A DNA stretch of 64,000 bases from Haloarcula halophila (lineage in GTDB: Archaea > Halobacteriota > Halobacteria > Halobacteriales > Haloarculaceae), in NCBI RefSeq assembly GCF_029278565.1, contig NZ_CP119559.1:744001-808000 (forward strand). Direction: 5' to 3'. Under the pieces are notes generated by a model. It was not told the DNA's origin. It did no database searches and saw only the letters and a program-made list of their open reading frames with translations. Of this stretch, positions 1-64,000 are shown piece by piece. The first letter of the stretch is position 1. Every line of letters starts with the position of its first letter. A program made the position numbers and the translations under genes.

Positions 1-1790
1 TCGTAGACTCTGGGTTCGCCCTGGACGAACACCTCCCAGGCGAGGCCGTCACCCGGCCCGAACACCGGCGGCTCACCGACGATATCGCGGGCCGTCTCGG
101 GAACCACCTCGGGGCGAAGGGCGTTATCAGCCTCGTCGAACCGATAGATACCGACCGCCTCGATGTCGAGAATCTCGTCGGCGGCGTCCGCGACTGTCCG
201 ACTGATCTCCTGATTGCTCTGTGCCGACAACAGCGTACGACTCACGTCGTGGAGTTCGGTGAGCGTCCGCTCGTATGCTCGCTGCGCGCTGATGTCCCGG
301 GTCACGCCAACCGTCCCGCGTAACTCGCCGTCCTCGACGAGCAACGCGATACGGCTCTGTGCCGGCAGCGTCGAACCGTCCGCCCGGCGGACACGCACGT
401 CCAGCGTGACCACGTCGGGCGAATCACGGGCCAGTTGCTCGTCGATCAGTTCCTCGGCGCGTTCGATGTCGGATTCGGGGAGGATCTTCGAGACGTGTTC
501 ACCGAGCAGCTCTGCCCGGTCGTAGCCCGTGATCTCGACGACCGCTTCGTTGACCATCTCGATGTACCCCTCACTGTCGAGTTCGTAGATGGCGTCGGCC
601 GCGGTCGCGATCGCTCGTGCGGCGGTTTCGAGTTCGTGTTCGCGCGTTTTCTGCTCGGTGATGTCCTGGATCGTCCCACGGAGGTACCGATCAGAGGCTG
701 TGGCTCCCCGCAAGCGGACCCACTTCCGTTCGCCCTCGACCGTCCGTATCCGCGTCTCGATATCGTACGGCTCGCCGGTCCGGAGTGCGCGTTCGAACCG
801 TCCGACGACGCGATCCCTGTCCGCCGGGTCGTAGGCGTCCTCGACGAACGCACGCGTCGGTTCGAAGGACTCGTCGACGCCGTATATCCGGCGTGTCCCG
901 TCGGTCCAGGAGATGGTCTCCTCGCGACTGTCGTACTCCCAGGCACCGACCACCGCCAGTTCCTCGACACGGTCGAGGAGGGACTGGCTGCGTCGCAGTT
1001 CGACAGCCTGTCGGTGGCGGCTGATCTCGGCGCATACCCAACGTCCCGCCAGACGAACGAACTGTCGGTCTCGCTGTCCGAACGCCGCTTCACGTGGCGT
1101 CGAGTCGCCGAACCACAGCGCCCCGTGCCAGTCGTCGACATCGAGCGCCGTCCCGATATAACAGGCGAGTTCCGATTCCACGATAGTGACCCCGCCTTCC
1201 CGATCGCTCGCGTCGAGGTCGCTGTTCGCGACGACACCGTCTGTCGGCCCGGGCAGCTCCGATGCCGCCACCGGATCGGTCCCGAAGTCGTGTTCCCCGA
1301 CAGCGGCGACTACCTCCACCGTCCCGTCCACGCATCTAGTGACGTACCCGGACGGGAGTCCGAGCCGATCACAGCCCGTCGAAAGGACGGTCTGGAGTCG
1401 CTCTGTCAACGAGTCGTCCGCCCCCTCGACAGAAGACGGGCCGTCGGAATGCCCGTTCGGTGTCGCCCGGTCACCGGTCCGTTCCGGACTGTGCTCGGCC
1501 GGCGTGGACACTGCCTCGACCCCCGGGACCGCCGTGACGTGGTCCGGAACGTCGCTCCCGACGACGATGCTCCCGACGCCGGCCCGCCGGGCGGCGACGG
1601 CCGCGAGTTCGGCTCCCGAGACCGAGCCCGTTTCGTAGGGAACGAGCAGCCGGTCGACGGTGCCGTTCTCGACGGCGTCGAGTGCCGCCTCCGGACCGTC
1701 GACGCTGCGGAGACGACACGTCGACGGGTCGAATCCGTAGGCTGTCGGGTCGACCCCACCGACCACGAGTACCGTCTCTTGCTGTGTCAT
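1..1790 (-). CDS. PAS/GAF multi-domain sensor protein (3' end outside window)
   Basis: Signal-transduction protein that starts at the ATG at 1790 and is still open at base 1 after 596 codons, so its C-terminal output domain is not visible. From the N terminus: residues ~1-75 resemble a short receiver-like alpha/beta fold (MTQQETVLVVGG), ~127-265 a GAF-like domain, ~273-385 a PAS/PAC (ends GTIQDITEQKTREHE), ~390-500 a second PAS/PAC (ITGYDRAELLGEHVSKI, ends GVTRDISAQ), and ~505 onward another GAF. No membrane segment is seen, so it is probably cytoplasmic and senses a small ligand or redox state. Haloarchaeal proteins built this way end in either a histidine kinase or a bacterio-opsin-activator HTH; the window does not show which. 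It is transcribed in the same direction as the ABC transporter upstream of it but has its own 73-bp spacer with a T-rich promoter-like stretch. Confidence 0.85.
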   Translation of the reverse strand, partial: MTQQETVLVVGGVDPTAYGFDPSTCRLRSVDGPEAALDAVENGTVDRLLVPYETGSVSGAELAAVAARRAGVGSIVVGSDVPDHVTAVPGVEAVSTPAEHSPERTGDRATPNGHSDGPSSVEGADDSLTERLQTVLSTGCDRLGLPSGYVTRCVDGTVEVVAAVGEHDFGTDPVAASELPGPTDGVVANSDLDASDREGGVTIVESELACYIGTALDVDDWHGALWFGDSTPREAAFGQRDRQFVRLAGRWVCAEISRHRQAVELRRSQSLLDRVEELAVVGAWEYDSREETISWTDGTRRIYGVDESFEPTRAFVEDAYDPADRDRVVGRFERALRTGEPYDIETRIRTVEGERKWVRLRGATASDRYLRGTIQDITEQKTREHELETAARAIATAADAIYELDSEGYIEMVNEAVVEITGYDRAELLGEHVSKILPESDIERAEELIDEQLARDSPDVVTLDVRVRRADGSTLPAQSRIALLVEDGELRGTVGVTRDISAQRAYERTLTELHDVSRTLLSAQSNQEISRTVADAADEILDIEAVGIYRFDEADNALRPEVVPETARDIVGEPPVFGPGDGLAWEVFVQGEPRVY

Positions 1791-1863
1791 TCGTTTCGCT
1801 CACGCGTGCTATCGTATCGGCGGTGAAAAGAATGCGGACGGAAATATCAGCCGTGATAGCGCC

Positions 1864-3006
1864 TCAGACCGCCGACTCGATCTTCTCGACGGAGCTGAGG
1901 TCCCGGTTTTTGACTGCCTCACCGGTGACGGTATCGAAGAGGTGAATCGCCTCCTCGGGGAACCGAACAGTGACGTCTTCGCCCCACTCGACCTGGTGCA
2001 TCCCGTCGATGGTGGCGGTGAACGTGTCCACCTGGCCCTCCTCGAAGGACAGGTGAACCGTGTTCTCGTTCCCGCGTGGTTCGACGACGTCGACGACGGC
2101 GTCGTAGTCGTGGTCGTCGAGTTTCGTGTCGACGATCTCGACGTCTTCGGGGCGTATTCCCAGCGTCAGGGACGTCGTGTCGGGCAAGGTATCGACCGTC
2201 TGCTCGCTCAGTTCGTACTCGAACCGGTCGGCGACCAGCGTCGAGCCCTGGCGCTCGGCGTCGAAGAAGTTCATCGAGGGCTCGCCGATGAAGCCCGCGA
2301 CGAAGAGGTTGCCGGGCTCGTGGTAACACTCCAGCGGGGTCGCACACTGCTGGAGTTTCCCGTCGTTGAGGATCGCGATCCGGTCGGACATCGTCATCGC
2401 CTCCGTCTGGTCGTGGGTCACGTAGACGGTCGTGACGTCCAGTTCCTCCTGGAGGTGCTGGAGTTCGGTCCGCATCTCCGCCCGGAGCTTCGCGTCTAAG
2501 TTCGCCAGGGGTTCGTCCATCAGGAACACCTCCGGATCGCGGACGATCGCCCGACCCAGCGCGACACGCTGTTGCTGGCCGCCCGAGAGTTCGTTTGGCT
2601 TCCGGTCGATGAGATCGTGGATTCCGAGGATGTCGGTCGCCTCGGTAACCCGGTCGTCGATCTCCCCGTCGGAGAGATCCGTCGACTGCTCCAGCCCGAA
2701 GGCCATGTTCTCCCGGACGGTCATGTGCGGGTACAACGCGTAGGACTGGAACACCATGGCGACACCGCGCCGCGCCGGGGGCAGGTCGTTGATAATCTTG
2801 CCCTGGAGACTGATCTCGCCGGAGGTGATGTCCTCCAGGCCGGCGATCATCCGGAGTGTCGTCGATTTCCCGCAACCGGACGGGCCGACGACACAGACGA
2901 ACTCGCCGTCCTCGATGTCGATCGAGACGTCGTCGACCGCGACGATCTCGCCTTCGTCGTCGTCGTGGAAGATCTTCGTTACGTCGTCGAGTGTGAGATG
3001 TGACAT
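1864..3006 (-). CDS. CUT1-type sugar ABC transporter ATP-binding protein (MalK/UgpC family)
   Basis: ATPase subunit that would power import of a sugar or polyol through the two permeases encoded just upstream. 380 aa, the usual MalK/UgpC length. Walker A GPSGCGKST at residues 41-49, Q-loop in the segment VFQSYALYPHMTV, ABC signature LSGGQQQRVALGRA near 140, Walker B VFLMDEPLANLDAK, H-loop VTHDQTEAMTM. Residues ~240-370 form the C-terminal TOBE/OB region typical of this subfamily (IGEPSMNFFD, LGIRPEDVEI). It is the last gene of a three-gene operon, 12 bp after the permease stop. The substrate cannot be told; MalK-type ATPases may be shared between transporters. Confidence 0.95.
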   Translation of the reverse strand: MSHLTLDDVTKIFHDDDEGEIVAVDDVSIDIEDGEFVCVVGPSGCGKSTTLRMIAGLEDITSGEISLQGKIINDLPPARRGVAMVFQSYALYPHMTVRENMAFGLEQSTDLSDGEIDDRVTEATDILGIHDLIDRKPNELSGGQQQRVALGRAIVRDPEVFLMDEPLANLDAKLRAEMRTELQHLQEELDVTTVYVTHDQTEAMTMSDRIAILNDGKLQQCATPLECYHEPGNLFVAGFIGEPSMNFFDAERQGSTLVADRFEYELSEQTVDTLPDTTSLTLGIRPEDVEIVDTKLDDHDYDAVVDVVEPRGNENTVHLSFEEGQVDTFTATIDGMHQVEWGEDVTVRFPEEAIHLFDTVTGEAVKNRDLSSVEKIESAV

Positions 3007-3018
3007 TAGTTGGACCTC

Positions 3019-3927
3019 CTATGATGCGACACCTTTCGCGAACCGATCACCGAAGAAGATGTACACGACCAGCGTCGGGAACGCCGCGACGATCGCCCCG
3101 GCCATCGTGAGCGTGAAGTCCTGCTGGACACCGCCGGTCAGCCGAACGAGTCGCTGCGTCGCGACCTGGGTGTTCGGATCGTTCAGCAACACGAGCGCGA
3201 ACAGCAGGTCGTTGTAGACCTGGGTGAACTGGTAGATGAGCGTCACCGCGAACATCGGGTACGACAGCGGGAAGATGATGTTCTTGTAGATGCTGAACGC
3301 GCTCGCGCCGTCGAGGCGCGCGGCCTCGATCATCTCGTCGGAGATGGCCTGGTAGTAGCCACGGAACAGCAGCGTACAGATCGGAATCCCGTACGCGACG
3401 TGTGTGATCGTCAACTGGATCAGCTGTAATCCACCGTTGCCGACCGGGTACTCCCATTCGCTCAGGACAACCCCGACGATTCCCTCTGCGAGGTTCGGGA
3501 CGACCTGGTACCAGAACGTGCTGATCGGCACCAGGACGGCCTGGTACGGGATGAAGATCCCGGCGATGATCAGGACGACGACGCCGACCTGACCCTTCCA
3601 GTCGATGGTCGTCAAGCCGTAAGCCGCGAGGCTCCCGAACACGGCCGACAGCACCGTCGCCGGAACGGCCATCAGGATCGAGTTCCAGATCCCGGGCGCG
3701 ATGGTGTCGATCGCGGTCATCGTCGAGTCCAGCGAGAACTGGCTCGGGGCCGGTGGAAGGTACGGCTCGGTGTTGACGAACGCGTCGGTTTTGAACATCG
3801 TCATCACCGCGGCCTCGACCGGAACGAGGTAGAAGACGACGCCGGTCAGCAGGACGGCGTACAGCGCGGTGCGTCTGCTCAGATACTCCTGTATCGAATC
3901 GAGCGGGCTTGCGTCCTGTGTACTCAT
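3019..3927 (-). CDS. Sugar ABC transporter permease, MalG-like
   Basis: Inner-membrane permease of the BPD_transp_1 superfamily, 302 aa, about six membrane helices (first at residues ~20-42, ALYAVLLTGVVFYLVP). The EAA loop that docks on the ATPase is EMIEAARLDGASAFSIYKNI, followed by FPLSYP, which is canonical for CUT1 MalG-type subunits. Its start codon overlaps the stop of the MalF-like gene by ATGA (3924-3927), showing translational coupling, and the ATPase gene follows 12 bp later. Together the three encode an importer core for a carbohydrate or polyol; the specificity lies in a binding protein that is not recognisable here. Confidence 0.93.
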   Translation of the reverse strand: MSTQDASPLDSIQEYLSRRTALYAVLLTGVVFYLVPVEAAVMTMFKTDAFVNTEPYLPPAPSQFSLDSTMTAIDTIAPGIWNSILMAVPATVLSAVFGSLAAYGLTTIDWKGQVGVVVLIIAGIFIPYQAVLVPISTFWYQVVPNLAEGIVGVVLSEWEYPVGNGGLQLIQLTITHVAYGIPICTLLFRGYYQAISDEMIEAARLDGASAFSIYKNIIFPLSYPMFAVTLIYQFTQVYNDLLFALVLLNDPNTQVATQRLVRLTGGVQQDFTLTMAGAIVAAFPTLVVYIFFGDRFAKGVAS

Positions 3928-4991
3928 AGTTCACCCCGCTGGTACTCGCTGTAGAGGTACGGTGCGATCACCAGCAATGCGAGGACGAACAGGACGATCG
4001 CGATCGCGGACCCGTAGGCCCACTCGTTGCCGCCCGTGAACGCCTCGCGGTACATCATCGTCGCCAGGATGTCGATGTTCGCCCCTGGCTGGTCACCGCG
4101 CAGTGCGTAGATGAAGTCGAACGCCTTCAATGCGAACACCATCAGCACGACCGACGCCGAGACCGCCGGTGCACGCAGTTGCGGGATGATGACCCGCATG
4201 TACATCCGGACCGTCGACGCACCGTCGACGCGTGCGGCCTCGTAGTGTTCGTCCGGGATCGCACGGAGGCCCGCGAGGAAGACGACCATCGCGTAACCGC
4301 TGAACTGCCACAGCAGTGCGAAGATCACCGCGCCCAGCGCCGTCGTCGACCAGGAGAGCCACTGGATCGTCGTCGCCTGGACCGCCGCCGGTTTCAACAG
4401 TGAGATGACTAACCCTTCGAGGTTCAGTGCCCTGAGGAACGTGTTGAGAACCCCGTTGGATGCGTTGAACATCCACGCCCACAGCGTCGCCGTGACGACA
4501 AAGGAGAGGCTCATCGGCAGGAGATAGATCGTCCGGAACGTGTTCTCGAACCGGATGTTCTGGTCGATGAGGATCGCGATGAGCAGTCCCAAGACCAGAC
4601 AGAGCACCGTGAAGACGACGAGCAACACCAGCGTGTTCTGGGTCGCTTGCCAGAACGTCGGATCGCTCGCCATCCGCGAGTACATGCTGAAATCGAGCTG
4701 GGAGTAGTCCGCGTCCCCCAGTCCACCCCATTCGGTCAGCGAGATGATGAGGTTCCAGAAGATCGCACCGTAGACGAACAGTCCGGCTAGAAAGAGCGGC
4801 GGGAGCCAGAAGGGGGACGACTCGATGAGTTCCCACTGGACGGGCAGCCGGTTGCGCAGCATGTCCTGTCCCTGTTGTGTCGCCGTTTTCCCACCGTCGG
4901 TCGCCACCTGTTTGCCGTTCGATTCGTCGCCCTGTACCACCGACCGGAGCCGCTCTCCGGCGCTTGTGAGTCTGCTGAGTATCTCGCGCAT
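3924..4991 (-). CDS. Sugar ABC transporter permease, MalF-like
   Basis: 355-aa permease with a hydrophilic N-terminal tail of about 60 residues, then about six membrane helices (first LPPLFLAGLFVYGAIFW). The EAA motif is EHYEAARVDGASTVRMYMRV followed by IIPQL, as in MalF/UgpA. First recognisable gene of the transporter operon; it ends in an ATGA overlap with the MalG-like gene. In most haloarchaeal operons of this type a lipoprotein binding protein precedes this gene, but the 12 bp upstream are followed only by a weak 135-codon reading frame. The ATG at 4991 gives the usual start for this family. Confidence 0.93.
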   Translation of the reverse strand: MREILSRLTSAGERLRSVVQGDESNGKQVATDGGKTATQQGQDMLRNRLPVQWELIESSPFWLPPLFLAGLFVYGAIFWNLIISLTEWGGLGDADYSQLDFSMYSRMASDPTFWQATQNTLVLLVVFTVLCLVLGLLIAILIDQNIRFENTFRTIYLLPMSLSFVVTATLWAWMFNASNGVLNTFLRALNLEGLVISLLKPAAVQATTIQWLSWSTTALGAVIFALLWQFSGYAMVVFLAGLRAIPDEHYEAARVDGASTVRMYMRVIIPQLRAPAVSASVVLMVFALKAFDFIYALRGDQPGANIDILATMMYREAFTGGNEWAYGSAIAIVLFVLALLVIAPYLYSEYQRGEL

Positions 4992-5003
4992 GGTTTGGTT
5001 GTG

Positions 5004-5411
5004 TCAGTCGTGTCTCGCCGCACGTCTCGACTCGCCCGCCCCAACAGGCAACGCTCCGGAAGCCGGTGTATCCGGCGTCGGCGGAGCGGAGCAGGTGTGG
5101 GAAACAGCGCAGACGGCCACACAGTCCCCGTTGCCATCCGTGGCCGATCTCGTGCCCGCTGTCCCGTCGAACGACCCGCCGACCGTATTCGGGCGGCCTG
5201 CGAGACGTGCGTGAACTGCCCGGTCGTTGCCAGGTTCGGGCGTGACCGCACCGTTGCCATCGCCGTCAGTCCACCAGGGTGCGATCGTGAGTTCTGCCAA
5301 GTCCGTCGGTCCCATCACGCGCTCCGGTCGGGTACTGCCCGGTTGCCTCGACAGGAGGACTGGCGAGGCCGGAGACAGGCACGAAGACGGAGCGTCGGTC
5401 ATGGTCGTCAC
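5004..5411 (-). CDS. Doubtful small ORF upstream of the sugar permease
   Basis: A 135-codon open frame (MTTMTDAPSSCLSPASPVLL...) ending 12 bp before the MalF-like gene, on the same strand. I do not recognise the protein. It has no lipobox, no hydrophobic signal, no regular acidic haloarchaeal composition, and third-position GC is lower than in neighbouring genes, all of which argue against a normal gene. Two other frames are also open here simply because the DNA is GC-rich. It occupies the place where the solute-binding protein would be expected; it could be a decayed remnant, an untranslated leader, or a fast-evolving small protein. Low confidence. Confidence 0.2.
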   Translation of the reverse strand: MTTMTDAPSSCLSPASPVLLSRQPGSTRPERVMGPTDLAELTIAPWWTDGDGNGAVTPEPGNDRAVHARLAGRPNTVGGSFDGTAGTRSATDGNGDCVAVCAVSHTCSAPPTPDTPASGALPVGAGESRRAARHD

Positions 5412-5436
5412 CGTGGAGTCGAACTCACCCTAGCTG

Positions 5437-5482
5437 GATAGACGTGTCACTTAATGCTTCCGAATATTCATGCACGTCTATC
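5437..5482. promoter_or_regulatory. 10-bp inverted repeat flanking a promoter-like AT-rich core
   Basis: GATAGACGTG at 5437-5446 and its exact reverse complement CACGTCTATC at 5473-5482 surround a 26-bp AT-rich core containing ATTAAG (reverse strand) and the palindrome GAATATTC. It sits upstream of the sugar transporter operon and is a plausible operator for a sugar-responsive regulator (inference). Confidence 0.45.
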
Positions 5483-5723
5483 GGCCGTAGAACGGCTGTC
5501 GAGCACGAATACGGCAGTTTGTGTGGATAAATCGTTATCGTCATCGGGAGGGCGTATATAAACAAACACTACCGGTTGGGAGCCCGTTCGGGCCGGCGAA
5601 CCGCCCGATTTCGCCGGCAGGACCTCGGCGGGTGGACTCCGTGACGGAGCAGCCGGCCGAAACAGCGTCCGTGTGGACCAGCTCCCAGCTACTCACGCCG
5701 GATCGATCGACGGCTACCGGAGG

Positions 5724-5730
5724 CTTTTAC
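5724..5730 (+). promoter_or_regulatory. TATA box of fumarase gene
   Basis: CTTTTAC centred ~30 bp before the ATG at 5758, giving a nearly leaderless transcript as usual in haloarchaea. Confidence 0.55.
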
Positions 5731-5757
5731 GACCGGGGGCGCGGACCGCCTAGGCGT

Positions 5758-7164
5758 ATGAGCGACGATTTCAGGACCGAACAGGACAGTCTCGGTGAGA
5801 TGGAGGTCCCGGCGGACGCCTACTGGGGCGCACAGACACAGCGCGCGGTCGAGAACTTCCCGATCAGCCAGACGACGTTCGGCCGGCGGTTCGTCCGGGC
5901 GCTGGGCGTGGTCAAGAAGGCCGCCGCACAGGCGAACCGCGACCTGGAGCTGATCCCCGAGGACAAAGCCGACTGCATCGTCGAGGCGGCCGACGAAGTG
6001 ATCGCCGGTGACCACGACGACCAGTTCCCCGTCGACGTGTTCCAGACCGGCTCCGGAACGTCCTCGAACATGAACGCCAACGAGGTCATCTCGAACCGCG
6101 CGACGGAGCTGTACGGCGGCGAGATCGGGACCCGCGAGATCCACCCCAACGACCACGTCAACTTCGGTCAGTCGAGCAACGACGTCATCCCGACGGCGAT
6201 GCACGTCGCCGCACTGGAGGCCGTCGAGAAGGACGTGCTTCCGGGACTGAAGAGCCTTCGAGACGCACTGGAAGCGAAGGAGTCCGAGTTCGAACACGTC
6301 GTCAAGACGGGGCGGACGCATCTGCAGGACGCGACCCCGATCACGCTCGGCCAGGAGTTCTCTGGCTACCGCACCCAGGTCGAGAAGGGGATCTCGCGGA
6401 TCCAGGACACCCGCAGTCGCCTCTCCGAACTCGCGCTCGGCGGCACCGCGGTCGGGACCGGCCTCAACACCCATCCCGATTTCCCCGGGTTGGCGGCCGA
6501 GTACATCAGCGAGGAGACCAACCTCAAGTTCCACGAAGCGGACAACCACTTCGAGGCACAGGCCGCCCACGACGCGATGTCGGAGGCCCACGGCGCGCTC
6601 CGGACGGTCGCGGGTTCGCTGAACAAGATCGCGAACGACCTCCGGCTGCTGGCCTCGGGACCACGGAACGGCCTGGGCGAGATCGACCAGCCCGAGAACC
6701 AGCCCGGCTCCTCGATCATGCCCGGCAAGATCAACCCCGTCGTCGCCGAAGCGGTCAACCAGGTCCACAAGCAGGTCGTCGGGAACGACGCCGCGGTCTC
6801 GGCCGGCGCCGCCGAGGGCCAGATCGACCTCAACCTCTACAAGCCCGTCCTGGCCTCGAACTTCCTGCAGTCGGCCCGGCTGATCGCAAACGGGAGCGAG
6901 ATCTTCGCCGAGAAGTTCGTCGCCAAACTGGAGGCCGACGCCGACCACTGCGCGGAACGGGTCGAACAGTCGATGGCGCTGGCGACCGCGCTCAACCCCG
7001 CGATCGGCTACGACAAGGCCAGCAAGGTCGCGAAGAAGGCCCTCGCTGAAGACAAGACGATCCGAGAGGTCGTCTTGGAGGAGGGGTATCTGGACGAGGA
7101 CGAGGTCGACGACGTGCTCGACCCAGCGAAGATGACCGAGCGCGGTATCCTCGGCGACGAGTAG
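5758..7164 (+). CDS. fumC: Class II fumarate hydratase
   Basis: Converts fumarate to L-malate in the citric acid cycle; cytoplasmic homotetramer in the aspartase/fumarase superfamily. 468 aa, the normal class II length. Conserved blocks: TGSGTSSNMNANEVISNRA, the H-containing block HPNDHVNFGQSSNDVIPTA, GRTHLQDATPITLGQEFSGY, and the catalytic flexible loop GSSIMPGKINPV. The reading frame extends further upstream, but the ATG at 5758 begins the conserved N terminus (MSDDFRTEQDSLGEMEVPADAYWG) and has a TATA box ~30 bp ahead, so it is chosen. Stands alone between the divergent sugar operon and a convergent lipoprotein gene. Confidence 0.97.
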   Translation: MSDDFRTEQDSLGEMEVPADAYWGAQTQRAVENFPISQTTFGRRFVRALGVVKKAAAQANRDLELIPEDKADCIVEAADEVIAGDHDDQFPVDVFQTGSGTSSNMNANEVISNRATELYGGEIGTREIHPNDHVNFGQSSNDVIPTAMHVAALEAVEKDVLPGLKSLRDALEAKESEFEHVVKTGRTHLQDATPITLGQEFSGYRTQVEKGISRIQDTRSRLSELALGGTAVGTGLNTHPDFPGLAAEYISEETNLKFHEADNHFEAQAAHDAMSEAHGALRTVAGSLNKIANDLRLLASGPRNGLGEIDQPENQPGSSIMPGKINPVVAEAVNQVHKQVVGNDAAVSAGAAEGQIDLNLYKPVLASNFLQSARLIANGSEIFAEKFVAKLEADADHCAERVEQSMALATALNPAIGYDKASKVAKKALAEDKTIREVVLEEGYLDEDEVDDVLDPAKMTERGILGDE

Positions 7165-7185
7165 GCGGCCCGGGTAGTTCGACCG

Positions 7186-8013
7186 TCAGGTCCCCGACCC
7201 GGTCGATCGATTGCGGGCCTGGTGTCGGGCCTCGTCGAGCCAGGAGGGGGCCGGAACGGTGGTCGAGCCGACATCCTCGTACCAGAACTGGTAGCCGACC
7301 GTTTCTCGCTGTGACCCGATCGTCGTCGTGTAGCGGACGCGGAGTTCCCTGACCAAGCCGTCGGGAGCGACCAGCAGGCTGAACCGGTACGACTCCGCCT
7401 GGCTTATTCCGGGTGGGGTCCCGCCGACGCCGGTGACGCGGTAGTACAGCGACCCGTTCCGTCGGACTCGTCGGGTCCAACTCCGGGTCGCGCTGACGTA
7501 CTGGTCGACGTAGAACGCGGCCTCGCCGGCGAACTCGTCCCGGTAGAACCGCAGCTCACCCCGGTAGTAGGTCACGGTCCCGTCGTCGCGGCGTTCGAAC
7601 CAGGTTCCGCCGTCGCCGTACATCGATTGCTCGTAGCGCTCGACGGTCCGGTTCGGGAGGAGACGCCTCCGTTCGAGGTCGTGGCGGTAGTTGCGCCCGT
7701 CCTCGACGTAGGTCGTCTCGTTGCGCGAGACGCTGAGTCGGCCGGTGTCGCGGATCGTCGTCATCGTGTACCGTTCGACAAACGTGTAGGACCGGTTTTC
7801 CAGCGCCCGCTCGTGGCCGTTCGAGAGGACACTGACGCCGTCGAGCCCGGAATCGTCGAGTCCCGGCGGGGCACTGGGCGTCGTGGCCTGCTCTGTGGCG
7901 GCCGGGACAGGCGCGGGCGTCGTCTCCGGGGCGTCGCTCACACCGAGACCGGTGATGCCGCCACACCCGGCCAGCAACGAGAGACAGACGACGGTCAAGA
8001 GCGGCCAGCGCAC
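7186..8013 (-). CDS. Haloarchaeal lipoprotein of unknown function
   Basis: 275-aa exported lipoprotein: hydrophobic signal MRWPLLTVVCLSLLAGCGG with lipobox LAGC, so the mature protein is anchored by a lipid at about Cys-17. A Pro/Thr-rich linker (~30-50) leads to a mostly beta domain (ENRSYTFVERYTMTTIRDTG ... YWFYEDVG-like end) that resembles the LolA/LppX-type half-barrel fold seen in many haloarchaeal lipoproteins; that resemblance is by pattern only. No enzyme motif is visible. It is transcribed convergently with fumC, 21 bp from its stop, and divergently from gatE. Function unknown. Confidence 0.8.
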   Translation of the reverse strand: MRWPLLTVVCLSLLAGCGGITGLGVSDAPETTPAPVPAATEQATTPSAPPGLDDSGLDGVSVLSNGHERALENRSYTFVERYTMTTIRDTGRLSVSRNETTYVEDGRNYRHDLERRRLLPNRTVERYEQSMYGDGGTWFERRDDGTVTYYRGELRFYRDEFAGEAAFYVDQYVSATRSWTRRVRRNGSLYYRVTGVGGTPPGISQAESYRFSLLVAPDGLVRELRVRYTTTIGSQRETVGYQFWYEDVGSTTVPAPSWLDEARHQARNRSTGSGT

Positions 8014-8102
8014 ACGACAACGTCGGCCTGGGCGGACAAAAGCCCCCGGTCGCGACCGTCGAAGGGTGCGTTTTTTTGCCCCCGGTCACGGACTGGACTC
8101 CA

Positions 8103-9974
8103 ATGACCGAGGACTACGACTACGAGGCGCTCGGCCTGGTCGCGGGGCTGGAGATCCACCAGCAGCTCGATACGGCCACGAAGCTGTTCTGTAACTGTCC
8201 GACCCGGATCCGCGAGCCCGAGGAGTCCGACCGGCAGTTCAGCCGCTACCTCCACCCGACGAAGAGCGAACTCGGCGAGATCGACGAGGCGGCCCTCGAA
8301 GAGAGCATGGTCGACCGCGAGTTCGAGTATCTGGCCTACGACTCGACCTGCCTCGTCGAGGAGGACGACGAACCGCCACACCGGGTCGACCGTGAAGCCA
8401 TGGAGACGACGCTGGAGATCGCACAGCTACTGGAGATGAACGTCGTCGACCAGGTCCACGTCATGCGCAAGATCGTCGTCGACGGCTCCAACACCACCGG
8501 GTTCCAGCGGTCGATGCTGGTCGCCAACGACGGCACGATCGAGACCAGCGAGGGGGATGTCGGCATCGAAGACATGCTTCTGGAAGAGGAGTCCTGCCAG
8601 CGGATCGAGGAAACCGAGGAGGGGGTCCGATTCTCGCTGGATCGGCTCGGCATCCCGCTGGTCGAGATCGGGACGAAACCGGACATCCGCTCGCCCGAGC
8701 AGGCCCGCGAGGCCGCCGAGCGGATCGGGATGTTGCTACGCTCGACCGGCCAGGTCAAGCGGGGGCTGGGGACCATCCGCCAGGACGTCAACGTCTCCAT
8801 CGCCGAGGGCGCTCGTATCGAACTGAAAGGCGTCCAGAGCCTCGACGACATCGACGACATCGTCCGCAACGAGGTCCGCCGGCAGGTCGAACTGCTGGAT
8901 ATCGCCGACGAACTCGACGAACGCGGCGCGGCAGTCGGGGACCCCGAAGACGTAACCGAGGTCTTCGAGGACACCGACTCCGGCGTCGTCCGCGGTGCGC
9001 TGGACGACGGCGGCGCGGTGACGGCGGTCCTGCTCTCGGGGTTCGACGGCCTGGTCGGCCGGGAGATCCAGCCCGACCGACGGCTCGGCACAGAGTTCTC
9101 GGACCACGCGAAACGCCACGGCGCCGGCGGCATCTTCCACACCGACGAACTGCCGGCCTACGGCGTCACCGAGGCCGAGGTCGAATCCCTCCGGGAGGCC
9201 GTCGGTGCCGACCCGGAGGACGCCGTCGCCATCGTCGCCGACGATCCGGAGACCGCCGACCTCGCCATCGACGCCGTCGCAGAGCGCGCCGAGACGGCGA
9301 TGGAGGGGGTCCCCGAGGAGACCCGTGACGCCAACGACGACGCCACCTCCCGGTACCTCCGTCCGCTCCCGGGCGCGGCGCGGATGTACCCGGAGACCGA
9401 CGTTCCCCCCGTCGAACCCGACGTGACCGACGTCGAGACGCCGGAACTGCTGACCGAGAAAGTCCAGCGCTACGAGGCCGACCACGGACTCGACGCCGGA
9501 CTGGCCGAACAGGTCGCCTACGGCCAGCGCTGGCCGCTGTTCGAGGCCGTCGTCGACGAGGGCGTCGATCCGACGCTCGCGGCCGGGGTGCTGGAGTCGA
9601 CGCTGACTGAACTGCGCCGTGACGACGTGCCCGTCGGGAACCTGACCGACGAGCACCTGCGGGCGACGTTACTGTTGGTCGACGGCGGGGACGTTCCCCG
9701 CGAGGGGATCGAGGACCTGCTGACCGCACTGGCGGAGAACCCCGATCTGACCGCCGAAGCGGCCGTCGAGCAGGAGGACCTCGGTGGTGTCAGCGAGGAC
9801 GAGGTCCGCGAAGCTGTCGTCGAAGTCGTCGAACGGAACGGCGACCAGATCGAGGCCGAGGGGATGGGCGCGTTCTCGGCGCTCATGGGCGAGTGTATGG
9901 GCGCGCTCCGTGGGAAGGCCGACGGGGACACGGTCAGCGACGTGTTGCGCCAGGAGATCCAGCAACGGGTCTGA
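8103..9974 (+). CDS. gatE: Glu-tRNA(Gln) amidotransferase subunit E
   Basis: Archaeal GatE, which with GatD converts Glu-tRNA(Gln) to Gln-tRNA(Gln) using ammonia from GatD. 623 aa from the ATG at 8103. N-terminal GatB/E kinase-like cradle begins LVAGLEIHQQLDTATKLFC and includes the zinc-binding Cys pair FCNCP; residues ~110-215 hold GSNTTGFQRSML and RFSLDRLGIPLVEIGT. The region ~265-400 is the AspRS-type GAD insertion that distinguishes GatE from GatB (LSGFDGLVGREIQPDRRLG, GGIFHTDELPAYG). The C-terminal ~150 residues are the YqeY-like tRNA-binding tail (GVSEDEVREAVVEVVERNG). A T-rich TATA element at ~8069-8076 lies ~30 bp upstream. Confidence 0.97.
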   Translation: MTEDYDYEALGLVAGLEIHQQLDTATKLFCNCPTRIREPEESDRQFSRYLHPTKSELGEIDEAALEESMVDREFEYLAYDSTCLVEEDDEPPHRVDREAMETTLEIAQLLEMNVVDQVHVMRKIVVDGSNTTGFQRSMLVANDGTIETSEGDVGIEDMLLEEESCQRIEETEEGVRFSLDRLGIPLVEIGTKPDIRSPEQAREAAERIGMLLRSTGQVKRGLGTIRQDVNVSIAEGARIELKGVQSLDDIDDIVRNEVRRQVELLDIADELDERGAAVGDPEDVTEVFEDTDSGVVRGALDDGGAVTAVLLSGFDGLVGREIQPDRRLGTEFSDHAKRHGAGGIFHTDELPAYGVTEAEVESLREAVGADPEDAVAIVADDPETADLAIDAVAERAETAMEGVPEETRDANDDATSRYLRPLPGAARMYPETDVPPVEPDVTDVETPELLTEKVQRYEADHGLDAGLAEQVAYGQRWPLFEAVVDEGVDPTLAAGVLESTLTELRRDDVPVGNLTDEHLRATLLLVDGGDVPREGIEDLLTALAENPDLTAEAAVEQEDLGGVSEDEVREAVVEVVERNGDQIEAEGMGAFSALMGECMGALRGKADGDTVSDVLRQEIQQRV

Positions 9975-10031
9975 GTTCCGCTGAACGTCCGGATACTCGT
10001 CGTCCCGACTCTCCACGGCGTATCGAGTGTC

Positions 10032-10754
10032 TCAATCGGAACCACGTTCGATCCGCTGTCTGGCTTGCCGGAGCAGTCCGCGCATCGTGCGGGTCTCCCG
10101 TCCGGTCGGCCGAGCGCGGCCGAGCAGCCGACGGAACATCCGGCGTGTCTTCGCCTGTTTTTCCTCGGTATGCTCGATAGCGTCCAGGAACCGTCCGAAC
10201 TCGTCGTGAAGCCCCTCGACGGCTGCAGCCTCCGCAGTCGTATGCAGCGAGTCGGGGTGTTGGTTGCGCTCGACGGTCAGTTCCCGAAGCTCGTAGAGGA
10301 CGATCGTCGCGGCCTGGCCGAGGTTCAACACCGGATAGTCGGCGCTCGCGGGGATCGAACAGATCTCGTCACAGCGGGCCAGTTCGTCGTTGTAGAGGCC
10401 GACCCGCTCGCGGCCGAAGACGACACAGACGTCACCGTCGACATCCTGGAGCGACGCCGCCAGGTCGCTGGGGGTCACCGCGGGATACCGGACGTGGTTG
10501 TTCGCGTCCTCGTTCGGGACGGCTGTACAGGCGACGGTGTGGTAATGCTCGACGAGATGATCGAAGGAGACGGTCCGGGCCGCCGGAAGGATGTCCTCGC
10601 GTGCTTGCCCAGCGAACCCGTAGGCCTCCCCGTCGGGGTCCAACTCCGGCGGGTCGACGAGCAACAACTCCGAGAGGCCGAAGTTCTTCATCGACCGGGC
10701 GATGGTGCCGACGTTACCCGGCGTCTCGGCGTCGACGACGGCGACGGCGATCAT
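10032..10754 (-). CDS. SPOUT-family RNA methyltransferase (TrmJ-like)
   Basis: 240-aa SpoU/TrmH-family methyltransferase that would 2'-O-methylate tRNA or rRNA with SAM; the closest assignment is TrmJ, which modifies tRNA position 32. Motif 1 AVVDAETPGNVGTIARSM lies at the N terminus; the trefoil-knot SAM motifs are VCVVFGRERVGLYNDEL and IPASADYPVLNLGQAATIV. The C-terminal ~70 residues form a helical arm (DEFGRFLDAIEHTEEKQAKT). The ATG at 10754 is chosen because it starts the conserved domain and overlaps the upstream stop as ATGA; a longer frame upstream lies inside the neighbour gene and is not coding. Convergent with gatE. Confidence 0.92.
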   Translation of the reverse strand: MIAVAVVDAETPGNVGTIARSMKNFGLSELLLVDPPELDPDGEAYGFAGQAREDILPAARTVSFDHLVEHYHTVACTAVPNEDANNHVRYPAVTPSDLAASLQDVDGDVCVVFGRERVGLYNDELARCDEICSIPASADYPVLNLGQAATIVLYELRELTVERNQHPDSLHTTAEAAAVEGLHDEFGRFLDAIEHTEEKQAKTRRMFRRLLGRARPTGRETRTMRGLLRQARQRIERGSD

Positions 10755-11269
10755 ACGTCCAGATCGTCCAGGTCGATGTCGATCGAGTCGAGGTCGTCCT
10801 CGTCGACCTGGTCCAGTTCCTCCTCGATGCCGGGGATCGCCTCCGATCGCGGTGGTGCGTCGGGAACGGCAGTCGGGTCCTCGTCGACGTGTTCGAGCCC
10901 CTCGTAGTCGTCGGGCGCACGACCGCCCTCGACGAACCACTCGTGGAAGGCCCGGCGCATCTCCGTCTCTCCGGCGTATTCCTCGCCGCCGAGTTCACGG
11001 AACCAGTAGATGAAATCGGGTTCGTGGGCCGAACAGAGAACCACCTCCCCGTTCGGTTCGCCGTAGATGACTTCCGCGACGTTACACGCCTCCGTCGCGG
11101 CGCCTTCGACCATCCGGCAGGCGTCACAGGGGTCGACGACCCGCCGCGCGAGGATCAGCAGACGCTGTCGTGTCTCCGGGTCTAGCGTCCCGAGCGGCCG
11201 GATGCGGCCGTTCTCGTCGAGGATATCGTCGTCGAACCGCCACCCTCGAAGCCCGATGTTGACCTTCAT
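10751..11269 (-). CDS. Conserved haloarchaeal protein of unknown function
   Basis: 172-aa soluble acidic protein, beginning MKVNIGLRGWRFDDDILDE. The centre has a Cys cluster (DPCDACRM, EACNVAEV, LCSAHEPDF) suggestive of a metal site, and the last ~40 residues are extremely acidic (DQVDEDDLDSIDIDLDDLDV). I recognise it only as a conserved haloarchaeal family without known function. It is translationally coupled to the SPOUT methyltransferase by ATGA, so a role in RNA modification or in presenting substrate to that enzyme is possible (inference). It is the first gene of the pair; the 298-bp divergent region to mptE holds the promoter. Confidence 0.85.
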   Translation of the reverse strand: MKVNIGLRGWRFDDDILDENGRIRPLGTLDPETRQRLLILARRVVDPCDACRMVEGAATEACNVAEVIYGEPNGEVVLCSAHEPDFIYWFRELGGEEYAGETEMRRAFHEWFVEGGRAPDDYEGLEHVDEDPTAVPDAPPRSEAIPGIEEELDQVDEDDLDSIDIDLDDLDV

Positions 11270-11445
11270 ATCGCGCCGTAGTCGGCTCCGAGACTAAAAG
11301 AGCGCGGTGTGGCGTCGTGTCGGGTGCGCCCGCGTCAGACAACTGGTCGGTCGGCCGGGTCGAACAGCACAGATTCCCCTGTGAACCCGTAACACCGTCA
11401 GACACACGTCTGCTCGGTCCGTGACAAAGTGGTGGGTAAGAGAAA

Positions 11446-11452
11446 ACTTATA
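11446..11452 (+). promoter_or_regulatory. TATA box upstream of the hairpin RNA
   Basis: ACTTATA in the AT-rich stretch 11441-11453, ~120 bp before mptE; predicted start near 11475, immediately before the hairpin at 11480-11527. Confidence 0.5.
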
Positions 11453-11479
11453 CCGGATGCGTCAGAACGAGAGGGTGAA

Positions 11480-11527
11480 AGCCGAAAGGGCACCCGGGTA
11501 GGGGTACACGGACGTGCCATTTCGGCT
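11480..11527 (+). ncRNA. Candidate structured RNA / hairpin upstream of mptE
   Basis: A 48-nt near-continuous stem-loop. AGCCGAAA (11480-11487) pairs with TTTCGGCT (11520-11527); after one G/A mismatch GGCAC (11489-11493) pairs with GTGCC (11514-11518); then CCG (11494-11496) with CGG (11109-type position 11509-11511) and GTA (11498-11500) with TAC (11505-11507) closing a GGGG loop. A TATA element at 11446-11452 predicts a transcript start ~5 nt before the hairpin. A second TATA element (GCTTTATC, 11534-11541) lies between the hairpin and mptE at the right distance for leaderless mptE mRNA, so the hairpin may be a separate small RNA or a 5' regulatory element on a longer mptE transcript. No known RNA family was recognised. 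Confidence 0.45.
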
Positions 11528-11567
11528 AAATCCGCTTTATCTCGGAACTGACGGGACAGCGATAGCT

Positions 11568-12257
11568 ATGGACTACAACACGTGGGAACCGGTCTACGCC
11601 GCACTGCTAGAGGAGTTCGGCTACGGCCGTGACGGCGACGAACGGGCACGGGACAGACTCGCCGAACTGGTCGGTACCGCCGAGACGTACGACCCGACTG
11701 ACCTGGCCGGAAACGGTGCGACCGTCGCGATCGCCGGTGCGGGTCCGTCACTGGAAGCCGAGGCCGACCGGGCCGCGGCGGCGGGTCTGGTGTTCGCCGC
11801 TTCGACGGCGGCCGATCGGCTGGAAGCGGTCGGTGTCGGCGTCGACTGTCAGGTGACCGACCTGGACAAGACCCCCGAGACGACCCGGGCGTTGAGCGAA
11901 TCCGGTACCCCCGTCGCCGTCCACGCCCACGGCGACAACGTCCCGGCCGTCGAGCGTCACGTCCCGTCGCTCGAACTCTCCGCCGTCGTCCCGACGACGC
12001 AGGCCGAACCGACGCCTCCCGTGATGAACTTCGGCGGGTTCACCGACGGGGACCGCGCGGCGTTTCTCGCGGATCACTTCGGTGCGGCCGAACTGGTTTT
12101 CGTCGGCTGGGACTTCGACGATCCCGATGTCGACCGGGAGAAACGGGAGAAATTGCGGTGGGCCGAGCGGCTCCTCCACTGGCTCGAACGACGCCGTGAC
12201 GAACGGTTTGCGGTGCTGGACGGTCGGCGTGACGATATCGAACCCATCGATGGGTGA
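11568..12257 (+). CDS. mptE: 6-hydroxymethylpterin diphosphokinase, MptE-like
   Basis: 229-aa member of the archaeal MptE/DUF115 family that pyrophosphorylates 6-hydroxymethyl-7,8-dihydropterin, the step before dihydropteroate synthesis in folate and methanopterin pathways. Visible features: Rossmann-like GATVAIAGAGPSLEAEAD (phosphate loop), FAASTAADRLEAVGVG, VTDLDKTPETT, VHAHGDN, NFGGFTDGDRA, FVGWDFDDPDV, and the C-terminal KREKLRWAERLLHWL. The ATG at 11568 starts at MDYNTWEP, the usual N terminus, with TATA at 11534-11541; an in-frame GTG at 11514 lies inside a hairpin and is rejected. Its neighbours include FolP and FolA, which supports a tetrahydrofolate role. Confidence 0.92.
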   Translation: MDYNTWEPVYAALLEEFGYGRDGDERARDRLAELVGTAETYDPTDLAGNGATVAIAGAGPSLEAEADRAAAAGLVFAASTAADRLEAVGVGVDCQVTDLDKTPETTRALSESGTPVAVHAHGDNVPAVERHVPSLELSAVVPTTQAEPTPPVMNFGGFTDGDRAAFLADHFGAAELVFVGWDFDDPDVDREKREKLRWAERLLHWLERRRDERFAVLDGRRDDIEPIDG

Positions 12258-12263
12258 GCCCCG

Positions 12264-13373
12264 TCAATCGGTCCGTGAATCGCTCGGCAGCGAGTGCTCG
12301 ACCCGACCAGCGTCGAGGACGACACGGGATGAGAGGTCGGTTTCGTCCCAGGCCGGAAGGCGGGTGTCGGGACCCGGGGGCCGGACACCGGAGACGTACT
12401 CCTCGACCTGTTCGCGCTCCGCGGACCGGTCGTACTCCAGCCCGTTGAACGCCGCATCGGCCGCGTACTGTGACACTAGCCGGCTCGCCGCGTCCCGGTA
12501 GGCGTCGGGCAGCGTCCCGTACTCCGGGTCGATCCCGCCGTCCTCGATGGCCCGAAACAGCGCCTGTCCGACCTGATCGGCCATCCCGGAGAGCCCGCCC
12601 CGGCCGCCGACCGGTTTGTGATCGTGGCGGTGGACGCCGAGGTCCGCCTGTGCGGAGCGGTCGGTGCCGACAGCGTCGAAGGTCTCCCCGAGCAGCCCGA
12701 TCTCCAGGCCCCAAGCACGCTGTGCCCGAAGCCGACGGGCAACGTCGGCGCTAAAGGCGAACTCCCCGGCAAGCGGGTAGCGAAAGGCCGAGAGATAGCG
12801 CACGATCCCGGCGTCGTGTCGATCCTCCAGTGTTCGCAACAACGGTGCGATGAACAGCCGAACCAGCCGCCCGTAGAGGCGTCCGTCCTCGACGCGGGCG
12901 TAGTAGCCCTTGACGAAGTCGTACTCCATCGCGAGGGGCGCGAGGAGACGCTTGACCACCGCCGGAGAGTAGGTGCGGGCGTCGGCGTCGTGGACCACCA
13001 CGTAGTCGGCTCGGTCGGCGGCGACGCCCAGGCCGAGCCAGACGTCCCGTCCTTTCCCGCGCTGGCCGCCGATCCCGTGCCGTTCGAGTCGCGTCTCCAG
13101 CGCCGGCGCATCACACCACAGCGTCGTCACGTCGACGGCGTAGTCGGCGACCCACTCCCGGAACCCCTCGGCGACCTCGGCTGGTGCTCGAAGTGGGACG
13201 ACGATCTCACCCGGGCCGACCGTCTCCAGCGACTCGAAAACGTGCTCGGGCGTAACGGCCGCGATGGATTCGCCGGCGATGGGGACGACGACGGCGCTGT
13301 CGGCGACGGGTGCGTCGGGGAGAGGATCGGTCAGGTCGTGCAGCGTCGTGATCCGCTCTTGTGAGTAGTCCAT
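12264..13373 (-). CDS. GT81-like glycosyltransferase (glucosyl-3-phosphoglycerate synthase-like)
   Basis: 369-aa GT-A-fold glycosyltransferase. Residues ~25-130 are the nucleotide-sugar binding half; the metal-binding DxD is in YVVVHDADARTYSP; the acceptor side carries DFVKGYYARVEDGRLYGR, FRYPLAGEFAFSADVARR and WGLEIGLLGETFD, a pattern shared with GpgS/MpgS enzymes that make glucosyl- or mannosyl-3-phosphoglycerate, precursors of compatible solutes or polysaccharide. Donor and acceptor cannot be told here. It begins one base after the folP stop (13375), so the two genes form one operon although a metabolic link between them is not obvious. No membrane segment is seen. Confidence 0.82.
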   Translation of the reverse strand: MDYSQERITTLHDLTDPLPDAPVADSAVVVPIAGESIAAVTPEHVFESLETVGPGEIVVPLRAPAEVAEGFREWVADYAVDVTTLWCDAPALETRLERHGIGGQRGKGRDVWLGLGVAADRADYVVVHDADARTYSPAVVKRLLAPLAMEYDFVKGYYARVEDGRLYGRLVRLFIAPLLRTLEDRHDAGIVRYLSAFRYPLAGEFAFSADVARRLRAQRAWGLEIGLLGETFDAVGTDRSAQADLGVHRHDHKPVGGRGGLSGMADQVGQALFRAIEDGGIDPEYGTLPDAYRDAASRLVSQYAADAAFNGLEYDRSAEREQVEEYVSGVRPPGPDTRLPAWDETDLSSRVVLDAGRVEHSLPSDSRTD

Positions 13374-13374
13374 C

Positions 13375-14553
13375 TTACCCCTCGATCGCTCGTGTGAGTG
13401 CGGCCCCAGCGGACGTGCCTTCGAGGGCACCTGCCAGCGCGGAGAGTTCGGCGAGCGAGCCACCGACGAGCGCGCCGTCCGAGCCCCCGCGGACCACGAC
13501 ACCCGTGTCGGCGGCCGCCGTCACCAACTCGTCGACCCCGGACGGATCGAGCCCCGAGAGTTCGAAGACACGGCCGACGAACGGCTCCCCCTTCCCCTCG
13601 CTAGCCCCGATCCGCTCGAGGTGCCGGGCGACGTCGCCGGCGCTTCGAACGTCGAGTTCGCTGACGGTCACATCACCCTCGATCGTCCGACCGCGTTCGG
13701 CGAACGCACCGCCGATCTTCGCGGCGTCCAGCGTCTCGGCGACGTCGTGAGTCCGGACGACGTGTGCCCCCCGTTCGATCGCCATCGAGGTCGCCGCGAG
13801 ACTCACCGGCAGTGCCGCCTCGGTCGAGCGGTCCGCCAGCGATCGGAGGAAGTTCTTCCGGTTGATCGAGACGAGGATCGGCTGGCCGAACCCGCGGAAC
13901 TCCCGCAGCCGACGAAACGTCGCCCGGTCGTCTTCGAGGGTCTTGCGCTCGCTCCACCCGCCGAAGGCGGGGTCGACGATGGTCTTGTCCGTCATCCCGT
14001 GCTGTTTGAGTGCCTCGTAGACCCGGTCGACGTAGTCGGCCTGCTGGACCCAGTCAGGTGAGCGAGCAGTCGCCCAGTCGACATCGTCGACAGCGCCGGG
14101 TCGTTCCAGGTCCGGCGGACTCGCCATCTTGCCGACCGCGACGTCGTACTCCCGGCAGACCTCGGGCATCTCCGGATCGGCGAACCCACAGATGTCGTTG
14201 ACCATGTCGAAGCCGGCGTCCAGTGCCGCCTCGGCGACCTCGGCGTACCGGGTTTCGATGGAGAAAACCGCGTCACCGCCGACCGACTGGAGCGTCTCGA
14301 TCGCCGTATCGAGCCGGTCGAGTTCCTGCTCGGCCGAGAGAACGTCGAGGCGCTTGTTCGCCGACTCCAAGCCCACGTCGACGATGTGGGCGCCCTCCCC
14401 GATCAGTTCCTCGTCGACGTAAGCGGCCGCCTCGTCGGGCTCGTCGTAGACGGAGGGATCGTACGGGGATTCCTTGCTGACGTTCAGCACACCCATGATG
14501 CGCGGTGGCTGCTCGTCGCCGATCGCCAGTCCCGCCGCGTCTACCGTGCGCAT
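13375..14553 (-). CDS. folP: Dihydropteroate synthase family protein with C-terminal extension
   Basis: 392-aa TIM-barrel protein of the pterin-binding family, predicted to join 6-hydroxymethyl-dihydropterin diphosphate to p-aminobenzoate. Loop 1 reads MGVLNVSKESPYDPSVYDEP in place of bacterial NVTPDSFSDGG; the pterin site includes HIVDVGLESANKR, MVNDICGFADPEM, ILVSINRKNFLRSL and the terminal HVVRTHDVAET. Barrel ends near residue 270; the remaining ~120 residues (ELDVRSAGDVARHLERI ... VVVRGGSDGALVGG) are an extra domain I do not recognise. Unlike some haloarchaea there is no FolC fusion. First gene of an operon with the glycosyltransferase; folA lies 56 bp upstream on the same strand. Confidence 0.88.
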   Translation of the reverse strand: MRTVDAAGLAIGDEQPPRIMGVLNVSKESPYDPSVYDEPDEAAAYVDEELIGEGAHIVDVGLESANKRLDVLSAEQELDRLDTAIETLQSVGGDAVFSIETRYAEVAEAALDAGFDMVNDICGFADPEMPEVCREYDVAVGKMASPPDLERPGAVDDVDWATARSPDWVQQADYVDRVYEALKQHGMTDKTIVDPAFGGWSERKTLEDDRATFRRLREFRGFGQPILVSINRKNFLRSLADRSTEAALPVSLAATSMAIERGAHVVRTHDVAETLDAAKIGGAFAERGRTIEGDVTVSELDVRSAGDVARHLERIGASEGKGEPFVGRVFELSGLDPSGVDELVTAAADTGVVVRGGSDGALVGGSLAELSALAGALEGTSAGAALTRAIEG

Positions 14554-14609
14554 GATCGATCGGTAGGACTGCGCAGGGTAAGCGTTGGCGGTTGCGGCGG
14601 CTCGCGTCG

Positions 14610-15107
14610 CTACCGTCGGGCGGTCGACGGTGGCTGTGGGTCCTCGTTCGTGTACGCCACGACGGTGAACTCGTCGTAGCGCTCGCGGTCGGTGACGCTC
14701 CAGTCGGTTCCCAGATACGGAAACACCGCCGCACCGGTCTCGTACTCCGGGAGTTCGGAGACGAGTGCCCGGTCGGCGTAGGGAAGGAACATCGAGTAGA
14801 TCGACTGGCCGCCGATGACATAGCCCCTCTCGCTACGCTCGTCGACCGCGTCGATCGCGTCGGGCACGGAGGAGACGAACGTCGTCTCAACTGCGTCGTA
14901 CTCCCCGGGCGTGCTCGTGACGACGACGGGATGTGTCCCCTCGACGTCCGTCATGCTCGCCCAGGTGCGACGCCCGACGATCACCGGGTGCCCGGCGACG
15001 CGGGTCTTGTACTGGCGCTCGTCCTGCTCGTAGTGCCACGGGATCGTCTCGCCGTCGCCGATAGCCCCAGTCCGGGCGACGCCCGCGACCAACACGAGTT
15101 CTGGCAT
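14610..15107 (-). CDS. folA: Dihydrofolate reductase
   Basis: 165-aa DHFR that reduces dihydrofolate to tetrahydrofolate with NADPH. Conserved blocks: GVARTGAIGDGETIPWHYEQDE (the Met20 loop ending IPW; catalytic acid in HYEQDE), HPVIVGRRTWASM (NADPH-binding), PVVVTSTPG, and GYVIGGQSIYSMFL with the GG cis-peptide pair. The start at 15107 gives MPELVLVAGVA, typical for the family; an in-frame ATG at 15134 would add nine residues. Lies just ahead of folP on the same strand and near mptE, forming a folate group. Possible TATA element GTGATTTGC at ~15138. Confidence 0.94.
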   Translation of the reverse strand: MPELVLVAGVARTGAIGDGETIPWHYEQDERQYKTRVAGHPVIVGRRTWASMTDVEGTHPVVVTSTPGEYDAVETTFVSSVPDAIDAVDERSERGYVIGGQSIYSMFLPYADRALVSELPEYETGAAVFPYLGTDWSVTDRERYDEFTVVAYTNEDPQPPSTARR

Positions 15108-15180
15108 ACGATCACATGGGGACCGGGCCGGCAAATCACTGTCTCTCCTATCGGCGTCGTGTTGGGGCTATGACTGACAG

Positions 15181-15187
15181 CTTTATT
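15181..15187 (+). promoter_or_regulatory. TATA box of APH-like kinase gene
   Basis: CTTTATT centred 29 bp before the GTG at 15213, predicting a leaderless transcript. Confidence 0.6.
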
Positions 15188-15212
15188 TGCCCCACCCCCA
15201 TACCGGGTCGTA

Positions 15213-16226
15213 GTGTCGACGCCGGAAGCAGATATCGCAGCGGTCCTTCGGGAGTCCGGTCCCGACCACGACGGGTTCACCTTTGAGACGCCTGGTGGCG
15301 GTCATCAGAGCGATGTCTACATCGTGACGATGGCCCACGGCGGCGAAGAGTACGAGGTGGTTGTGAAGTTCAAACCCGAGGGTAACGTCCCCTTCGAAGT
15401 CGAACCCCGACTCCACGAATACGTCGCCGACCGGACCGACATCCCGGTGCCACGGATTCTCGTCTTCAAACAGGAGCCGACGGTCGACGTCCCGCCGTAT
15501 TTTGTCACCGAGCGAGTTCACGGACACAACCTCGCGACCGAGTTCGGCCAACTCACACAGGACGAGCGCCAACGTGTGATGACACAGGCCGGGCGGGTGC
15601 TGGGGGATATGCACTCCGAGATCGGATTCGAAGCGTTCGGTCGTCTCGACCTGCACAACGACCGGATCATCGTCCGGGACTGGATGGGAAGCTGGCGGGA
15701 CTACTTCGAACAGCTCACCCGAGCACACCTCACCCGGCTCGACGGGACGCCCTTCGAGGGACTGGCGACCCGTGCCCGGGACCGGATCGAACCGGCGTTG
15801 GATATCGTCCCCGAAGACGGGGTCCCGCGGCTGGTCCACGACGACTTCCGGCCGGCGAACCTCCTGTTCGAGCGCGGCACCGAACGACCGATCACGGCGG
15901 TGCTGGACTGGCAGGACGTCCTGGCCGCGCTCCCCGAGTACAACCTCGCACAGACGGAGTTTCTCTTCATCGACTCGTCGTTCGACGATCCACAGATCAA
16001 GGAGACGCTACGTCAGCGGTTCCACACCGGTTACAGGGAGTTCCGGCCGATGGACTTCGCGGACGGCTACGAGGAGCGCCGGCCGCTGTACCAGCTCTCG
16101 ACGCTGCTCTGGCGGATGGCCGGATTTGAGGCCGTCTTCGCCGACGAATCCGGCCTGGCGACGGCCCGTGCCGAGGCCAAATACCGCGAGCAGTTCGAAC
16201 GGTTGATCGACGCACTCCCGACCTGA
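15213..16226 (+). CDS. Aminoglycoside-phosphotransferase-fold kinase
   Basis: 337-aa protein of the APH/choline-kinase fold that phosphorylates a small molecule. N-lobe: GGGHQSDVYIVTMAHGG and the Lys strand VVVKFKPEG. C-lobe catalytic loop LVHDDFRPANLLF (HxDxxxxN) near residue 210 and metal-binding AVLDWQD near 230. Haloarchaea are not aminoglycoside-resistant through such genes as a rule, so a housekeeping substrate (sugar, amino alcohol, cofactor) is more likely than antibiotic resistance. The start is a GTG with a well-placed TATA box; no closer ATG fits. Divergent from folA, single-gene unit. Confidence 0.87.
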   Translation: MSTPEADIAAVLRESGPDHDGFTFETPGGGHQSDVYIVTMAHGGEEYEVVVKFKPEGNVPFEVEPRLHEYVADRTDIPVPRILVFKQEPTVDVPPYFVTERVHGHNLATEFGQLTQDERQRVMTQAGRVLGDMHSEIGFEAFGRLDLHNDRIIVRDWMGSWRDYFEQLTRAHLTRLDGTPFEGLATRARDRIEPALDIVPEDGVPRLVHDDFRPANLLFERGTERPITAVLDWQDVLAALPEYNLAQTEFLFIDSSFDDPQIKETLRQRFHTGYREFRPMDFADGYEERRPLYQLSTLLWRMAGFEAVFADESGLATARAEAKYREQFERLIDALPT

Positions 16227-16257
16227 TTCGGCGGTATCGTTCGCTCCCGAAAGAGCC

Positions 16258-16268
16258 AAATTTTATAC
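16258..16268 (+). promoter_or_regulatory. TATA box upstream of the CARDB/ABC operon
   Basis: AAATTTTATAC centred near 16263, predicting a transcript start at ~16290, exactly at the ATG of a 26-codon upstream ORF rather than at the main start (16360). Confidence 0.6.
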
Positions 16269-16291
16269 GACGTGTAGCCGCAGGGGCGACT

Positions 16292-16372
16292 ATGACAGTG
16301 GTCCCTGTCCCCGGTGTCGAATTGCGCCTCCAACGAAGCGTGACGAAGGGAGGTGTCGGATGCGTCGACTGA
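16292..16372 (+). CDS. Possible leaderless upstream ORF (26 aa)
   Basis: ATG at 16292 opens a 26-codon frame (begins MTVVPVPGVELRLQ, ends GGVGCVD) whose stop TGA (16370-16372) lies 13 nt inside the following CARDB gene. The TATA box at 16258-16268 places transcription start at or within two bases of this ATG, which would make it the leaderless first cistron. The Shine-Dalgarno-like GGAGGT for the main gene (about 16349-16354) is inside it, so ribosomes finishing the uORF would pass directly over the main start. Whether it is translated is inference. Confidence 0.35.
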   Translation: MTVVPVPGVELRLQRSVTKGGVGCVD

Positions 16373-17856
16373 CCGCCTTCCTGGTCGGACTGCTGGTAGT
16401 GATGGGGACGCTCCCGATAGCAGTAACGGCCAACGGCGTCAACGCCTCCGTCGCGGAAGTGACGATCTCGCCGGACTCTCCCGCTCCGGATGAGACAGTG
16501 ACGATCACGCCGACGATCAGGAACCTGGCGAGCAGTAACAGCTCGCTGGAGATCCGATCGGTCGTGCTTCGAGGGACTGGATACGGCATCAACGAGCTCA
16601 AGCGGATCGACAGTGTGGGGACGATCTCACCGGGCACGGAGCTCGATATCCCACTGACATACACGTTCGACGACGAGGGGGAGCGTGACCTCCGTGTGTT
16701 CGTCTACGGCGTCAACACCAAAACGGGTGAAGCAGTCCAGCTTCGATACCCCGTGACAGTCGACGTCCGCGAGCGCCATCCCCAGTTGGATATCAGGGCC
16801 AACGAGTCCGTCGTCGGCGTCGAATCCAACGGGACAGTCACCATCGCTAACGGATTGAATACACCGATCGCGAACGTCGAACTGGTGGTCGACGGACGGA
16901 CCGTCGAGATGCTCAACGACCGGACCGTCTTCGCCTCGATCGGGAGCAACGAGGTCGAAACCGCCTCCTTCAGCTTCCGGCCGGAACGTGCCGGGACACA
17001 GCCCGTGACTGCGACGCTCCACTACACGATCAACGGGGACACCGAACGGACGGTGACCCGGTCGAAGACGATCCGCCCCGACGAGTTGCGTGAAGGGGTC
17101 TCGTTGGACGCCTCGGCGGTCGGAAGCGGCGAGGACCGCGCGCTGTCGGTCGACGTGATCAATCAGGGCAACACCCCCGTCGAGAGCGTCGTCGTCACCG
17201 CCACCTCGGACAACGCGACGTTCCGGCGTGCGATCGTCCAGGACATCCCCGCGGGAACGTCGGAGTCGGTCCGACTCAACGCCACCCTCTCGGAGCCGAT
17301 GGCGAACGTCGACGTGACCGCGGAGTACGAGATCGGAACGCGCCAGCGGACCGCGACCACGGCGACCGAACTCCGTTCCGCGCCGGGAGCGATCACGCTG
17401 ACCGGCCTCGACGTCGTCCGCGAGGGCGGGCGGCTCCAGATCTCGGGGAGCGCGAGCAACCTCGGGACGACCGAGGCAAGCAGCGTCCTCGTCTCGGTCG
17501 TCGATACGGAGCGGGTCACGCCCGCGTTCCCGAACAAGGAGTACTTCGTCGGGACGGTCCCCTCCAGTGACTTCGTCTCCTTCGATCTCTACGCACGGAC
17601 CACCGGGAACGTCTCGTCGGTCCCGATCGAAGTGAGCTATCTCGTCGACGACGAGCGGGAGACACAGCGCTTCCAGGTCGACGTCACGGCGGCCGAGCCA
17701 GCGGTGCCGGTGCGACCGAACCAGAACGCGAACAACGGCGGCGGTGGCGGGATCTTCGGCGGCCTCCTCCCGGTCATCGGGGTCGGCGCAGTGGCCGCGC
17801 TCGTCATCGTCGTCGTCCTCGTCAGGTGGTACCGCCGCGGCGACGAGGAGATATGA
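16360..17856 (+). CDS. Secreted CARDB/S-layer-like protein with C-terminal membrane anchor
   Basis: 498-aa envelope protein: N-terminal signal MRRLTAFLVGLLVVMGTLPI, then at least three Ig-like/CARDB beta-sandwich repeats (VTISPDSPAPDETVTITPTI; VEVANGLNTPIANVEL-type; ALSVDVINQGNTPVESVVVT; LQISGSASNLGTTEASSVLV), a Gly/Asn linker (~458-468), one membrane helix (PVIGVGAVAALVIVVVLV) and a basic cytoplasmic tail RWYRRGDEEI. This is the COG1361 S-layer-domain type. A GGAGGT ribosome-binding site lies 5 nt before the ATG, unusual in this mostly leaderless genome. The stop overlaps the ABC ATPase start by ATGA, so it is likely the extracytoplasmic subunit of that ABC system. Confidence 0.88.
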   Translation: MRRLTAFLVGLLVVMGTLPIAVTANGVNASVAEVTISPDSPAPDETVTITPTIRNLASSNSSLEIRSVVLRGTGYGINELKRIDSVGTISPGTELDIPLTYTFDDEGERDLRVFVYGVNTKTGEAVQLRYPVTVDVRERHPQLDIRANESVVGVESNGTVTIANGLNTPIANVELVVDGRTVEMLNDRTVFASIGSNEVETASFSFRPERAGTQPVTATLHYTINGDTERTVTRSKTIRPDELREGVSLDASAVGSGEDRALSVDVINQGNTPVESVVVTATSDNATFRRAIVQDIPAGTSESVRLNATLSEPMANVDVTAEYEIGTRQRTATTATELRSAPGAITLTGLDVVREGGRLQISGSASNLGTTEASSVLVSVVDTERVTPAFPNKEYFVGTVPSSDFVSFDLYARTTGNVSSVPIEVSYLVDDERETQRFQVDVTAAEPAVPVRPNQNANNGGGGGIFGGLLPVIGVGAVAALVIVVVLVRWYRRGDEEI

Positions 17857-18533
17857 ACGTCATCGACGCACAGGGGCTCGTCAAGCGGTATCGGACCGGT
17901 GGCCAAGTGCTGGAGGCGCTCGGCGGCATCGACTTCACGCTCGACTCCGGCGAGTTCGTCTCGATCATGGGTCCAAGCGGGAGTGGCAAGACGACGCTGT
18001 TGAACATCCTCGGTCTCCTCTCGACACCCACGGAGGGGAAGGTCCTGTTGGACGGGAACGACGTGACGAACCTCGGTGACCGAAAGCGGACCACACTCCG
18101 GAAACGGAAGATCGGGTTCGTCTTCCAACACTTCTACCTGCTGCCGACACTGAACGCCGTCGAGAACGTCGAGGTTCCGCAACTGTTCGATCGGAACCCG
18201 GGAACACGTCGGCGAGCCATCGACCTGCTCGAACGGATGGGACTGGGCGATCGGCTCGATCACCGACCGGACGAACTCTCCGGTGGCCAGAAACAACGCG
18301 TCGCCATCGCCCGGTCGCTGATCAACGACCCGCGGATCGTCCTCGCGGACGAACCGACGGGGAACCTCGACCGGAAGACCGGCCGGCAGATCCTCGACGA
18401 GTTCAGGCGGATCGCCGACGACGAAGACGTCGCCATCGTCGCCGTCACACACGACGAACTGGTCAACCAGTACGTCGACCGAACGGTCCACCTCGTCGAT
18501 GGAACCATCGGTCGGGAGGAAATCGATGCTTGA
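17853..18533 (+). CDS. MacB/LolD-type ABC transporter ATP-binding protein
   Basis: 226-aa ATPase of the MacB/LolD/FtsE group. Walker A GPSGSGKTTLLNILG, Q-loop FVFQHFYLLPTLNAVENVEV (the LLPxLxxxENV pattern of this group), signature LSGGQKQRVAIARSL, Walker B IVLADEPTGNLD, H-loop VAVTHDELVNQY. Powers the permease encoded next, whose start lies 8 nt inside this gene. The ATG at 17853 overlaps the upstream stop as ATGA and starts MNVIDAQGLVKRYRTG, the normal N terminus; a GTG-started longer frame within the upstream gene is rejected. Confidence 0.94.
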   Translation: MNVIDAQGLVKRYRTGGQVLEALGGIDFTLDSGEFVSIMGPSGSGKTTLLNILGLLSTPTEGKVLLDGNDVTNLGDRKRTTLRKRKIGFVFQHFYLLPTLNAVENVEVPQLFDRNPGTRRRAIDLLERMGLGDRLDHRPDELSGGQKQRVAIARSLINDPRIVLADEPTGNLDRKTGRQILDEFRRIADDEDVAIVAVTHDELVNQYVDRTVHLVDGTIGREEIDA

Positions 18534-19671
18534 ACCGATCTACCGGCGGTTCCCCGCCGCCCTGATGGCACGCCGGAACCTCACGCGGACGAAGATGCGG
18601 TCGCTGCTTGCGGCACTGGGGATCGTAATCGGCGTCGTCGCGATCGCCTCACTGGGGATGTTCGGCGTCTCGCTGCGGTACTCGATCACCCAGAACCTCG
18701 GCGATATCGGGAACCAGGTGACGGTCTCACCCAACGCCAACGAGGGTGTCGAATACCTGAACGACCGGGACATCCGGGACATCCAGCGTGTCGTCGGTGC
18801 CCGAACGACCGTCACGCCGGTCAGAACCGACATCGTCGAGGTACAGTTTACACGGGGGCGATCCTCACAGGAGTTCATATACGGCATCGAGAACCCGGCA
18901 GAGGTGTACACCGCGAGCGACGGGCGGGTCCCGGAGCCGTACCGGTCAGGTGCCCTCATAGGCAGCTCGGTCGCCGAGGAGTACGACATCGACAGCGGAA
19001 GTACGATCACCGTCAACGGGACCTCCCTCCGGGTCCGAGCGGTTCTGGAGGACGGCGAGTCGTTCTCCCAACTCAATCCCTCGAACCGGGTCATCGTCCC
19101 GGCGAGCCAGATCGACGAGCCGGGCTACTCACAGGTCTATATCACCGCTCCGTCGGGTGCCGAGGCCAACGCGACGGCGATGCGCATTCGGGACGCACTC
19201 AACGACCGGGAGCAACGTGTCGAGGTGAGCGAACTGGGGTCGCTGGTCGATCAGATCCGGCAGACGTTCCAGATCATCAACACCATCCTGGTCGGTATCG
19301 CCTCGATATCGCTACTGGTCGCCGGGATCTCTATCCTGAACGTGATGTTGATGTCGACCGTCGAGCGCCGCGAGGAGATCGGTGTCCTCCGCGCGGTCGG
19401 CTACCAGAAGCGTGACGTGTTGAAGGTCATGTTGATGGAAGCAGCGTTGCTCGGGATCGTCGGCGGCCTCATCGGCGTGGTGTTGAGTATCGGGGCCGGG
19501 CTGGCGATCAACCACTACACCGTCGGCGACGCGACGGCAGTGTTCAGGGTAGCTAACGCCTGGTACGTCGGTGCAGCGTTCTCCTTCGGCGTGGTGACGA
19601 GCATCCTCAGCGGGCTCTATCCGGCCTGGAAAGCAGCCAGCGAGGAACCGGTCGAAGCGTTGCGCGGCTAG
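18526..19671 (+). CDS. MacB-like ABC transporter permease
   Basis: 381-aa permease of the FtsX/MacB family: one N-terminal helix (LLAALGIVIGVVAIASLGMFG, residues ~27-47), a large extracytoplasmic MacB_PCD domain (~50-250, e.g. GNQVTVSPNANEGVEYLN, VTPVRTDIVEVQ), and three C-terminal helices with the FtsX signature (VAGISILNVMLMSTVERREE, IGVLRAVGYQKRDVLKVML). Such machines move lipoproteins or peptides or transmit force to the envelope rather than importing nutrients. With the CARDB protein and the ATPase it makes a three-component envelope system. It ends 4 nt into a convergent gene. Confidence 0.93.
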   Translation: MLEPIYRRFPAALMARRNLTRTKMRSLLAALGIVIGVVAIASLGMFGVSLRYSITQNLGDIGNQVTVSPNANEGVEYLNDRDIRDIQRVVGARTTVTPVRTDIVEVQFTRGRSSQEFIYGIENPAEVYTASDGRVPEPYRSGALIGSSVAEEYDIDSGSTITVNGTSLRVRAVLEDGESFSQLNPSNRVIVPASQIDEPGYSQVYITAPSGAEANATAMRIRDALNDREQRVEVSELGSLVDQIRQTFQIINTILVGIASISLLVAGISILNVMLMSTVERREEIGVLRAVGYQKRDVLKVMLMEAALLGIVGGLIGVVLSIGAGLAINHYTVGDATAVFRVANAWYVGAAFSFGVVTSILSGLYPAWKAASEEPVEALRG

Positions 19672-20180
19672 GGCGTCACATCGACGCCCGGTTCGAGCCA
19701 CGGGTGGGTCCGGCCCACCGTCACCGAATCGAACTGTGCCAACCAGTCGGCGTCACCGCGTTCGAAGGCCTCCAGTGCGTCACCGACAGTGTAGGTCCTG
19801 TCCTCGTCGGTACACGGGAACACACCCTGTAGCTGGCTTCCGTCGTACATCGCGAGGGAGACGACGGGGAAAACGACCACGTCCTCGACCCGGTCGAGAC
19901 CGACGTAACTGCGGGTCCGGCGCTCGAAGGCCGGCTCCAGTGAATGACTGTTCCGGTCGGCCCAGTCGCGGAACTCCTCGTAGGTCGCCAGCGCACCGGA
20001 CCGCTTGTCCTCGGCCATCGTCCGGATACGTTGCCATTCGCCGGCGAGCATCGACTCGCTGAAGACCCCGTTGGCTTCGAGTCGCTTGACACGGTTCAGG
20101 ACCTGCTGTTGCGCGTCGAACGTACCGTACGTATCGCCGCGGAGATACAGTTCCGCCCGGAGGTGTGTGTCGTCGGTCAT
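19668..20180 (-). CDS. Haloarchaeal HTH-domain family protein (probable regulator)
   Basis: 170-aa soluble protein, MTDDTHLRAELYLRGDTYGT at the N terminus, with a helical segment DAQQQVLNRVKRLEANG and a C-terminal alpha/beta part with two Cys-free strands (VVVFPVVSLAMYDG). It resembles a haloarchaeal family annotated as HTH-domain proteins, which would make it a DNA-binding regulator; I see no strong canonical recognition helix, so the regulator role is tentative. Start at 20180 (CAT at 20178-20180) matches the family and has a TATA-like GAGTTTAG ~32 bp upstream. Convergent with the ABC permease, overlapping it by 4 bp. Confidence 0.72.
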   Translation of the reverse strand: MTDDTHLRAELYLRGDTYGTFDAQQQVLNRVKRLEANGVFSESMLAGEWQRIRTMAEDKRSGALATYEEFRDWADRNSHSLEPAFERRTRSYVGLDRVEDVVVFPVVSLAMYDGSQLQGVFPCTDEDRTYTVGDALEAFERGDADWLAQFDSVTVGRTHPWLEPGVDVTP

Positions 20181-20413
20181 AGCTCTCAGTTCGACGTTCA
20201 ACTGACGACAACTAAACTCTTTCCCAGGATTATGTTCGCATTCTTATGAACAACCACCGACACGGATATACCAGCCTTATTAGCCCCTAAGATCCCGTAT
20301 TTACCGGCTTTCGCGTTCCAACTAAGGAGCGACATATCCTACATTTGGTATATAGTTCGTATCGATTCTGCTGGACGTTTCGGCGCGTTCGAGCCGGCTG
20401 ACGACGTAATAGC

Positions 20414-20431
20414 GTTCGACTACTGTCGAAC
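20414..20431. other. 7-bp inverted repeat with 4-nt loop
   Basis: GTTCGAC-TACT-GTCGAAC, perfect hairpin in the AT-rich intergenic island; operator or RNA hairpin, no further evidence. Confidence 0.35.
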
Positions 20432-20545
20432 AGTAATTCGTCTAGAGATGAGCCGCGGGGTCGTCGCTCTGCGGTCGGGCTGTCCTCGCGGGCCGTGTCG
20501 TCGCTCGCTACAGGCACCTCTCCTCGTAAAGACGGCGAAAAACGC

Positions 20546-20568
20546 CGCGAATCGCGCGGCGATTCGCG
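20546..20568 (-). terminator. 10-bp hairpin 3' of the MetE pair
   Basis: CGCGAATCGC-GCG-GCGATTCGCG, a perfect 10-bp stem with a 3-nt loop, 32 bp beyond the stop of the zinc-type metE gene. Position suggests a 3' processing or termination hairpin; archaeal termination does not require one. Confidence 0.4.
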
Positions 20569-20599
20569 AGAACCAAACTACTCGTCCGCGCCGGCTACG

Positions 20600-21673
20600 T
20601 CAGTCGTCCGCGCTGGCTTCCGCACCGCTGGCGACGACGTCGATCTCTCCGGCGTCCAGTTCCTGTTCGATCTCGCGGGCCGCCTGCACCATGTTCTCCA
20701 TCTTGCCGCGAGCGACCTCACGGGGGAGCAGCTTCACGCCACAGTCCGGCGAGACGGTGAGCCGTTCCGGCGGGACGACCTCCAGTCCCTTCTTGATGTT
20801 GTCCTTGATCTCCTCGACGGACTCGACTTCCGCGGTGTGGGCGTCCAGAACACCCATCGCGAAGTCCTTGGTGAACTCGTGGTCTTTGAACACGTCCAGT
20901 TGTTCGTAGTCGCCGTTTGCGAGTTCGAGGTCGTACTCGTGGACGGGGTAGTCGAGGATCTCCGGATAGATCCGGGAGTAGTCGCCGTAACAGACGTGCA
21001 GTCCCAGGCGGACGTCCTCGGGTACGTCGTCGACGATGCGTTCGAGACATTCGCCGACGATGGCGTGGTCGTCGGGGGTGGTGGCGAGGGCCGGCTCGTC
21101 GATCTGGATGTAGCGAGCGCCGGCGTCGACCAGGGCCTCGATCTCCTCGTTGACGAGGTCGGCCAGTTCGTAGGCCAGGGCCTCCTCGCTGTCGTAGACT
21201 TCGTTGAACGACCAGTTCGCCAGCGTGTACGGCCCCGTGATCGGGACCTTGACCGGGCGCTCAGCGACCTCGTCGGTGAACTCGAACTCCTCGACGAGCC
21301 ACTGCTCGCCGTACTCGACCTCGTCGGCGACGCTGGGCTTGTCGAAGTAGTTGTGTCCCCAAACCTTCACGCGGCCGTTGAACTCGTAGCCGTCGATCCG
21401 GTGGGCGAAGTACTCGACCATCTCGTTGCGCCGCATCTCACCGTCACAGACCACGTCGATGCCGCAACGTTCGTGTTCGTGGGTGATGAGTCGCGAAGCG
21501 TCGTCTTTCGATTCCTCCCACTCCTCCTGGCCGAAGTCGGCGTCCTCGTCTTCGAACTGTTCGCGGGCACGGTCGTGCCACTTGGGCTTGGGGTAGGAGC
21601 CGACGACGGTCGTCAGCAGGAAGTGGTCGTTGGGGTGGTCCGCCGGTCGGAACCGCTCTCGTGGTCCTGTCAT
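20600..21673 (-). CDS. metE: Methionine synthase (cobalamin-independent type, MetE C-terminal-like, zinc-binding)
   Basis: 357-aa single-barrel archaeal MetE that transfers a methyl group to homocysteine. The zinc/homocysteine ligands are all present with the spacing of bacterial MetE: His-226 and Cys-228 in LGLHVCYGDY, Glu-250 in HEYDLELANG, Cys-311 in VSPDCGVKLLP. Other landmarks are TTVVGSYPKPKW, VPITGPYTLANWSF and YIQIDEPAL. Bacterial MetE is ~750 aa with two barrels; this is the catalytic half only. It overlaps the upstream MetE-like gene by ATGA and so is made together with it. The methyl donor is uncertain: core MetE proteins of this size have been reported to use methylcobamide donors rather than polyglutamyl methyl-folate (from memory). 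Confidence 0.93.
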   Translation of the reverse strand: MTGPRERFRPADHPNDHFLLTTVVGSYPKPKWHDRAREQFEDEDADFGQEEWEESKDDASRLITHEHERCGIDVVCDGEMRRNEMVEYFAHRIDGYEFNGRVKVWGHNYFDKPSVADEVEYGEQWLVEEFEFTDEVAERPVKVPITGPYTLANWSFNEVYDSEEALAYELADLVNEEIEALVDAGARYIQIDEPALATTPDDHAIVGECLERIVDDVPEDVRLGLHVCYGDYSRIYPEILDYPVHEYDLELANGDYEQLDVFKDHEFTKDFAMGVLDAHTAEVESVEEIKDNIKKGLEVVPPERLTVSPDCGVKLLPREVARGKMENMVQAAREIEQELDAGEIDVVASGAEASADD

Positions 21674-22668
21674 GCTTCGACCTCCTCGAGGTCGGCGGCG
21701 TTTGCGAGCGCTTCCAGCTTGTCCGTGAACTTGTTGACCGGGAGGTAGAACAGCTCCGTGTTCGCGGTCGCGTAGACGGTCTCGTAGGTCGTGTTGGTCT
21801 GCTGTTCGAACCAGTCGATCCGGTCCCGGATGGTCTCGGGAGCCTCGACGAGCGTGTTCTGCCCGTCGACGACACCCAGGGCGACGTCGTCTTTCGTCCC
21901 GTACTCCTGGACGTTGTAGACGTTCTTGTCGTGGTTGGCGATCAGATCGAAGCCGATGGCGTCGACGTCAGCGTCCATCAGGTGTGCGTAGACCTTCTCT
22001 TCGAGGGCACCCCAGTAGGTGTGGGTGACGACCTGGGCGTCCACGGCGTTCGCGACGGTGTCGATCGCGGCGCTCGCGCGTTCGTCGGCACCGCCTTCGG
22101 GTGCGTTCTCGACCAGCGACGGTTCCAGCAGGAACAGCGTCTCGACTTCGGGGAACGAGCGGACCTCCTCGGCGAGGAAGTCGGCGACCGCCGAGAGGAA
22201 CTCGGCGTCGTCACCGTAGTGTTCGTCTGTCGCCAGGTCGGCGAGCGAATACGGGCCCGGCAGGACCGCCTGGAGCCCCTCGTCGACGTGGTCGGCCGCG
22301 GCATCGAGGTCCGCAGCCACGTCCCCGCCGTCCGCGCCGAGGTCGCCCTGCACGACCGGCTCCCGGTAGAAGTTGTTGTTGTCGTAGTAGCGGACGATCC
22401 CGCGGGTCTCGACCTCGTCGTGGACGGCCAGCGGGTGTGCGAGCATGTCGTCCCAGCGGCCCTGTCCCTCGACAGTTCGATCGAGACCAGCGTCGGCCTG
22501 TGTCTCGATCAGTTCGGTCCGGACACGGTCGTAGGCGTCCTCGACGGCCGCGCTCTCGTCGCCCGAGATGAGGTCTGTCTTCTGGTGACCCTTCAGGTCG
22601 GCCAGTTCGTCTTTGGCCCAGTCCGGTAACGGGAACAGGCCAGGTGTCGTGGCAACTATCTGTGTCAT
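21670..22668 (-). CDS. MetE-like barrel protein lacking zinc ligands
   Basis: 332-aa homologue of the following gene and of the N-terminal half of bacterial MetE. It keeps the barrel landmarks (ATTPGLFPLPDW, AVLPGPYSLADLA, LFLLEPSLVEN), but at the metal site only His-216 of the His-x-Cys pair remains (VVTHTYWGA, Tyr for Cys), the Glu position reads IGFDLI, and the last Cys is replaced in ATANTELFYLP. It is therefore unlikely to bind zinc. Co-translated with the zinc-type gene through ATGA, it probably forms a complex with it or binds the methyl donor (inference). TATA-like AAATATTAAA ~32 bp upstream of the ATG. Confidence 0.88.
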   Translation of the reverse strand: MTQIVATTPGLFPLPDWAKDELADLKGHQKTDLISGDESAAVEDAYDRVRTELIETQADAGLDRTVEGQGRWDDMLAHPLAVHDEVETRGIVRYYDNNNFYREPVVQGDLGADGGDVAADLDAAADHVDEGLQAVLPGPYSLADLATDEHYGDDAEFLSAVADFLAEEVRSFPEVETLFLLEPSLVENAPEGGADERASAAIDTVANAVDAQVVTHTYWGALEEKVYAHLMDADVDAIGFDLIANHDKNVYNVQEYGTKDDVALGVVDGQNTLVEAPETIRDRIDWFEQQTNTTYETVYATANTELFYLPVNKFTDKLEALANAADLEEVEA

Positions 22669-22730
22669 TACTCCCGCGTACGAAATGACGGGCTTTAATA
22701 TTTCCTATTCGGAGAAATGCCCTACGGTAA

Positions 22731-23327
22731 TCACGTCTGCGAGAACCGCAGGACGACGAGTTCCTCGTACGGATGTTTCTCGCTGACGAGCCGTTCGCCG
22801 TCGAGGCCGTGCTCCCCCCCGAACGCGAGGACGGCATCGGGATCGGTGAGGCTGCTGACCAGGAGCAACACCTCGCCGTCCGTCTCGAGCACCCGGCCGA
22901 CCGACGACAGGAACGGATCGACGAGTCTGCGACCGTCCTCGCCGCCGGAGAGGGCGTGTTCCATCCAGTCGTCCCACTCCGTCTCGGAGGGCGTCGGGAG
23001 ATACGGCGGATTGAAGACGACGAGGTCGAAGCTCAGCGACTGGAACGGCGCGACGAGGTCGCCCCGGACAGTCTGGACCCCGTTTTGCCGGGCCTGCCGA
23101 CAGGCCAGTGGACTGAGGTCGACACCGACGGCGTCGGCACCGGCCTCGGCCAGTTCTGCCGCGACGTAGCCCGAGCCGGTACCGACGTCCAGTGCCCGCA
23201 TCCCGGGTTCGACGGCTTCCCGAGCGGCCCGTGCCAGGAGCGCCGAGTCCTCCGCGGGCTGGTAGACCGATTCGACGCCCCGCTCGTCGGCCAGCGACGG
23301 TCGCCCGCACTCCCGGTCTTCGTCCAT
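22731..23327 (-). CDS. HemK2/PrmC-family protein methyltransferase (Mtq2-like)
   Basis: 198-aa Rossmann methyltransferase of the HemK2/Mtq2 group, which methylates the Gln of the GGQ motif in release factor aRF1. SAM motif MRALDVGTGSGYVAAELAEAG, acidic VGVDLSPLACRQA, and the catalytic NPPY motif in LVVFNPPYLPTPSETEWDD. Length matches archaeal Mtq2 proteins. The ATG at 23327 is one base after the stop of ksgA (23329), so the two form an operon; the frame stays open further upstream but inside ksgA. Confidence 0.92.
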   Translation of the reverse strand: MDEDRECGRPSLADERGVESVYQPAEDSALLARAAREAVEPGMRALDVGTGSGYVAAELAEAGADAVGVDLSPLACRQARQNGVQTVRGDLVAPFQSLSFDLVVFNPPYLPTPSETEWDDWMEHALSGGEDGRRLVDPFLSSVGRVLETDGEVLLLVSSLTDPDAVLAFGGEHGLDGERLVSEKHPYEELVVLRFSQT

Positions 23328-23328
23328 C

Positions 23329-24186
23329 TCAGGCCTCCGGCTGGCCGACCTCGTAGGCGAGTGTCGCCAGGTCGGCGAACGCCGACGGCGACAGGTCCCC
23401 CGCACGGGCGCTCATCAGTTCCTCGTCGGCCGCCTCTACGACCGCGTCGGCGTCCCCCAGCCCCGAGATGTGGACCGTGTTCCGGACGGCGTTGCGCATC
23501 GTCTTCCGGCGCTGGGTGAACACCGCACGGAGGAAGTCCATGAAGAAGTCGTCGTCCGGGACAGAGTAGTCCGGCTCCCGGGGTGTCGTCCGGACCAGCG
23601 CGCTGGTCACGCGGGGCTGTGGGTCGAACGCCTCCTTTGGGACCGTCTCGACGACTTCGACGTCGGCGTAGTGGCCCGCCGTCACCGACAGCCGCCCGTA
23701 GTCGTCGGTTCCAGGATCGGCGGCCATCCGCTCGGCGAACTCCTGTTGGAACATCAGGACCATCGGTCGCTGGCGCGGCAACAGGCGGAAGGCGATCTCC
23801 GATGACGCACCGTAGGGCAGGTTCGAGACGCTGGCCGTGTAGTCGGGGAGATCGACCGCCAGCGCGTCTCCCTGGCGGACGGTCAGCCGGCCGGCCTCGA
23901 TCTCGTCGGCGAACTCCTCGCGGAGGTGAGCCGCGAAATCGGGGTCGCGCTCGACGGCAGTCACCCGGTCGGCGACAGCGAGCAGTCGGTCTGTCAGGGC
24001 ACCCGGACCCGCACCGACTTCGAGAACGTGTGAGCAGTCCATCCCCACCTCGGTCGCGTACTCCGGAATCCGGTCGAGGACGCGGTCGTCGACGAGGAAG
24101 TGCTGGTCCTTGCGGGTGTCGGCGCGCTTTCCGGCACGGCGGACGAGCGAATCCGGGTCTCTCGTGTCTGTCGCTGTGTCGGTCAT
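23329..24186 (-). CDS. rsmA: 16S rRNA dimethyladenosine transferase KsgA/RsmA
   Basis: 285-aa KsgA/Dim1 that dimethylates two adjacent adenosines in the 3' hairpin of 16S rRNA during small-subunit maturation. Motifs: QHFLVDDRVLDRIPEY, SAM site VLEVGAGPGALTDRLL, VTAVERDPDFAAHL, catalytic VSNLPYGASSEIAFR (NLPY), and VLMFQQEFAERM. Own promoter: T-rich CTTTTTCAA ~25 bp upstream of the ATG at 24186. Part of the archaeal group eL21-RpoF-DUF655-KsgA-HemK2. Confidence 0.96.
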   Translation of the reverse strand: MTDTATDTRDPDSLVRRAGKRADTRKDQHFLVDDRVLDRIPEYATEVGMDCSHVLEVGAGPGALTDRLLAVADRVTAVERDPDFAAHLREEFADEIEAGRLTVRQGDALAVDLPDYTASVSNLPYGASSEIAFRLLPRQRPMVLMFQQEFAERMAADPGTDDYGRLSVTAGHYADVEVVETVPKEAFDPQPRVTSALVRTTPREPDYSVPDDDFFMDFLRAVFTQRRKTMRNAVRNTVHISGLGDADAVVEAADEELMSARAGDLSPSAFADLATLAYEVGQPEA

Positions 24187-24285
24187 TATCCCCCGTAGAC
24201 GGGCCGCGATTGAAAAAGTCGCTTACTCGCCCTGTACTACGGTCACTTCCCGCTCCGTCGAGGACTCCCTCTCAGCCGTCCCCGG

Positions 24286-24464
24286 CCTGTGCCACGGGTC
24301 GTTCCTCCCCGCTCTACCTCGAGGCCTCGCTTCACTCGCCCTCGCCCTGTGCCACGGGTCGTTCTCCCCGCTCTACTTCGAGGCCTCGCTTCACTCGCCC
24401 TCGCCCTGTGCCACGGGTCGTTCTCCCCGCTCTACTTCGAGGCCTCGCTTCACTCGCCCTCGCC
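24286..24464. repeat. 59/60-bp tandem repeat, three copies, covering the end of the DUF655 gene
   Basis: Three direct copies (about 24286-24345, 24346-24404, 24405-24463) with period 60 then 59 and only a few differences (an extra C and TACCTC for TACTTC in the leftmost copy). Landmarks per copy: GCCACGGGTCGTT, CCCCGCTCTAC, palindrome CGAGGCCTCG, TCACTCGCCCTCG. On the reverse strand each copy carries GGCGAGGGCGAGTGA, i.e. the last four codons and stop of the DUF655 gene; the first copy supplies the real stop and the others lie in its 3' UTR. No spacers, so not CRISPR. Confidence 0.9.
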
Positions 24465-25028
24465 TTGCTCGGACCGGCGCACGAACGTCCGGTACTTCAG
24501 ATCGTCCTCGCGCAGTTCTTCCAGGATACGCTCGATGAGCACTTCCTGGGGGTTGTGGAGCCCGCTCACTCGGTCTTGGAGGTCCTCGAAGCTCTGAAAC
24601 GGCTTTCGCTTTCGCTGGTCGAGGATCGAGTTGCGCAGTTTCTTGCCGATCCCCGGTAGGAGGTTCAACTGGTGGAGCCGGAGGGTGATCGGTTGGGCGT
24701 CGTTGTAGAAGTCGACGAACCGCTGTTCGTTGTCCTCGACGACCTCCTCGACGACGTACTCCAGTTCGGAGCGAGCCCCGCTCGGGAGGTCGTCGAACTC
24801 GACCTCGTCGATACGGCCGAAAGCAGTCAGGTCGACTCGGTCACCGATCGAGACGTCCGAATCGGCGTCCAGAACGAGTTCGTAGATATAGAACTCCTCG
24901 ATCCCGAGGACGAACGCGAGCGGATCTTTCTGGTGCTGTGGACGGTCGTCTGACGCCCGCCCGTGGGGGAGGACATCGATGACGACACCAGTCATGGTCG
25001 CACCGTCATCGCTCTCCGTATCACTCAT
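24450..25028 (-). CDS. DUF655 family RNA-binding protein
   Basis: 192-aa archaeal DUF655 protein. Residues ~10-95 are an OB-like region (VIDVLPHGRASDDRPQ, GIEEFYIYELVLD, GDRVDL), and ~125-180 a helix-hairpin-helix (LHQLNLLPGIGKKLRNSILD, RKRKPFQSFEDLQDRVSGL). These suggest nucleic-acid binding; the function is not established. It lies between RpoF and KsgA as in many archaea, pointing to ribosome biogenesis or transcription coupling. Its last four codons and stop belong to the first unit of a 59-bp tandem repeat, so the C terminus (EQGEGE) may be variable between strains. TATA-like CATTAAGTA ~26 bp upstream. Confidence 0.93.
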   Translation of the reverse strand: MSDTESDDGATMTGVVIDVLPHGRASDDRPQHQKDPLAFVLGIEEFYIYELVLDADSDVSIGDRVDLTAFGRIDEVEFDDLPSGARSELEYVVEEVVEDNEQRFVDFYNDAQPITLRLHQLNLLPGIGKKLRNSILDQRKRKPFQSFEDLQDRVSGLHNPQEVLIERILEELREDDLKYRTFVRRSEQGEGE

Positions 25029-25029
25029 A

Positions 25030-25103
25030 GACTGCGGTACGACCAGAGCATACTTAATGGCGAGGGATACAGAGTATCAGAAGCGCCAGGCCACACCGCA
25101 GTC
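25030..25103. promoter_or_regulatory. 9-bp inverted repeat around the DUF655 promoter
   Basis: GACTGCGGT (25030-25038) and ACCGCAGTC (25095-25103) flank the TATA-like element near 25054; a smaller GATAC-AGA-GTATC lies inside at 25066-25078. Function unknown. Confidence 0.35.
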
Positions 25104-25258
25104 GGCTTCTCGCCGGGCGGTGACTGGTCGATCGGGACGCCTGGCTAGCCGTTCCGTGTGGCGACCCTCACTCCCGCTCGGGCGTCCGATGATCGACCGG
25201 AGACACACAGCTGCGGAGTAAACGGGCGTGAGAAACAGAATTTTTCGACGGCTTTCGG

Positions 25259-25615
25259 TCAGGCGTACTGTTTGACGATACCGAGAACCTCGTCGAGTTC
25301 GTCCCCGGACAGCGAGTACCGCTCCTGGGCGAACACCGAGCGGAGTTCGTCTCGGTCAAGCGGGCGGAGGTTGGCGATCTTGTAGGCCGTGGCCTCGTCG
25401 ACTTTCTCCAGTTCCTGGAGTTTGTCGACGAACTCGCGGGACTCCTCGGGATCGAGGAGCGCGAACCGGTTGACGTGTTCGATAGCGCGTTTGAGTTCGT
25501 AGCGCATCTCGCGGTCCTCGTCGGCGGCCCGCTCCATCTCCAGCTCTTCGAGGATCGCCTTCGTCTCGGCGTTGGTGAGGTACTCCTCGTCGAGCTTCTC
25601 TTTGAAGATGGTCAT
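25259..25615 (-). CDS. rpoF: DNA-directed RNA polymerase subunit F (Rpb4 homologue)
   Basis: 118-aa Rpo4/RpoF, which forms the stalk of archaeal RNA polymerase with RpoE. N terminus MTIFKEKLDEEYLTNAETKA is the tip that binds RpoE; the C-terminal HRDC-like helices include KVDEATAYKIANLRPLDRDE and SLSGDELDEVLGIVKQY. Three bases separate it from eL21, which precedes it, the normal archaeal arrangement. Confidence 0.94.
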   Translation of the reverse strand: MTIFKEKLDEEYLTNAETKAILEELEMERAADEDREMRYELKRAIEHVNRFALLDPEESREFVDKLQELEKVDEATAYKIANLRPLDRDELRSVFAQERYSLSGDELDEVLGIVKQYA

Positions 25616-25618
25616 CGG

Positions 25619-25909
25619 TTACTCCTGACTGCGGAGGTGAGCGGGCTTGGTGATGACGGTCTTCGTCTTTCCGCCGTCGACGATCTCGACCTTGTACGCA
25701 GTCCCCTGTTCGCCGACGACAGTGCCGGTCAGACCGCTAAATCGGGGGTGGAACCGGCCGTCGGGCACTGACGGATCGATCTTCAGGTGGACCTTCTCGT
25801 CGGTCTCGAACTGTGCGACGGAGCGCTGGGGCGGCGAGGTGCCGCGGTCGCGTGGCTTGTTCTTGAGCTTGTCACGTGTCCCTTCGAGGGGTCCGTTGGA
25901 ACTGGGCAT
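25619..25909 (-). CDS. rpl21e: 50S ribosomal protein L21e
   Basis: 96-aa eL21: basic N terminus [20 protein letters not shown], core [40 protein letters not shown] (KOW/SH3-like fold). First gene of the eL21-RpoF unit with TATA element GTTTTATTAG ~31 bp upstream. Confidence 0.96.
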
Positions 25910-26027
25910 TCTTGAACATCGCTTGTCCGGTCGCCCTAATAAAACGTGCGTTCCGCGGCCACGAGTGAGTGGGGCTACGAGGTGGCGTTGTGACTACGCG
26001 AACGGACGGAAACGAGAGAGTTCGGCG

Positions 26028-26294
26028 TTACAGTCGGCCGACAGTGTCGACATCGACGGACTCGACGTCGTCGACGTCGGCGAACGCTTCCTCGACTGCG
26101 TCGGTCCCGCCGGACTCGTCGGGGATGATGACCGTCGGGAACAGTGCGACGAGTCCGAAGGCCACGTCGTCACGCTCGAAGCCTTTGATTTTGGCACCTT
26201 CCGGAAGCGAACCTTCCAGGCGTTCCTGGAGGTCGTCGAGGTCGACTTCCGGGCTCTGTGGCATGACCTTGATCTTGGCAGCGACTTTCCCCAT
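26028..26294 (-). CDS. ef1b: Translation elongation factor 1-beta
   Basis: 88-aa aEF1B, the nucleotide-exchange factor that recharges aEF1A with GTP. Ferredoxin-like fold with [39 protein letters not shown] and [19 protein letters not shown], ending [12 protein letters not shown]. Length and ends are those of archaeal EF1-beta. It follows the zinc microprotein by 2 bp and is co-transcribed with it. Confidence 0.96.
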
Positions 26295-26296
26295 CG

Positions 26297-26476
26297 TTAT
26301 GGCCCCGTGAAACCGCAGTCAGGACACTTGTACAGGTTACTCTGCTTCCGGCAGGTCGCACACCGGTAGATCTGGTGCCCGCAGTCTGGGCACTTGAACG
26401 CAGCGGCGTTCGTGCCGGCGATGTTGATGCCACACGAGACGCACTTTTGCGTCCGCTTCTGTTGGCTCTCGCTCAT
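26297..26476 (-). CDS. Zinc-ribbon microprotein with four CxxC(G) motifs (HVO_2753-like)
   Basis: 59-aa protein with four Cys pairs, CVSCG, CPDCG, CATC and CPDCG, enough for two zinc sites. It matches the haloarchaeal microprotein HVO_2753 of Haloferax volcanii, which was reported to carry two zinc pockets and to affect swarming and biofilm formation (from memory). Co-transcribed with EF1-beta, which starts 2 bp later; the link to translation is conserved but unexplained. The ATG at 26476 begins [16 protein letters not shown] and has TATA element CGTTAAAAG ~29 bp upstream; a GTG or ATG further upstream is not needed. Confidence 0.93.
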
Positions 26477-26558
26477 ACCATCCCGTATCCGACCGCGGCT
26501 TTTAACGATTGCCAAACGCCCCCGACACCGTGAGCCGGTACCACACTGTGGCCAGGCG

Positions 26559-27143
26559 TCAGCTTCCGGGCAGGATGTCGCCCAGCGCGGCGCCGATAGA
26601 CATCGGGACGAACGCGACGGTACAGATCGAGAGCGATTCGACGAGCGCCGCCGGCGCCGTCGACCACTCGACCATCCCCCACGAAGTGAGCAACGCGACC
26701 GAGACGACGAACGCGGTCCCCGTCACCCCGACCAAGCGCCGTGGGACGAGCCCGAGATACGCGTTCGCGACACGCACGTCCTGGATGTCGGCGACGTAGA
26801 GGATGCTGATGACGATGCCGATAGCGGCGACCAGCGTCCCGAGGAGGTACAGCGGGTGCTGTGCGATGTGTCGTCCGGCGTCGACCGTTCCTCCCTCGAC
26901 TGCCATCGGGATGCCGAACAACAGCGATCCCAGCACCGCCTCTGCGAGGTCACTCCGGTCGAATCCCCAGACGACACGCCCGAAGACGAGCGGGTCGTCG
27001 TCCTGGGAGTCTGCGGCGGCCCGCATGGCCTCTCGGACCTGTTCGCGCTCCGTGGGACTGTCGACGAGCGCTTCCAGTTCCTCCAGTTCGTCGAACAGGG
27101 TTCCGATCCCGTCCTCGTCGTCCGTCTGGGACTCCTGAGTCAT
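26559..27143 (-). CDS. DUF2391 family integral membrane protein
   Basis: 194-aa membrane protein: about 65 N-terminal cytoplasmic residues with an acidic coiled segment ([20 protein letters not shown]), then four to five hydrophobic helices ([79 protein letters not shown]). The pattern is that of DUF2391/TIGR02587 proteins; function unknown. Single gene, divergent from tfb. Confidence 0.85.
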
Positions 27144-27300
27144 GACCTGGCAGTATTTCCACTTTCGGCGACTCGCTAATGCCAGTTCTGGTCGGGTGAC
27201 GGGAACACTCGACGATAATTTTCCCGGTCGGAAGATCGTATATAGCCCTTGTGGCCGACTATCACCCCCTATCGAAGGGCGTTTTTGCTTTCAGCACAAC

Positions 27301-27323
27301 ATTTATATAGGTCAGAACGTTCT
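27301..27323 (+). promoter_or_regulatory. tfb promoter: TATA box followed by a 10-bp palindrome
   Basis: ATTTATATAG at 27301-27310 is the TATA box; AGAACGTTCT at 27314-27323 is a perfect palindrome lying between TATA box and predicted transcript start (~27331). Start codon at 27338. The placement suggests repression by steric block. Confidence 0.6.
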
Positions 27324-27337
27324 CCTTAAAAGAACAC

Positions 27338-28297
27338 ATGGAACGGCCGACGCGCCAGCGGGACACGGACCAGGAGGAGCGCGAGCAGGAGTCCGAAGAC
27401 ACGGGCCAGCAGACGTGTCCGGAATGTGAGTCGGAGTCCATCTCTAGCGACGGGGGTGGAGAACTCGTCTGTGAGGACTGTGGCCTCGTCATCGAGGACG
27501 AAAACATCGACAGGGGTCCCGAGTGGCGGGCGTTCAACCACTCGGAGCGACAGTCCAAGTCCCGGGTCGGAGCGCCGACGACCCAGACGATGCACGACAA
27601 GGGACTGACGACCCAGATCGACTGGAAGGACAAGGACGCGTACGGACGCTCACTCTCCTCGGAGAAGCGCAGCCAGATGCACCGACTGCGAAAGTGGCAG
27701 GAGCGTATCCGGACCAAGGACGCCGGCGAGCGAAACCTCCAGTTCGCGCTCTCGGAGATCGACCGTATGGCCTCGGCACTGGGCGTCCCGCGCTCGGTAC
27801 GGGAAGTCGCCTCGGTCATCTATCGACGGGCACTGGACGAGGACCTGATCCGGGGCCGCTCTATCGAGGGCGTCGCGACGGCCTGTCTCTACGCGGCGTG
27901 TCGACAGGAGGGCATCCCCCGGAGCTTAGAGGAGGTCTCGGACGTCTCCCGGGTCGAACAGAAGGAGATCGGACGGACCTATCGGTACGTGGCCCAGGAA
28001 CTCGAACTCAAGATGGAACCGGTCGATCCCAAACAGTACGTCCCCCGGTTCGCCTCGGAACTGGAACTCTCCGAGGAGGTCCAGTCCAAGGCCAACGAGA
28101 TCATCGACAAGACCGCCGAGCAGGGACTCCTCTCCGGGAAGTCCCCGACGGGCTATGCCGCCGCAGCGATCTACGCGGCCTCGCTGCTCTGTAACGAGAA
28201 GAAGACCCAGCGGGAGGTCGCCGACGTGGCACAGGTGACAGAGGTCACCATCCGGAACCGGTACCAGGAACAGATCGAAGCGATGGGCATCCACTGA
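27338..28297 (+). CDS. tfb: Transcription initiation factor TFB
   Basis: 319-aa TFIIB homologue that bridges TBP-TATA and RNA polymerase. An acidic ~27-residue tail precedes the N-terminal zinc ribbon ([20 protein letters not shown], then DCG), followed by the B-reader region ([20 protein letters not shown]) and two cyclin folds ([20 protein letters not shown] ... and [20 protein letters not shown] ...). The end [18 protein letters not shown] is typical. Haloarchaea carry several tfb genes; which paralogue this is cannot be told. A T-run follows the gene. Confidence 0.96.
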
Positions 28298-28329
28298 CGC
28301 GCCGGTCGATCGTGGGGAGTGGGTGGTGG

Positions 28330-28335
28330 TTTTTT
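28330..28335 (+). terminator. T-run after tfb
   Basis: Six consecutive T residues 33 bp after the tfb stop, the usual form of archaeal terminator; it lies just before the end of the convergent rhodopsin gene. Confidence 0.5.
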
Positions 28336-28359
28336 CGCCGTAGATCCGGAAGTTGCGGC

Positions 28360-29064
28360 TCAGTCGCCGGCAGCGACAGCGCCCTCGCTCTCGGCGATCG
28401 AGACGAGCGTCGTCCGGCCGTAGAGGGCGATCAGGCCGAAGCCGACTTTCGTCACCACGTCCAGGTAGGTGATCACCAGCGCGGTCGTCTCGACGTCCAT
28501 GAGAGCGATCCCCGCCTGACCGAGCACCCAGACGACTGGATAGACCAGCCACAGGACGACGACGAAGTTCCGCAGCGTCCGGTAGAGTCCCGCTTCGATG
28601 TCCGAGAGTGAAGCTGTCGCCGTGGCCGCGACGTCACGGTAGAGCAGATAGACGACGCCGGCGAAAGCCAGGCCGCCGAGCGCGAACAGCCCGTAGCTCA
28701 CCGGAGACGACGTCACTGCTCCGGCGAAGCCGAAGACGATCGTCAACGCCTGCAGGGCGACGAGTTTGGCGAGGTCCTGCCGGGAGGCGTGTGCCAGCAG
28801 GCCGAGATAGAGGACGTTGATCGGGGTCGTCAACAGCCAGTCGACGTACCGGACCACGTAGACGGTATGCCCGTCGCTCTGGACCGTCCCGATCCCCAGA
28901 AAGAGCAGTGCGTAGGCCACGACGGCGATCCCCGGGATCGCGACGAGCAGGAGATACCGTCGTCTGTCGCTCTTCGGGACGAGCGTGTAGCCGTATGCCA
29001 GTACGGCCGTCCCGAGCAGTTCACCGAGCAGTCCCAGCATGAACCAGGTCGTTATCGTGTCCAT
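28360..29064 (-). CDS. sop2: Sensory rhodopsin II-type photoreceptor
   Basis: 234-aa seven-helix retinal protein, a blue/green-light receptor for phototaxis. Retinal Schiff-base Lys-206 (LDVVTKVGFG) with Thr-205, a residue typical of SRII rather than of bacteriorhodopsin; counter-ions Asp-75 (VRYVDWLLTTP) and Asp-202; pocket aromatics Trp-76, Trp-172, Tyr-175, Trp-179. The position of the bacteriorhodopsin proton donor holds Tyr-86, not Asp, so it should not pump efficiently. Tyr-200 matches the NpSRII residue that hydrogen-bonds the transducer. The gene starts 2 bp after the transducer gene stop, the standard htr-sop operon. Confidence 0.93.
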   Translation of the reverse strand: MDTITTWFMLGLLGELLGTAVLAYGYTLVPKSDRRRYLLLVAIPGIAVVAYALLFLGIGTVQSDGHTVYVVRYVDWLLTTPINVLYLGLLAHASRQDLAKLVALQALTIVFGFAGAVTSSPVSYGLFALGGLAFAGVVYLLYRDVAATATASLSDIEAGLYRTLRNFVVVLWLVYPVVWVLGQAGIALMDVETTALVITYLDVVTKVGFGLIALYGRTTLVSIAESEGAVAAGD

Positions 29065-29066
29065 TG

Positions 29067-31397
29067 TTAGTCGTCGGTCGCAGCGGTCGTCTGGCCGTTG
29101 CCGGTGCCGGATGCGGCGTCGACCTCGAAGCGTTCGAGCAGCGATTCCAGTTCCTCCGCGCGGGCCTGGAGTTCACCGGCGGATTCCGAGACCTGCGCGA
29201 TCGATGCGGCCTGGTCTTCGGCCGCACCCGCGACGGTATCGGCCTCGGTCGCAGTCTGTTGGCTGATGTCCGCCAGGTCGTCGATCGTCCCCATGACTTC
29301 CTGTGCCGTACGGGCCTGTTCCTCGGTCGCCCGGTCGATCTCCTGGATGCCGGTGTCGACCTCCTCGGTGTACTGGACGATCGTCTCCAGGGCGTCGACG
29401 GTCTCCTCGACGGTCTCGACGCCTTCGGTGATCCGCTCGCTGGTCGACTCCATCGTCTCGACGGTCTCGCCGGCCTGTGACTGGATGCGTTCGATCCGGC
29501 CCTCGATGTCGCCGGCGGCTTCCTTGGTCTCCTCGGCGAGGGACTTGATCTCGTCCGCGACGACGGCGAAGCCCTCGCCCTGACCGTCGGCGTGAGCCGC
29601 CTCGATCGACGCGTTCAGTGCCAGCATGTTCGTCTGCTCGACGATCGAAGTGATGACGCCGACGATCTCACCGATCTCATCCAACTCGTCGTCGAGCGCG
29701 GTGATCTCTTCGACGGTCGCCTCGGTCTGGTCTTCGATGGCGTTCATCTCGGTGATCGCCTCCTGGGCGGCCTCTCGACCGTCTTCACCGACCTCGGCAG
29801 CCGATTGAGAGGTGTCAGCGACCTGCTGGGCGGAGGAGGCGACTTGCTGTGCCGTCGCCGAGAGGTTCTCCATCTCGCCGGCGGCGGACTCCAGCCCCTC
29901 GTTCTGTTCGGTCGTCCCCTCGAAGATCTCCTGGATGGACTTCGAGACCTGCTGGCTCGCCTGGTCGACCCGCTTGGCGTTGGACTCGACGCGCTCGCTG
30001 GACTGCATCACGCTGCCCGTGAACGAGCGCACGTCCGAGAGGAGGGCTTCCAGCGCGTCGAGGGTCGTGTTTATCTCCTCGCCGACCTCGGCCATCGCGT
30101 CGCTCATGCTTTCGGTGTCGACACGGGCGGTCAGGTCCCCGTTGGCGGCCGCCTCCAGGGCCTGACTGTACTCCTGGGCCTTCAGTTCGAGGTGACTGCT
30201 GAGGGCCTCCATCTCGTTGCGCTCCTGTTCGACCTCCGAACGGGCCTGCTCGGCGTCCTGTTTCGCTTCCTCGGCTTCCTCGCGTGCGCGCTCGGCGGCC
30301 GATATCTGCTCGTCGAGGTTCGTCCGCATGTTGTCGAACGCCGAGTACAGCGTCCCGAACTCGTCTGTCCGGGACGTTTCGAGGGTGACGTCCAGGTCAC
30401 CGTCGGCCATCGCCTGTGCCTTCGTCGAGAGGCGCCGCAGCGAGACGATGGTGTTGCTGCCGATCGTGACCCCGACCAGTCCCAGGTTCACGATCGCGAT
30501 GAGGATCAGGCCGACGAGGTCGGAGTTGATCTGGCTGCTGAGCGCGTAGGCCTGTTGTGGGTTCGCGTGGACCATCACGACCCAGTCGTGAGAGTCCAGT
30601 CGGCTCAGTCCCATGAGCATCGAGTCGGTCTCGACGAAGTCGCTCTGTCCGCCCTCCAGCGACTGGAGCGGGTTCTCGCCCCCCGTGGCGACCGGCGCGG
30701 TCGTCCCGATCATCGAGTGGTTCGGATGCGAGACGAACTGCCCGTCGGTGTTGACCACCGTCGTGAACGATCCGTCGCGCTGGTTCGAGATCTCGTCGGC
30801 CTTGGCACCGAGATCGGTCATGTAGACCAGTGCCCGGTTCTCCGCGCCAGGGACCGGCGAGACGACGGCGATGATCGGGTGGTCGACGACCGAGACGCTG
30901 AACGGTTCCGTCACGTGCGTATCGTCCGGGCTCTCGAACTCCGGAGGATCGGTCGCGAACGGCGCGCCCTGCTCGGCGGCGTTGACGCCGACGAACTCCT
31001 GGTTCGAACTCTCGGTGATCACTCCTGTCTCGGTGTTGACGTAGTGGACCGCGACGACATCCGGTGGAACGGAGTCGGTTTCGATCAGTGCTTCGAGCCT
31101 GTCCTGTCGTTCTGTGGCGGACCCGTCGGCGAAGACGGGGAGGCGTGATGTCGTCCGTACGTCCCGCTGGGTCGTGGTCAGCCAGGCGTCTAACTGTCCC
31201 GCTTGTGTCCCCGATAGCGCCGTCATGTCGGTGGCCACGTCGTCTTCCAGCGTGGCCGAAGCCTGAACGCTGATGACGGCACCGAACGCAACGACGACGA
31301 CGATCGCGAACGCGAGCGCGACACCGAGACGCGTGGCGTAACTGTCACCGACGACGCTCGGGAGCAGTGTGTCCCTCTCTTCGGTCATCTGGTGCAT
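29067..31397 (-). CDS. htrII: Phototaxis/chemotaxis transducer HtrII
   Basis: 776-aa methyl-accepting transducer that passes the SRII signal to CheA/CheW. TM1 ~24-45, a ~245-residue extracytoplasmic dCache-like domain (~47-290), TM2 ~293-315, two HAMP units ([20 protein letters not shown] and [13 protein letters not shown]), and a long signalling coiled coil with the conserved tip [20 protein letters not shown]. The periplasmic domain makes it like Halobacterium HtrII, which also senses serine, rather than the short Natronomonas form; its chemical ligand is unknown. Two starts are possible: 31397 (used here) and the in-frame ATG at 31388, which fits the TATA element GTTTTAGA at ~31416 better for a leaderless message. 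Confidence 0.94.
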
Positions 31398-31565
31398 CTA
31401 GGCAAAAACCGTTCTAAAACGTTGGTCCCCTATTCTCACCACTGATAAGCGGGTGTCGTCGTGCTGTCTGATCGGACCGGGACCGGGGTCGGGATAGCCG
31501 TGGCACAGCGTGCTACCCAATAGCATAATACATGACGAGCGTCCTAGTTCCGACGAACGACCGGT

Positions 31566-32963
31566 ATGTCATCAGACGCCCCCGGGTCTCGGGACCCCCG
31601 ACAGCTCATCGCCGACGTGATCACGGGTGGGGATACCGGTCGCGGCACGATTCCGCCGCTGCTCGGTCTGCTCGACGTCGGCGACCGGCAGGTCCGACTC
31701 GGTGCGGCGACGGCGCTCTGTCTCGTCGCCGAGGAGCATCCCGACGCAGTGCCGGTCCTCGTCCGACGGCTCGCCGACCGGCTCGACGAGGGGCCGGCGA
31801 CGGAACTGGCGCTGTCGTATCTGGCTGTCAGCTATCCCGAGGCGGTCGCGGAGGGCGTCGGCGACCTCACCGACGAAAAGCAAGCGTACATCCGCCGCCA
31901 AACCGCCGTCGGGCGAGGGAACGCGATACTGGACCGGTCGCCGCTGTCGAACCGCGACCTCGGGCGGACGACGCTGCCGGATCAGGGCGACGGCTACGGG
32001 CCACGGAGGGTGTACACCGAAGACGACGAGACGGACCACGGTGGCGGAGCCGGAGGTCAGGAGCAGGATCTGGACGGAGAGCCCGACGCCGCGCCGCTGG
32101 TCGCCGACTCCGACTGGCTCCCGATCGTCGAGTACGAGAGCCCCTTCGACCGGCTCTCGATCCTCGCGCCGCGTGACAGCCGCCGCTACGGTGACAGCTA
32201 CCGCACGCTCGGAATACGCGACGACGACGAATACGCGCTCGCGATCCAGTTGCTCGACCATCCGGCCGGCGAGACGGAGTTCCTCGCCGATCTCGCGTCA
32301 CGGCTCGACGAGTGGGAGAGCGTCAGCGACATCGAGAACGTCCTGGCGCTGTACGGCTGGCACCGGGAGCCGGGACCGTGGATCGCGACGGAGTACACCG
32401 CGGAGACGCTCGAAGACCGCGGGGAGTTTGAGCCTGCCGACGCCGTCTGGCACGCCAGCCAGTTGGCCGGAGCGGTGACGGAACTCCACGAACGGGGGAC
32501 CGTCCACGGCGGTATCGACCCCGAGAACGTGGCGTACTACGGGAACGTCCTCACCGAGGACGAGCGCCAGCCGCCCCTGCTGGACAACGTCGGGCTGTTG
32601 GGGGTCTACCGGTATCACTTCGATCCCGCGACCTACCTCGACCCGCGCTATGCCGCACCCGAATATTACGACCGGCGGTTCGGTCGGGTCGACCACGCGA
32701 CCGACATCTACCAACTCGGCGCCGTCTGTTTCCGGCTGTTCACCGGGCGCGCCCCCTTCACGGGATCGTTCAGCACCATCCGCGACCAGGTACTCGATGG
32801 CGATGTCCCCGCACCCAGCGAGGTCGCTGACGTGCCCGAACCGGTCGACGACATCGTGGGGAAAGCGCTGGCCCGGGAGAAACTGGCGCGGTACGAAACT
32901 ACCAGCCAACTCACACAAGAGCTACGTGCCCTGGGTAACCCAGACACAGGTAGTGGTGATTAG
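31566..32963 (+). CDS. HEAT-like repeat plus degenerate protein kinase domain (pseudokinase)
   Basis: 465-aa protein. Residues ~25-120 form HEAT-like helices (VRLGAATALCLVAEEHPDAV); ~150-180 is an acidic linker; ~185-460 has the fold of a Ser/Thr kinase, but catalytic residues are changed: the VAIK strand reads LAIQ (Gln-228), the HRDxKxxN loop reads HGGIDPEN (314-321, both Arg and the catalytic Asp replaced), and DFG reads DNV (340-342). APE (AAPE, ~366) and the DxYxLG helix (TDIYQLGAVCFRLFTGRAPF) are intact. It is therefore a predicted pseudokinase. Three bases before a membrane protein with a GTG start, so the two are probably one operon. TATA-like GCATAATAC near 31526. Confidence 0.85.
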   Translation: MSSDAPGSRDPRQLIADVITGGDTGRGTIPPLLGLLDVGDRQVRLGAATALCLVAEEHPDAVPVLVRRLADRLDEGPATELALSYLAVSYPEAVAEGVGDLTDEKQAYIRRQTAVGRGNAILDRSPLSNRDLGRTTLPDQGDGYGPRRVYTEDDETDHGGGAGGQEQDLDGEPDAAPLVADSDWLPIVEYESPFDRLSILAPRDSRRYGDSYRTLGIRDDDEYALAIQLLDHPAGETEFLADLASRLDEWESVSDIENVLALYGWHREPGPWIATEYTAETLEDRGEFEPADAVWHASQLAGAVTELHERGTVHGGIDPENVAYYGNVLTEDERQPPLLDNVGLLGVYRYHFDPATYLDPRYAAPEYYDRRFGRVDHATDIYQLGAVCFRLFTGRAPFTGSFSTIRDQVLDGDVPAPSEVADVPEPVDDIVGKALAREKLARYETTSQLTQELRALGNPDTGSGD

Positions 32964-32966
32964 CCG

Positions 32967-33698
32967 GTGCAGATAGGGGGGTTCAGGGTCGAGTTACAGT
33001 TCGTCGCGGACAACCCCAACCTCACGTTCATATTTTTCATTGCACTTACACTTCTGACCGTCCTCGGTGCCCGCTTCAGTTTCTACGCGTATCGGAACAG
33101 ACAGGCGAGTGACCTGGCGACGGACGCACGTCTGTGGGACTATCTCGTCGCCGTCGGCGTCTTCGCTGTCGGGTTCGCCCTGCTCGGCATCGTCGAGATC
33201 GTGACGACGCTTCAGCTTCCGATCAAGGGCAGTCTCGTCCTCGCCCACGTCCTCGTGTTGGCGACAGCGATGCGGGTCCTCTACCGGAGCATCGTCCCAG
33301 CCGGCGAGGAGGATCTGGGGACCTACGAGAGGGTGCTGACACGGGCCGCAGTCGTCGCGGTCGCGGTCGTCGGGATCGGATCGGCGCTCGTCGGCCGACA
33401 CCCGTTCGTCGTCGCCGTCATGGGTATCAGCGCCGGCACGTTCGCGGCGGCAGGCGTCTCCTTCGGCCACCGCGGGGCCGCCGAGACCCGCGTCCAGGGC
33501 ACCGTCATCGACACGCTGTTGCGCCACCTGCTCCCGGTCTTGCTGTTCGGTGCGCTGGTCCCGATTGTCGACCTGGCGACGCTGGCCGGGCTGGATCGAG
33601 CCGTCGTCCTCCACGTCCAGGTGGTGTTCGTCATCATGACCGCGACGACGTTGATGACGGCGACGATCAAGCTCCGACAGAACCTCGCGACGCTGTGA
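32967..33698 (+). CDS. Seven-helix-like membrane protein of unknown function
   Basis: 243-aa integral membrane protein starting at a GTG three bases after the pseudokinase stop. About seven hydrophobic helices: LTFIFFIALTLLTVLGARFS, LWDYLVAVGVFAVGFALLGI, GSLVLAHVLVLATAMRVLY, AAVVAVAVVGIGSALVG, FVVAVMGISAGTFAAAG, LLPVLLFGALVPIVDLATL and VVLHVQVVFVIMTATTLMT. I do not recognise a family; spacing of helices is like small histidine-kinase sensor regions but no kinase or HAMP follows. The pairing with a pseudokinase suggests a sensory or scaffolding module (inference). Confidence 0.75.
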   Translation: MQIGGFRVELQFVADNPNLTFIFFIALTLLTVLGARFSFYAYRNRQASDLATDARLWDYLVAVGVFAVGFALLGIVEIVTTLQLPIKGSLVLAHVLVLATAMRVLYRSIVPAGEEDLGTYERVLTRAAVVAVAVVGIGSALVGRHPFVVAVMGISAGTFAAAGVSFGHRGAAETRVQGTVIDTLLRHLLPVLLFGALVPIVDLATLAGLDRAVVLHVQVVFVIMTATTLMTATIKLRQNLATL

Positions 33699-33851
33699 GC
33701 CACCGAAGGGTAGGGTCCCGGCTGCCTGGCCGTCATCGCGATCGAGCCGTCGGCGGGGTGTGGGACGCTCACCACGCTCGCTCGGCTGTTTCCGGGAACT
33801 CCCCTCCCGGTCACCCCCTGATTTATCGGGCTGCCGTCCTTCACCGAGTGT

Positions 33852-34562
33852 ATGTCAGTCGAATTTGACTTCGGCGGCGAAGTAGCCCTGGTAACCGGCG
33901 TCGGTGGCGCGCTGGGCAGTGCTGTCGCGAACGCGTTTCTGGAGGCCGGTGCGACCGTCTGTGGGGCCGACGTGGTCGAGCCCGACAGCGAGGACTTCCT
34001 GCTGTCCGATCCGGGCCGGATCGAGTTCCACCAGGGCGATTTCACCGACGAGGACGACGTCGCCACCGTCGTCGAGCGCGTGGTCGACGACCACGGCCGC
34101 CTGGACTATCTCCTGAACGTCGCCGGTACCTGGCGTGGTGGCGACCCACTCCACGAGACCGACGCCGACACGTTCGATTTCCTCTTCGGCGTCAACCTCA
34201 AGACCATGTTCCTGGCCTCGAAACACGCCATCCCACACCTACAGGAGACGGAAGGCGCCATCGTCTCCGTGTCGGCCCGCTCCTCGCTGGAGGGCGGGAG
34301 CGGCGACGGCCTCTACCGGGCGACGAAAGCCGGCGTGCGACTCCTGACCGAGAGTATCGCCGAGGAGAACCTCGGCACCGTCCGGGCCAACTCCGTGATG
34401 CCCAGCGTCATCGACACGCCGATGAACCGCGAGATGATGCCAGACGCCGACTTCGAGGAGTGGGTCGATCCCGAACAGATCGGCGCTGTGATGTTGTTCC
34501 TCTGCTCGGACGCGGCGAGCGTGACCAGCGGCGCGGCCGTTCCGGTATACGGCGAGGCCTGA
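33852..34562 (+). CDS. Short-chain dehydrogenase/reductase
   Basis: 236-aa classical SDR, an NAD(P)-dependent oxidoreductase. Cofactor motif ALVTGVGGALGSAVANAFL, acidic residue after beta-2 (CGADVVEPDSE, pointing to NAD(H)), NVAGTWRGG, and active site Ser (IVSVSARSS) with YRATK (Tyr-x-x-x-Lys). Near the C terminus, ANSVMPSVIDTPMNREMMPD. The substrate is unknown; this is a common fold. Leaderless with TATA element GATTTATC at ~33820-33827. Single gene. Confidence 0.88.
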   Translation: MSVEFDFGGEVALVTGVGGALGSAVANAFLEAGATVCGADVVEPDSEDFLLSDPGRIEFHQGDFTDEDDVATVVERVVDDHGRLDYLLNVAGTWRGGDPLHETDADTFDFLFGVNLKTMFLASKHAIPHLQETEGAIVSVSARSSLEGGSGDGLYRATKAGVRLLTESIAEENLGTVRANSVMPSVIDTPMNREMMPDADFEEWVDPEQIGAVMLFLCSDAASVTSGAAVPVYGEA

Positions 34563-34643
34563 GAGCAGTCGAGACAGTGTCGGTCGTCCGGACCGAACTG
34601 AATCACAGGCGTTAACACCGACAGCGGGAAAGCGCCAGCAGAT

Positions 34644-35987
34644 ATGAGCGACAGAGAGACCTGGACGACCCGACTCGGATTCATCCTCGCGGCAGTGGGG
34701 AGCGCAGTGGGACTGGGCAACCTCTGGCAGTTCCCGTTCAAGACGGGTGCCAACGGCGGTGCGGCGTTCGTCGTGTTCTACCTGATCGCCGTGCTGTTTA
34801 TCGGCTTCCCCGCGATGCTGGCCGAGTTCGTCCTCGGCCGGCGGACGAACGTCAACGCCGTCGACGCCTTCGGGGAACTCGGGCACCACGGCTGGCGTCT
34901 CGTCGGCGGGATCGGCATCCTCACCGGCTTCTGGATCCTCTCGTACTACAACGTCGTCGGCGGGTGGGTCCTCCGGTACATCCTGGGCAGTGCGACCGGC
35001 GCGTACTTCGGCGATCCCGGCGGCTACTTCGGCGCTGTCTCCGCAGGTCCCGAGGCGGTGCTGGCACAGGCGGTCTTCCTGGCGCTGGTCGTCGGCATCG
35101 TCGCGCTGGGCATCGAGGACGGCATCGAGAAAGCGACGACGGTGATGGTCCCCAGCATCGTCGTGTTGATGATCGCGCTGGCGGCCTGGGTGGCGACGCT
35201 GCCCGGTGCCGGCGCCGGCTACGCCTTCTTCCTCTCCCCGGACCTGGGGACGATGGTCGACAACGCCGGGAGCATCATCCCCTTCGCCGTCGGGCAGGCG
35301 TTTTTCACCCTCTCGCTGGGGATGGCGATCATGATCACCTACTCCTCGTACGTCGGCGAGGACGACAACCTCGTCTTCGACGGCGGGATCATCGTCGTGA
35401 TGAACACGCTCGTCGGCGTGCTGGCCGGCCTGGTCGTGTTCCCGATCCTGCTGACCATCGACTACCAGATCACGACGACCACCGGCGGCCCCGGAGCGTT
35501 GTTCGTCGCCACCGCCTCGGGCTTTAGCTCCGTCCCGTTCGGCCGGCTGTTCGGGGTCGTCTTCTTCGGCGTCGTACTCATCGCGGCGCTGTCCTCTGCG
35601 ATCAGTCTCCTCGAAGTCAGCGTCGCCTGGGCCAACGACAACTTCGGCGTCTCCCGGCCCGTGCTGGCGACCGGGATCGGCGTCGGCCTGTTCGTCCTGG
35701 GCCTGCCCTCGGCGTGGGACACCGCCTGGCTGACCTGGTTCGACAACTTCGCTTACCAGCTGTTCCTCCCGCTGTCGGCGCTGCTGGTCGTCGTCTTCGT
35801 CGGCTGGGTGCTGGGCGAGGACGCCGTCGCCGAACTCCGACAGGGGACCGGCGGGCTGGGCTGGTTCGGCCCGGTGTGGCTGTGGGCACTTCGACTGGTC
35901 GTCGTCGCCGGTATCCTCGCGACACTCGGGCTGGGCGTCGAGACGATGTTCCTGGGCGAGGACCCCGCCGTCGTCCAGCCGTTCTGA
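34644..35987 (+). CDS. Sodium-dependent symporter, NSS family
   Basis: 447-aa neurotransmitter:sodium symporter (LeuT/MhsT fold) importing an amino acid or related solute with Na+. About 11 helices; helix 1 signature GSAVGLGNLWQFPFKTGANG supplies unwound-helix Na+ and substrate contacts; helix 6 TLSLGMAIMITYSSYVGEDD; helix 8 LIAALSSAISLLEVSVAW with Na+-binding Ser pair. Tandem with a paralogue 49 bp downstream. Substrate not deducible. Confidence 0.93.
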   Translation: MSDRETWTTRLGFILAAVGSAVGLGNLWQFPFKTGANGGAAFVVFYLIAVLFIGFPAMLAEFVLGRRTNVNAVDAFGELGHHGWRLVGGIGILTGFWILSYYNVVGGWVLRYILGSATGAYFGDPGGYFGAVSAGPEAVLAQAVFLALVVGIVALGIEDGIEKATTVMVPSIVVLMIALAAWVATLPGAGAGYAFFLSPDLGTMVDNAGSIIPFAVGQAFFTLSLGMAIMITYSSYVGEDDNLVFDGGIIVVMNTLVGVLAGLVVFPILLTIDYQITTTTGGPGALFVATASGFSSVPFGRLFGVVFFGVVLIAALSSAISLLEVSVAWANDNFGVSRPVLATGIGVGLFVLGLPSAWDTAWLTWFDNFAYQLFLPLSALLVVVFVGWVLGEDAVAELRQGTGGLGWFGPVWLWALRLVVVAGILATLGLGVETMFLGEDPAVVQPF

Positions 35988-36036
35988 CAATTCTCGTCCC
36001 GTCAGTCTTTTCGTCGTCCGTACGGACCGGGGGACA

Positions 36037-37431
36037 ATGACCAGAGCGACCTGGCGGACCAGAGTGGGCTTCGTGCTCGCCGCCGTCGGCAGCGCCGTCG
36101 GTCTGGGGAACATCTGGCGGTTCCCCTGGCTGACCGCACAGAACGGCGGCGGGGCGTTCCTGTTGTTGTATCTGCTCGTCGTCGTCCTCGTCGGCGTCCC
36201 GGGACTGCTGGGCGAGATGGTGATCGGCCGGCGGAGCGGGCGGAACCCCGTCGGTGCCTTCGGAACGCTGGGCGGGGACCGCTGGCGCCCGCTGGGCGGG
36301 CTGGCCCTGTTCGCGTCGGTCGTCGTCCTCTCGTTTTACTCCGTGGTCGGCGGCTGGATTCTGCGGTACACCGTCGCCAGCGCGACCGGCGCGTACTTCC
36401 CGGCCCCACAAGAGTACTTCGCGGCGATCGATTACGGCGTCGGTGCCGCGGGCTTTCACGCCCTGTTCCTGCTGGCGACGGCGGCAGTCGTCTACGTCGG
36501 CGTCGACCGCGGCATCGAGGTAGCCACGACCGTGATGGTCCCGGGGATCGTCCTCATGCTCGGTGGGCTGGCCGTCTGGGCGGGAACTCTCGACGGGGCC
36601 ACGGGCGGCTACGAGTTCTACCTCTCGCTGGATCTGGCCTATCTGCGGGCGAACTTCTTCGACGTGCTCGGAGCCGCGGCGGGACAGGCGCTGTTTACCC
36701 TCTCGGTGGGCGCAGGCGCGATGTTGACCTACGCTTCGTATTTGGGTGAGGACCGTTCACTGGCCGCCGACGGCACCCTCATCGCCGGACTCAACACCGG
36801 TATCGGGGTGTTGGCCGGGCTCGTCATCTTCCCGCTGTTGTTCTCGCTGGGCGTCGATCCGGGTGCCGGCGGCCCCGGCGCGCTGTTTATCAGCCTCGCC
36901 GGTGCGTTCGCCAGCCTTCCCTACAGCCGGCTCGTCGGGATCGCGTTCTTCGGCGTCGTGTTGCTGGCTGCGCTGTCCTCGTCGATCAGCATCTACGAGG
37001 TGCTGGTCTCGTATCTGGTCGACGAGCACGGAGCGTCCCGGGGAGGAGCGACCGCCGCCGTCGGCACGCTGTTTCTCGTCACGGGGACCGGTGCGGCACT
37101 GTCGCCGTCCCTGTTTACACTGTTGGCCGACACGATCGCCAACCTCGCGCTCACCGCGGGGCTGCTCGGGTTCTTGCTGTTCGACGGCTGGGTGCTGGGA
37201 CGGCTCGCCCTGGAGGAGTACGAACTGGGAGCGGGTCGCATCGCGACGCTCGCGGGGCGCCCGTGGTTCGTCGCGATCGCAGTGATTCTGCCACTCTTTC
37301 TGGCGTTTACGTTCGTCACGGGGATCGGCGGTGTCGTCGGTGTCACGCCGACCGCTGGACAGTCCAGTGCGATCGCCGTCGCCGTCGTCGGGGGCTGTAT
37401 CGCGCTGTTCTCGCGGCGGAGCCGAGCGTAG
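36037..37431 (+). CDS. Sodium-dependent symporter, NSS family (second copy)
   Basis: 464-aa NSS paralogue of the previous gene: helix 1 GSAVGLGNIWRFPWLTAQNG, here with the canonical NIWRFPW including Arg-x-Pro gate residue, where its neighbour has LWQFPF; helix 6 TLSVGAGAMLTYASYLGEDR; helix 8 LLAALSSSISIYEVLVSYLV. The Arg/Gln difference in helix 1 suggests the pair differ in gating or substrate. Own TATA-like TCTTTTC ~27 bp upstream. Convergent with the EamA exporter gene. Confidence 0.93.
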   Translation: MTRATWRTRVGFVLAAVGSAVGLGNIWRFPWLTAQNGGGAFLLLYLLVVVLVGVPGLLGEMVIGRRSGRNPVGAFGTLGGDRWRPLGGLALFASVVVLSFYSVVGGWILRYTVASATGAYFPAPQEYFAAIDYGVGAAGFHALFLLATAAVVYVGVDRGIEVATTVMVPGIVLMLGGLAVWAGTLDGATGGYEFYLSLDLAYLRANFFDVLGAAAGQALFTLSVGAGAMLTYASYLGEDRSLAADGTLIAGLNTGIGVLAGLVIFPLLFSLGVDPGAGGPGALFISLAGAFASLPYSRLVGIAFFGVVLLAALSSSISIYEVLVSYLVDEHGASRGGATAAVGTLFLVTGTGAALSPSLFTLLADTIANLALTAGLLGFLLFDGWVLGRLALEEYELGAGRIATLAGRPWFVAIAVILPLFLAFTFVTGIGGVVGVTPTAGQSSAIAVAVVGGCIALFSRRSRA

Positions 37432-37432
37432 C

Positions 37433-38401
37433 TCAGTCGGCCTCGAACGCCCGGACCTCGCCGTCGATCTCGAAGTGGTTCACGTCGGGTTCGTAGCCCG
37501 GGCGGAGCCGCCGGCGGTCGACGGAGTCGCTCCCGATGACGGCGAAGCCGACGAAGATGGTGAGGAAGCCGACGACGGCCGTCGGGGGGATGGTCTCGTC
37601 GAGCAGCGCCCACCCGCCCAGCGTCGAGACCGCCGGGACGACGTAGAACACCAGGTTCGCCCGGATGGCGCCGACCTCGTCCAGCAGTCCGAAGTAGGCG
37701 ATGTAGGCGACAGCGCCGGCGAACACGCCGACGTAGCCAAGCGCCAGTAGGCCGGGGGCCGTCCAGGCCACGGCCGCGATCGACTCGCCGGCCGCGACGC
37801 TCAGGCCGTGGGTCAGCGCCGACGCCAGCGGGAGTGCCCAGGCGACCCGGACGGTACTGGAGAGGCCGCTGTCTGCCCAGCGGATGAGGACGCTCCCGAG
37901 CGCAGCGGCCACGGCGGCGGCGAACAGGACGAGTTGCCCCAGGCCGCCGTTGGCGAGCATCGCCGGGTCCGGGTCGACGACCAGTGCGACCCCGAGCAGG
38001 CCGACGACCATCCCGACCGTCCCGCGACGCGAGAGCCGTTCGGTCGAGAGCAGGAGTGCGGCGAACACCGGCGTCAGGATCGGGTTCAGGCTGAAGACGA
38101 TCGCGGCGACGGCACTGGTCGCGGACTGCTGGCCGACGAACAGGAGCGCGTTGGTCAACCCGATCGCGAGCAGTCCGGTGACACCGATCCCGAGGAGGTC
38201 ACCGCGAGTCCGCGGGAGCAGGTCGGCCCGGGACCGCGTCGCGAGGACGTACACCGCCAGTGCCAGCGCGGCGATGTCGAACCGCAACGCGACGAACAGC
38301 AGCGGCGGGAAGTAGTCGAGGCCCGCCTTCACGGCGACGAAGGTCCCGCCGAACAGCACGCTCGCGGCGATAGCGAGTCCGGGGACACGGCGTGAGATCA
38401 T
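37433..38401 (-). CDS. EamA/DMT-family transporter
   Basis: 322-aa drug/metabolite transporter with ten predicted helices in two EamA repeats (VLFGGTFVAVKAGLDYFPPL at the start of repeat one; GSVLIRWADSGLSSTVRVAW in repeat two) and a short acidic tail. Members export amino acids or metabolites; substrate unknown. The ATG at 38401 is preceded by GGAGGTG 6 nt away and overlaps the stop of a 20-26 codon leader ORF as ATGA, so translation is probably coupled to it. Divergent from a FilR1-type regulator, which is the obvious candidate controller. Confidence 0.9.
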   Translation of the reverse strand: MISRRVPGLAIAASVLFGGTFVAVKAGLDYFPPLLFVALRFDIAALALAVYVLATRSRADLLPRTRGDLLGIGVTGLLAIGLTNALLFVGQQSATSAVAAIVFSLNPILTPVFAALLLSTERLSRRGTVGMVVGLLGVALVVDPDPAMLANGGLGQLVLFAAAVAAALGSVLIRWADSGLSSTVRVAWALPLASALTHGLSVAAGESIAAVAWTAPGLLALGYVGVFAGAVAYIAYFGLLDEVGAIRANLVFYVVPAVSTLGGWALLDETIPPTAVVGFLTIFVGFAVIGSDSVDRRRLRPGYEPDVNHFEIDGEVRAFEAD

Positions 38402-38460
38402 CCGGACACCTCCAGCAGGGAGTCTCCGGGCACGCCCGGAGAGAAGAACCAAAACAGCAT
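38398..38460 (-). CDS. Possible leader peptide overlapping the EamA transporter start
   Basis: A 20-codon frame beginning MLFWFFSPGVPGDSLL and ending in TGA inside the ATGA at the transporter start (38401-38398). In-frame ATGs at 38472 and 38478 could extend it to 26 residues. A TATA-like element CTCTTATGG (reverse strand, ~38487) lies 27 bp before the ATG at 38460, which would make the leader the leaderless first cistron, with the SD-like GGAGGTG for the transporter located inside it. Hydrophobic aromatic composition (LFWFF) could matter for attenuation or membrane targeting. Inference; no expression evidence. Confidence 0.4.
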   Translation of the reverse strand: MLFWFFSPGVPGDSLLEVSG

Positions 38461-38484
38461 ACCGTAGACCATGCTCATCACATT

Positions 38485-38504
38485 CCATAAGAGGGTCTCT
38501 ATGG
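38485..38504. promoter_or_regulatory. Imperfect inverted repeat at the EamA promoter
   Basis: CCATA-A-GAG-GGT-CTC-TATGG: eight paired bases with one bulged A, overlapping the TATA-like element of the leader/EamA promoter. Candidate operator. Confidence 0.4.
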
Positions 38505-38572
38505 GCATAAGGGCGTCCAGAAACCCTTACGCGCCGGGAAACGCCGACTCGGGGTTCCCAGTCCGACACGGT

Positions 38573-38587
38573 GTGAAATCCTTTCAC
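38573..38587. promoter_or_regulatory. Inverted repeat GTGAAA-TCC-TTTCAC upstream of the FilR1-type regulator
   Basis: Perfect 6-bp arms with a 3-bp centre, ~45 bp before the regulator start, next to its AT-rich promoter (GAAAAACCCTTTG). Candidate autoregulatory site. Confidence 0.45.
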
Positions 38588-38629
38588 GGTACGAAAAACC
38601 CTTTGCCCGTCGGGGCGCAACGAGCGCCC

Positions 38630-39424
38630 ATGGAATCCGCGCTGGAGGAGATCGAGTTCTTGGCGCTGTCGCCCAACCGGGTGACGGTGCTGTCGGCCCT
38701 GGCTACGGGACACCACACTCGGAGCGAACTCGCGGACCGCACGGGGGCCTCACAGGCGACACTCGGTCGCATTCTCGCCGACTTCGAGGACAGAGCGTGG
38801 GTCCGCCGCCGGGACGGGGGGTACGTCGCGACCGCGACCGGCCGACTGGTCGCCGACGGGGTCGAGGAGCTGGTCGGGATCGTCGAGACCGAACAGGACC
38901 TCCGGGGAATCGTCGACTATCTGCCGACAGCGGCGATCGACTTCGATCTGCGGGAACTGGCCGACGCGACGATCACGACGCCGACAGAGACCCGACCGAA
39001 CGCGCCCCTCCAGCGGCTGCTCGGGATGCTCGCGGACGCCGACACCGTCTACGCGTTCTCGCATACGTTCAACGATCAGAGCCTCGGAGCCGTCCAGGAG
39101 CAGGTCGTCGAACACGGCCAGGGCTTCCGCGGTGTCTTCTCGCGGACGGCGATCGAAGCACTCGCCGACGACCCCCGACTCCGGGACCGCCTCCGGACGC
39201 TGTTGAGTGCAGACAGCGCTACGATCAGGATTCGAGACGAGCGGATTCCGCTGGCAGCGATGGTGGCCGACGACACCGTCTTCCTCCTCTTGCGTGACGC
39301 GGACGGCATCCTGCGGGCCGGCATCGACACCGACGCCGCGGCCGTCCGAGCGTGGGCCGACGACACCTTCGAGCACTACTGGGCGACGGCGACGCCACTG
39401 GCGGCGAGCGATCTGGAGTCGTGA
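38630..39424 (+). CDS. Winged-helix transcriptional regulator, FilR1 type
   Basis: 264-aa regulator. N-terminal winged helix (FLALSPNRVTVLSALATGHH, recognition helix TRSELADRTGASQATLGRIL, wing ARVRRRDGGYVATA-type) and a C-terminal ~150-residue domain of the FilR1/DUF1724 type (DTVYAFSHTFNDQSLGAVQE, GFRGVFSRTAIEAL, IPLAAMVADDTVFLLLRD) that would bind an effector. The ATG at 38630 starts the conserved fold; longer frames upstream run through the promoter and are rejected. Divergent from the EamA transporter, with inverted repeats on both sides, so it likely controls it and itself. Confidence 0.88.
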   Translation: MESALEEIEFLALSPNRVTVLSALATGHHTRSELADRTGASQATLGRILADFEDRAWVRRRDGGYVATATGRLVADGVEELVGIVETEQDLRGIVDYLPTAAIDFDLRELADATITTPTETRPNAPLQRLLGMLADADTVYAFSHTFNDQSLGAVQEQVVEHGQGFRGVFSRTAIEALADDPRLRDRLRTLLSADSATIRIRDERIPLAAMVADDTVFLLLRDADGILRAGIDTDAAAVRAWADDTFEHYWATATPLAASDLES

Positions 39425-39452
39425 CCGGACCCGAGAACGGCGTCCCGTCGGA

Positions 39453-40076
39453 CTACCGGACCCGCCAGACGTCGTCTCCCGGGAGGAACCGGCCGAGTTC
39501 GGCTTCCTGTCGGTAGTCGGTCGCGAGCAGCGCGGTGAGGGCGGCGACGAGGGCGTCCTCGTCGGCGTCGGTCCACTCGCTGGGGTCTTTGATCGGGTAG
39601 ACGAGCCAGCCACTGCCACGGACCTCCGTCGCGTGCAGGGCCTCCATGTCGACGGAATCGGCCGGTTCGGCGGTCATATTCGCGAAGACGTGCCTGGTCG
39701 CGCGCTCGCCGACGGGGAGCAGGACGTGAGAGGTGATCGCCCGAACCTCGGTGTCGAACATCGGTTCGTGGTCCGCGTAATCGTCCGCGGTCGGGTCGCG
39801 GTCGCCACAGAGGAACAGATAGGAGAGGTACGTCTTGTCGACGGTCGGCGGGGTACCCACCTCCGTCAGGAGCCCACCGGCCAGCAGCGCCCGCTGGAGT
39901 CGCTCGGCGGCAGGGGTCCCGGTGAAGGGGATCCCCGACTCGCTGCCGCCGTGGACCCGGGGGTTGTCGCCGACGACGTGGAAATCGGCGTTGGCGTCGC
40001 CGTAGCCCGGGACGAACGGCTCACACGGCGCGTCGAAACCGAACGGGTTGTGCTGCGTTGCCGTGATGTTTTTCAC
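39453..40076 (-). CDS. Uracil-DNA-glycosylase-like protein
   Basis: 207-aa protein of the UDG superfamily (family 4/5-like). The motif A region is VVGDNPRVHGGSESGIPFTG, matching GxxPGxxExxxGxPFxG, and the C-terminal half has HVLLPVGERATRHVF, like the second UDG motif; KTYLSYLFLC holds the middle strand. Iron-sulfur Cys spacing of family 4 is not clear, so activity on uracil is uncertain. Both possible starts are GTG (40076 and 40127); 40076 is preferred because it begins VKNITATQHNPFG, typical for relatives, and has a TATA-like GTTTTGAG ~27 bp upstream. Confidence 0.78.
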   Translation of the reverse strand: MKNITATQHNPFGFDAPCEPFVPGYGDANADFHVVGDNPRVHGGSESGIPFTGTPAAERLQRALLAGGLLTEVGTPPTVDKTYLSYLFLCGDRDPTADDYADHEPMFDTEVRAITSHVLLPVGERATRHVFANMTAEPADSVDMEALHATEVRGSGWLVYPIKDPSEWTDADEDALVAALTALLATDYRQEAELGRFLPGDDVWRVR

Positions 40077-40228
40077 ACGGGGTGGAAGGTCGTACCCCCT
40101 CAAAACTCCGGCGGTTCGAACGCTCACGGTCGTTCCGGTGGGACTTCGATCCCGGCGGCGCGGGTAACGCTTTTCTCACCGGCCCCCGACAGCGCGGATA
40201 TGTTCGGGTCCACGAGCCGTGATGTCGA

Positions 40229-41779
40229 ATGAGCCACGACGACCGCGTCGAGGACCTCCGCGAGCGCAAGGGGGCCGCCGAACGGGGCGGCGGCGAGGAG
40301 CGCATCGAGGCACAGCACGACCGGGGAAAACTCACCGCCCGCGAGCGGATCGACTACTTCCTGGACGACGACACGTTCGTCGAGATCGACGCGCTGCGCG
40401 AGCACCGCTCGACGAACTTCGACATGGAGGACAACCACGTCCCGGGCGACGGCGTCGTCGTCGGCTACGGCCAGGTCAACGGCCGCCGGGTGTACGTCTT
40501 CGCCCACGACTTCACAGTCTTCGGCGGATCACTGGGCGAGGCGTTCGCACAGAAGGTCTGTAAGGTGATGGACCAGGCCATCGAGAACGGCGCGCCCATC
40601 GTCGGGCTGAACGACTCGGCCGGCGCGCGCATCCAGGAAGGGATCGACTCGCTGGCGGGTTACGCCGACATCTTCCACCGGAACCAGCAGGCCAGCGGCG
40701 TCGTCCCGCAGATCTCGGCGATCATGGGGCCGTGTGCCGGGGGTGCGGTGTACTCGCCGGCGATCACCGACTTCGTCTACATGGTCGAGGAGACCAGCCA
40801 CATGTTCATCACCGGCCCGGACGTGATCGAGACGGTCACCGGCGAGGAGGTCGGCTTCGACGAACTCGGCGGCGCGAAGACCCACGCCAGCGAGTCCGGC
40901 GTCGCCCACTTCACGGCCGCTGACGAGAAGGCCGCGATGGACGAGATCCGCTATCTGCTCTCCTTTCTCCCCCAGAACAACGTCGAGGACCCGCCCAGCG
41001 TCGACTCCTGGGACGACCCCGACCGGCGGGACGACTCGCTGGTCGAGACGGTCCCCGACGCCCCACAGAAACCCTACGACATGCACGACGTGATCGGCGG
41101 CGTCCTCGACCAGGACTCCTTCTTCGAGGTCGCGGAGGCCTTCGCCCGCAACATCCTCACCGGGTTCGCCCGCCTGGACGGCCACGCCGTCGGCGTCGTC
41201 GCCAACCAGCCCCGTGTCAACGCCGGGACCCTGGACATCGACGCCTCCCGGAAGGCGGCACGGTTCGTCCGCTTCTGTGACGCGTTCAACATCCCGATCC
41301 TCACCTTCGTCGACGTGCCCGGGTTCATGCCCGGCAAGGACCAGGAACGTAACGCCATCATCAACCACGGCGCGAAACTCCTCTACGCGTTCTCGGAGGC
41401 GACGGTCCCGTTGCTGACGGTCATCACGCGCAAGGCCTACGGCGGCGCCTACGACGTGATGGCTTCGAAACACATCGGCGCGGACGTCAACTACGCCTGG
41501 CCGACCGCCGAGATCGCGGTGATGGGGCCACAGGGCGCGGTCAACGTCCTCTACGACGACGAACTCGAATCCGCCGAGGACGTCGAGGCCCGGCGGCAGG
41601 AACTCATCGACGAGTACCGCGACGCGTTCGCGACCCCCTACATCGCGGCCAAACGCGGGTTCGTCGACGACGTCCTCGAACCACAGGAGACACGGCCGCG
41701 GCTGATCGCCGATCTGGAGCTACTCCGGGGGAAGCGAGCGGACCAGCCCGACCGCAAACACGGTAACATCCCACTGTAA
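40229..41779 (+). CDS. pccB: Acyl-CoA carboxylase carboxyltransferase subunit (PccB)
   Basis: 516-aa beta subunit that carboxylates propionyl-CoA (and possibly acetyl-CoA) with carboxybiotin supplied by PccA. Two crotonase-like domains: N-terminal acyl-CoA side [20 protein letters not shown] and [17 protein letters not shown]-terminal biotin side [37 protein letters not shown] and [19 protein letters not shown]. Length and motifs match haloarchaeal PccB, which supplies propionyl-CoA carboxylation in odd-chain metabolism and PHBV pathways. Followed 2 bp later by pccX. Confidence 0.95.
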
Positions 41780-41781
41780 CC

Positions 41782-42108
41782 ATGGCGACAGAGACAGACA
41801 CCGACGGCGAGGTATCGGCCGAGACGGCAGTCGACGACGATCTGGTCGAGTCCGTCACGAACCAGGTTCCGGACGCCTCCACCGAGGAGGCCGCCGCGAT
41901 CGCGGTCGCCATCGGCGCTCACCTGGCCGACCGGGAACGGGCCGCAGCGGCCGCGGCCGCCGCCACAGCGCAGTCCGAGGAGAGCTGGGACGGGGAGGAG
42001 TGGGCCTTCTCCGAGCGGGTCAGCGCGACCCAGCAACGCCACGTTCGGGTCCCCGGGGAGACGCCGACCGATCCCTGGACCGCGGCGGGCCGGACCGACC
42101 GGATGTAG
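41782..42108 (+). CDS. pccX: Small acyl-CoA carboxylase accessory subunit (PccX-like)
   Basis: 108-aa protein: acidic start [20 protein letters not shown], a helix [20 protein letters not shown] followed by an Ala-rich run [13 protein letters not shown], then [15 protein letters not shown] and [17 protein letters not shown]. It corresponds to the small subunit PccX reported for Haloferax mediterranei propionyl-CoA carboxylase, analogous to actinobacterial epsilon subunits (from memory). Two bases after pccB; the ends at 42108 meet a convergent gene end-to-end. Confidence 0.88.
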
Positions 42109-42873
42109 TCACTCCGGTTCGGAGCCACCGAGGATCGCACCGAGAGGGTCGTAGGCCCCGGCCAGGAGCCGTTCGGTGACCCACCCCGTCGCGCGTGCGA
42201 GTCCGTTGAGGGCGTTCAGCGTCGCCAGCGAGAGGAGGAGCCCGGCGACAGCCACCACCAGTGCCTCCGGCAGCGTCCGGACCCGCCAGTAGTCGACGCT
42301 GACGACCGCGTTGACACCGACCAACAGGTTGTTCCAGACGACGTACAGCGCCGGGTGAAACTCCACCGGACGGTCGGTCGGGATACCGACGTACACCGCC
42401 GGGTCACCGTAGTGCAGCGGGACGAGCACCATCGCAAGCCCGGTCGACAGCGCCGAGGTCAGCAGTAGCAGCGTCACGATTCCGACGCCGAACTTCAGTA
42501 CCAAGTACGCGAGCGGCGTCCACGTCCGGTGGTCGATGAACAGCGAGGCCACACGTTCGCGGGCTGTCTCGCCCGACAGAGCGGTCCGGGCCTCGATATC
42601 ACGGCCGAGCAGCGTCGTCGTGAGACGGCGCTCGATGCCGGCGAGGGCCAGACAGACGACCGCGGTCGCCGCCAGGACGACCACACCGATTAAAACGACC
42701 GACAGACCGAGCCCGAACCCCACGCCGAAACTGACGACGAAGACGTACACGAACCCGGCGGGGAACGCCAGCAGCAGGTACAGGAGGTTCCGGTACGTCT
42801 GTGGCCGGACCGGTGCGCCGACGAACCGTCGCGCTCCGCGGGAGAGGGTCGCGAGATCGACAGCGGGAGCCAT
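42109..42873 (-). CDS. Membrane protein with putative sensor domain
   Basis: 254-aa integral membrane protein with four helices in two pairs (RNLLYLLLAFPAGFVYVFVV, VSFGVGFGLGLSVVLIGVVV-type; YLVLKFGVGIVTLLLLTSAL; LPEALVVAVAGLLLSLATLN). This is the layout of the Pfam Sensor (PF13796-like) domain found N-terminal to kinases and regulators, here without an output domain. It lies 110 bp downstream of the DUF4097 lipoprotein on the same strand; both are envelope proteins and may be cotranscribed. Function unknown. Confidence 0.8.
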   Translation of the reverse strand: MAPAVDLATLSRGARRFVGAPVRPQTYRNLLYLLLAFPAGFVYVFVVSFGVGFGLGLSVVLIGVVVLAATAVVCLALAGIERRLTTTLLGRDIEARTALSGETARERVASLFIDHRTWTPLAYLVLKFGVGIVTLLLLTSALSTGLAMVLVPLHYGDPAVYVGIPTDRPVEFHPALYVVWNNLLVGVNAVVSVDYWRVRTLPEALVVAVAGLLLSLATLNALNGLARATGWVTERLLAGAYDPLGAILGGSEPE

Positions 42874-42982
42874 CCGTTCTCCCTGGTCACCGAACGAACA
42901 TAAATCTCGACGGTCGTGTCGCGAGTGCCGACGCGAATCCGGCGTTCGACTGTGTGTCTCTCGACCATCCGACCGACCCCCG

Positions 42983-43825
42983 TCACAGCGAGTGGACGGT
43001 CACGTCGCCGGTCGAGGACTCGATGCGAAGCGTCGGCCCGCCCTCCCCGAGGACGCCACGGAACGACTCTCCGGGGTCGTCTTGCTCGGTTTCGCCGTCC
43101 GACAGCGGGAGTCCGGTCAGTTCCACGTCGCCGGTCGAGGACTGGACGACGAGCGTCGCGTCCAGGTCCGGAGCCACGTGTGCGGTCACGTCGCCGGTGT
43201 TGGCGTCGACGGTCGTCTCGCCGTCGATCGCGGGGACGTCGACAGAGACATCACCGGTGTTCGTCGACGCTCCGGCCAGGACCTCCGGCGTTCGAACCTC
43301 GACGTCGCCGGTGTCGGACTCGGCGCTGACAGTACCGCCGCCGCGGCGTACCCGGACGTCGCCGGTGTTCGCCTCGGCCCGCAGATCACCGGCGACATCG
43401 GTCGCTTCGATATCCCCGACGGAGGTCGTCACCTCGCCGACGGTCAGTGAAGCGGGGACTTCGGCGTCGATGTCTAGCGACGGCCGACTGGTGAAGAACC
43501 CGGTGGTCCCGCTCCACTGGGACGAGAGGGAGATCCGACCGTTCTCCCGGGTCGTCTCCAGGGTCAACTGCGTGACGTCCGTGCCGACGGAACTGGCTTG
43601 CTTGACGGCGCGGACGTGGAGGTCCTCGCGGTCGGTGCCGCGCAGCGTCACGTCCCCGGTCTCGGTTTCGACTGTCAGGGTGGTCGCGTCACGGACTGTG
43701 ATCGTCTCTGTCGACTCCGTCCGTTTCCCGACGAACGGGGTCGTCCCGCTACAGCCGGCAGCGGCGGTCAGGGCGGTGAGGGCAGTGCCGGCGAGGAACC
43801 GCCGGCGCGTTACGTCGCTGGTCAC
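42983..43825 (-). CDS. Tat-exported DUF4097-like lipoprotein
   Basis: 280-aa secreted lipoprotein. Twin-arginine signal TRRRFLAGTALTALTAAAGC with the lipobox AAGC, then a right-handed beta-helix/adhesin-like region of DUF4097 type built on repeated TGDV steps (VETETGDVTLRG, AEANTGDVRVRR, ESDTGDVEVRT, STNTGDVSVDV, DANTGDVTAHV, QSSTGDVELTG, ESSTGDVTVHS), at least seven. Role unknown; surface adhesion or a structural shell protein is possible. Start: GTG at 43825 (VTSDVTRRRFLAG) is preferred for signal position; an ATG at 43858 would add 11 residues. TATA-like ATAGATAAATC at ~43895. Confidence 0.85.
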   Translation of the reverse strand: MTSDVTRRRFLAGTALTALTAAAGCSGTTPFVGKRTESTETITVRDATTLTVETETGDVTLRGTDREDLHVRAVKQASSVGTDVTQLTLETTRENGRISLSSQWSGTTGFFTSRPSLDIDAEVPASLTVGEVTTSVGDIEATDVAGDLRAEANTGDVRVRRGGGTVSAESDTGDVEVRTPEVLAGASTNTGDVSVDVPAIDGETTVDANTGDVTAHVAPDLDATLVVQSSTGDVELTGLPLSDGETEQDDPGESFRGVLGEGGPTLRIESSTGDVTVHSL

Positions 43826-43951
43826 ACGTAGTCGTTGTCGGCATCGCCCCTTCAACACCGGCTGCCCGTTGCAGGCCTGCCAACCGTTCGACAGATTTAT
43901 CTATCCGTTCGCTGCTGTCGTACCAGACGACCGAGTTCCGGAGTCCGCATA

Positions 43952-43959
43952 GTTTTATG
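43952..43959 (+). promoter_or_regulatory. TATA box of pccA
   Basis: GTTTTATG centred 28 bp before the ATG at 43984; predicted leaderless mRNA. Confidence 0.6.
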
Positions 43960-43983
43960 GGCCGACTCTCAGTATGACGGGAC

Positions 43984-45828
<1,845 letters not shown>

Positions 45829-45876
45829 GAGCCGGCTCCCGTCTGCTTTTTACTGTCGGCTGTCGTATCCGGGTCC

Positions 45877-46806
45877 ATGCAGGAGACGCGCCATCGGGTC
45901 CTCGACGCCCTCGCAGCGGGTCCGGCCTCGGGACCGGCGCTGGCCGACGAGTTGGATATCTCACGCGCTGCGGTCTGGAAACACGTCGAGGCGCTCCGCG
46001 AGGAGGGGTTCGAGATCGAGAGCGTCGACGACGGGTACGAACTGGCTGGCGTCCCCGAGTTCGGTGGGGCAGCCGTCGAGTACGGGCTCGACGCGCCCTT
46101 CGAGATCGACCCCCACGGCAGCATCCCGAGTACGAACGCACGGGCACGCGATCTCGCGGCCGACGGCGCCGAGGACGTGGTCGTGCTGGCCGACGAACAG
46201 ACCGGCGGTCGTGGCCGTCTGGACCGCGAGTGGACCTCACCCAGCGGGGGTATCTGGCTCTCGGTCCTCTGCCGGCCGGACGTGCCGATGGCCCACGCGC
46301 CGGTGTTCACGCTCGCTGCGGCAGTGGCGGTCACCCGCGCAGCCCGCGAGGCCGGCGTCGACGCCCGTATCAAGTGGCCCAACGACGTACTCGTCGACGG
46401 GCGGAAGCTGGTCGGCATCCTCACCGAGATGGAGGGCGAAGCCGACCGCGTCTCCTGGGTCGTCGTCGGGATGGGGATCAACGCTAACGTCGACCCTGAC
46501 TCCCTCCCGACGGACGCCGACCCGACGAGTCTCCGGCACGAGCGCGGCGAACCGGTCGACCGCCGGGTGTTCACACAGCGAGTGCTCGAAGCGTTTCACG
46601 ACCTCCGGAGCGACATCGACAGCGTGCTCCCGGCCTGGCGCGAGCACGCGACGACGCTGGGCAAGCGTGTCCGCGTCGAGACAGCCGACGGACCGGTCGA
46701 AGGCGAAGCCGTCGACATCCGGTTTCCCGGGGCACTCGTCGTCGACACCGACGACGGTGAGGTGACCGTCACCGCCGGGGACTGCGACCATCTGCGTCCG
46801 GTTTGA
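45877..46806 (+). CDS. birA: Biotin-protein ligase / biotin operon repressor
   Basis: 309-aa BirA with an N-terminal winged helix (RHRVLDALAAGPASGPALAD, recognition ISRAAVWKHVEALREEGFEI) and a ligase domain: STNARARDLAADGAEDVVVL, TGGRGRLDREWTSPSGGIWLS (GRGRxxxxW), IKWPNDVLVDGRKLVGILTE, GMGINANVD. It biotinylates the carrier domain of PccA directly upstream (48 bp) and, having the HTH, probably represses biotin-related genes. TATA-like CTTTTTAC at ~45848. Confidence 0.96.
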   Translation: MQETRHRVLDALAAGPASGPALADELDISRAAVWKHVEALREEGFEIESVDDGYELAGVPEFGGAAVEYGLDAPFEIDPHGSIPSTNARARDLAADGAEDVVVLADEQTGGRGRLDREWTSPSGGIWLSVLCRPDVPMAHAPVFTLAAAVAVTRAAREAGVDARIKWPNDVLVDGRKLVGILTEMEGEADRVSWVVVGMGINANVDPDSLPTDADPTSLRHERGEPVDRRVFTQRVLEAFHDLRSDIDSVLPAWREHATTLGKRVRVETADGPVEGEAVDIRFPGALVVDTDDGEVTVTAGDCDHLRPV

Positions 46807-46808
46807 GG

Positions 46809-47282
46809 TCACTCGATAGCGATTTCACGGGGTTGGGACGGTGGCTCCGGACTTGTCGTCCCGACGGGAACGGTGACGACGGGAATCCGGGAGCCACGGA
46901 TCACGGTCTCGGCGACCGAGCCGAGCAACAGGCGGTCGATCCCGGCCCGACCGTGGGTTCCCATGACGATCACGTCACAGTCGTGGGTGCTCGCGTACTC
47001 GCCGATCCGGGTACCGGGCCGCCCATCGACGATAGCCCGTTCGACCGGAACGTCACCAGCCACCCGCTCGACGGCGTCGATCGCACGCGTCCCTTCCGTC
47101 TGGAACAGTTCGGTGACGCCTTCCCAGGTCATGTCCGCCGGCAGCGTGGAGAACCGGCCGGTGTCGGCGACGTACAGCGCGTGGATCTCGGCGTCGTGTG
47201 TCTCCGCCAGCGCCACGGCGTGACGGACGACCCCGTCCATCCCCGCGGTCCCGTCAGTCGGGAGGAGAATCCTGTCGTACAT
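46809..47282 (-). CDS. Universal stress protein UspA family
   Basis: 157-aa single-domain UspA: MYDRILLPTDGTAGMDGVVR, ATP-binding pattern GTHGRAGIDRLLLGSVAE (G-2X-G-9X-G[S/T]), ending PVVTVPVG plus a Pro-rich tail. The intact motif predicts nucleotide binding. Haloarchaea have many copies; the role of this one is unknown. Start ATG at 47282, palindrome 47320-47335 upstream. Confidence 0.92.
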   Translation of the reverse strand: MYDRILLPTDGTAGMDGVVRHAVALAETHDAEIHALYVADTGRFSTLPADMTWEGVTELFQTEGTRAIDAVERVAGDVPVERAIVDGRPGTRIGEYASTHDCDVIVMGTHGRAGIDRLLLGSVAETVIRGSRIPVVTVPVGTTSPEPPSQPREIAIE

Positions 47283-47319
47283 GAGGAATAGTTAGTAATA
47301 CTACTGCTTAGGAGTTTGG

Positions 47320-47335
47320 TACTCGGTACCGAATA
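47320..47335. promoter_or_regulatory. Palindrome TACTCGGTACCGAATA upstream of uspA
   Basis: Near-perfect 16-bp palindrome (central 10 bp exact). It fits TACT-N7-GAATA, one base from the haloarchaeal TrmB motif TACT-N7/8-GAGTA known from Halobacterium. Lies ~38 bp before the uspA start, just past the SHOCT gene end. Confidence 0.4.
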
Positions 47336-47342
47336 CCATTAC

Positions 47343-47738
47343 CTATTCCAGTTCGGCTTCGAGGTCCGCGACCGCTTGGTCGGTGTCGCTCATTTCGGCT
47401 TCGAGACGGCGTTCGAACTCCTCGTCGGTGAGTTCGCCGCGTTTGTACTGCTCGGTGAGTCGGTCCACCGAATCTGTCGGCTCCGTAGGTGCTCCGCCGG
47501 CGCTCTCGATCCGGTCTGCCGAGTCCGTCCCGTCGCTGGCGATCGACGAGACGAGCCTGTAGACCAGGTACGCCCCACCGCCGAACAGGAGGACAGTGAC
47601 GAGCAGTCCGAGCAGCGCTGCCAGGAGGTTCTGGAGGAACGCGAGGACGACCGTGGCGACGACGAGTGCAGCGACCACCACGACCGCCCCGAGGGCCAGT
47701 TTTCCGAGCGTTCCGACTCCGCGGTCTGTCGAGGGCAT
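47343..47738 (-). CDS. SHOCT-domain membrane protein
   Basis: 131-aa protein: two membrane helices (LGKLALGAVVVVAALVVATV; LLALLGLLVTVLLFGGGAYL-type) then an acidic linker and a C-terminal SHOCT motif (VDRLTEQYKRGELTDEEFER, residues ~88-110). SHOCT proteins often accompany membrane regulators or oligomerise; function not known. Ends just before the uspA promoter. Confidence 0.86.
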   Translation of the reverse strand: MPSTDRGVGTLGKLALGAVVVVAALVVATVVLAFLQNLLAALLGLLVTVLLFGGGAYLVYRLVSSIASDGTDSADRIESAGGAPTEPTDSVDRLTEQYKRGELTDEEFERRLEAEMSDTDQAVADLEAELE

Positions 47739-47776
47739 CTCACGCCGGTATACGGGTGCCGGCCGGATAAACTCGG

Positions 47777-48799
47777 CTACGCGTCCGCGAGGACGACGCG
47801 GTCGATGTCGTCGACGCCGGCCCGGCGAACCAGCGCGCGGACGGGGTTTCGCGCGCCCGTGAGATTGTCGGTGTCACCGTCGAGGGTGAACAGGCGTGCT
47901 GGCCGGCCAGGCTCGATCACACCACAATCGAGGCCGGCGATCTCGGCGCCGTTGACCGTCGCCATCCGGAGCACTTCACGGGCGGAGAGGTCGTACAGCA
48001 TCTCGGTGACCGCCATCTCGCGGAACATCGAGGGGCTGTTGAGCATCACGTTGTCGGTCCCCAGCGCGACCGTCGTCCGTTCGGTCAGCGCTTCGACCGG
48101 CGGTTTCCCGACCCCAGTCGAGAGGTTCGACCGCGGGCAGACGACGATCGGGATATCGCTATCGGCGACCCGATCCAGGTGCAACTCCGTTGCGTGGACC
48201 ATGTGGACGAGAAAGTCCGGATCGAGATCGAGTGCCGGATTGATGTCGGAGGCGTCGACCTCGCCGGCGTGGATGCCGAAGAGTTTCCCCGCCTGCCGGG
48301 TCGCTCGACGCTCGGCGCCGAACTCGTCGTCGTTGGCACCGCTGGCGCCGAACCCGTCGGCCGCTTCCATCGCGTCGACGGTCTCCCGGCCGAGGAGAAC
48401 GCTCCGGAGCGACGAGTCCGTCAGCGCCGCCTTGATCGCGCTCACCCCTTCGACACCGCCCTCTCGGAACTCGACGAACGCTCCCGTTCCGGACCGCTCC
48501 ATGAACGAGAGCGTTCGGTCCATCCCGGCGATCAACTCGTCCGTGCTCGCGGCCCGGAGAAGCCGGTGTTTCAGTCCGTCCGGCGGCGCGACGAGTTCTT
48601 CGAGCGTCAGTCCCTCGCCGGCTTCCTTCGCGATGGAGTCGCCGATGTGCGTGTGGGCGTTGACGAACGCCGGACAGACGATGGCGTCGCTATCGACGGC
48701 GGCTTCCTCGACCGCTTCGATCTCGCCGGCCTCGACGACGACACGCCCCTCGATGGGTTCGAAGTCCCGCCCGCGGAGGATCGTTCCTTCCAGAATCAC
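47777..48799 (-). CDS. Amidohydrolase (chlorohydrolase/deaminase-like)
   Basis: 340-aa metal-dependent hydrolase of the cytosine/SAH/guanine-deaminase branch. Metal motif HxH in AFVNAHTHIGD, catalytic IHAGE, LVHMVHATE, CPRSNLSTGVG, and the Asp at the end of strand 8 in VALGTDNVMLN. Slightly shorter than the ~430-aa SAH/MTA deaminases because part of the beta-sandwich is reduced (EPGRPARLFTLDGDTDN). It probably deaminates or hydrolyses a purine-, pterin- or triazine-like ring; substrate unknown. 21 bp downstream of the HD hydrolase, on the same strand. Confidence 0.86.
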   Translation of the reverse strand: MILEGTILRGRDFEPIEGRVVVEAGEIEAVEEAAVDSDAIVCPAFVNAHTHIGDSIAKEAGEGLTLEELVAPPDGLKHRLLRAASTDELIAGMDRTLSFMERSGTGAFVEFREGGVEGVSAIKAALTDSSLRSVLLGRETVDAMEAADGFGASGANDDEFGAERRATRQAGKLFGIHAGEVDASDINPALDLDPDFLVHMVHATELHLDRVADSDIPIVVCPRSNLSTGVGKPPVEALTERTTVALGTDNVMLNSPSMFREMAVTEMLYDLSAREVLRMATVNGAEIAGLDCGVIEPGRPARLFTLDGDTDNLTGARNPVRALVRRAGVDDIDRVVLADA

Positions 48800-48820
48800 G
48801 GCTACTGGTGTGTCCGACAG

Positions 48821-50044
48821 TCAGTTAAACTCGTCGAGGGTCGCGTGGATTCCGGTACGGACGTCCCTGACACGAGCGCCGTCGATATCTAGTCCGAGTT
48901 CGCGGATCGCGGCTTCGCCGACACGTTCGTTCGACGACGGGGGGGCGTAGACGCCGAGTCGCCACTGGTCGCGCTGTGCCGCCCGGAGCGCACCGACCAG
49001 CGTCGATTGCTCGCCTAACTGCCGGACTTCGCCGTTGACGAGGACGCGACTCGTCGACTCCGTCATCGAGGGTTCGGCGGCCACGTCGATCAGGACCGCG
49101 TCGGTATCGACGCCCGCCACCGCCGCGATCTTGTCTTCGAGGGCGCGGATGTCCCGGTGGTCGGCTTCGAGTAAGTCCTGTGGGACGGAAGAATACTCCG
49201 CCCAGACGGCCCGTTTGTACAAATTTCGGCAGCTCAACCGATCGGCGTACGCCTCGGTCTCGTCACACTGTCGGAGCCGCACCAACAGATCGTTGTCGTC
49301 CCATCGCCGGAGGTCGTGTGCCGTCCAGTTGGTCGCTGTCAGCAAGCGTTCGGTCCCGCGGCGCAACATCGTCTTGGCGATGCGGGCGACGTGGTGCTGA
49401 TAGACGGTCGGGTTCATCAGTGCCCGGGCGAGCAACAGCGATTCGGCGGCCTGGACGTTGCCCTCGTCGAGGACGAGTTCGCCGTCGACCAGTCGGAGCT
49501 CCCGGATCAGCCGCTCGTGGTCGATGGTCCCGTAGGGAACGCCGGTGTGGTGGGCGTCACGGACCAGATAGTCCATCCGGTCGACGTCGAGTTCACCCGA
49601 GACCAGTTGCCCGAGGTCGCCGTCGCCAGCGACGAGGTCGGCGACCCGGTCGGGATTGAGCCCGTGTTCGCTGAGGACCCGTGCGACCGGGCCGCTGTCG
49701 ATGAGTTCGTGGACGTCGTCGTGGTATTTTCCCGTGTGCCGGTGGACGACGTGTTCGACGTTGTGGCTGTACGGGGAATGGCCGATGTCATGGAGCAGCG
49801 CCGCGGCCCGGACGCGTTCGGCCTGCCGACCCTCGATCCCGAGATGACCGAGTGCCTGGTCGGCGAGATGGTACACCCCCAGTGAGTGCTCGAACCGGGT
49901 GTGGTTGGCCGACGGGTAGACCAGTGTGACCGTGCCGAGCTGGGAGATGTGACGGAGGCGCTGGACGGGCGGCGTCTCCAGCAACGCTTCGGCAACGCCC
50001 TCGACCGCGATGTGGTCGTGGACGCTGTCCTTGATCGTTGTCAT
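48821..50044 (-). CDS. HD-domain phosphohydrolase (dNTPase-like)
   Basis: 407-aa SAMHD1/YpbG-like HD protein. Metal site: RFEHSLGVYHLA (His), ALLHDIGHSPYSHNVEHVVH (His-Asp), and the distal Asp in GELDVDRMDYLVRDAHHTG. The C-terminal ~200 residues match the accessory region of COG1078 proteins, which hydrolyse dNTPs or other phosphate esters. The ATG at 50044 starts MTTIKDSVHDHIAVEG, the family N terminus. Same strand as the phosphatase and the amidohydrolase, forming a loose three-gene group. Confidence 0.9.
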   Translation of the reverse strand: MTTIKDSVHDHIAVEGVAEALLETPPVQRLRHISQLGTVTLVYPSANHTRFEHSLGVYHLADQALGHLGIEGRQAERVRAAALLHDIGHSPYSHNVEHVVHRHTGKYHDDVHELIDSGPVARVLSEHGLNPDRVADLVAGDGDLGQLVSGELDVDRMDYLVRDAHHTGVPYGTIDHERLIRELRLVDGELVLDEGNVQAAESLLLARALMNPTVYQHHVARIAKTMLRRGTERLLTATNWTAHDLRRWDDNDLLVRLRQCDETEAYADRLSCRNLYKRAVWAEYSSVPQDLLEADHRDIRALEDKIAAVAGVDTDAVLIDVAAEPSMTESTSRVLVNGEVRQLGEQSTLVGALRAAQRDQWRLGVYAPPSSNERVGEAAIRELGLDIDGARVRDVRTGIHATLDEFN

Positions 50045-50082
50045 CGTGCGCGCATACGCCGGCTCCGGTGAAAACAATTCGG

Positions 50083-50616
50083 CTAGGCCACGCGAGCGAT
50101 GTCGGCCAGTACCTCCACGAGATCGGCCTTCTCGGCGTTGCCGGCACGGACCGCGTCGAGTGGTTCCCGTCCCATCGACTCGACCGTCTCGATAGCTCGG
50201 TGTGGCCCGTAGTCACGGTTGTAGACGAGCCAGGCGGCAAGTACCTGGCCCGTCCGTCCGATACCGGCGAGGCAGTGGACGACGACTCGCTCCTCGTCTC
50301 TCCGTGCGTCGGCCAGGAACGGCAGTATCTCCGCGCTGAGTTGCTGTTGTGGAACCAGATGGTGATCCGGGACCGGGCTATGACAGACGTTCTCGGCCCC
50401 GAACGCCGACCGGTACCGGTCGAGATTCGAGCCACCCGTATCGAGTTGTCGGCCGGGAAGCAGACAGCAGATCCGCGTTACCTCCCGGTCGCGGAGCGTC
50501 TCGATCCAGTCGTCGAGGGCGTCGGCGTGTGAACCCGCGGAGTGCCAACCGGGGGCGCAGGCCCCGTAGACGAACTCTTCGTCGGGCGCCGCCGGTGCGA
50601 AACGGTGTGCGTTCAT
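50083..50616 (-). CDS. Dual-specificity protein phosphatase
   Basis: 177-aa Cys-based phosphatase with the P-loop HCLAGIGRTGQVLAAW (CX5R), general-acid region PVPDHHLVPQQQL. The fold would remove phosphate from Ser/Thr/Tyr or from small phospho-compounds. Its N terminus is MNAHRFAPAAPDEEFVYG. 38 bp before the HD hydrolase start on the same strand. Substrate unknown. Confidence 0.9.
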   Translation of the reverse strand: MNAHRFAPAAPDEEFVYGACAPGWHSAGSHADALDDWIETLRDREVTRICCLLPGRQLDTGGSNLDRYRSAFGAENVCHSPVPDHHLVPQQQLSAEILPFLADARRDEERVVVHCLAGIGRTGQVLAAWLVYNRDYGPHRAIETVESMGREPLDAVRAGNAEKADLVEVLADIARVA

Positions 50617-50718
50617 CGGTCGGTTTCGCTACTATACGAGATATGTGAGGGCGCTAACTTGAAGCTGCCCACCCGGTTCTCAGGGCTGATTCTTCGACCG
50701 ACGTGGCGGAGGACCACG

Positions 50719-50725
50719 TTTATAC
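50719..50725 (+). promoter_or_regulatory. TATA box of the cofD operon
   Basis: TTTATAC, ~28 bp before the ATG at 50750; predicted leaderless polycistronic mRNA. Confidence 0.65.
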
Positions 50726-50749
50726 CGACACTATCCCCTACGTCGGCGT

Positions 50750-51739
50750 ATGGTGACGTTCCTCGCCGGCGGGACAGGGACACCGAAACTGCTGGCCGGT
50801 GCCGACGGCGTCTTCCCACCGCAGGAGACGACCGTAATCGCCAACACCGGCGACGACATCGAACTCGGTGGCCACCTGATCTGCCCGGACCTCGACACTG
50901 TGTTGTTCCTGGGCGGCGACGACCTGGACCGTGAGACCTGGTGGGGCCGTGCCGATGACACGACCGAGACACACGACGAGCTCCACCGACTCGCCGACGC
51001 CGCCGACCTGGAGACCGGTCCGCGTTACCTCCCGGCCGATCGACAGACCGCGGGCCGTCCTATCGCCCGCTGGCGACGCTTCTCCGGGATCGCTGAATTC
51101 ATGCTCATCGGTGATCGTGATCGAGCGGTCCACCTCACGCGGACCTCGCTGCTGGACGAAGGGGAGCCGTTGACCGCAGTCACACGAACGCTCGCCGACG
51201 CGTTCGATCTCGACCGGACGCTCCTGCCGATGAGCGACGATCCGGTCGCAACTATCGTCCACACGCCGTCGGGACCAATGCACTTCCAGGAGTGGTGGGT
51301 CGCACGGAACGGCGATCCACCGGTCGAGGACGTCGAGTTCCGTGGTTCCGCGGAGGCCGATCCGACCGACGCCGTCTTGGCTGCCCTGGACGGCCCAGTA
51401 GTGATCGGCCCGTCGAATCCGGTCACCTCAATCGGCCCGATGCTGGCAATCGATGCCGTCGAGCGGGCACTCAACGGGACGACCGTCGTCGCCGTCTCGC
51501 CGTTCGTCGGCGACGAAGTGTTCTCCGGCCCAGCCGCTGACCTGATGGCAGGGACCGGGGTCGAACCAAGTACCGCCGGCGTCGCCGCCTCCTATTCGTT
51601 TGCCGACGCCTTCGTCCTCGACGAGGCCGATCCGACGGAACTCGATCGGCCGGTCGTCCGGACGGACACGACGCTCGATGGCCCCGCAGACGCGGCCCGC
51701 GTGGCACGCGCCGTCGACCGGGCACTGGGGGTGATCTGA
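50750..51739 (+). CDS. cofD: 2-phospho-L-lactate (or phosphoenolpyruvate) transferase CofD
   Basis: 329-aa CofD, which joins the lactyl/PEP-phosphoguanosine donor to the deazaflavin Fo in coenzyme F420 synthesis. N-terminal [40 protein letters not shown], a central [11 protein letters not shown]-like Fo/donor loop and [18 protein letters not shown] are typical. First gene of a four-gene operon in which every junction overlaps (TGATG at 51737-51741 here), so its partners are probably linked with cofactor metabolism. Confidence 0.95.
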
Positions 51740-52482
51740 TGTTCCGGCCACGCGTCGCGCTGGCGAGCCTGAGCGGCGAGTCCGACACCGGGTGGGCCCG
51801 TAGCGTCGCCGACCACGTCGGCTGTGCGTTCCTGGGCGGCATCGCCCTCGACGGGCCGACACGGGATGCCGCCCGTCAGTTGGTCGATCGCGACCGGAGG
51901 GAGTTTCTCCCGGACGATCCGGTCTCGTTCGTCGACGAACAGCTCGGGGCGCTCGAACCGGTACCGATCCGACCGGGATTCAACGTCCGGAGCGCGTCGG
52001 TCGAGCCCGTCCGTCGGGTCGGGGCCGTCTGTCGCGACCACGACGCGATCCTCGAACTGAACGCCCACTGCCGGCAAAGCGAGATGTGTGCGGCCGGCGC
52101 CGGCGAATCGCTTCTCCGGGACACCGACCGCCTCGAAGAGCAGGTCTCGGGAGCCACTGCGTCGGGGGCGACGGTCTCCGTGAAGGTCCGGGCCGAGGTC
52201 GACGGCGTCGATCTGGTCTCTGTGGCCGGGGCGGTCGAACGCGCCGGCGGTGACGTCCTCCACGTCGACGCGATGGACTCCGAGGGGGTCGTGGCACCGG
52301 TCACGGACGCGACCGACCTGTTCGTGATCGCCAACAACGGCGTCCGAGACGCGGAAAGCGTCCAGGAGTATCTCGGTTACGGTGCCGACGCCGTCAGCGT
52401 CGGGCGCGCCAGTGACGACCCTGAGATCCTTCGGGACGTGCGCGCAGCCGTCGACGCACAGCAGCGAGGAGTCGTCCGATGA
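51739..52482 (+). CDS. tRNA-dihydrouridine-synthase-like TIM-barrel protein
   Basis: 247-aa TIM-barrel related to dihydrouridine synthases and dihydroorotate dehydrogenases (FMN type): ELNAHCRQSEMCAAGAGESL corresponds to the N-xGCP/GAGxxLL region, TVSVKVRAEVDGVDLVSVAG to the phosphate-binding strand, HVDAMDS and FVIANNGVRDAESVQEYL to the last barrel strands. Shorter than true DUS (~320 aa) and lacking the tRNA-binding C-terminal domain, so it is probably a small-molecule enzyme rather than a tRNA modifier. Sits between cofD and the CitG-like gene with overlaps at both ends. Confidence 0.82.
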   Translation: MFRPRVALASLSGESDTGWARSVADHVGCAFLGGIALDGPTRDAARQLVDRDRREFLPDDPVSFVDEQLGALEPVPIRPGFNVRSASVEPVRRVGAVCRDHDAILELNAHCRQSEMCAAGAGESLLRDTDRLEEQVSGATASGATVSVKVRAEVDGVDLVSVAGAVERAGGDVLHVDAMDSEGVVAPVTDATDLFVIANNGVRDAESVQEYLGYGADAVSVGRASDDPEILRDVRAAVDAQQRGVVR

Positions 52483-53318
52483 CGGTGCGATCCATCGCCC
52501 AGGACGCCGAGCTCGCGCTCCTGTTGGAGGTCACCGGGACCCCGAAACCGGGCAACGTCGACCGGAACCACGACCACGACGATCTGCGGTTCGAGCACTT
52601 CATGGCCGGCGCTGTCGGCGCGCGTCCGGGTCTGGAACGGGCGGCCGACGGCGAACGGGTCGGTCGTGTCTTCGAGCGCGCCGTCGCCGGGATGGTCCAG
52701 CAATCGGCCGGGAACACGCAGTTCGGTGCGTTGTTACTCTTGTCGCCGCTTGTCGCGGCGGCCCACGACGACGCGCTGACACCGGCCGGCACGGACGAAG
52801 TGGTGAGGGCGACGACCGTCGCGGACGCGGCGGACTTCTATCGTTCATTCGAGCACGTCGACGTTGCAGTCGGCGACCCGCCAGCGGGCCTGGAGCCACT
52901 GGACGTCAGACGTGGCTCGGCGGCGATACCGGCGATCGAGGAACGCGAGTTGACGCTGTACGACGTAATGGAGCGCAGTGCCGACGTGGACGGGGTTGCC
53001 GCTGAATGGGTCGGCGGGTTCGAGCGCGTGTTCGGGGCCGCCGAGCGGATCATCGACGGAGACGGTCCCGTTCCCGACAGAGCGGCGACAGTGTTCCTCG
53101 AACTACTGGCCGAAGAGCCGGACACGTTCGTGGTGAAACAGTCGGACCGCGAGACCGCCGAGACGGTCCAGCGACGGGCACAGGCTGTCCTCGACGGCAA
53201 CGAGGAAGCTGCAGATTTGGCAGATACACTCGTCGAGGAAGGCATCAACCCCGGGACGACCGCCGATCTGGTGGCCGGTGCGCTGTTCGTCACACTCCGT
53301 CGGGGGGTCGAACTGTGA
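52479..53318 (+). CDS. CitG/MdcB-like triphosphoribosyl-dephospho-CoA synthase family protein
   Basis: 279-aa protein of the CitG/MdcB family, phosphoribosyl-transfer enzymes using ATP. Motif EVTGTPKPGNVDRNHDHDDL, AGNTQFGALLLLSPLVAA, and C-terminal LVEEGINPGTTADLVAGALF. Citrate or malonate decarboxylase genes, the classical partners, are absent. In methylotrophic bacteria the homologous orf5 and the DUF447 homologue orf7 occur in tetrahydromethanopterin/methanofuran gene clusters (from memory), and here a DUF447 gene follows by a GTGA overlap, so a role in a C1-carrier or related cofactor is likelier (inference). Confidence 0.9.
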   Translation: MTVRSIAQDAELALLLEVTGTPKPGNVDRNHDHDDLRFEHFMAGAVGARPGLERAADGERVGRVFERAVAGMVQQSAGNTQFGALLLLSPLVAAAHDDALTPAGTDEVVRATTVADAADFYRSFEHVDVAVGDPPAGLEPLDVRRGSAAIPAIEERELTLYDVMERSADVDGVAAEWVGGFERVFGAAERIIDGDGPVPDRAATVFLELLAEEPDTFVVKQSDRETAETVQRRAQAVLDGNEEAADLADTLVEEGINPGTTADLVAGALFVTLRRGVEL

Positions 53319-53908
53319 GCGGGGCGTCTGACGACGGGTGGCCGGTCGAACTAGACGGCGTCACGGAGTCGGTTGTGACGACGAAAGGGCCAAACGGGCT
53401 GTGGAACCTGGCGGCGCTTGGGATCCACGTGCCGGACGACCGCGCTCTCGCGACAGCGACGACCTGGGGCCGGACCCGGACCTGGCGGAACTTCCGGGAG
53501 CGTGGCTCGGGCTACGTCCAGTTCACCCGCGATCCGGTCGACTTCGCCGAGGCGGCACTGTCGATCCGTGAACACGAGGAGCCAGTTATCGACAGCGCGG
53601 ACGCGTGGGTTCAGGTGACAGTCGAACAGCAGGACGAGGGGACGAACGGCGGCACGCAGTGGGTCGAGTGGGAGTTGACTCCCGTCGAGTCGGCTGTCTG
53701 GCGGCGCGTGGTGCCGACGACGAACAGGGGCCACGCCGCCGTCGTCGAGGCGACAGTCGCCGCCTCGCGGCTGGGTGTCGACGCCTACGACCGGGAGACG
53801 CTGCTGGACCGGCTCGCGTACTTCGAGTCCGTCGTCGAGACTGCCGGCGGCGAACGCGAACGGGCAGCCTTCGAACGGGTCCGAGACCTGGTCGACGCCG
53901 AGTGGTAG
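53315..53908 (+). CDS. DUF447 family protein
   Basis: 197-aa DUF447 protein starting at the GTG at 53315 that overlaps the CitG-like stop. Features: VELDGVTESVVTTKGPNGLW at the N terminus (FMN-binding-like beta-barrel), GSGYVQFTRDPVDFAEAALS, WVQVTVEQQDEG, TNRGHAAVVEATVAASRLGV, and a helical C terminus. Homologues are split-barrel proteins found in archaea and methylotrophs; the enzymatic role is unknown. Last gene of the cofD operon; followed by hairpin GTGTCA...TGACAC (53942-53963). Confidence 0.9.
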   Translation: MSGASDDGWPVELDGVTESVVTTKGPNGLWNLAALGIHVPDDRALATATTWGRTRTWRNFRERGSGYVQFTRDPVDFAEAALSIREHEEPVIDSADAWVQVTVEQQDEGTNGGTQWVEWELTPVESAVWRRVVPTTNRGHAAVVEATVAASRLGVDAYDRETLLDRLAYFESVVETAGGERERAAFERVRDLVDAEW

Positions 53909-53941
53909 CGAACAGGTGACACGCGCAGGGACCGACGTGGT

Positions 53942-53963
53942 GTGTCACGCTCCCGCTTGACAC
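53942..53963 (+). terminator. Weak hairpin after the cofD operon
   Basis: GTGTCA-10 nt-TGACAC, 33 bp after the DUF447 stop. No T-run follows, so termination is only a possibility. Confidence 0.25.
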
Positions 53964-54075
53964 GTCGGTTCGCTCGTCAGGACACGGCGACCCTGGTTCC
54001 GTCCCGGATGATAAAGCTTCGCGCGTGGGGCCGTGATTCGAACCCTTTTTGAGGCCCACCAGGCAATCAACGCCC

Positions 54076-54267
54076 ATGGCAATCAAACCCGCCTACGTCA
54101 AGAAGACAGGGCGACTCCTGATGGAGCGATACCCCAACGCCTTCGGGGCCGACTTCGAGCACAACAAGGATGTCGTCGAGGAACTGACCAACATCGAGTC
54201 AAAGGGCGTCCGTAACCGCATCGCAGGCTACGTCACTCGCAAGCAGAATACCGCCGTCGAAGCGTAA
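54076..54267 (+). CDS. rps17e: 30S ribosomal protein S17e
   Basis: 63-aa eS17: [57 protein letters not shown], complete and of normal archaeal length. T-rich TATA element CCCTTTTTGAG ~27 bp upstream. Confidence 0.95.
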
Positions 54268-54287
54268 CGTCTTCTCTGTTCTCCGCG

Positions 54288-55346
54288 CTACTGCTCGGGT
54301 TCGGCCAGCTGTGCGTCCGCCTGGCGCTTCCGGTGGATGATCCCCTGCATGTCCGCCGTCCGGGCCGTGATTCGGCGGAAGGCGTCGCCCGTGTCGCTGT
54401 CCTCGTCCAGCACCAGGGGCTGCCCGCTGTCGCCACCCTCGCGGACGCCCGGGTCCAGCGGGACCTCGCCCAGGAACGGCATATCGGTATCCTCGGCGAA
54501 CTCGCGGCCACCGCCGCTCCCGAAGATGTCGTGGTCGCCGCCACAGTCGGGGCAGACGAACGTCGACATGTTTTCGACGATGCCGAGTACGGGCGTCTCG
54601 TGGCGACCGAACATCCGCAGCCCCTTCCGGGCGTCGTCGAGTGCGACCTCCTGTGGCGTGGTCACGATGACCGCCCCGGAGACGGGGACCTGCTGGAGCA
54701 TCGTCAGTTGTGTGTCCCCGGTCCCCGGCGGCAGGTCCACGATCATGTAGTCCAGGCTGCCCCAGACCACGTCGTCCCAGAGCTGGGTAAGGACGCTGTC
54801 GACCATCGGGCCACGGAAGATGACCGGGTCGTCCTTGCCGACGAGGAAGTCCATGCTCATCAGCTTCATCCCGTGTTTCTCGACGGGGATGATCTGTTCG
54901 TCCTCGGTGGCGCGCGGTGATTCGTCGGCGTCGAGCATCCGCGGGACGTTCGGGCCGTAGATGTCGGCGTCGAACAGGCCAACGCGGGCGCCCAGCCGGG
55001 AGAGCCCGGCCGCGAGGTTCACGGCGACCGTCGACTTGCCGACCCCGCCTTTTCCCGAGGCCACGGCGATGACGTTCTTGACGTCGGGCAGCGGGTCCTC
55101 CTCGGCCGGGACACCGCGGTCGACGCTCGCCGAGAGGTCGATATCGTAGCCAGTATCTGCGAGGGCTTCGCGGACCTCGTTTGCCATCGCGGTCTCGGCC
55201 GGCGAGTAGGGGGCACCCAGCGCGAGGTCGATCCGTATCTCGTCGTCGACCTCGATACTGTTGATCAGGCCCAGTGAGACGATGTCGTCCCCGAGGTCGT
55301 CGTCCTCGACAGCCCGGAGACGGTCACGTACGTCGGAGTCGTCCAT
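54288..55346 (-). CDS. Mrp/ApbC-type Fe-S carrier ATPase with DUF59 domain
   Basis: 352-aa Mrp/NBP35-family scaffold that carries an Fe-S cluster to apo-proteins. N-terminal DUF59/MIP18-like domain (~1-85, DIVSLGLINSIEVDDEIRID), then the deviant Walker P-loop ASGKGGVGKSTVAVNLAAGL (~92-110), switch regions DADIYGPNVPRML and YMIVDLPPGTGDTQ, and the bridging Cys pair in FVCPDCGGDHD. Convergent with eS17. Complete and typical. Confidence 0.95.
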   Translation of the reverse strand: MDDSDVRDRLRAVEDDDLGDDIVSLGLINSIEVDDEIRIDLALGAPYSPAETAMANEVREALADTGYDIDLSASVDRGVPAEEDPLPDVKNVIAVASGKGGVGKSTVAVNLAAGLSRLGARVGLFDADIYGPNVPRMLDADESPRATEDEQIIPVEKHGMKLMSMDFLVGKDDPVIFRGPMVDSVLTQLWDDVVWGSLDYMIVDLPPGTGDTQLTMLQQVPVSGAVIVTTPQEVALDDARKGLRMFGRHETPVLGIVENMSTFVCPDCGGDHDIFGSGGGREFAEDTDMPFLGEVPLDPGVREGGDSGQPLVLDEDSDTGDAFRRITARTADMQGIIHRKRQADAQLAEPEQ

Positions 55347-55423
55347 GCCACCGGGTAGGCCCCGCAGCGCCGATAAGGATTGTGTCCCCCGGCGGCCAGT
55401 CCCAAATCCGGCATCGGGCAGGT

Positions 55424-55431
55424 AGTTTATA
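55424..55431 (+). promoter_or_regulatory. TATA box of moaA
   Basis: AGTTTATA; distance to GTG 55456 supports that start over GTG 55435. Confidence 0.6.
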
Positions 55432-55455
55432 CCCGTGGCTCTGCAAGGGCGTGAC

Positions 55456-56472
55456 GTGCTGGAGGACGACCACGGTCGTGAGGTCTCGCAAGTCCGCGTG
55501 TCCCTGACCGACCGGTGTAACTTCGACTGCGTCTACTGTCACAACGAGGGGCTGGGCGATACTCGCGGTCCGATGGAGCCACAGGACGACGAGATGGACG
55601 CCGACGACGTGGTCCGTTTCCTGGAGGTGGCCCGGGAATTCGACGTCGAGGCGGTGAAGTTCACCGGCGGCGAGCCGATGCTCCGGGGCGACCTCGAAGA
55701 GATCATCCGCCGGACCCCCGAGGGGATGGAGGTGTCGATGACCACCAATGGAACCTTCCTTCCCGGGCGCGCAGGGGACCTCGTCGATGCCGGGTTGGAG
55801 CGCGTCAACGTCTCACAGGACGCCATCGAACCCGAGGCCTTCGCCGAGATCACACAGAGCGGTGCCTACGAGAAGGTTATCGAGGGCGTCGAGGCCGCCC
55901 TCGACGCGGGCTTGAACCCGGTGAAGCTGAACATGGTCGTGTTCGAACCGACGGCAGGCTACGTGCCGGAGATGGTCGATCACGTCGCACGGAACGACGG
56001 GCTCCGGCTGCAGTTGATCGAGTACATGCCGGAACTGGTCGGTCGACCCGAGTGGGCGATCGACATCCAGCGAGTCCACGACTGGCTCGCCGACCAAGCC
56101 CACCGTATCGAGGTCCGAGAGATGCACGACCGCAAGCGCTACTGGGTGCAGGACGACGAGGGAGCGGGCGAGGGGATGGTCGAGATCGTCGATCCCGTCG
56201 AGAACACGACCTTCTGTGACAACTGCCATCGCGTGCGCGTGACACACGACGGGAAGCTGAAGGGCTGTCTCAACCGAACCGACGACCTGCGGTCGATGGG
56301 CGAGATGAACCGCGAGGAGATCCGCGAGACGTTCCGCGAGACCGTCGCCAACCGGGTCCCGTACTACGGCGAATACATGGTCAAGGAGGACGGCGAGTGG
56401 GTCGTCAACGAAGAGTACATCGACCGCGGCCCGGCCGTCGAGTCGACACCGGCGCCGACAGACGACGACTGA
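55456..56472 (+). CDS. moaA: GTP 3',8-cyclase MoaA
   Basis: 338-aa radical-SAM enzyme that starts molybdenum-cofactor synthesis by converting GTP to 3',8-cH2GTP. N-terminal 4Fe-4S motif [15 protein letters not shown] (CX3CX2C), GGEP in [11 protein letters not shown], and the C-terminal second cluster ([19 protein letters not shown]). The frame is open from a GTG at 55435, but the start chosen is the GTG at 55456 ([20 protein letters not shown]), which gives the family N terminus and lies 28 bp from the TATA box at 55424-55431 (GTTTATAC). Not clustered with other moa genes here. Confidence 0.95.
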
Positions 56473-56473
56473 G

Positions 56474-56770
56474 TCACGGCCGCCGGAACGTGTAGCTGAT
56501 CCCGTCTGCCTCGACGTGTAGTTCTCCCGCCTCGTGGTCGAATATCAGCCGTTCGGCCGACCCGTCGAACCCGTGGAGGGGCATCCCCGTCGTCACAGTG
56601 CCGTCGGGGCCGACGGCGACGAACGTCGAGCGCCCGAAGGTGGCCCGGAGCGTCCCGTCGTCGTCTCTCTCCACGTCGACCCCGGCGAACCGGCTGAGGT
56701 GGTCACGGACCGTGGCGCTGTCGGTCGGGTCGACGGCGGTTCCGCCGTCTGCTCTCCGTCGTCGTTCCAT
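56474..56770 (-). CDS. Small haloarchaeal protein of unknown function
   Basis: 98-aa acidic protein beginning MERRRRADGGTAVDPTDSAT, with a beta-rich middle (DVERDDDGTLRATFGRSTFV, AVGPDGTVTTGMPLHGFDG) and LIFDHEAGELHVEADGISYTF at the C terminus. No motif recognised. The ATG at 56770 is chosen because the upstream frame to 56971 runs through a promoter region with TATA and a tRNA leader. Convergent with moaA (1 bp apart). Confidence 0.7.
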   Translation of the reverse strand: MERRRRADGGTAVDPTDSATVRDHLSRFAGVDVERDDDGTLRATFGRSTFVAVGPDGTVTTGMPLHGFDGSAERLIFDHEAGELHVEADGISYTFRRP

Positions 56771-56863
56771 ACGGGACGATAGCGTCCCAGACACGTCGTT
56801 GTTGTGAACCTGCCACACGGCGGCGTATGTCCCGCTCTCACGCGGGAACTCCCTTCCGTTGCG

Positions 56864-56871
56864 TTTAAATA
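56864..56871 (+). promoter_or_regulatory. TATA element upstream of tRNA-Ser
   Basis: TTTAAATA in an AT-rich box ~95 bp before the tRNA, the only promoter-like element between 56771 and 56957; a hairpin TCCCGC-6 nt-GCGGGA (56830-56847) lies just before it. Confidence 0.45.
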
Positions 56872-56957
56872 CAACCCCGGAATAGACTGGGACACACTCG
56901 TGTAGGGGGACCGGCTCCCGAGTCCGCGTGCTGCGGGCGCGAGTCTCAGCAAAGCGT

Positions 56958-57042
56958 GTCGTGGTAGCCAAGCCTGGCCCAAGGCGCAGGGTTGCTAACT
57001 CTGTGGCGTACAGCCTCCTGGGTTCGAATCCCAGCCACGACG
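56958..57042 (+). tRNA. tRNA-Ser(GCT)
   Basis: Acceptor arm GTCGTGG (56958-56964) pairs with CCACGAC (57035-57041); G at 57042 as discriminator, typical for Ser. Anticodon loop TTGCTAA gives anticodon GCT between CAGGG and CTCTG; long variable arm as in class II tRNAs; T-arm CTGGG-TTCGAAT-CCCAG. CCA is not encoded. 25 bp ahead of the uS13 gene. Confidence 0.95.
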
Positions 57043-57067
57043 CTCACCCCTAACCGACTACCCACAT

Positions 57068-57595
57068 ATGAGTGCAGAAGACCCCAACGCGGACGAGGCG
57101 GACGAGGAAGAAGAGGACATCCGCTACTTCGTCCGCATCGGACAGACAGACCTCGACGGCACCAAGTCCGTCGAACGAGCACTGACAGAACTGAACGGCA
57201 TCGGGACGCGTGCCGCTCGCCTCATCGCCCAGAAGGCGGAGGTCGACCGGCGAGCAGTCTTCGGCAAGCTCGACGACGACGTCATCGACAACGTCGTCGA
57301 GCACGTCGAGAGTTTCGCCGACGACGTTCCCGACTGGATGACCAATCACCAGAAGGACTACTTCACCGGTGAGACCACCCACGAGACCGGGAACGACCTG
57401 AATCTCACCCGCCGTCAGGACATCAACCGCATGAAGATGATCGACTCCTACCGTGGTATCCGCCACCAGCGTGGCCAGAAAGTCCGCGGCCAGCGGACGA
57501 AGTCCACGGGGCGTACCGAGGGCACCATCGGCGTCAACGTCGAGGCCATCAAGGAAGAACAGGCCGAGGAAGCCGCCGCGGAGGATGACGAATAA
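57068..57595 (+). CDS. rps13: 30S ribosomal protein S13
   Basis: 175-aa uS13: [20 protein letters not shown], helix-two-turn-helix [18 protein letters not shown], and the conserved basic tail [20 protein letters not shown], with an acidic end typical of halophiles. First protein gene of the S13-S4-S11-RpoD unit, starting 25 bp after tRNA-Ser, so it may share its transcript. Confidence 0.97.
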
Positions 57596-58110
57596 TGGCG
57601 CTCGGTTCGAACACGAAGTTCTACGAGACGCCCAACCATCCCTTCCAGGGCGAGCGCATCGCCGACGAGTCGAACCTCGTCAGCCGCTACGGCCTGAAGA
57701 ACAAAGAGGAACTGTGGCGTGCACAGTCCGAACTCCGAGGCTACCGCCGTGAGGCCCGGAAGCTGCTGGGCAGTGCCGGCGAGCACGAAACCGAAGCCGA
57801 GGAGTTCCTGGCACGGCTCAAGCGCTACGGCACACTCAACGAACAGGACACGCTCGACGACGTCCTGTCGCTCGACGTAACGGACGTCCTGGAACGCCGA
57901 CTCCAGACCGTCGTCTACCGCAAGGGCTACGCGAACACGGCCGAACAGGCCCGACAGTTCATCGTCCACGGGCACATCACGCTGGACGGCCAGCGTGTCA
58001 CGCGCCCGTCGATGAAGGTCGAAGCCGGCGTCGAGAGCACGCTCGGGTTCGACGAGAACAGCTCGCTGGCGGACGAACTCCACCCTGAGCGCGCGGAGGC
58101 ACAAGAATGA
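57595..58110 (+). CDS. rps4: 30S ribosomal protein S4
   Basis: 171-aa uS4: [21 protein letters not shown]4 RNA-binding domain [45 protein letters not shown] overlap with rps13. Confidence 0.97.
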
Positions 58111-58496
58111 GCGAAGAGAAAGACGGCATCACGGGCATCGCCCACGTGCACGCATCGTTCAACAACACGATCATCACCATCACCGACCAGACCGGCGCGG
58201 AGACGCTCGCGAAGAGCTCCGGCGGGACGGTCGTCAAGCAGAACCGCGACGAGGCCTCGCCCTACGCCGCGATGCAGATGGCGGAGGTCGTCGCGGAGAA
58301 GGCTATCGACCGCGGTGTCGAGGAAGTCCACGTCCGCGTCCGTGGTCCCGGTGGGAACCAGCAGACTTCCCCCGGGCCGGGCGCACAGGCGACGATCCGT
58401 GCGCTGGCACGTGCCGGCCTCGAAATCGGCCGTATCGAGGACGTCACCCCGACGCCTCACGACGGCACACGCGCGCCGAAGAACTCCGGGTTCTAA
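58107..58496 (+). CDS. rps11: 30S ribosomal protein S11
   Basis: 129-aa uS11: [40 protein letters not shown], and the C terminus [20 protein letters not shown] overlap with rps4. Confidence 0.97.
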
Positions 58497-58499
58497 CCA

Positions 58500-59279
58500 A
58501 TGACACAGGATTACGAGGTTGAGTTCGTCGACCGCGGTGAACGGGAATCGCGCTTTCTCGTCCGTGGGATCACGCCGGCGTTCGCAAACGGCATCCGCCG
58601 TGCGATGGTCGCAGACGTGCCCACGTTCAGTATCGACACTGTCCGGGTGATCGAGAACACGAGCGTGATGTTCAACGAGCAGATCGGGCTCCGGCTCGGA
58701 CTGATTCCGTTGACCACGGATATCGACGACTTCGAACTCGGCGATGAGGTCACGCTGTCGCTGTCCGTCGATGGACCCGGGACCGCCTACTCGGGCGACC
58801 TCGTGTCCAGCGACCCCCTGGTCGAACCCGCGGACGACAACATCCCGATCATCGAGCTGAAAGACGACCAGCGCCTCGAAGTCGAGGCCGATGCCGTCCT
58901 CGATACCGGGAAGGAACACGCCAAACACCAGGGCGGCGTCGCCGTCGGCTACCGACACCTCCAGCAGGTAGAAGTCGTCGGTGACAAAAGCGAGTTCGAG
59001 GACGACGAACCGAACATCCTGCGTGGCGTCATCGAGGAACAGGCGGCCGAACACGCTGCCGGCGACGCCACGAACGGAGAACTCGTCGCGACAGAGACGT
59101 TCGACAACGACCTCTCGAAGCGGTACCCCGGCAAGGAAGTCGAGGTAACCGACGTCGAGAACGCGTTCGTGTTCCACGTCGAGACCGACGGATCGCTGAC
59201 CGCAGACGACCTCGTCGTCAGCGGTGTGGAGACGATCCGGAACCGCGCGACAGAACTGAAAGACGCAGTCCAACTGTAA
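58500..59279 (+). CDS. rpoD: DNA-directed RNA polymerase subunit D (Rpb3 homologue)
   Basis: 259-aa Rpo3 that dimerises with RpoL and nucleates polymerase assembly. Motifs [52 protein letters not shown] and a central insertion. The protein has no cysteine at all, so it cannot carry the 4Fe-4S cluster present in some archaeal RpoD. Three bases after rps11; last of this part of the operon before tRNA-Leu. Confidence 0.96.
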
Positions 59280-59350
59280 CGAAGACCATGCCCCGAAACA
59301 CACCCACGGCACCGATGACCGCACGCCCCCGAAGCGCGAGGACCGAAAGG

Positions 59351-59358
59351 GGTTTTAC
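59351..59358 (+). promoter_or_regulatory. TATA box of tRNA-Leu
   Basis: GGTTTTAC ~30 bp before the tRNA 5' end. Confidence 0.6.
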
Positions 59359-59384
59359 GGGGCACGCAGAACGAACTGATGCGA

Positions 59385-59469
59385 GCAGGGATAGCCAAGT
59401 CAGGCCAACGGCGCAGCGTTCAGGGCGCTGTCCCGTAGGGGTCCGCAGGTTCAAATCCTGCTCCCTGCA
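59385..59469 (+). tRNA. tRNA-Leu(CAG)
   Basis: Acceptor GCAGGGA (59385-59391) with TCCCTGC (59462-59468), discriminator A at 59469 as expected for Leu. Anticodon stem CAGCG/CGCTG with loop TTCAGGG, anticodon CAG. Class II variable arm (TCCCGTAGGGG) and T-arm GCAGG-TTCAAAT-CCTGC. 24 bp before rpl18e. Confidence 0.95.
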
Positions 59470-59493
59470 CTTTTCCTACAACGGAGGAATCAT

Positions 59494-59841
59494 ATGAGCA
59501 AGACGAACCCGAGACTCAGTAGTCTCATCGCCGATCTGAAGTCCGCCGCCCGTTCGGGCGGTGCTGTCTGGGGCGACGTCGCCGAGCGCTTACAGAAGCC
59601 ACGGCGCACACACGCGGAAGTCAACCTGGGCCGCATCGAGCGGTACGCCCGGGAAGACGAAACCGTGGTTGTGCCGGGCAAGGTGCTCGGTTCCGGTGTC
59701 CTGCAGAAGGACGTCACCGTCGCCGCCGTCGACTTCTCCGGAACCGCCGAGAAGAAGATCGACCAGGTCGGAGAGGCTGTATCACTCGAACAGGCAATCG
59801 AAAACAATCCCAACGGCTCTCAGGTCCGGGTGATCCGATGA
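59494..59841 (+). CDS. rpl18e: 50S ribosomal protein L18e
   Basis: 115-aa eL18: [60 protein letters not shown]. The leader carries GGAGGAAT ahead of the ATG, one of the few clear Shine-Dalgarno sites here; it starts 24 bp after tRNA-Leu. Confidence 0.97.
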
Positions 59842-60275
59842 GCGTCGCAGAGTTCGACGCTGACGTGATCGTCGACGCCCGCGACTGTATCATGGGCCGT
59901 GTCGCCTCGCAGGTCGCCGAGAAGGCCCTGGACGGCGAGACCGTCGCTGTGGTCAACGCCGAACAGGCCGTCATCACCGGCCGCGAGAACCAGATCGTCG
60001 AGAAGTACAAGAAACGCGTCGACATCGGGAACGACAACGGGTACTTCTACCCGAAACGACCGGACGGTATCCTCAAGCGGTCGATCCGCGGGATGCTCCC
60101 CCACAAGCGAAAGCGTGGCCAGGAGGCCTTCGAGAACGTCCGTGTCTACGTCGGGAACCCGTACGACGACGACGGCGACGTGCTCGACGGCACGTCGCTG
60201 GACCGACTGTCGAACATCAAGTTCGTCTCGCTGGCCGCTGTCAGCGAGCAGCTTGGAGGAAACAAGACATGGTAA
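59838..60275 (+). CDS. rpl13: 50S ribosomal protein L13
   Basis: 145-aa uL13: [64 protein letters not shown] overlap with rpl18e; complete. Confidence 0.97.
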
Positions 60276-60667
60276 CGAACACGTCCGGAAAGAAGAAGAC
60301 CGCCGTCGCCCGCGCGACGATCCGTGAGGGCGAGGGACGCGTGCGTATCGACTCCCAGCCGGTGGAACTGGTCGAACCGGAGCTGGCACAGCTGAAGATG
60401 CTGGAGCCGTTCCGCATCGCGGAGGAGAACATCCGCGACGACATCGACGTCGAAGTGTCCGTCGAAGGTGGCGGTGTCATGGGGCAGGCAGACGCCGCCC
60501 GGACCGCCATCGCTCGCGGCCTCGTCGACTTCACGAACGACGCAGAACTCCGCGACGCGTTCATGGAGTTCGATCGATCGCTGCTGGTCAACGACGTGCG
60601 CCAGTCCGAACCGAAAAAGTGGGGCGGCCCCGGCGCACGGGCCCGCTACCAGAAATCCTACCGCTGA
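60269..60667 (+). CDS. rps9: 30S ribosomal protein S9
   Basis: 132-aa uS9: [37 protein letters not shown], and the C-terminal [17 protein letters not shown] whose tail reaches the P-site. Overlaps rpl13 by 7 bp. Confidence 0.97.
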
Positions 60668-60679
60668 GGTGATCAAAGT

Positions 60680-60880
60680 ATGATGGTACCGGTCCGGTGT
60701 TTCACCTGCGGTAACGTCGTCGGCGAGCACTGGGAGGAGTTCAAGGCCCGTACCCGTGAAGCCGAAGAGCCCGAGGACCCCGAGATGGTCCTCGACGAAC
60801 TCGGCGTCGAGCGGCACTGCTGTCGCCGGATGCTCGTCTCGCACAAGGACCTCGTCGACATCGTCGCACCCTACCAATGA
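60680..60880 (+). CDS. rpoN: DNA-directed RNA polymerase subunit N (Rpb10 homologue)
   Basis: 66-aa Rpo10 with the zinc site CFTCG near the N terminus and the adjacent HCCRRM motif. Two ATGs (60680 and 60683); an SD-like GAGGTGAT lies 8-10 nt upstream. Overlaps rpoK by ATGA. Confidence 0.95.
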
Positions 60881-61056
60881 ACGCACAGGAAAGCCGCTAC
60901 GAGAAGGCCCGCAAACTGGGCGCACGAGCGCTGCAGTTGGCCCACGGTGCCCCCGTGCTCATCGAGACGGAGCAGACCCAGCCGATCCTCATCGCTGCCG
61001 AGGAGTACGACGCCGGGGTGCTTCCGTTCACAGTCAGGCGAGGTGACCACAAATGA
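60877..61056 (+). CDS. rpoK: DNA-directed RNA polymerase subunit K (Rpb6 homologue)
   Basis: 59-aa Rpo6 ([49 protein letters not shown]). ATG at 60877 overlaps the rpoN stop as ATGA, TGA at 61054-61056 overlaps the eno start. A complete short gene. Confidence 0.95.
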
Positions 61057-62258
61057 CGCTCATCACAGACGTACGACTCCGCCGCGTCCTCGACTCGCGT
61101 GGGAACGCGACCGTCGAGGCTGACGTCCTCACGGAGAGTGGGGGATTCGGCCGCGGCAAAGCACCGAGCGGTGCAAGCACCGGCGAGTACGAGGCGATCG
61201 AACTCCCGGCCCAGGAGGCCATCGCGAACGCTCGCGAGGAGGCACTCCCCCGCCTCATCGGCGAGGTCCACGCCGGCAACCAGCGTGACGTCGACGCGGC
61301 GCTGCACGCTGCCGACGGTACGGACGACTTCTCCGGGATCGGTGCGAACTCGGCGGTCGCCATCTCGATGGCGGCCGCGAAAGCCGGTGCCGACGTGCTG
61401 GGTGCACCACTCTTCCAGCACCTCGGTGGTACCTTCCGCGGCAACGAGTACCCGACGCCGCTGGGTAACATCATCGGCGGCGGCGAACACGCCGCGGACG
61501 CCACCAACATCCAGGAGTTCCTCGCGGCCCCCGTCGGCGCACCCAGCGTCGAGGAGGCCGTCTTCGCCAACGCCGCGGTCCACCAGGAGGTCCACGACAT
61601 CCTGGCCGACCGCGACCTGCCCGCGGGCAAGGGCGACGAGGGTGCGTGGGCACCCTCCATCTCGGACGACGAGGCGTTCGAGATCATGGACGAAGCCGTC
61701 GAGACCATCGCGGACGACTTCGGCTTCGCGATCACCTTCGGCCTCGACGTCGCCGGTGCCGAGCTGTACGACGACGAGTCGGACGGCTACGTCTACGACG
61801 ACGGCGTCAAATCCACCGAAGAGCAGATCGACTACATCGCCGGGAAGGTCGAGGAGTACGACCTCGTCTACGTCGAGGACCCCCTCGACGAGAACGACTA
61901 CGAGGCCTTCGCCGACCTGACCGACCAGGTCGGAGACCAGACGCTGGTCTGTGGTGACGACCTGTTCGTCACGAACGTCGAGCGGCTGCAGGCGGGCATC
62001 AAGGCCGGTGCCGCAAACAGCATCCTCATCAAGCCGAACCAGATCGGGACGCTGACCGACGCCGTCGACGCCATCGAACTCGGCGTCGAGAACGGCTACG
62101 AGTCGGTCGTCTCCCACCGCAGCGGCGAGACGGAGGACACAACCATCGCACACCTCGCCGTCGCGACCGCCGCACCGTTCATCAAGACGGGCGCGGTCGG
62201 CGGCGAGCGAACAGCCAAGCTGAACGAACTGATCCGTATCGAGGACAACGCAGTATGA
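61053..62258 (+). CDS. eno: Enolase
   Basis: 401-aa phosphopyruvate hydratase (2-phosphoglycerate to PEP). N-terminal [20 protein letters not shown]-type block, [13 protein letters not shown], metal ligands in [27 protein letters not shown] and [10 protein letters not shown], base Lys in [13 protein letters not shown], and [19 protein letters not shown]. Co-transcribed with ribosomal and polymerase genes, the normal archaeal setting. Confidence 0.97.
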
Positions 62259-63043
62259 GCGGCAACGAAAAAGAGGGTCTCGACGCGTCAGAGTCCGACT
62301 TCGACCCGTCAGAGGACGAGGAGGAAGTCGACGCCGACGCCAATACCGAGGCCGAGACGGAAGCCGAACAGCCCGCTGACGCCGCCGACGAGGCGGCCGA
62401 GGCCGAAGCAACAGACGACGAGCCCCAGCTCGACGAGGACGTCATGCCCGACGAGCAGGCCGAAGCGGACCTGCTGATCCCCGTCGACGACTACCTCGGG
62501 GCCGGCGTCCACATCGGGACCCAGCAAAAGACCAAGGACATGGACCGGTTCATCCACCGCGTCCGGACCGACGGGCTCTACGTGCTGGACGTCTCGATGA
62601 CCGACCAGCGTATCCGCACCGCCGCGGACTTCCTGGCCAACTACGAGCCCGAGCAGATCCTCGTGGCTTCCTCACGCCAGTACGGCCGGTTCCCGGCCGA
62701 GAAGTTCGCCGAGGCCGTCGGGGCACGCGCCCGGACGGGCCGGTTCATCCCCGGCACGCTGACCAACCCCGACTACGACGGCTACATCGAGCCCGACGTC
62801 GTGGTCGTCACCGACCCGATCGGTGACGCCCAGGCCGTCAAGGAGGCCATCACGGTCGGTATCCCGGTCATCGCGATGTGTGACTCCAACAACACCACGT
62901 CCAACGTGGATCTCGTGGTCCCCACCAACAACAAGGGGCGCAAGGCCCTGTCGGTCGTCTACTGGCTGCTCGCCAACGAGACGCTCGACCGCCGCGGTGC
63001 CGAGCCCGCCTACGGGCTCGACGACTTCGAATCCGGTATCTGA
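62255..63043 (+). CDS. rps2: 30S ribosomal protein S2
   Basis: 262-aa uS2 with an ~70-residue very acidic N-terminal extension ([20 protein letters not shown] ...) ahead of the core: [60 protein letters not shown]. The extension is a halophile feature. ATGA overlap with eno; last gene of the operon. Confidence 0.97.
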
Positions 63044-63151
63044 GGCTCGTTTTCGCGCAGTCTTCTGTTTCCTGCCGACGCTACGAGTGGCGGGTCTGTC
63101 GTCCCGGAGCGAACGCAAGGATTACCAGCGGGCCGAGAGAACGGACGGGCG

Positions 63152-63529
63152 ATGGCAGAAGGAGACACCCTCCTCAACGCGGTGATCGGTGCGGTCGCGA
63201 CGGTCGTCCTGAGTTCGTTCCTCCCCTTCGTCTCCCCGCTGTTCGGCGGCGCGATCGCGGGCTATCTGGAAGGCGGCGACCGGAACGACGGGCTCAGAGT
63301 CGGGACGATCTCCGGTGTGCTTGGACTCCTCGTCGTGATGGTCTTGTTCGGGCTGTTCTTCGTTATGTTCGGGCTGTTCGCGCTCGAAGCACCCCTCGCG
63401 TTCGGGGCACTCGGTATCGTGGTCTTCCTGGTCGCGATCGTCGGTGGGTTGCTCTACATCGTCGGTCTGAGTGCCGCGGGCGGGTGGCTCGGCAACTACG
63501 TCAGATACGAGACAGATATCGGGAACTGA
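63152..63529 (+). CDS. DUF5518 membrane protein
   Basis: 125-aa integral membrane protein of the haloarchaeal DUF5518 family: LLNAVIGAVATVVLSSFLPF, VSPLFGGAIAGYLEGGDRND, LRVGTISGVLGLLVVMVLFG and two further helices with GLSAAGGWLGNYV at the end. Function unknown. Followed by a paralogue at 63609. Confidence 0.86.
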   Translation: MAEGDTLLNAVIGAVATVVLSSFLPFVSPLFGGAIAGYLEGGDRNDGLRVGTISGVLGLLVVMVLFGLFFVMFGLFALEAPLAFGALGIVVFLVAIVGGLLYIVGLSAAGGWLGNYVRYETDIGN

Positions 63530-63608
63530 TCGGTACAAGCTCGTGAGACAGTCACCGACGGCGTGCTCGGAAGCTACATGACCTCCCCCGCCGAACCGGA
63601 CGAGCGAG

Positions 63609-63989
63609 ATGCGTGAGACACTAGCCGACGCCGGGACGGGTGCGCTCGTGACGATCGTGCTCTCCTTTCTCCCGTTCTCGTCGATCGCCGGCGGCGCCGT
63701 CGCGGCTCATCGGGACGGTGGTGGATACACTCGCGGGCTCTGGGTCGGAACGCTCGCCGGTGTCGCGGCGATGCTCCCACTGCTCGTGTTGTTCGTGCCC
63801 GCGCTGTACATCGCCGGCCTGCTGGGGTTCGGGATTCCGCCGTCGGCACCCGCCTACGATCTCTTTCTCGGACTCGTGTTCGGGTTCTTCCTGGCGTACA
63901 CCGTCGGGATCAGCGCGGTCGGCGGCGTCTGTGGGGTCTGGGTGCGACGGAACAGGGACTGGAACCTCGATCCGGGTCGGTGGCGCTAA
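63609..63989 (+). CDS. DUF5518 membrane protein (second copy)
   Basis: 126-aa paralogue of the previous gene: TGALVTIVLSFLPFSSIAGG, GGAVAAHRDGGGYTRGLWVG (shared G-G-A-x-A-x-x-x-x-G-G motif), and hydrophobic helices ending VGISAVGGVCGVWV with a basic tail. 79 bp after its partner; a duplicated pair with unknown role. Confidence 0.85.
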   Translation: MRETLADAGTGALVTIVLSFLPFSSIAGGAVAAHRDGGGYTRGLWVGTLAGVAAMLPLLVLFVPALYIAGLLGFGIPPSAPAYDLFLGLVFGFFLAYTVGISAVGGVCGVWVRRNRDWNLDPGRWR

Positions 63990-64000
63990 CGATGTTGGCA

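What the first reader, a model, noticed from the sequence alone, without database searches (positions are those of the whole stretch)
31566..33698. HEAT-pseudokinase with a seven-helix membrane partner
All three catalytic landmarks of the kinase are replaced (AIQ, HGG, DNV), yet the fold and the APE and DxYxLG regions remain. Only three bases separate it from a polytopic membrane protein of no known family. This looks like an undescribed signalling or scaffold pair in archaea.
Basis: partly seen in the sequence, partly recalled or inferred. Interest (0 to 1): 0.6.

Follow-up and report, generated by a model that had tools for sequence, protein, structure and literature searches.

The report
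Archaeal dead-kinase and seven-helix membrane pair
Salt-loving archaea carry a conserved, so far undescribed gene pair that makes a kinase-shaped protein which has lost its catalytic residues and a seven-helix membrane protein with the outline of a receptor, so it looks like a membrane signalling or scaffolding unit that does not work by phosphorylation.

Summary
Window 31566-32963 (KIN) encodes an N-terminal HEAT-like domain, a disordered acidic linker and a kinase-like domain. Window 32967-33698 (MEM), three bases downstream, encodes a membrane protein predicted to have exactly seven helices (pLDDT 91). It matches no Pfam or NCBIfam family.

The pair is not local. In 391 genomes of the class Halobacteria, 74 (19 genera, 5 families) carry MEM, and KIN lies directly upstream on the same strand in 72. 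The two exceptions are one genome with both genes apart and one that lost KIN. Within the window's genus both genes are present together in 14 of 32 genomes and absent together in 18.

Across 64 paired KINs the HRD aspartate is never present (0/64). The VAIK lysine is kept in 5, and the structural skeleton (APE Glu, helix-F Asp, helix-I Arg) in 64. Both genes are under purifying selection (dN/dS 0.25 and 0.21).

MEM's model aligns with GPCR folds (Z up to 18), but no sequence relationship was found. The adjacent sensory rhodopsin II pair is not linked by presence or absence.

Best reading: a two-gene membrane scaffold or signalling module. The interaction, ligand and output are inferred, not shown.

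The parts
31566..32963 (+). KIN: HEAT-like domain (aa 1-115), disordered acidic linker (about 116-180), pseudokinase domain (about 184-462)
   Evidence: ORF; Pkinase 1.6e-8, HEAT_2 3.4e-4; model pLDDT >90 over most of both folded domains; Foldseek to M. tuberculosis PknB 2.1e-12; dN/dS 0.25
31566..31910 (+). HEAT-like helical repeats of KIN (aa 1-115)
   Evidence: six helices at high confidence; HEAT_2 up to 3e-10 in relatives
32247..32249 (+). codon of Q228, at the VAIK lysine position
   Evidence: column is K in only 5 of 64 paired KINs
32505..32513 (+). codons of H314-G315-G316, at the HRD position; catalytic Asp replaced by Gly
   Evidence: His 64/64, Asp 0/64
32586..32594 (+). codons of N341-V342-G343, at the DFG position
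   Evidence: Asp in 25 of 64, Gly in 58 of 64
32967..33698 (+). MEM: seven-helix membrane protein, N-terminus out, C-terminus in (predicted)
   Evidence: no Pfam/NCBIfam family; AF2 model with seven helices, pLDDT 91.3; GPCR-like fold, Z up to 18.1; dN/dS 0.21
32964..32966 (+). three-base spacer between the KIN stop and the MEM start; overlaps or short gaps in relatives
31398..31565 (.). 168-bp intergenic region shared with the divergent htrII gene; AT-rich CATAATACAT about 35 bp upstream of the KIN start
   Evidence: sequence; promoter role not tested

Best explanation
KIN and MEM form one functional unit: a seven-helix membrane protein with a soluble HEAT-pseudokinase that it holds at the cytoplasmic face. 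KIN is a haloarchaeal HEAT-kinase lineage that lost phosphotransfer but kept the kinase skeleton, so it most likely works as a conformational scaffold: its pseudokinase domain docks on MEM's inner face and its HEAT repeats present or sequester another protein. MEM would be the receptor or anchor whose conformation sets KIN's state. Shown: catalytic-residue loss, skeleton conservation, predicted seven helices, adjacency, joint presence/absence, congruent trees, purifying selection. Inferred: physical contact, cytoplasmic docking, sensing, effector recruitment.
For: MEM in 74 of 391 class genomes; KIN directly upstream, same strand, in 72. In the genus 14/14 against 0/18, absent as a unit from an otherwise conserved site. 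Between families KIN and MEM are the only neighbours shared throughout. K and M trees largely agree: Spearman 0.91, 44 of 61 splits shared, 4 supported conflicts. Both genes are kept when split: G054 (genus of the Halorussus-type loci), about 90 kb apart, and Halomicrococcus, opposite strands. HRD Asp 0/64, APE Glu, helix-F Asp and helix-I Arg 64/64. Haloarchaea also have a HEAT-kinase with IAIK, HLD and DWG intact, and the window's own genome has a kinase with YRD, so the loss is not an alignment artefact. MEM is predicted to have seven helices, N-out by charge distribution, with its most conserved polar residues (W57, R103, T179, D182, R186, Q238, Y40) all in the cytoplasmic third.
Against: No complex model: the fused prediction gave pTM 0.50 with MEM poorly folded, because its alignment held almost no MEM rows. 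Mean conservation is not significantly higher on MEM's cytoplasmic side (p = 0.16). The paralogous pseudokinase and a solo MEM subfamily exist without each other, so neither half strictly needs the other. One genome of the sample kept MEM and lost the adjacent KIN. No third partner or stimulus is visible from gene neighbourhoods.
Confidence: 0.6

Rival explanations
1. MEM is a transporter, channel or lipid enzyme, and KIN is its regulatory subunit rather than a signal transducer.
For: The paralogous pseudokinase follows a MATE exporter in a TetR-MATE-pseudokinase array (51-87 bp gap in three genomes; a fourth has the MATE gene further upstream). M. tuberculosis MviN carries a pseudokinase domain that regulates a membrane protein (PMC12599244). 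GPCR-like bundles include enzymes; ACER3 is among the Foldseek hits.
Against: MEM has no family-wide conserved His or metal-ligand set; invariant or near-invariant columns include W57, G163, T179, G178, D182, R103, Q238. No transporter family hit.
Confidence: 0.25
2. KIN is an enzyme with non-canonical chemistry (as SelO or SidJ are), not a dead scaffold.
For: Kinase folds can do other chemistry (reviewed in PMC10211241, PMC12599244); 25 of 64 relatives keep a DFG-position Asp and 5 of 64 the VAIK Lys.
Against: In the window's KIN the VAIK Lys, HRD Asp and DFG Asp are all gone, and no alternative polar set replaces them across the family: the invariant residues are mostly structural ones.
Confidence: 0.12
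3. The pair is an accessory of sensory rhodopsin II-HtrII phototaxis, whose genes lie divergently beside it.
For: An HtrII homologue lies in the same stretch in 22 of 30 loci of the window's family.
Against: Within the genus SRII is in 11 of 14 pair-positive and 15 of 18 pair-negative genomes. Outside this family only one locus (f4) holds an HtrII homologue near the pair. One pair-positive genome has only a remnant SRII.
Confidence: 0.05
4. Adjacency is hitch-hiking in a conserved region, with no functional link.
For: Neighbouring genes in the window's family are themselves syntenic.
Against: The same adjacency recurs in 5 families with different neighbours and on secondary replicons; the pair comes and goes together.
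Confidence: 0.04

Closest known systems
Haloarchaeal HEAT-kinases (Halomicrobium mukohataei plasmid, WP_012807427.1)
   Same: N-terminal HEAT repeats, C-terminal Hanks-type kinase domain, same AAPE and TDIYQLG motifs, DWG in place of DFG
   Different: That protein keeps IAIK, a Gly-rich loop and HLD (catalytic Asp), has far more HEAT repeats (941 aa), and no MEM is annotated beside it
Bacterial pseudokinase families (ActPs1-3, GLW, CP1) and EssB/YukC
   Same: Loss of all three catalytic motifs with the fold kept; often membrane-linked; scaffolding proposed or shown (PMC12599244)
   Different: Membrane segments lie in the same chain where present; the passages read name no HEAT domain, no separate seven-helix partner and no archaeal family
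Mycobacterial MviN (MurJ-pseudokinase)
   Same: A pseudokinase tied to a polytopic membrane protein as a regulator (PMC12599244)
   Different: One fused protein; MEM does not match that family by any hit here
G-protein-coupled receptors, classes A and F
   Same: Predicted N-out seven-helix bundle; VIA-align Z 15-18 over 208-231 residues. Smoothened, also in the list, is a GPCR that binds a kinase directly (abstract of PMC13186710)
   Different: No sequence match, Foldseek E only 0.017 at best, no NPxxY in helix 7, no G proteins of that kind known in these archaea (own knowledge)
HisKA_7TM and microbial rhodopsins
   Same: Seven-helix membrane domains common in the same genomes
   Different: No profile-profile relation to HisKA_7TM; no mid-helix-7 retinal lysine and no Bac_rhodopsin hit
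Pseudokinase survey of Kwon et al. 2019, as cited in PMC10211241
   Same: [quoted passage not shown] a strain of this species carries the pair (L151)
   Different: The citing text describes neither the HEAT architecture nor a membrane partner; the original paper was not readable here

Membership tests
Hanks-type protein kinase fold (Pkinase, PF00069) | Significant family hit and kinase fold | tested here: met
   Pkinase 34.7 bits over cut-off 31.7; Foldseek PknB 2.1e-12
Hanks-type protein kinase fold (Pkinase, PF00069) | Structural skeleton: APE Glu, helix-F Asp, helix-I Arg | tested here: met
   64/64 each in paired relatives
Catalytically competent protein kinase | VAIK lysine | tested here: not met
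   Q228; K in 5 of 64
Catalytically competent protein kinase | HRD aspartate | tested here: not met
   G316; Asp in 0 of 64
Catalytically competent protein kinase | DFG aspartate | tested here: not met
   N341 here; Asp in 25 of 64 relatives
Catalytically competent protein kinase | ATP binding or phosphotransfer in vitro | not testable with these tools
   needs purified protein
HEAT-repeat proteins | HEAT repeats | tested here: met
   Below cut-off in this protein but over it in relatives, e.g. 3e-10; helical repeats in the model
GPCR superfamily | Seven-helix N-out bundle of GPCR fold | tested here: inconclusive
   Model and Z up to 18.1 fit; Foldseek not significant; helical bundles can score high by arrangement alone
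GPCR superfamily | Sequence relationship to GPCR families | tested here: not met
   No GPCR-family hit in Pfam for 43 members nor in PDB sequences
GPCR superfamily | Coupling to a heterotrimeric G protein | not testable with these tools
   needs experiment
Microbial rhodopsin (Bac_rhodopsin, PF01036) | Retinal-binding lysine in the middle of helix 7; family hit | tested here: not met
   Only lysine in helix 7 is K235 near its cytoplasmic end, Arg in distant members; no hit
HisKA_7TM (PF16927) | Profile relationship | tested here: not met
   hhalign probability 0.85% against 11 members from the same genome
Bacterial membrane-bound pseudokinases (ActPs/GLW/EssB type) | Membrane segment in the pseudokinase chain itself | tested here: not met
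   KIN has no membrane helix in the model; the membrane part is a separate gene

The most novel reading that the evidence does not exclude
An archaeal receptor system in which a GPCR-fold seven-helix protein senses a membrane or extracellular cue and transmits it to a dedicated, catalytically dead HEAT-kinase scaffold: receptor-to-pseudokinase signalling without phosphorylation, found across the class Halobacteria.
Probability: 0.25. Interest if true: 0.85.

Novelty: new variant of a known kind. Interest (0 to 1): 0.62.

Why it matters
Prokaryotic pseudokinases are little studied, and I found no description of an archaeal one with a defined partner. Here a pseudokinase fixed across a whole class, with a one-to-one membrane partner and culturable hosts (Haloarcula, Halorhabdus, Halorussus), makes the question 'what does a kinase fold do once it cannot phosphorylate?' directly testable in archaea. 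If MEM is a receptor, it would be a GPCR-fold protein with a kinase-fold transducer in archaea.

Tried and rejected
Phototaxis link: adjacent to SRII-HtrII in the window's family but independent by presence/absence within the genus. HisKA_7TM origin of MEM: no profile relation. MEM as a rhodopsin: no retinal lysine. Pseudogene decay: dN/dS 0.25 and 0.21. Viral origin: no relative in viral contigs, though the pair sits on secondary replicons in Halorussus and Haladaptatus. Defence system: only generic kinase-domain matches in PADLOC, nothing for MEM. Complex by read-through fusion (TAG read as Gln): HEAT and pseudokinase folded well, MEM did not, no interface information. Chemotaxis correlation through CheA's PF02895 at E 1e-8: uninformative, because the profile found nearly no genome of the window's own family at that threshold. 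A shared third gene: none common to all families.

Full report
What is there. Two genes on the + strand, 31566-32963 (KIN, 465 aa) and 32967-33698 (MEM, 243 aa, GTG start), are separated by three bases. Upstream and divergent lies a sensory rhodopsin II-transducer pair (28360-29064, 29067-31397) and further on a TFB gene; downstream an SDR gene and two transporters. The window lies in the GTDB genus that includes Haloarcula and Halomicroarcula: the named relatives fetched are H. pellucida, H. rara, H. amylovorans and others.

KIN. Pfam finds Pkinase (1.6e-8, over the cut-off) and HEAT_2 (3.4e-4, below it). A model built on 27 relatives shows a helical N-terminal domain (aa 11-115), a disordered linker (115-180) and a two-lobed kinase-like domain, with pLDDT above 90 over most of both folded domains; Foldseek's best hits are M. 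tuberculosis PknB and related kinases (2.1e-12). In distant relatives HEAT repeats score to 3e-10. The N-terminal HEAT domain is not universal: one relative (L097) starts at the kinase domain.

Catalytic residues. On an alignment of 64 KINs that each sit beside a MEM, the HRD His is 64/64 but the HRD Asp 0/64 (Gly 51, Ala 7, Ser 3, Cys 2, Thr 1); the VAIK Lys is 5/64; the DFG Asp is 25/64; APE Pro and Glu, helix-F Asp and Gly and helix-I Arg are 64/64. The loss is not an alignment artefact: the same genome has a kinase with VLK and YRD, and a Halomicrobium HEAT-kinase has IAIK, HLD and DWG with the same AAPE and TDIYQLG motifs. KIN therefore looks like a degenerate branch of haloarchaeal HEAT-kinases (inference).

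MEM. No Pfam or NCBIfam family for the protein; among 43 diverse members only scattered weak hits, and no PDB sequence. AlphaFold2 on 29 rows gives seven helices (17-47, 51-79, 87-109, 117-142, 146-172, 180-207, 211-242) with pLDDT 91.3 and pTM 0.88. Charge distribution puts the N-terminus outside: about 13 Lys/Arg on the inner side against 4 outside, counted by hand. Foldseek finds only weak hits (best E 0.017) to GPCRs and bacteriorhodopsin; VIA-align places GPCRs on top, Z 15.4-18.1 with 208-231 residues at 3.5-4.4 A. I read this as a GPCR-like seven-helix arrangement, not as homology. HisKA_7TM is not related by profile comparison. The most conserved polar residues (W57, R103, T179, D182, R186, Q238, Y40) are on the cytoplasmic third, although mean conservation does not differ significantly between sides (p = 0.16).

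The pair across genomes. In the genus, MEM is in 14 of 32 genomes and the KIN orthologue in exactly the same 14 (Fisher 2e-9 without correction for relatedness). In eight pair-negative genomes read, the same locus runs TFB, SRII, HtrII and then downstream genes including the SDR gene, without the pair. Across 391 genomes of the class, 74 have MEM (E <= 1e-30), in 19 of 86 genera and five families. KIN is directly upstream on the same strand in 70 of these by listed coordinates, plus G067 and a contig-end case (G385): 72 of 74. Of the two exceptions, G054 carries both genes about 90 kb apart, its KIN being 62% identical to a paired KIN, and G140 has MEM without an adjacent KIN. A plasmid of Halomicrococcus also has them separated but both present. 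In a sample of 247 genomes of the phylum every match lay in the window's own order. Gene families shared between the neighbourhoods of all families reduce to KIN and MEM. Trees of the two genes agree well. dN/dS against the closest relative is 0.25 for KIN and 0.21 for MEM, beside 0.14-0.15 for SRII and HtrII.

Function. The facts support a two-gene unit at the membrane in which the kinase fold is used without phosphotransfer. I propose that MEM holds KIN at its cytoplasmic face and that KIN's HEAT domain recruits or sequesters an effector; a change in MEM (ligand, lipid, voltage) would alter that. Parallels in mechanism, not kinship: the pseudokinase of MviN and of EssB/YukC (PMC12599244), and Smoothened binding PKA-C (abstract of PMC13186710). 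The SRII-HtrII neighbourhood is probably incidental: SRII is in 11 of 14 pair-positive and 15 of 18 pair-negative genomes. A regulatory role for a transporter or enzyme remains open, the more so because the paralogous pseudokinase follows a MATE exporter.

Known or new. PGAP annotates KIN as 'HEAT repeat domain-containing protein' or 'protein kinase' and MEM as 'hypothetical protein'. Full-text searches gave no archaeal pseudokinase-membrane pair. A 2019 survey, cited in PMC10211241, counted seven pseudokinases among eight kinases of Halorientalis regularis; the original paper was not held. So pseudokinases in this group have been counted but, as far as I could find, not characterised, and the partner is new.

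Limits. No interaction, localisation or activity data; the literature library excludes most subscription papers; the genome sample is not the whole class; the fold comparison of MEM rests on one predicted model.

Noticed in passing
L053:6121-9689 (own genome C1, about 1542120-1545690), also L054, L055, L183: Paralogous HEAT-type pseudokinase (36-38% identity, HGG and NVG too) without MEM, downstream of TetR and MATE genes (51-87 bp gap to MATE in three genomes; in L183 the MATE gene lies further upstream).
   Followed up: partly
L202-L206, L208, L209, L122: A second, solo subfamily of MEM (E 1e-16 to 1e-22 to the MEM profile) without KIN, with a longer conserved C-tail; beside a multicopper-oxidase-like gene in one genus and a secreted serine-protease-like gene in another.
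   Followed up: partly
window 28360-31397; L050: Sensory rhodopsin II and its transducer HtrII, divergent from the pair; in G025 (L050) SRII is reduced to a remnant while KIN and MEM are intact.
   Followed up: partly
L201 6323-19416 (Halomicrobium mukohataei plasmid): A cluster of two large kinases (one a HEAT-kinase with IAIK, HLD and DWG), a vWA protein, an AAA ATPase and a 1485-aa HEAT protein; the plasmid has 12 kinase-like places.
   Followed up: partly
L111:8665-13822 and L109: In one family (f2) the pair is followed by a reversibly-glycosylated-polypeptide-like gene and an ABC transporter.
   Followed up: partly
L097:8107-8979: A KIN that lacks the HEAT domain (290 aa) beside an intact MEM; another species of the same genus (L101) has lost the adjacent KIN altogether.
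   Followed up: partly
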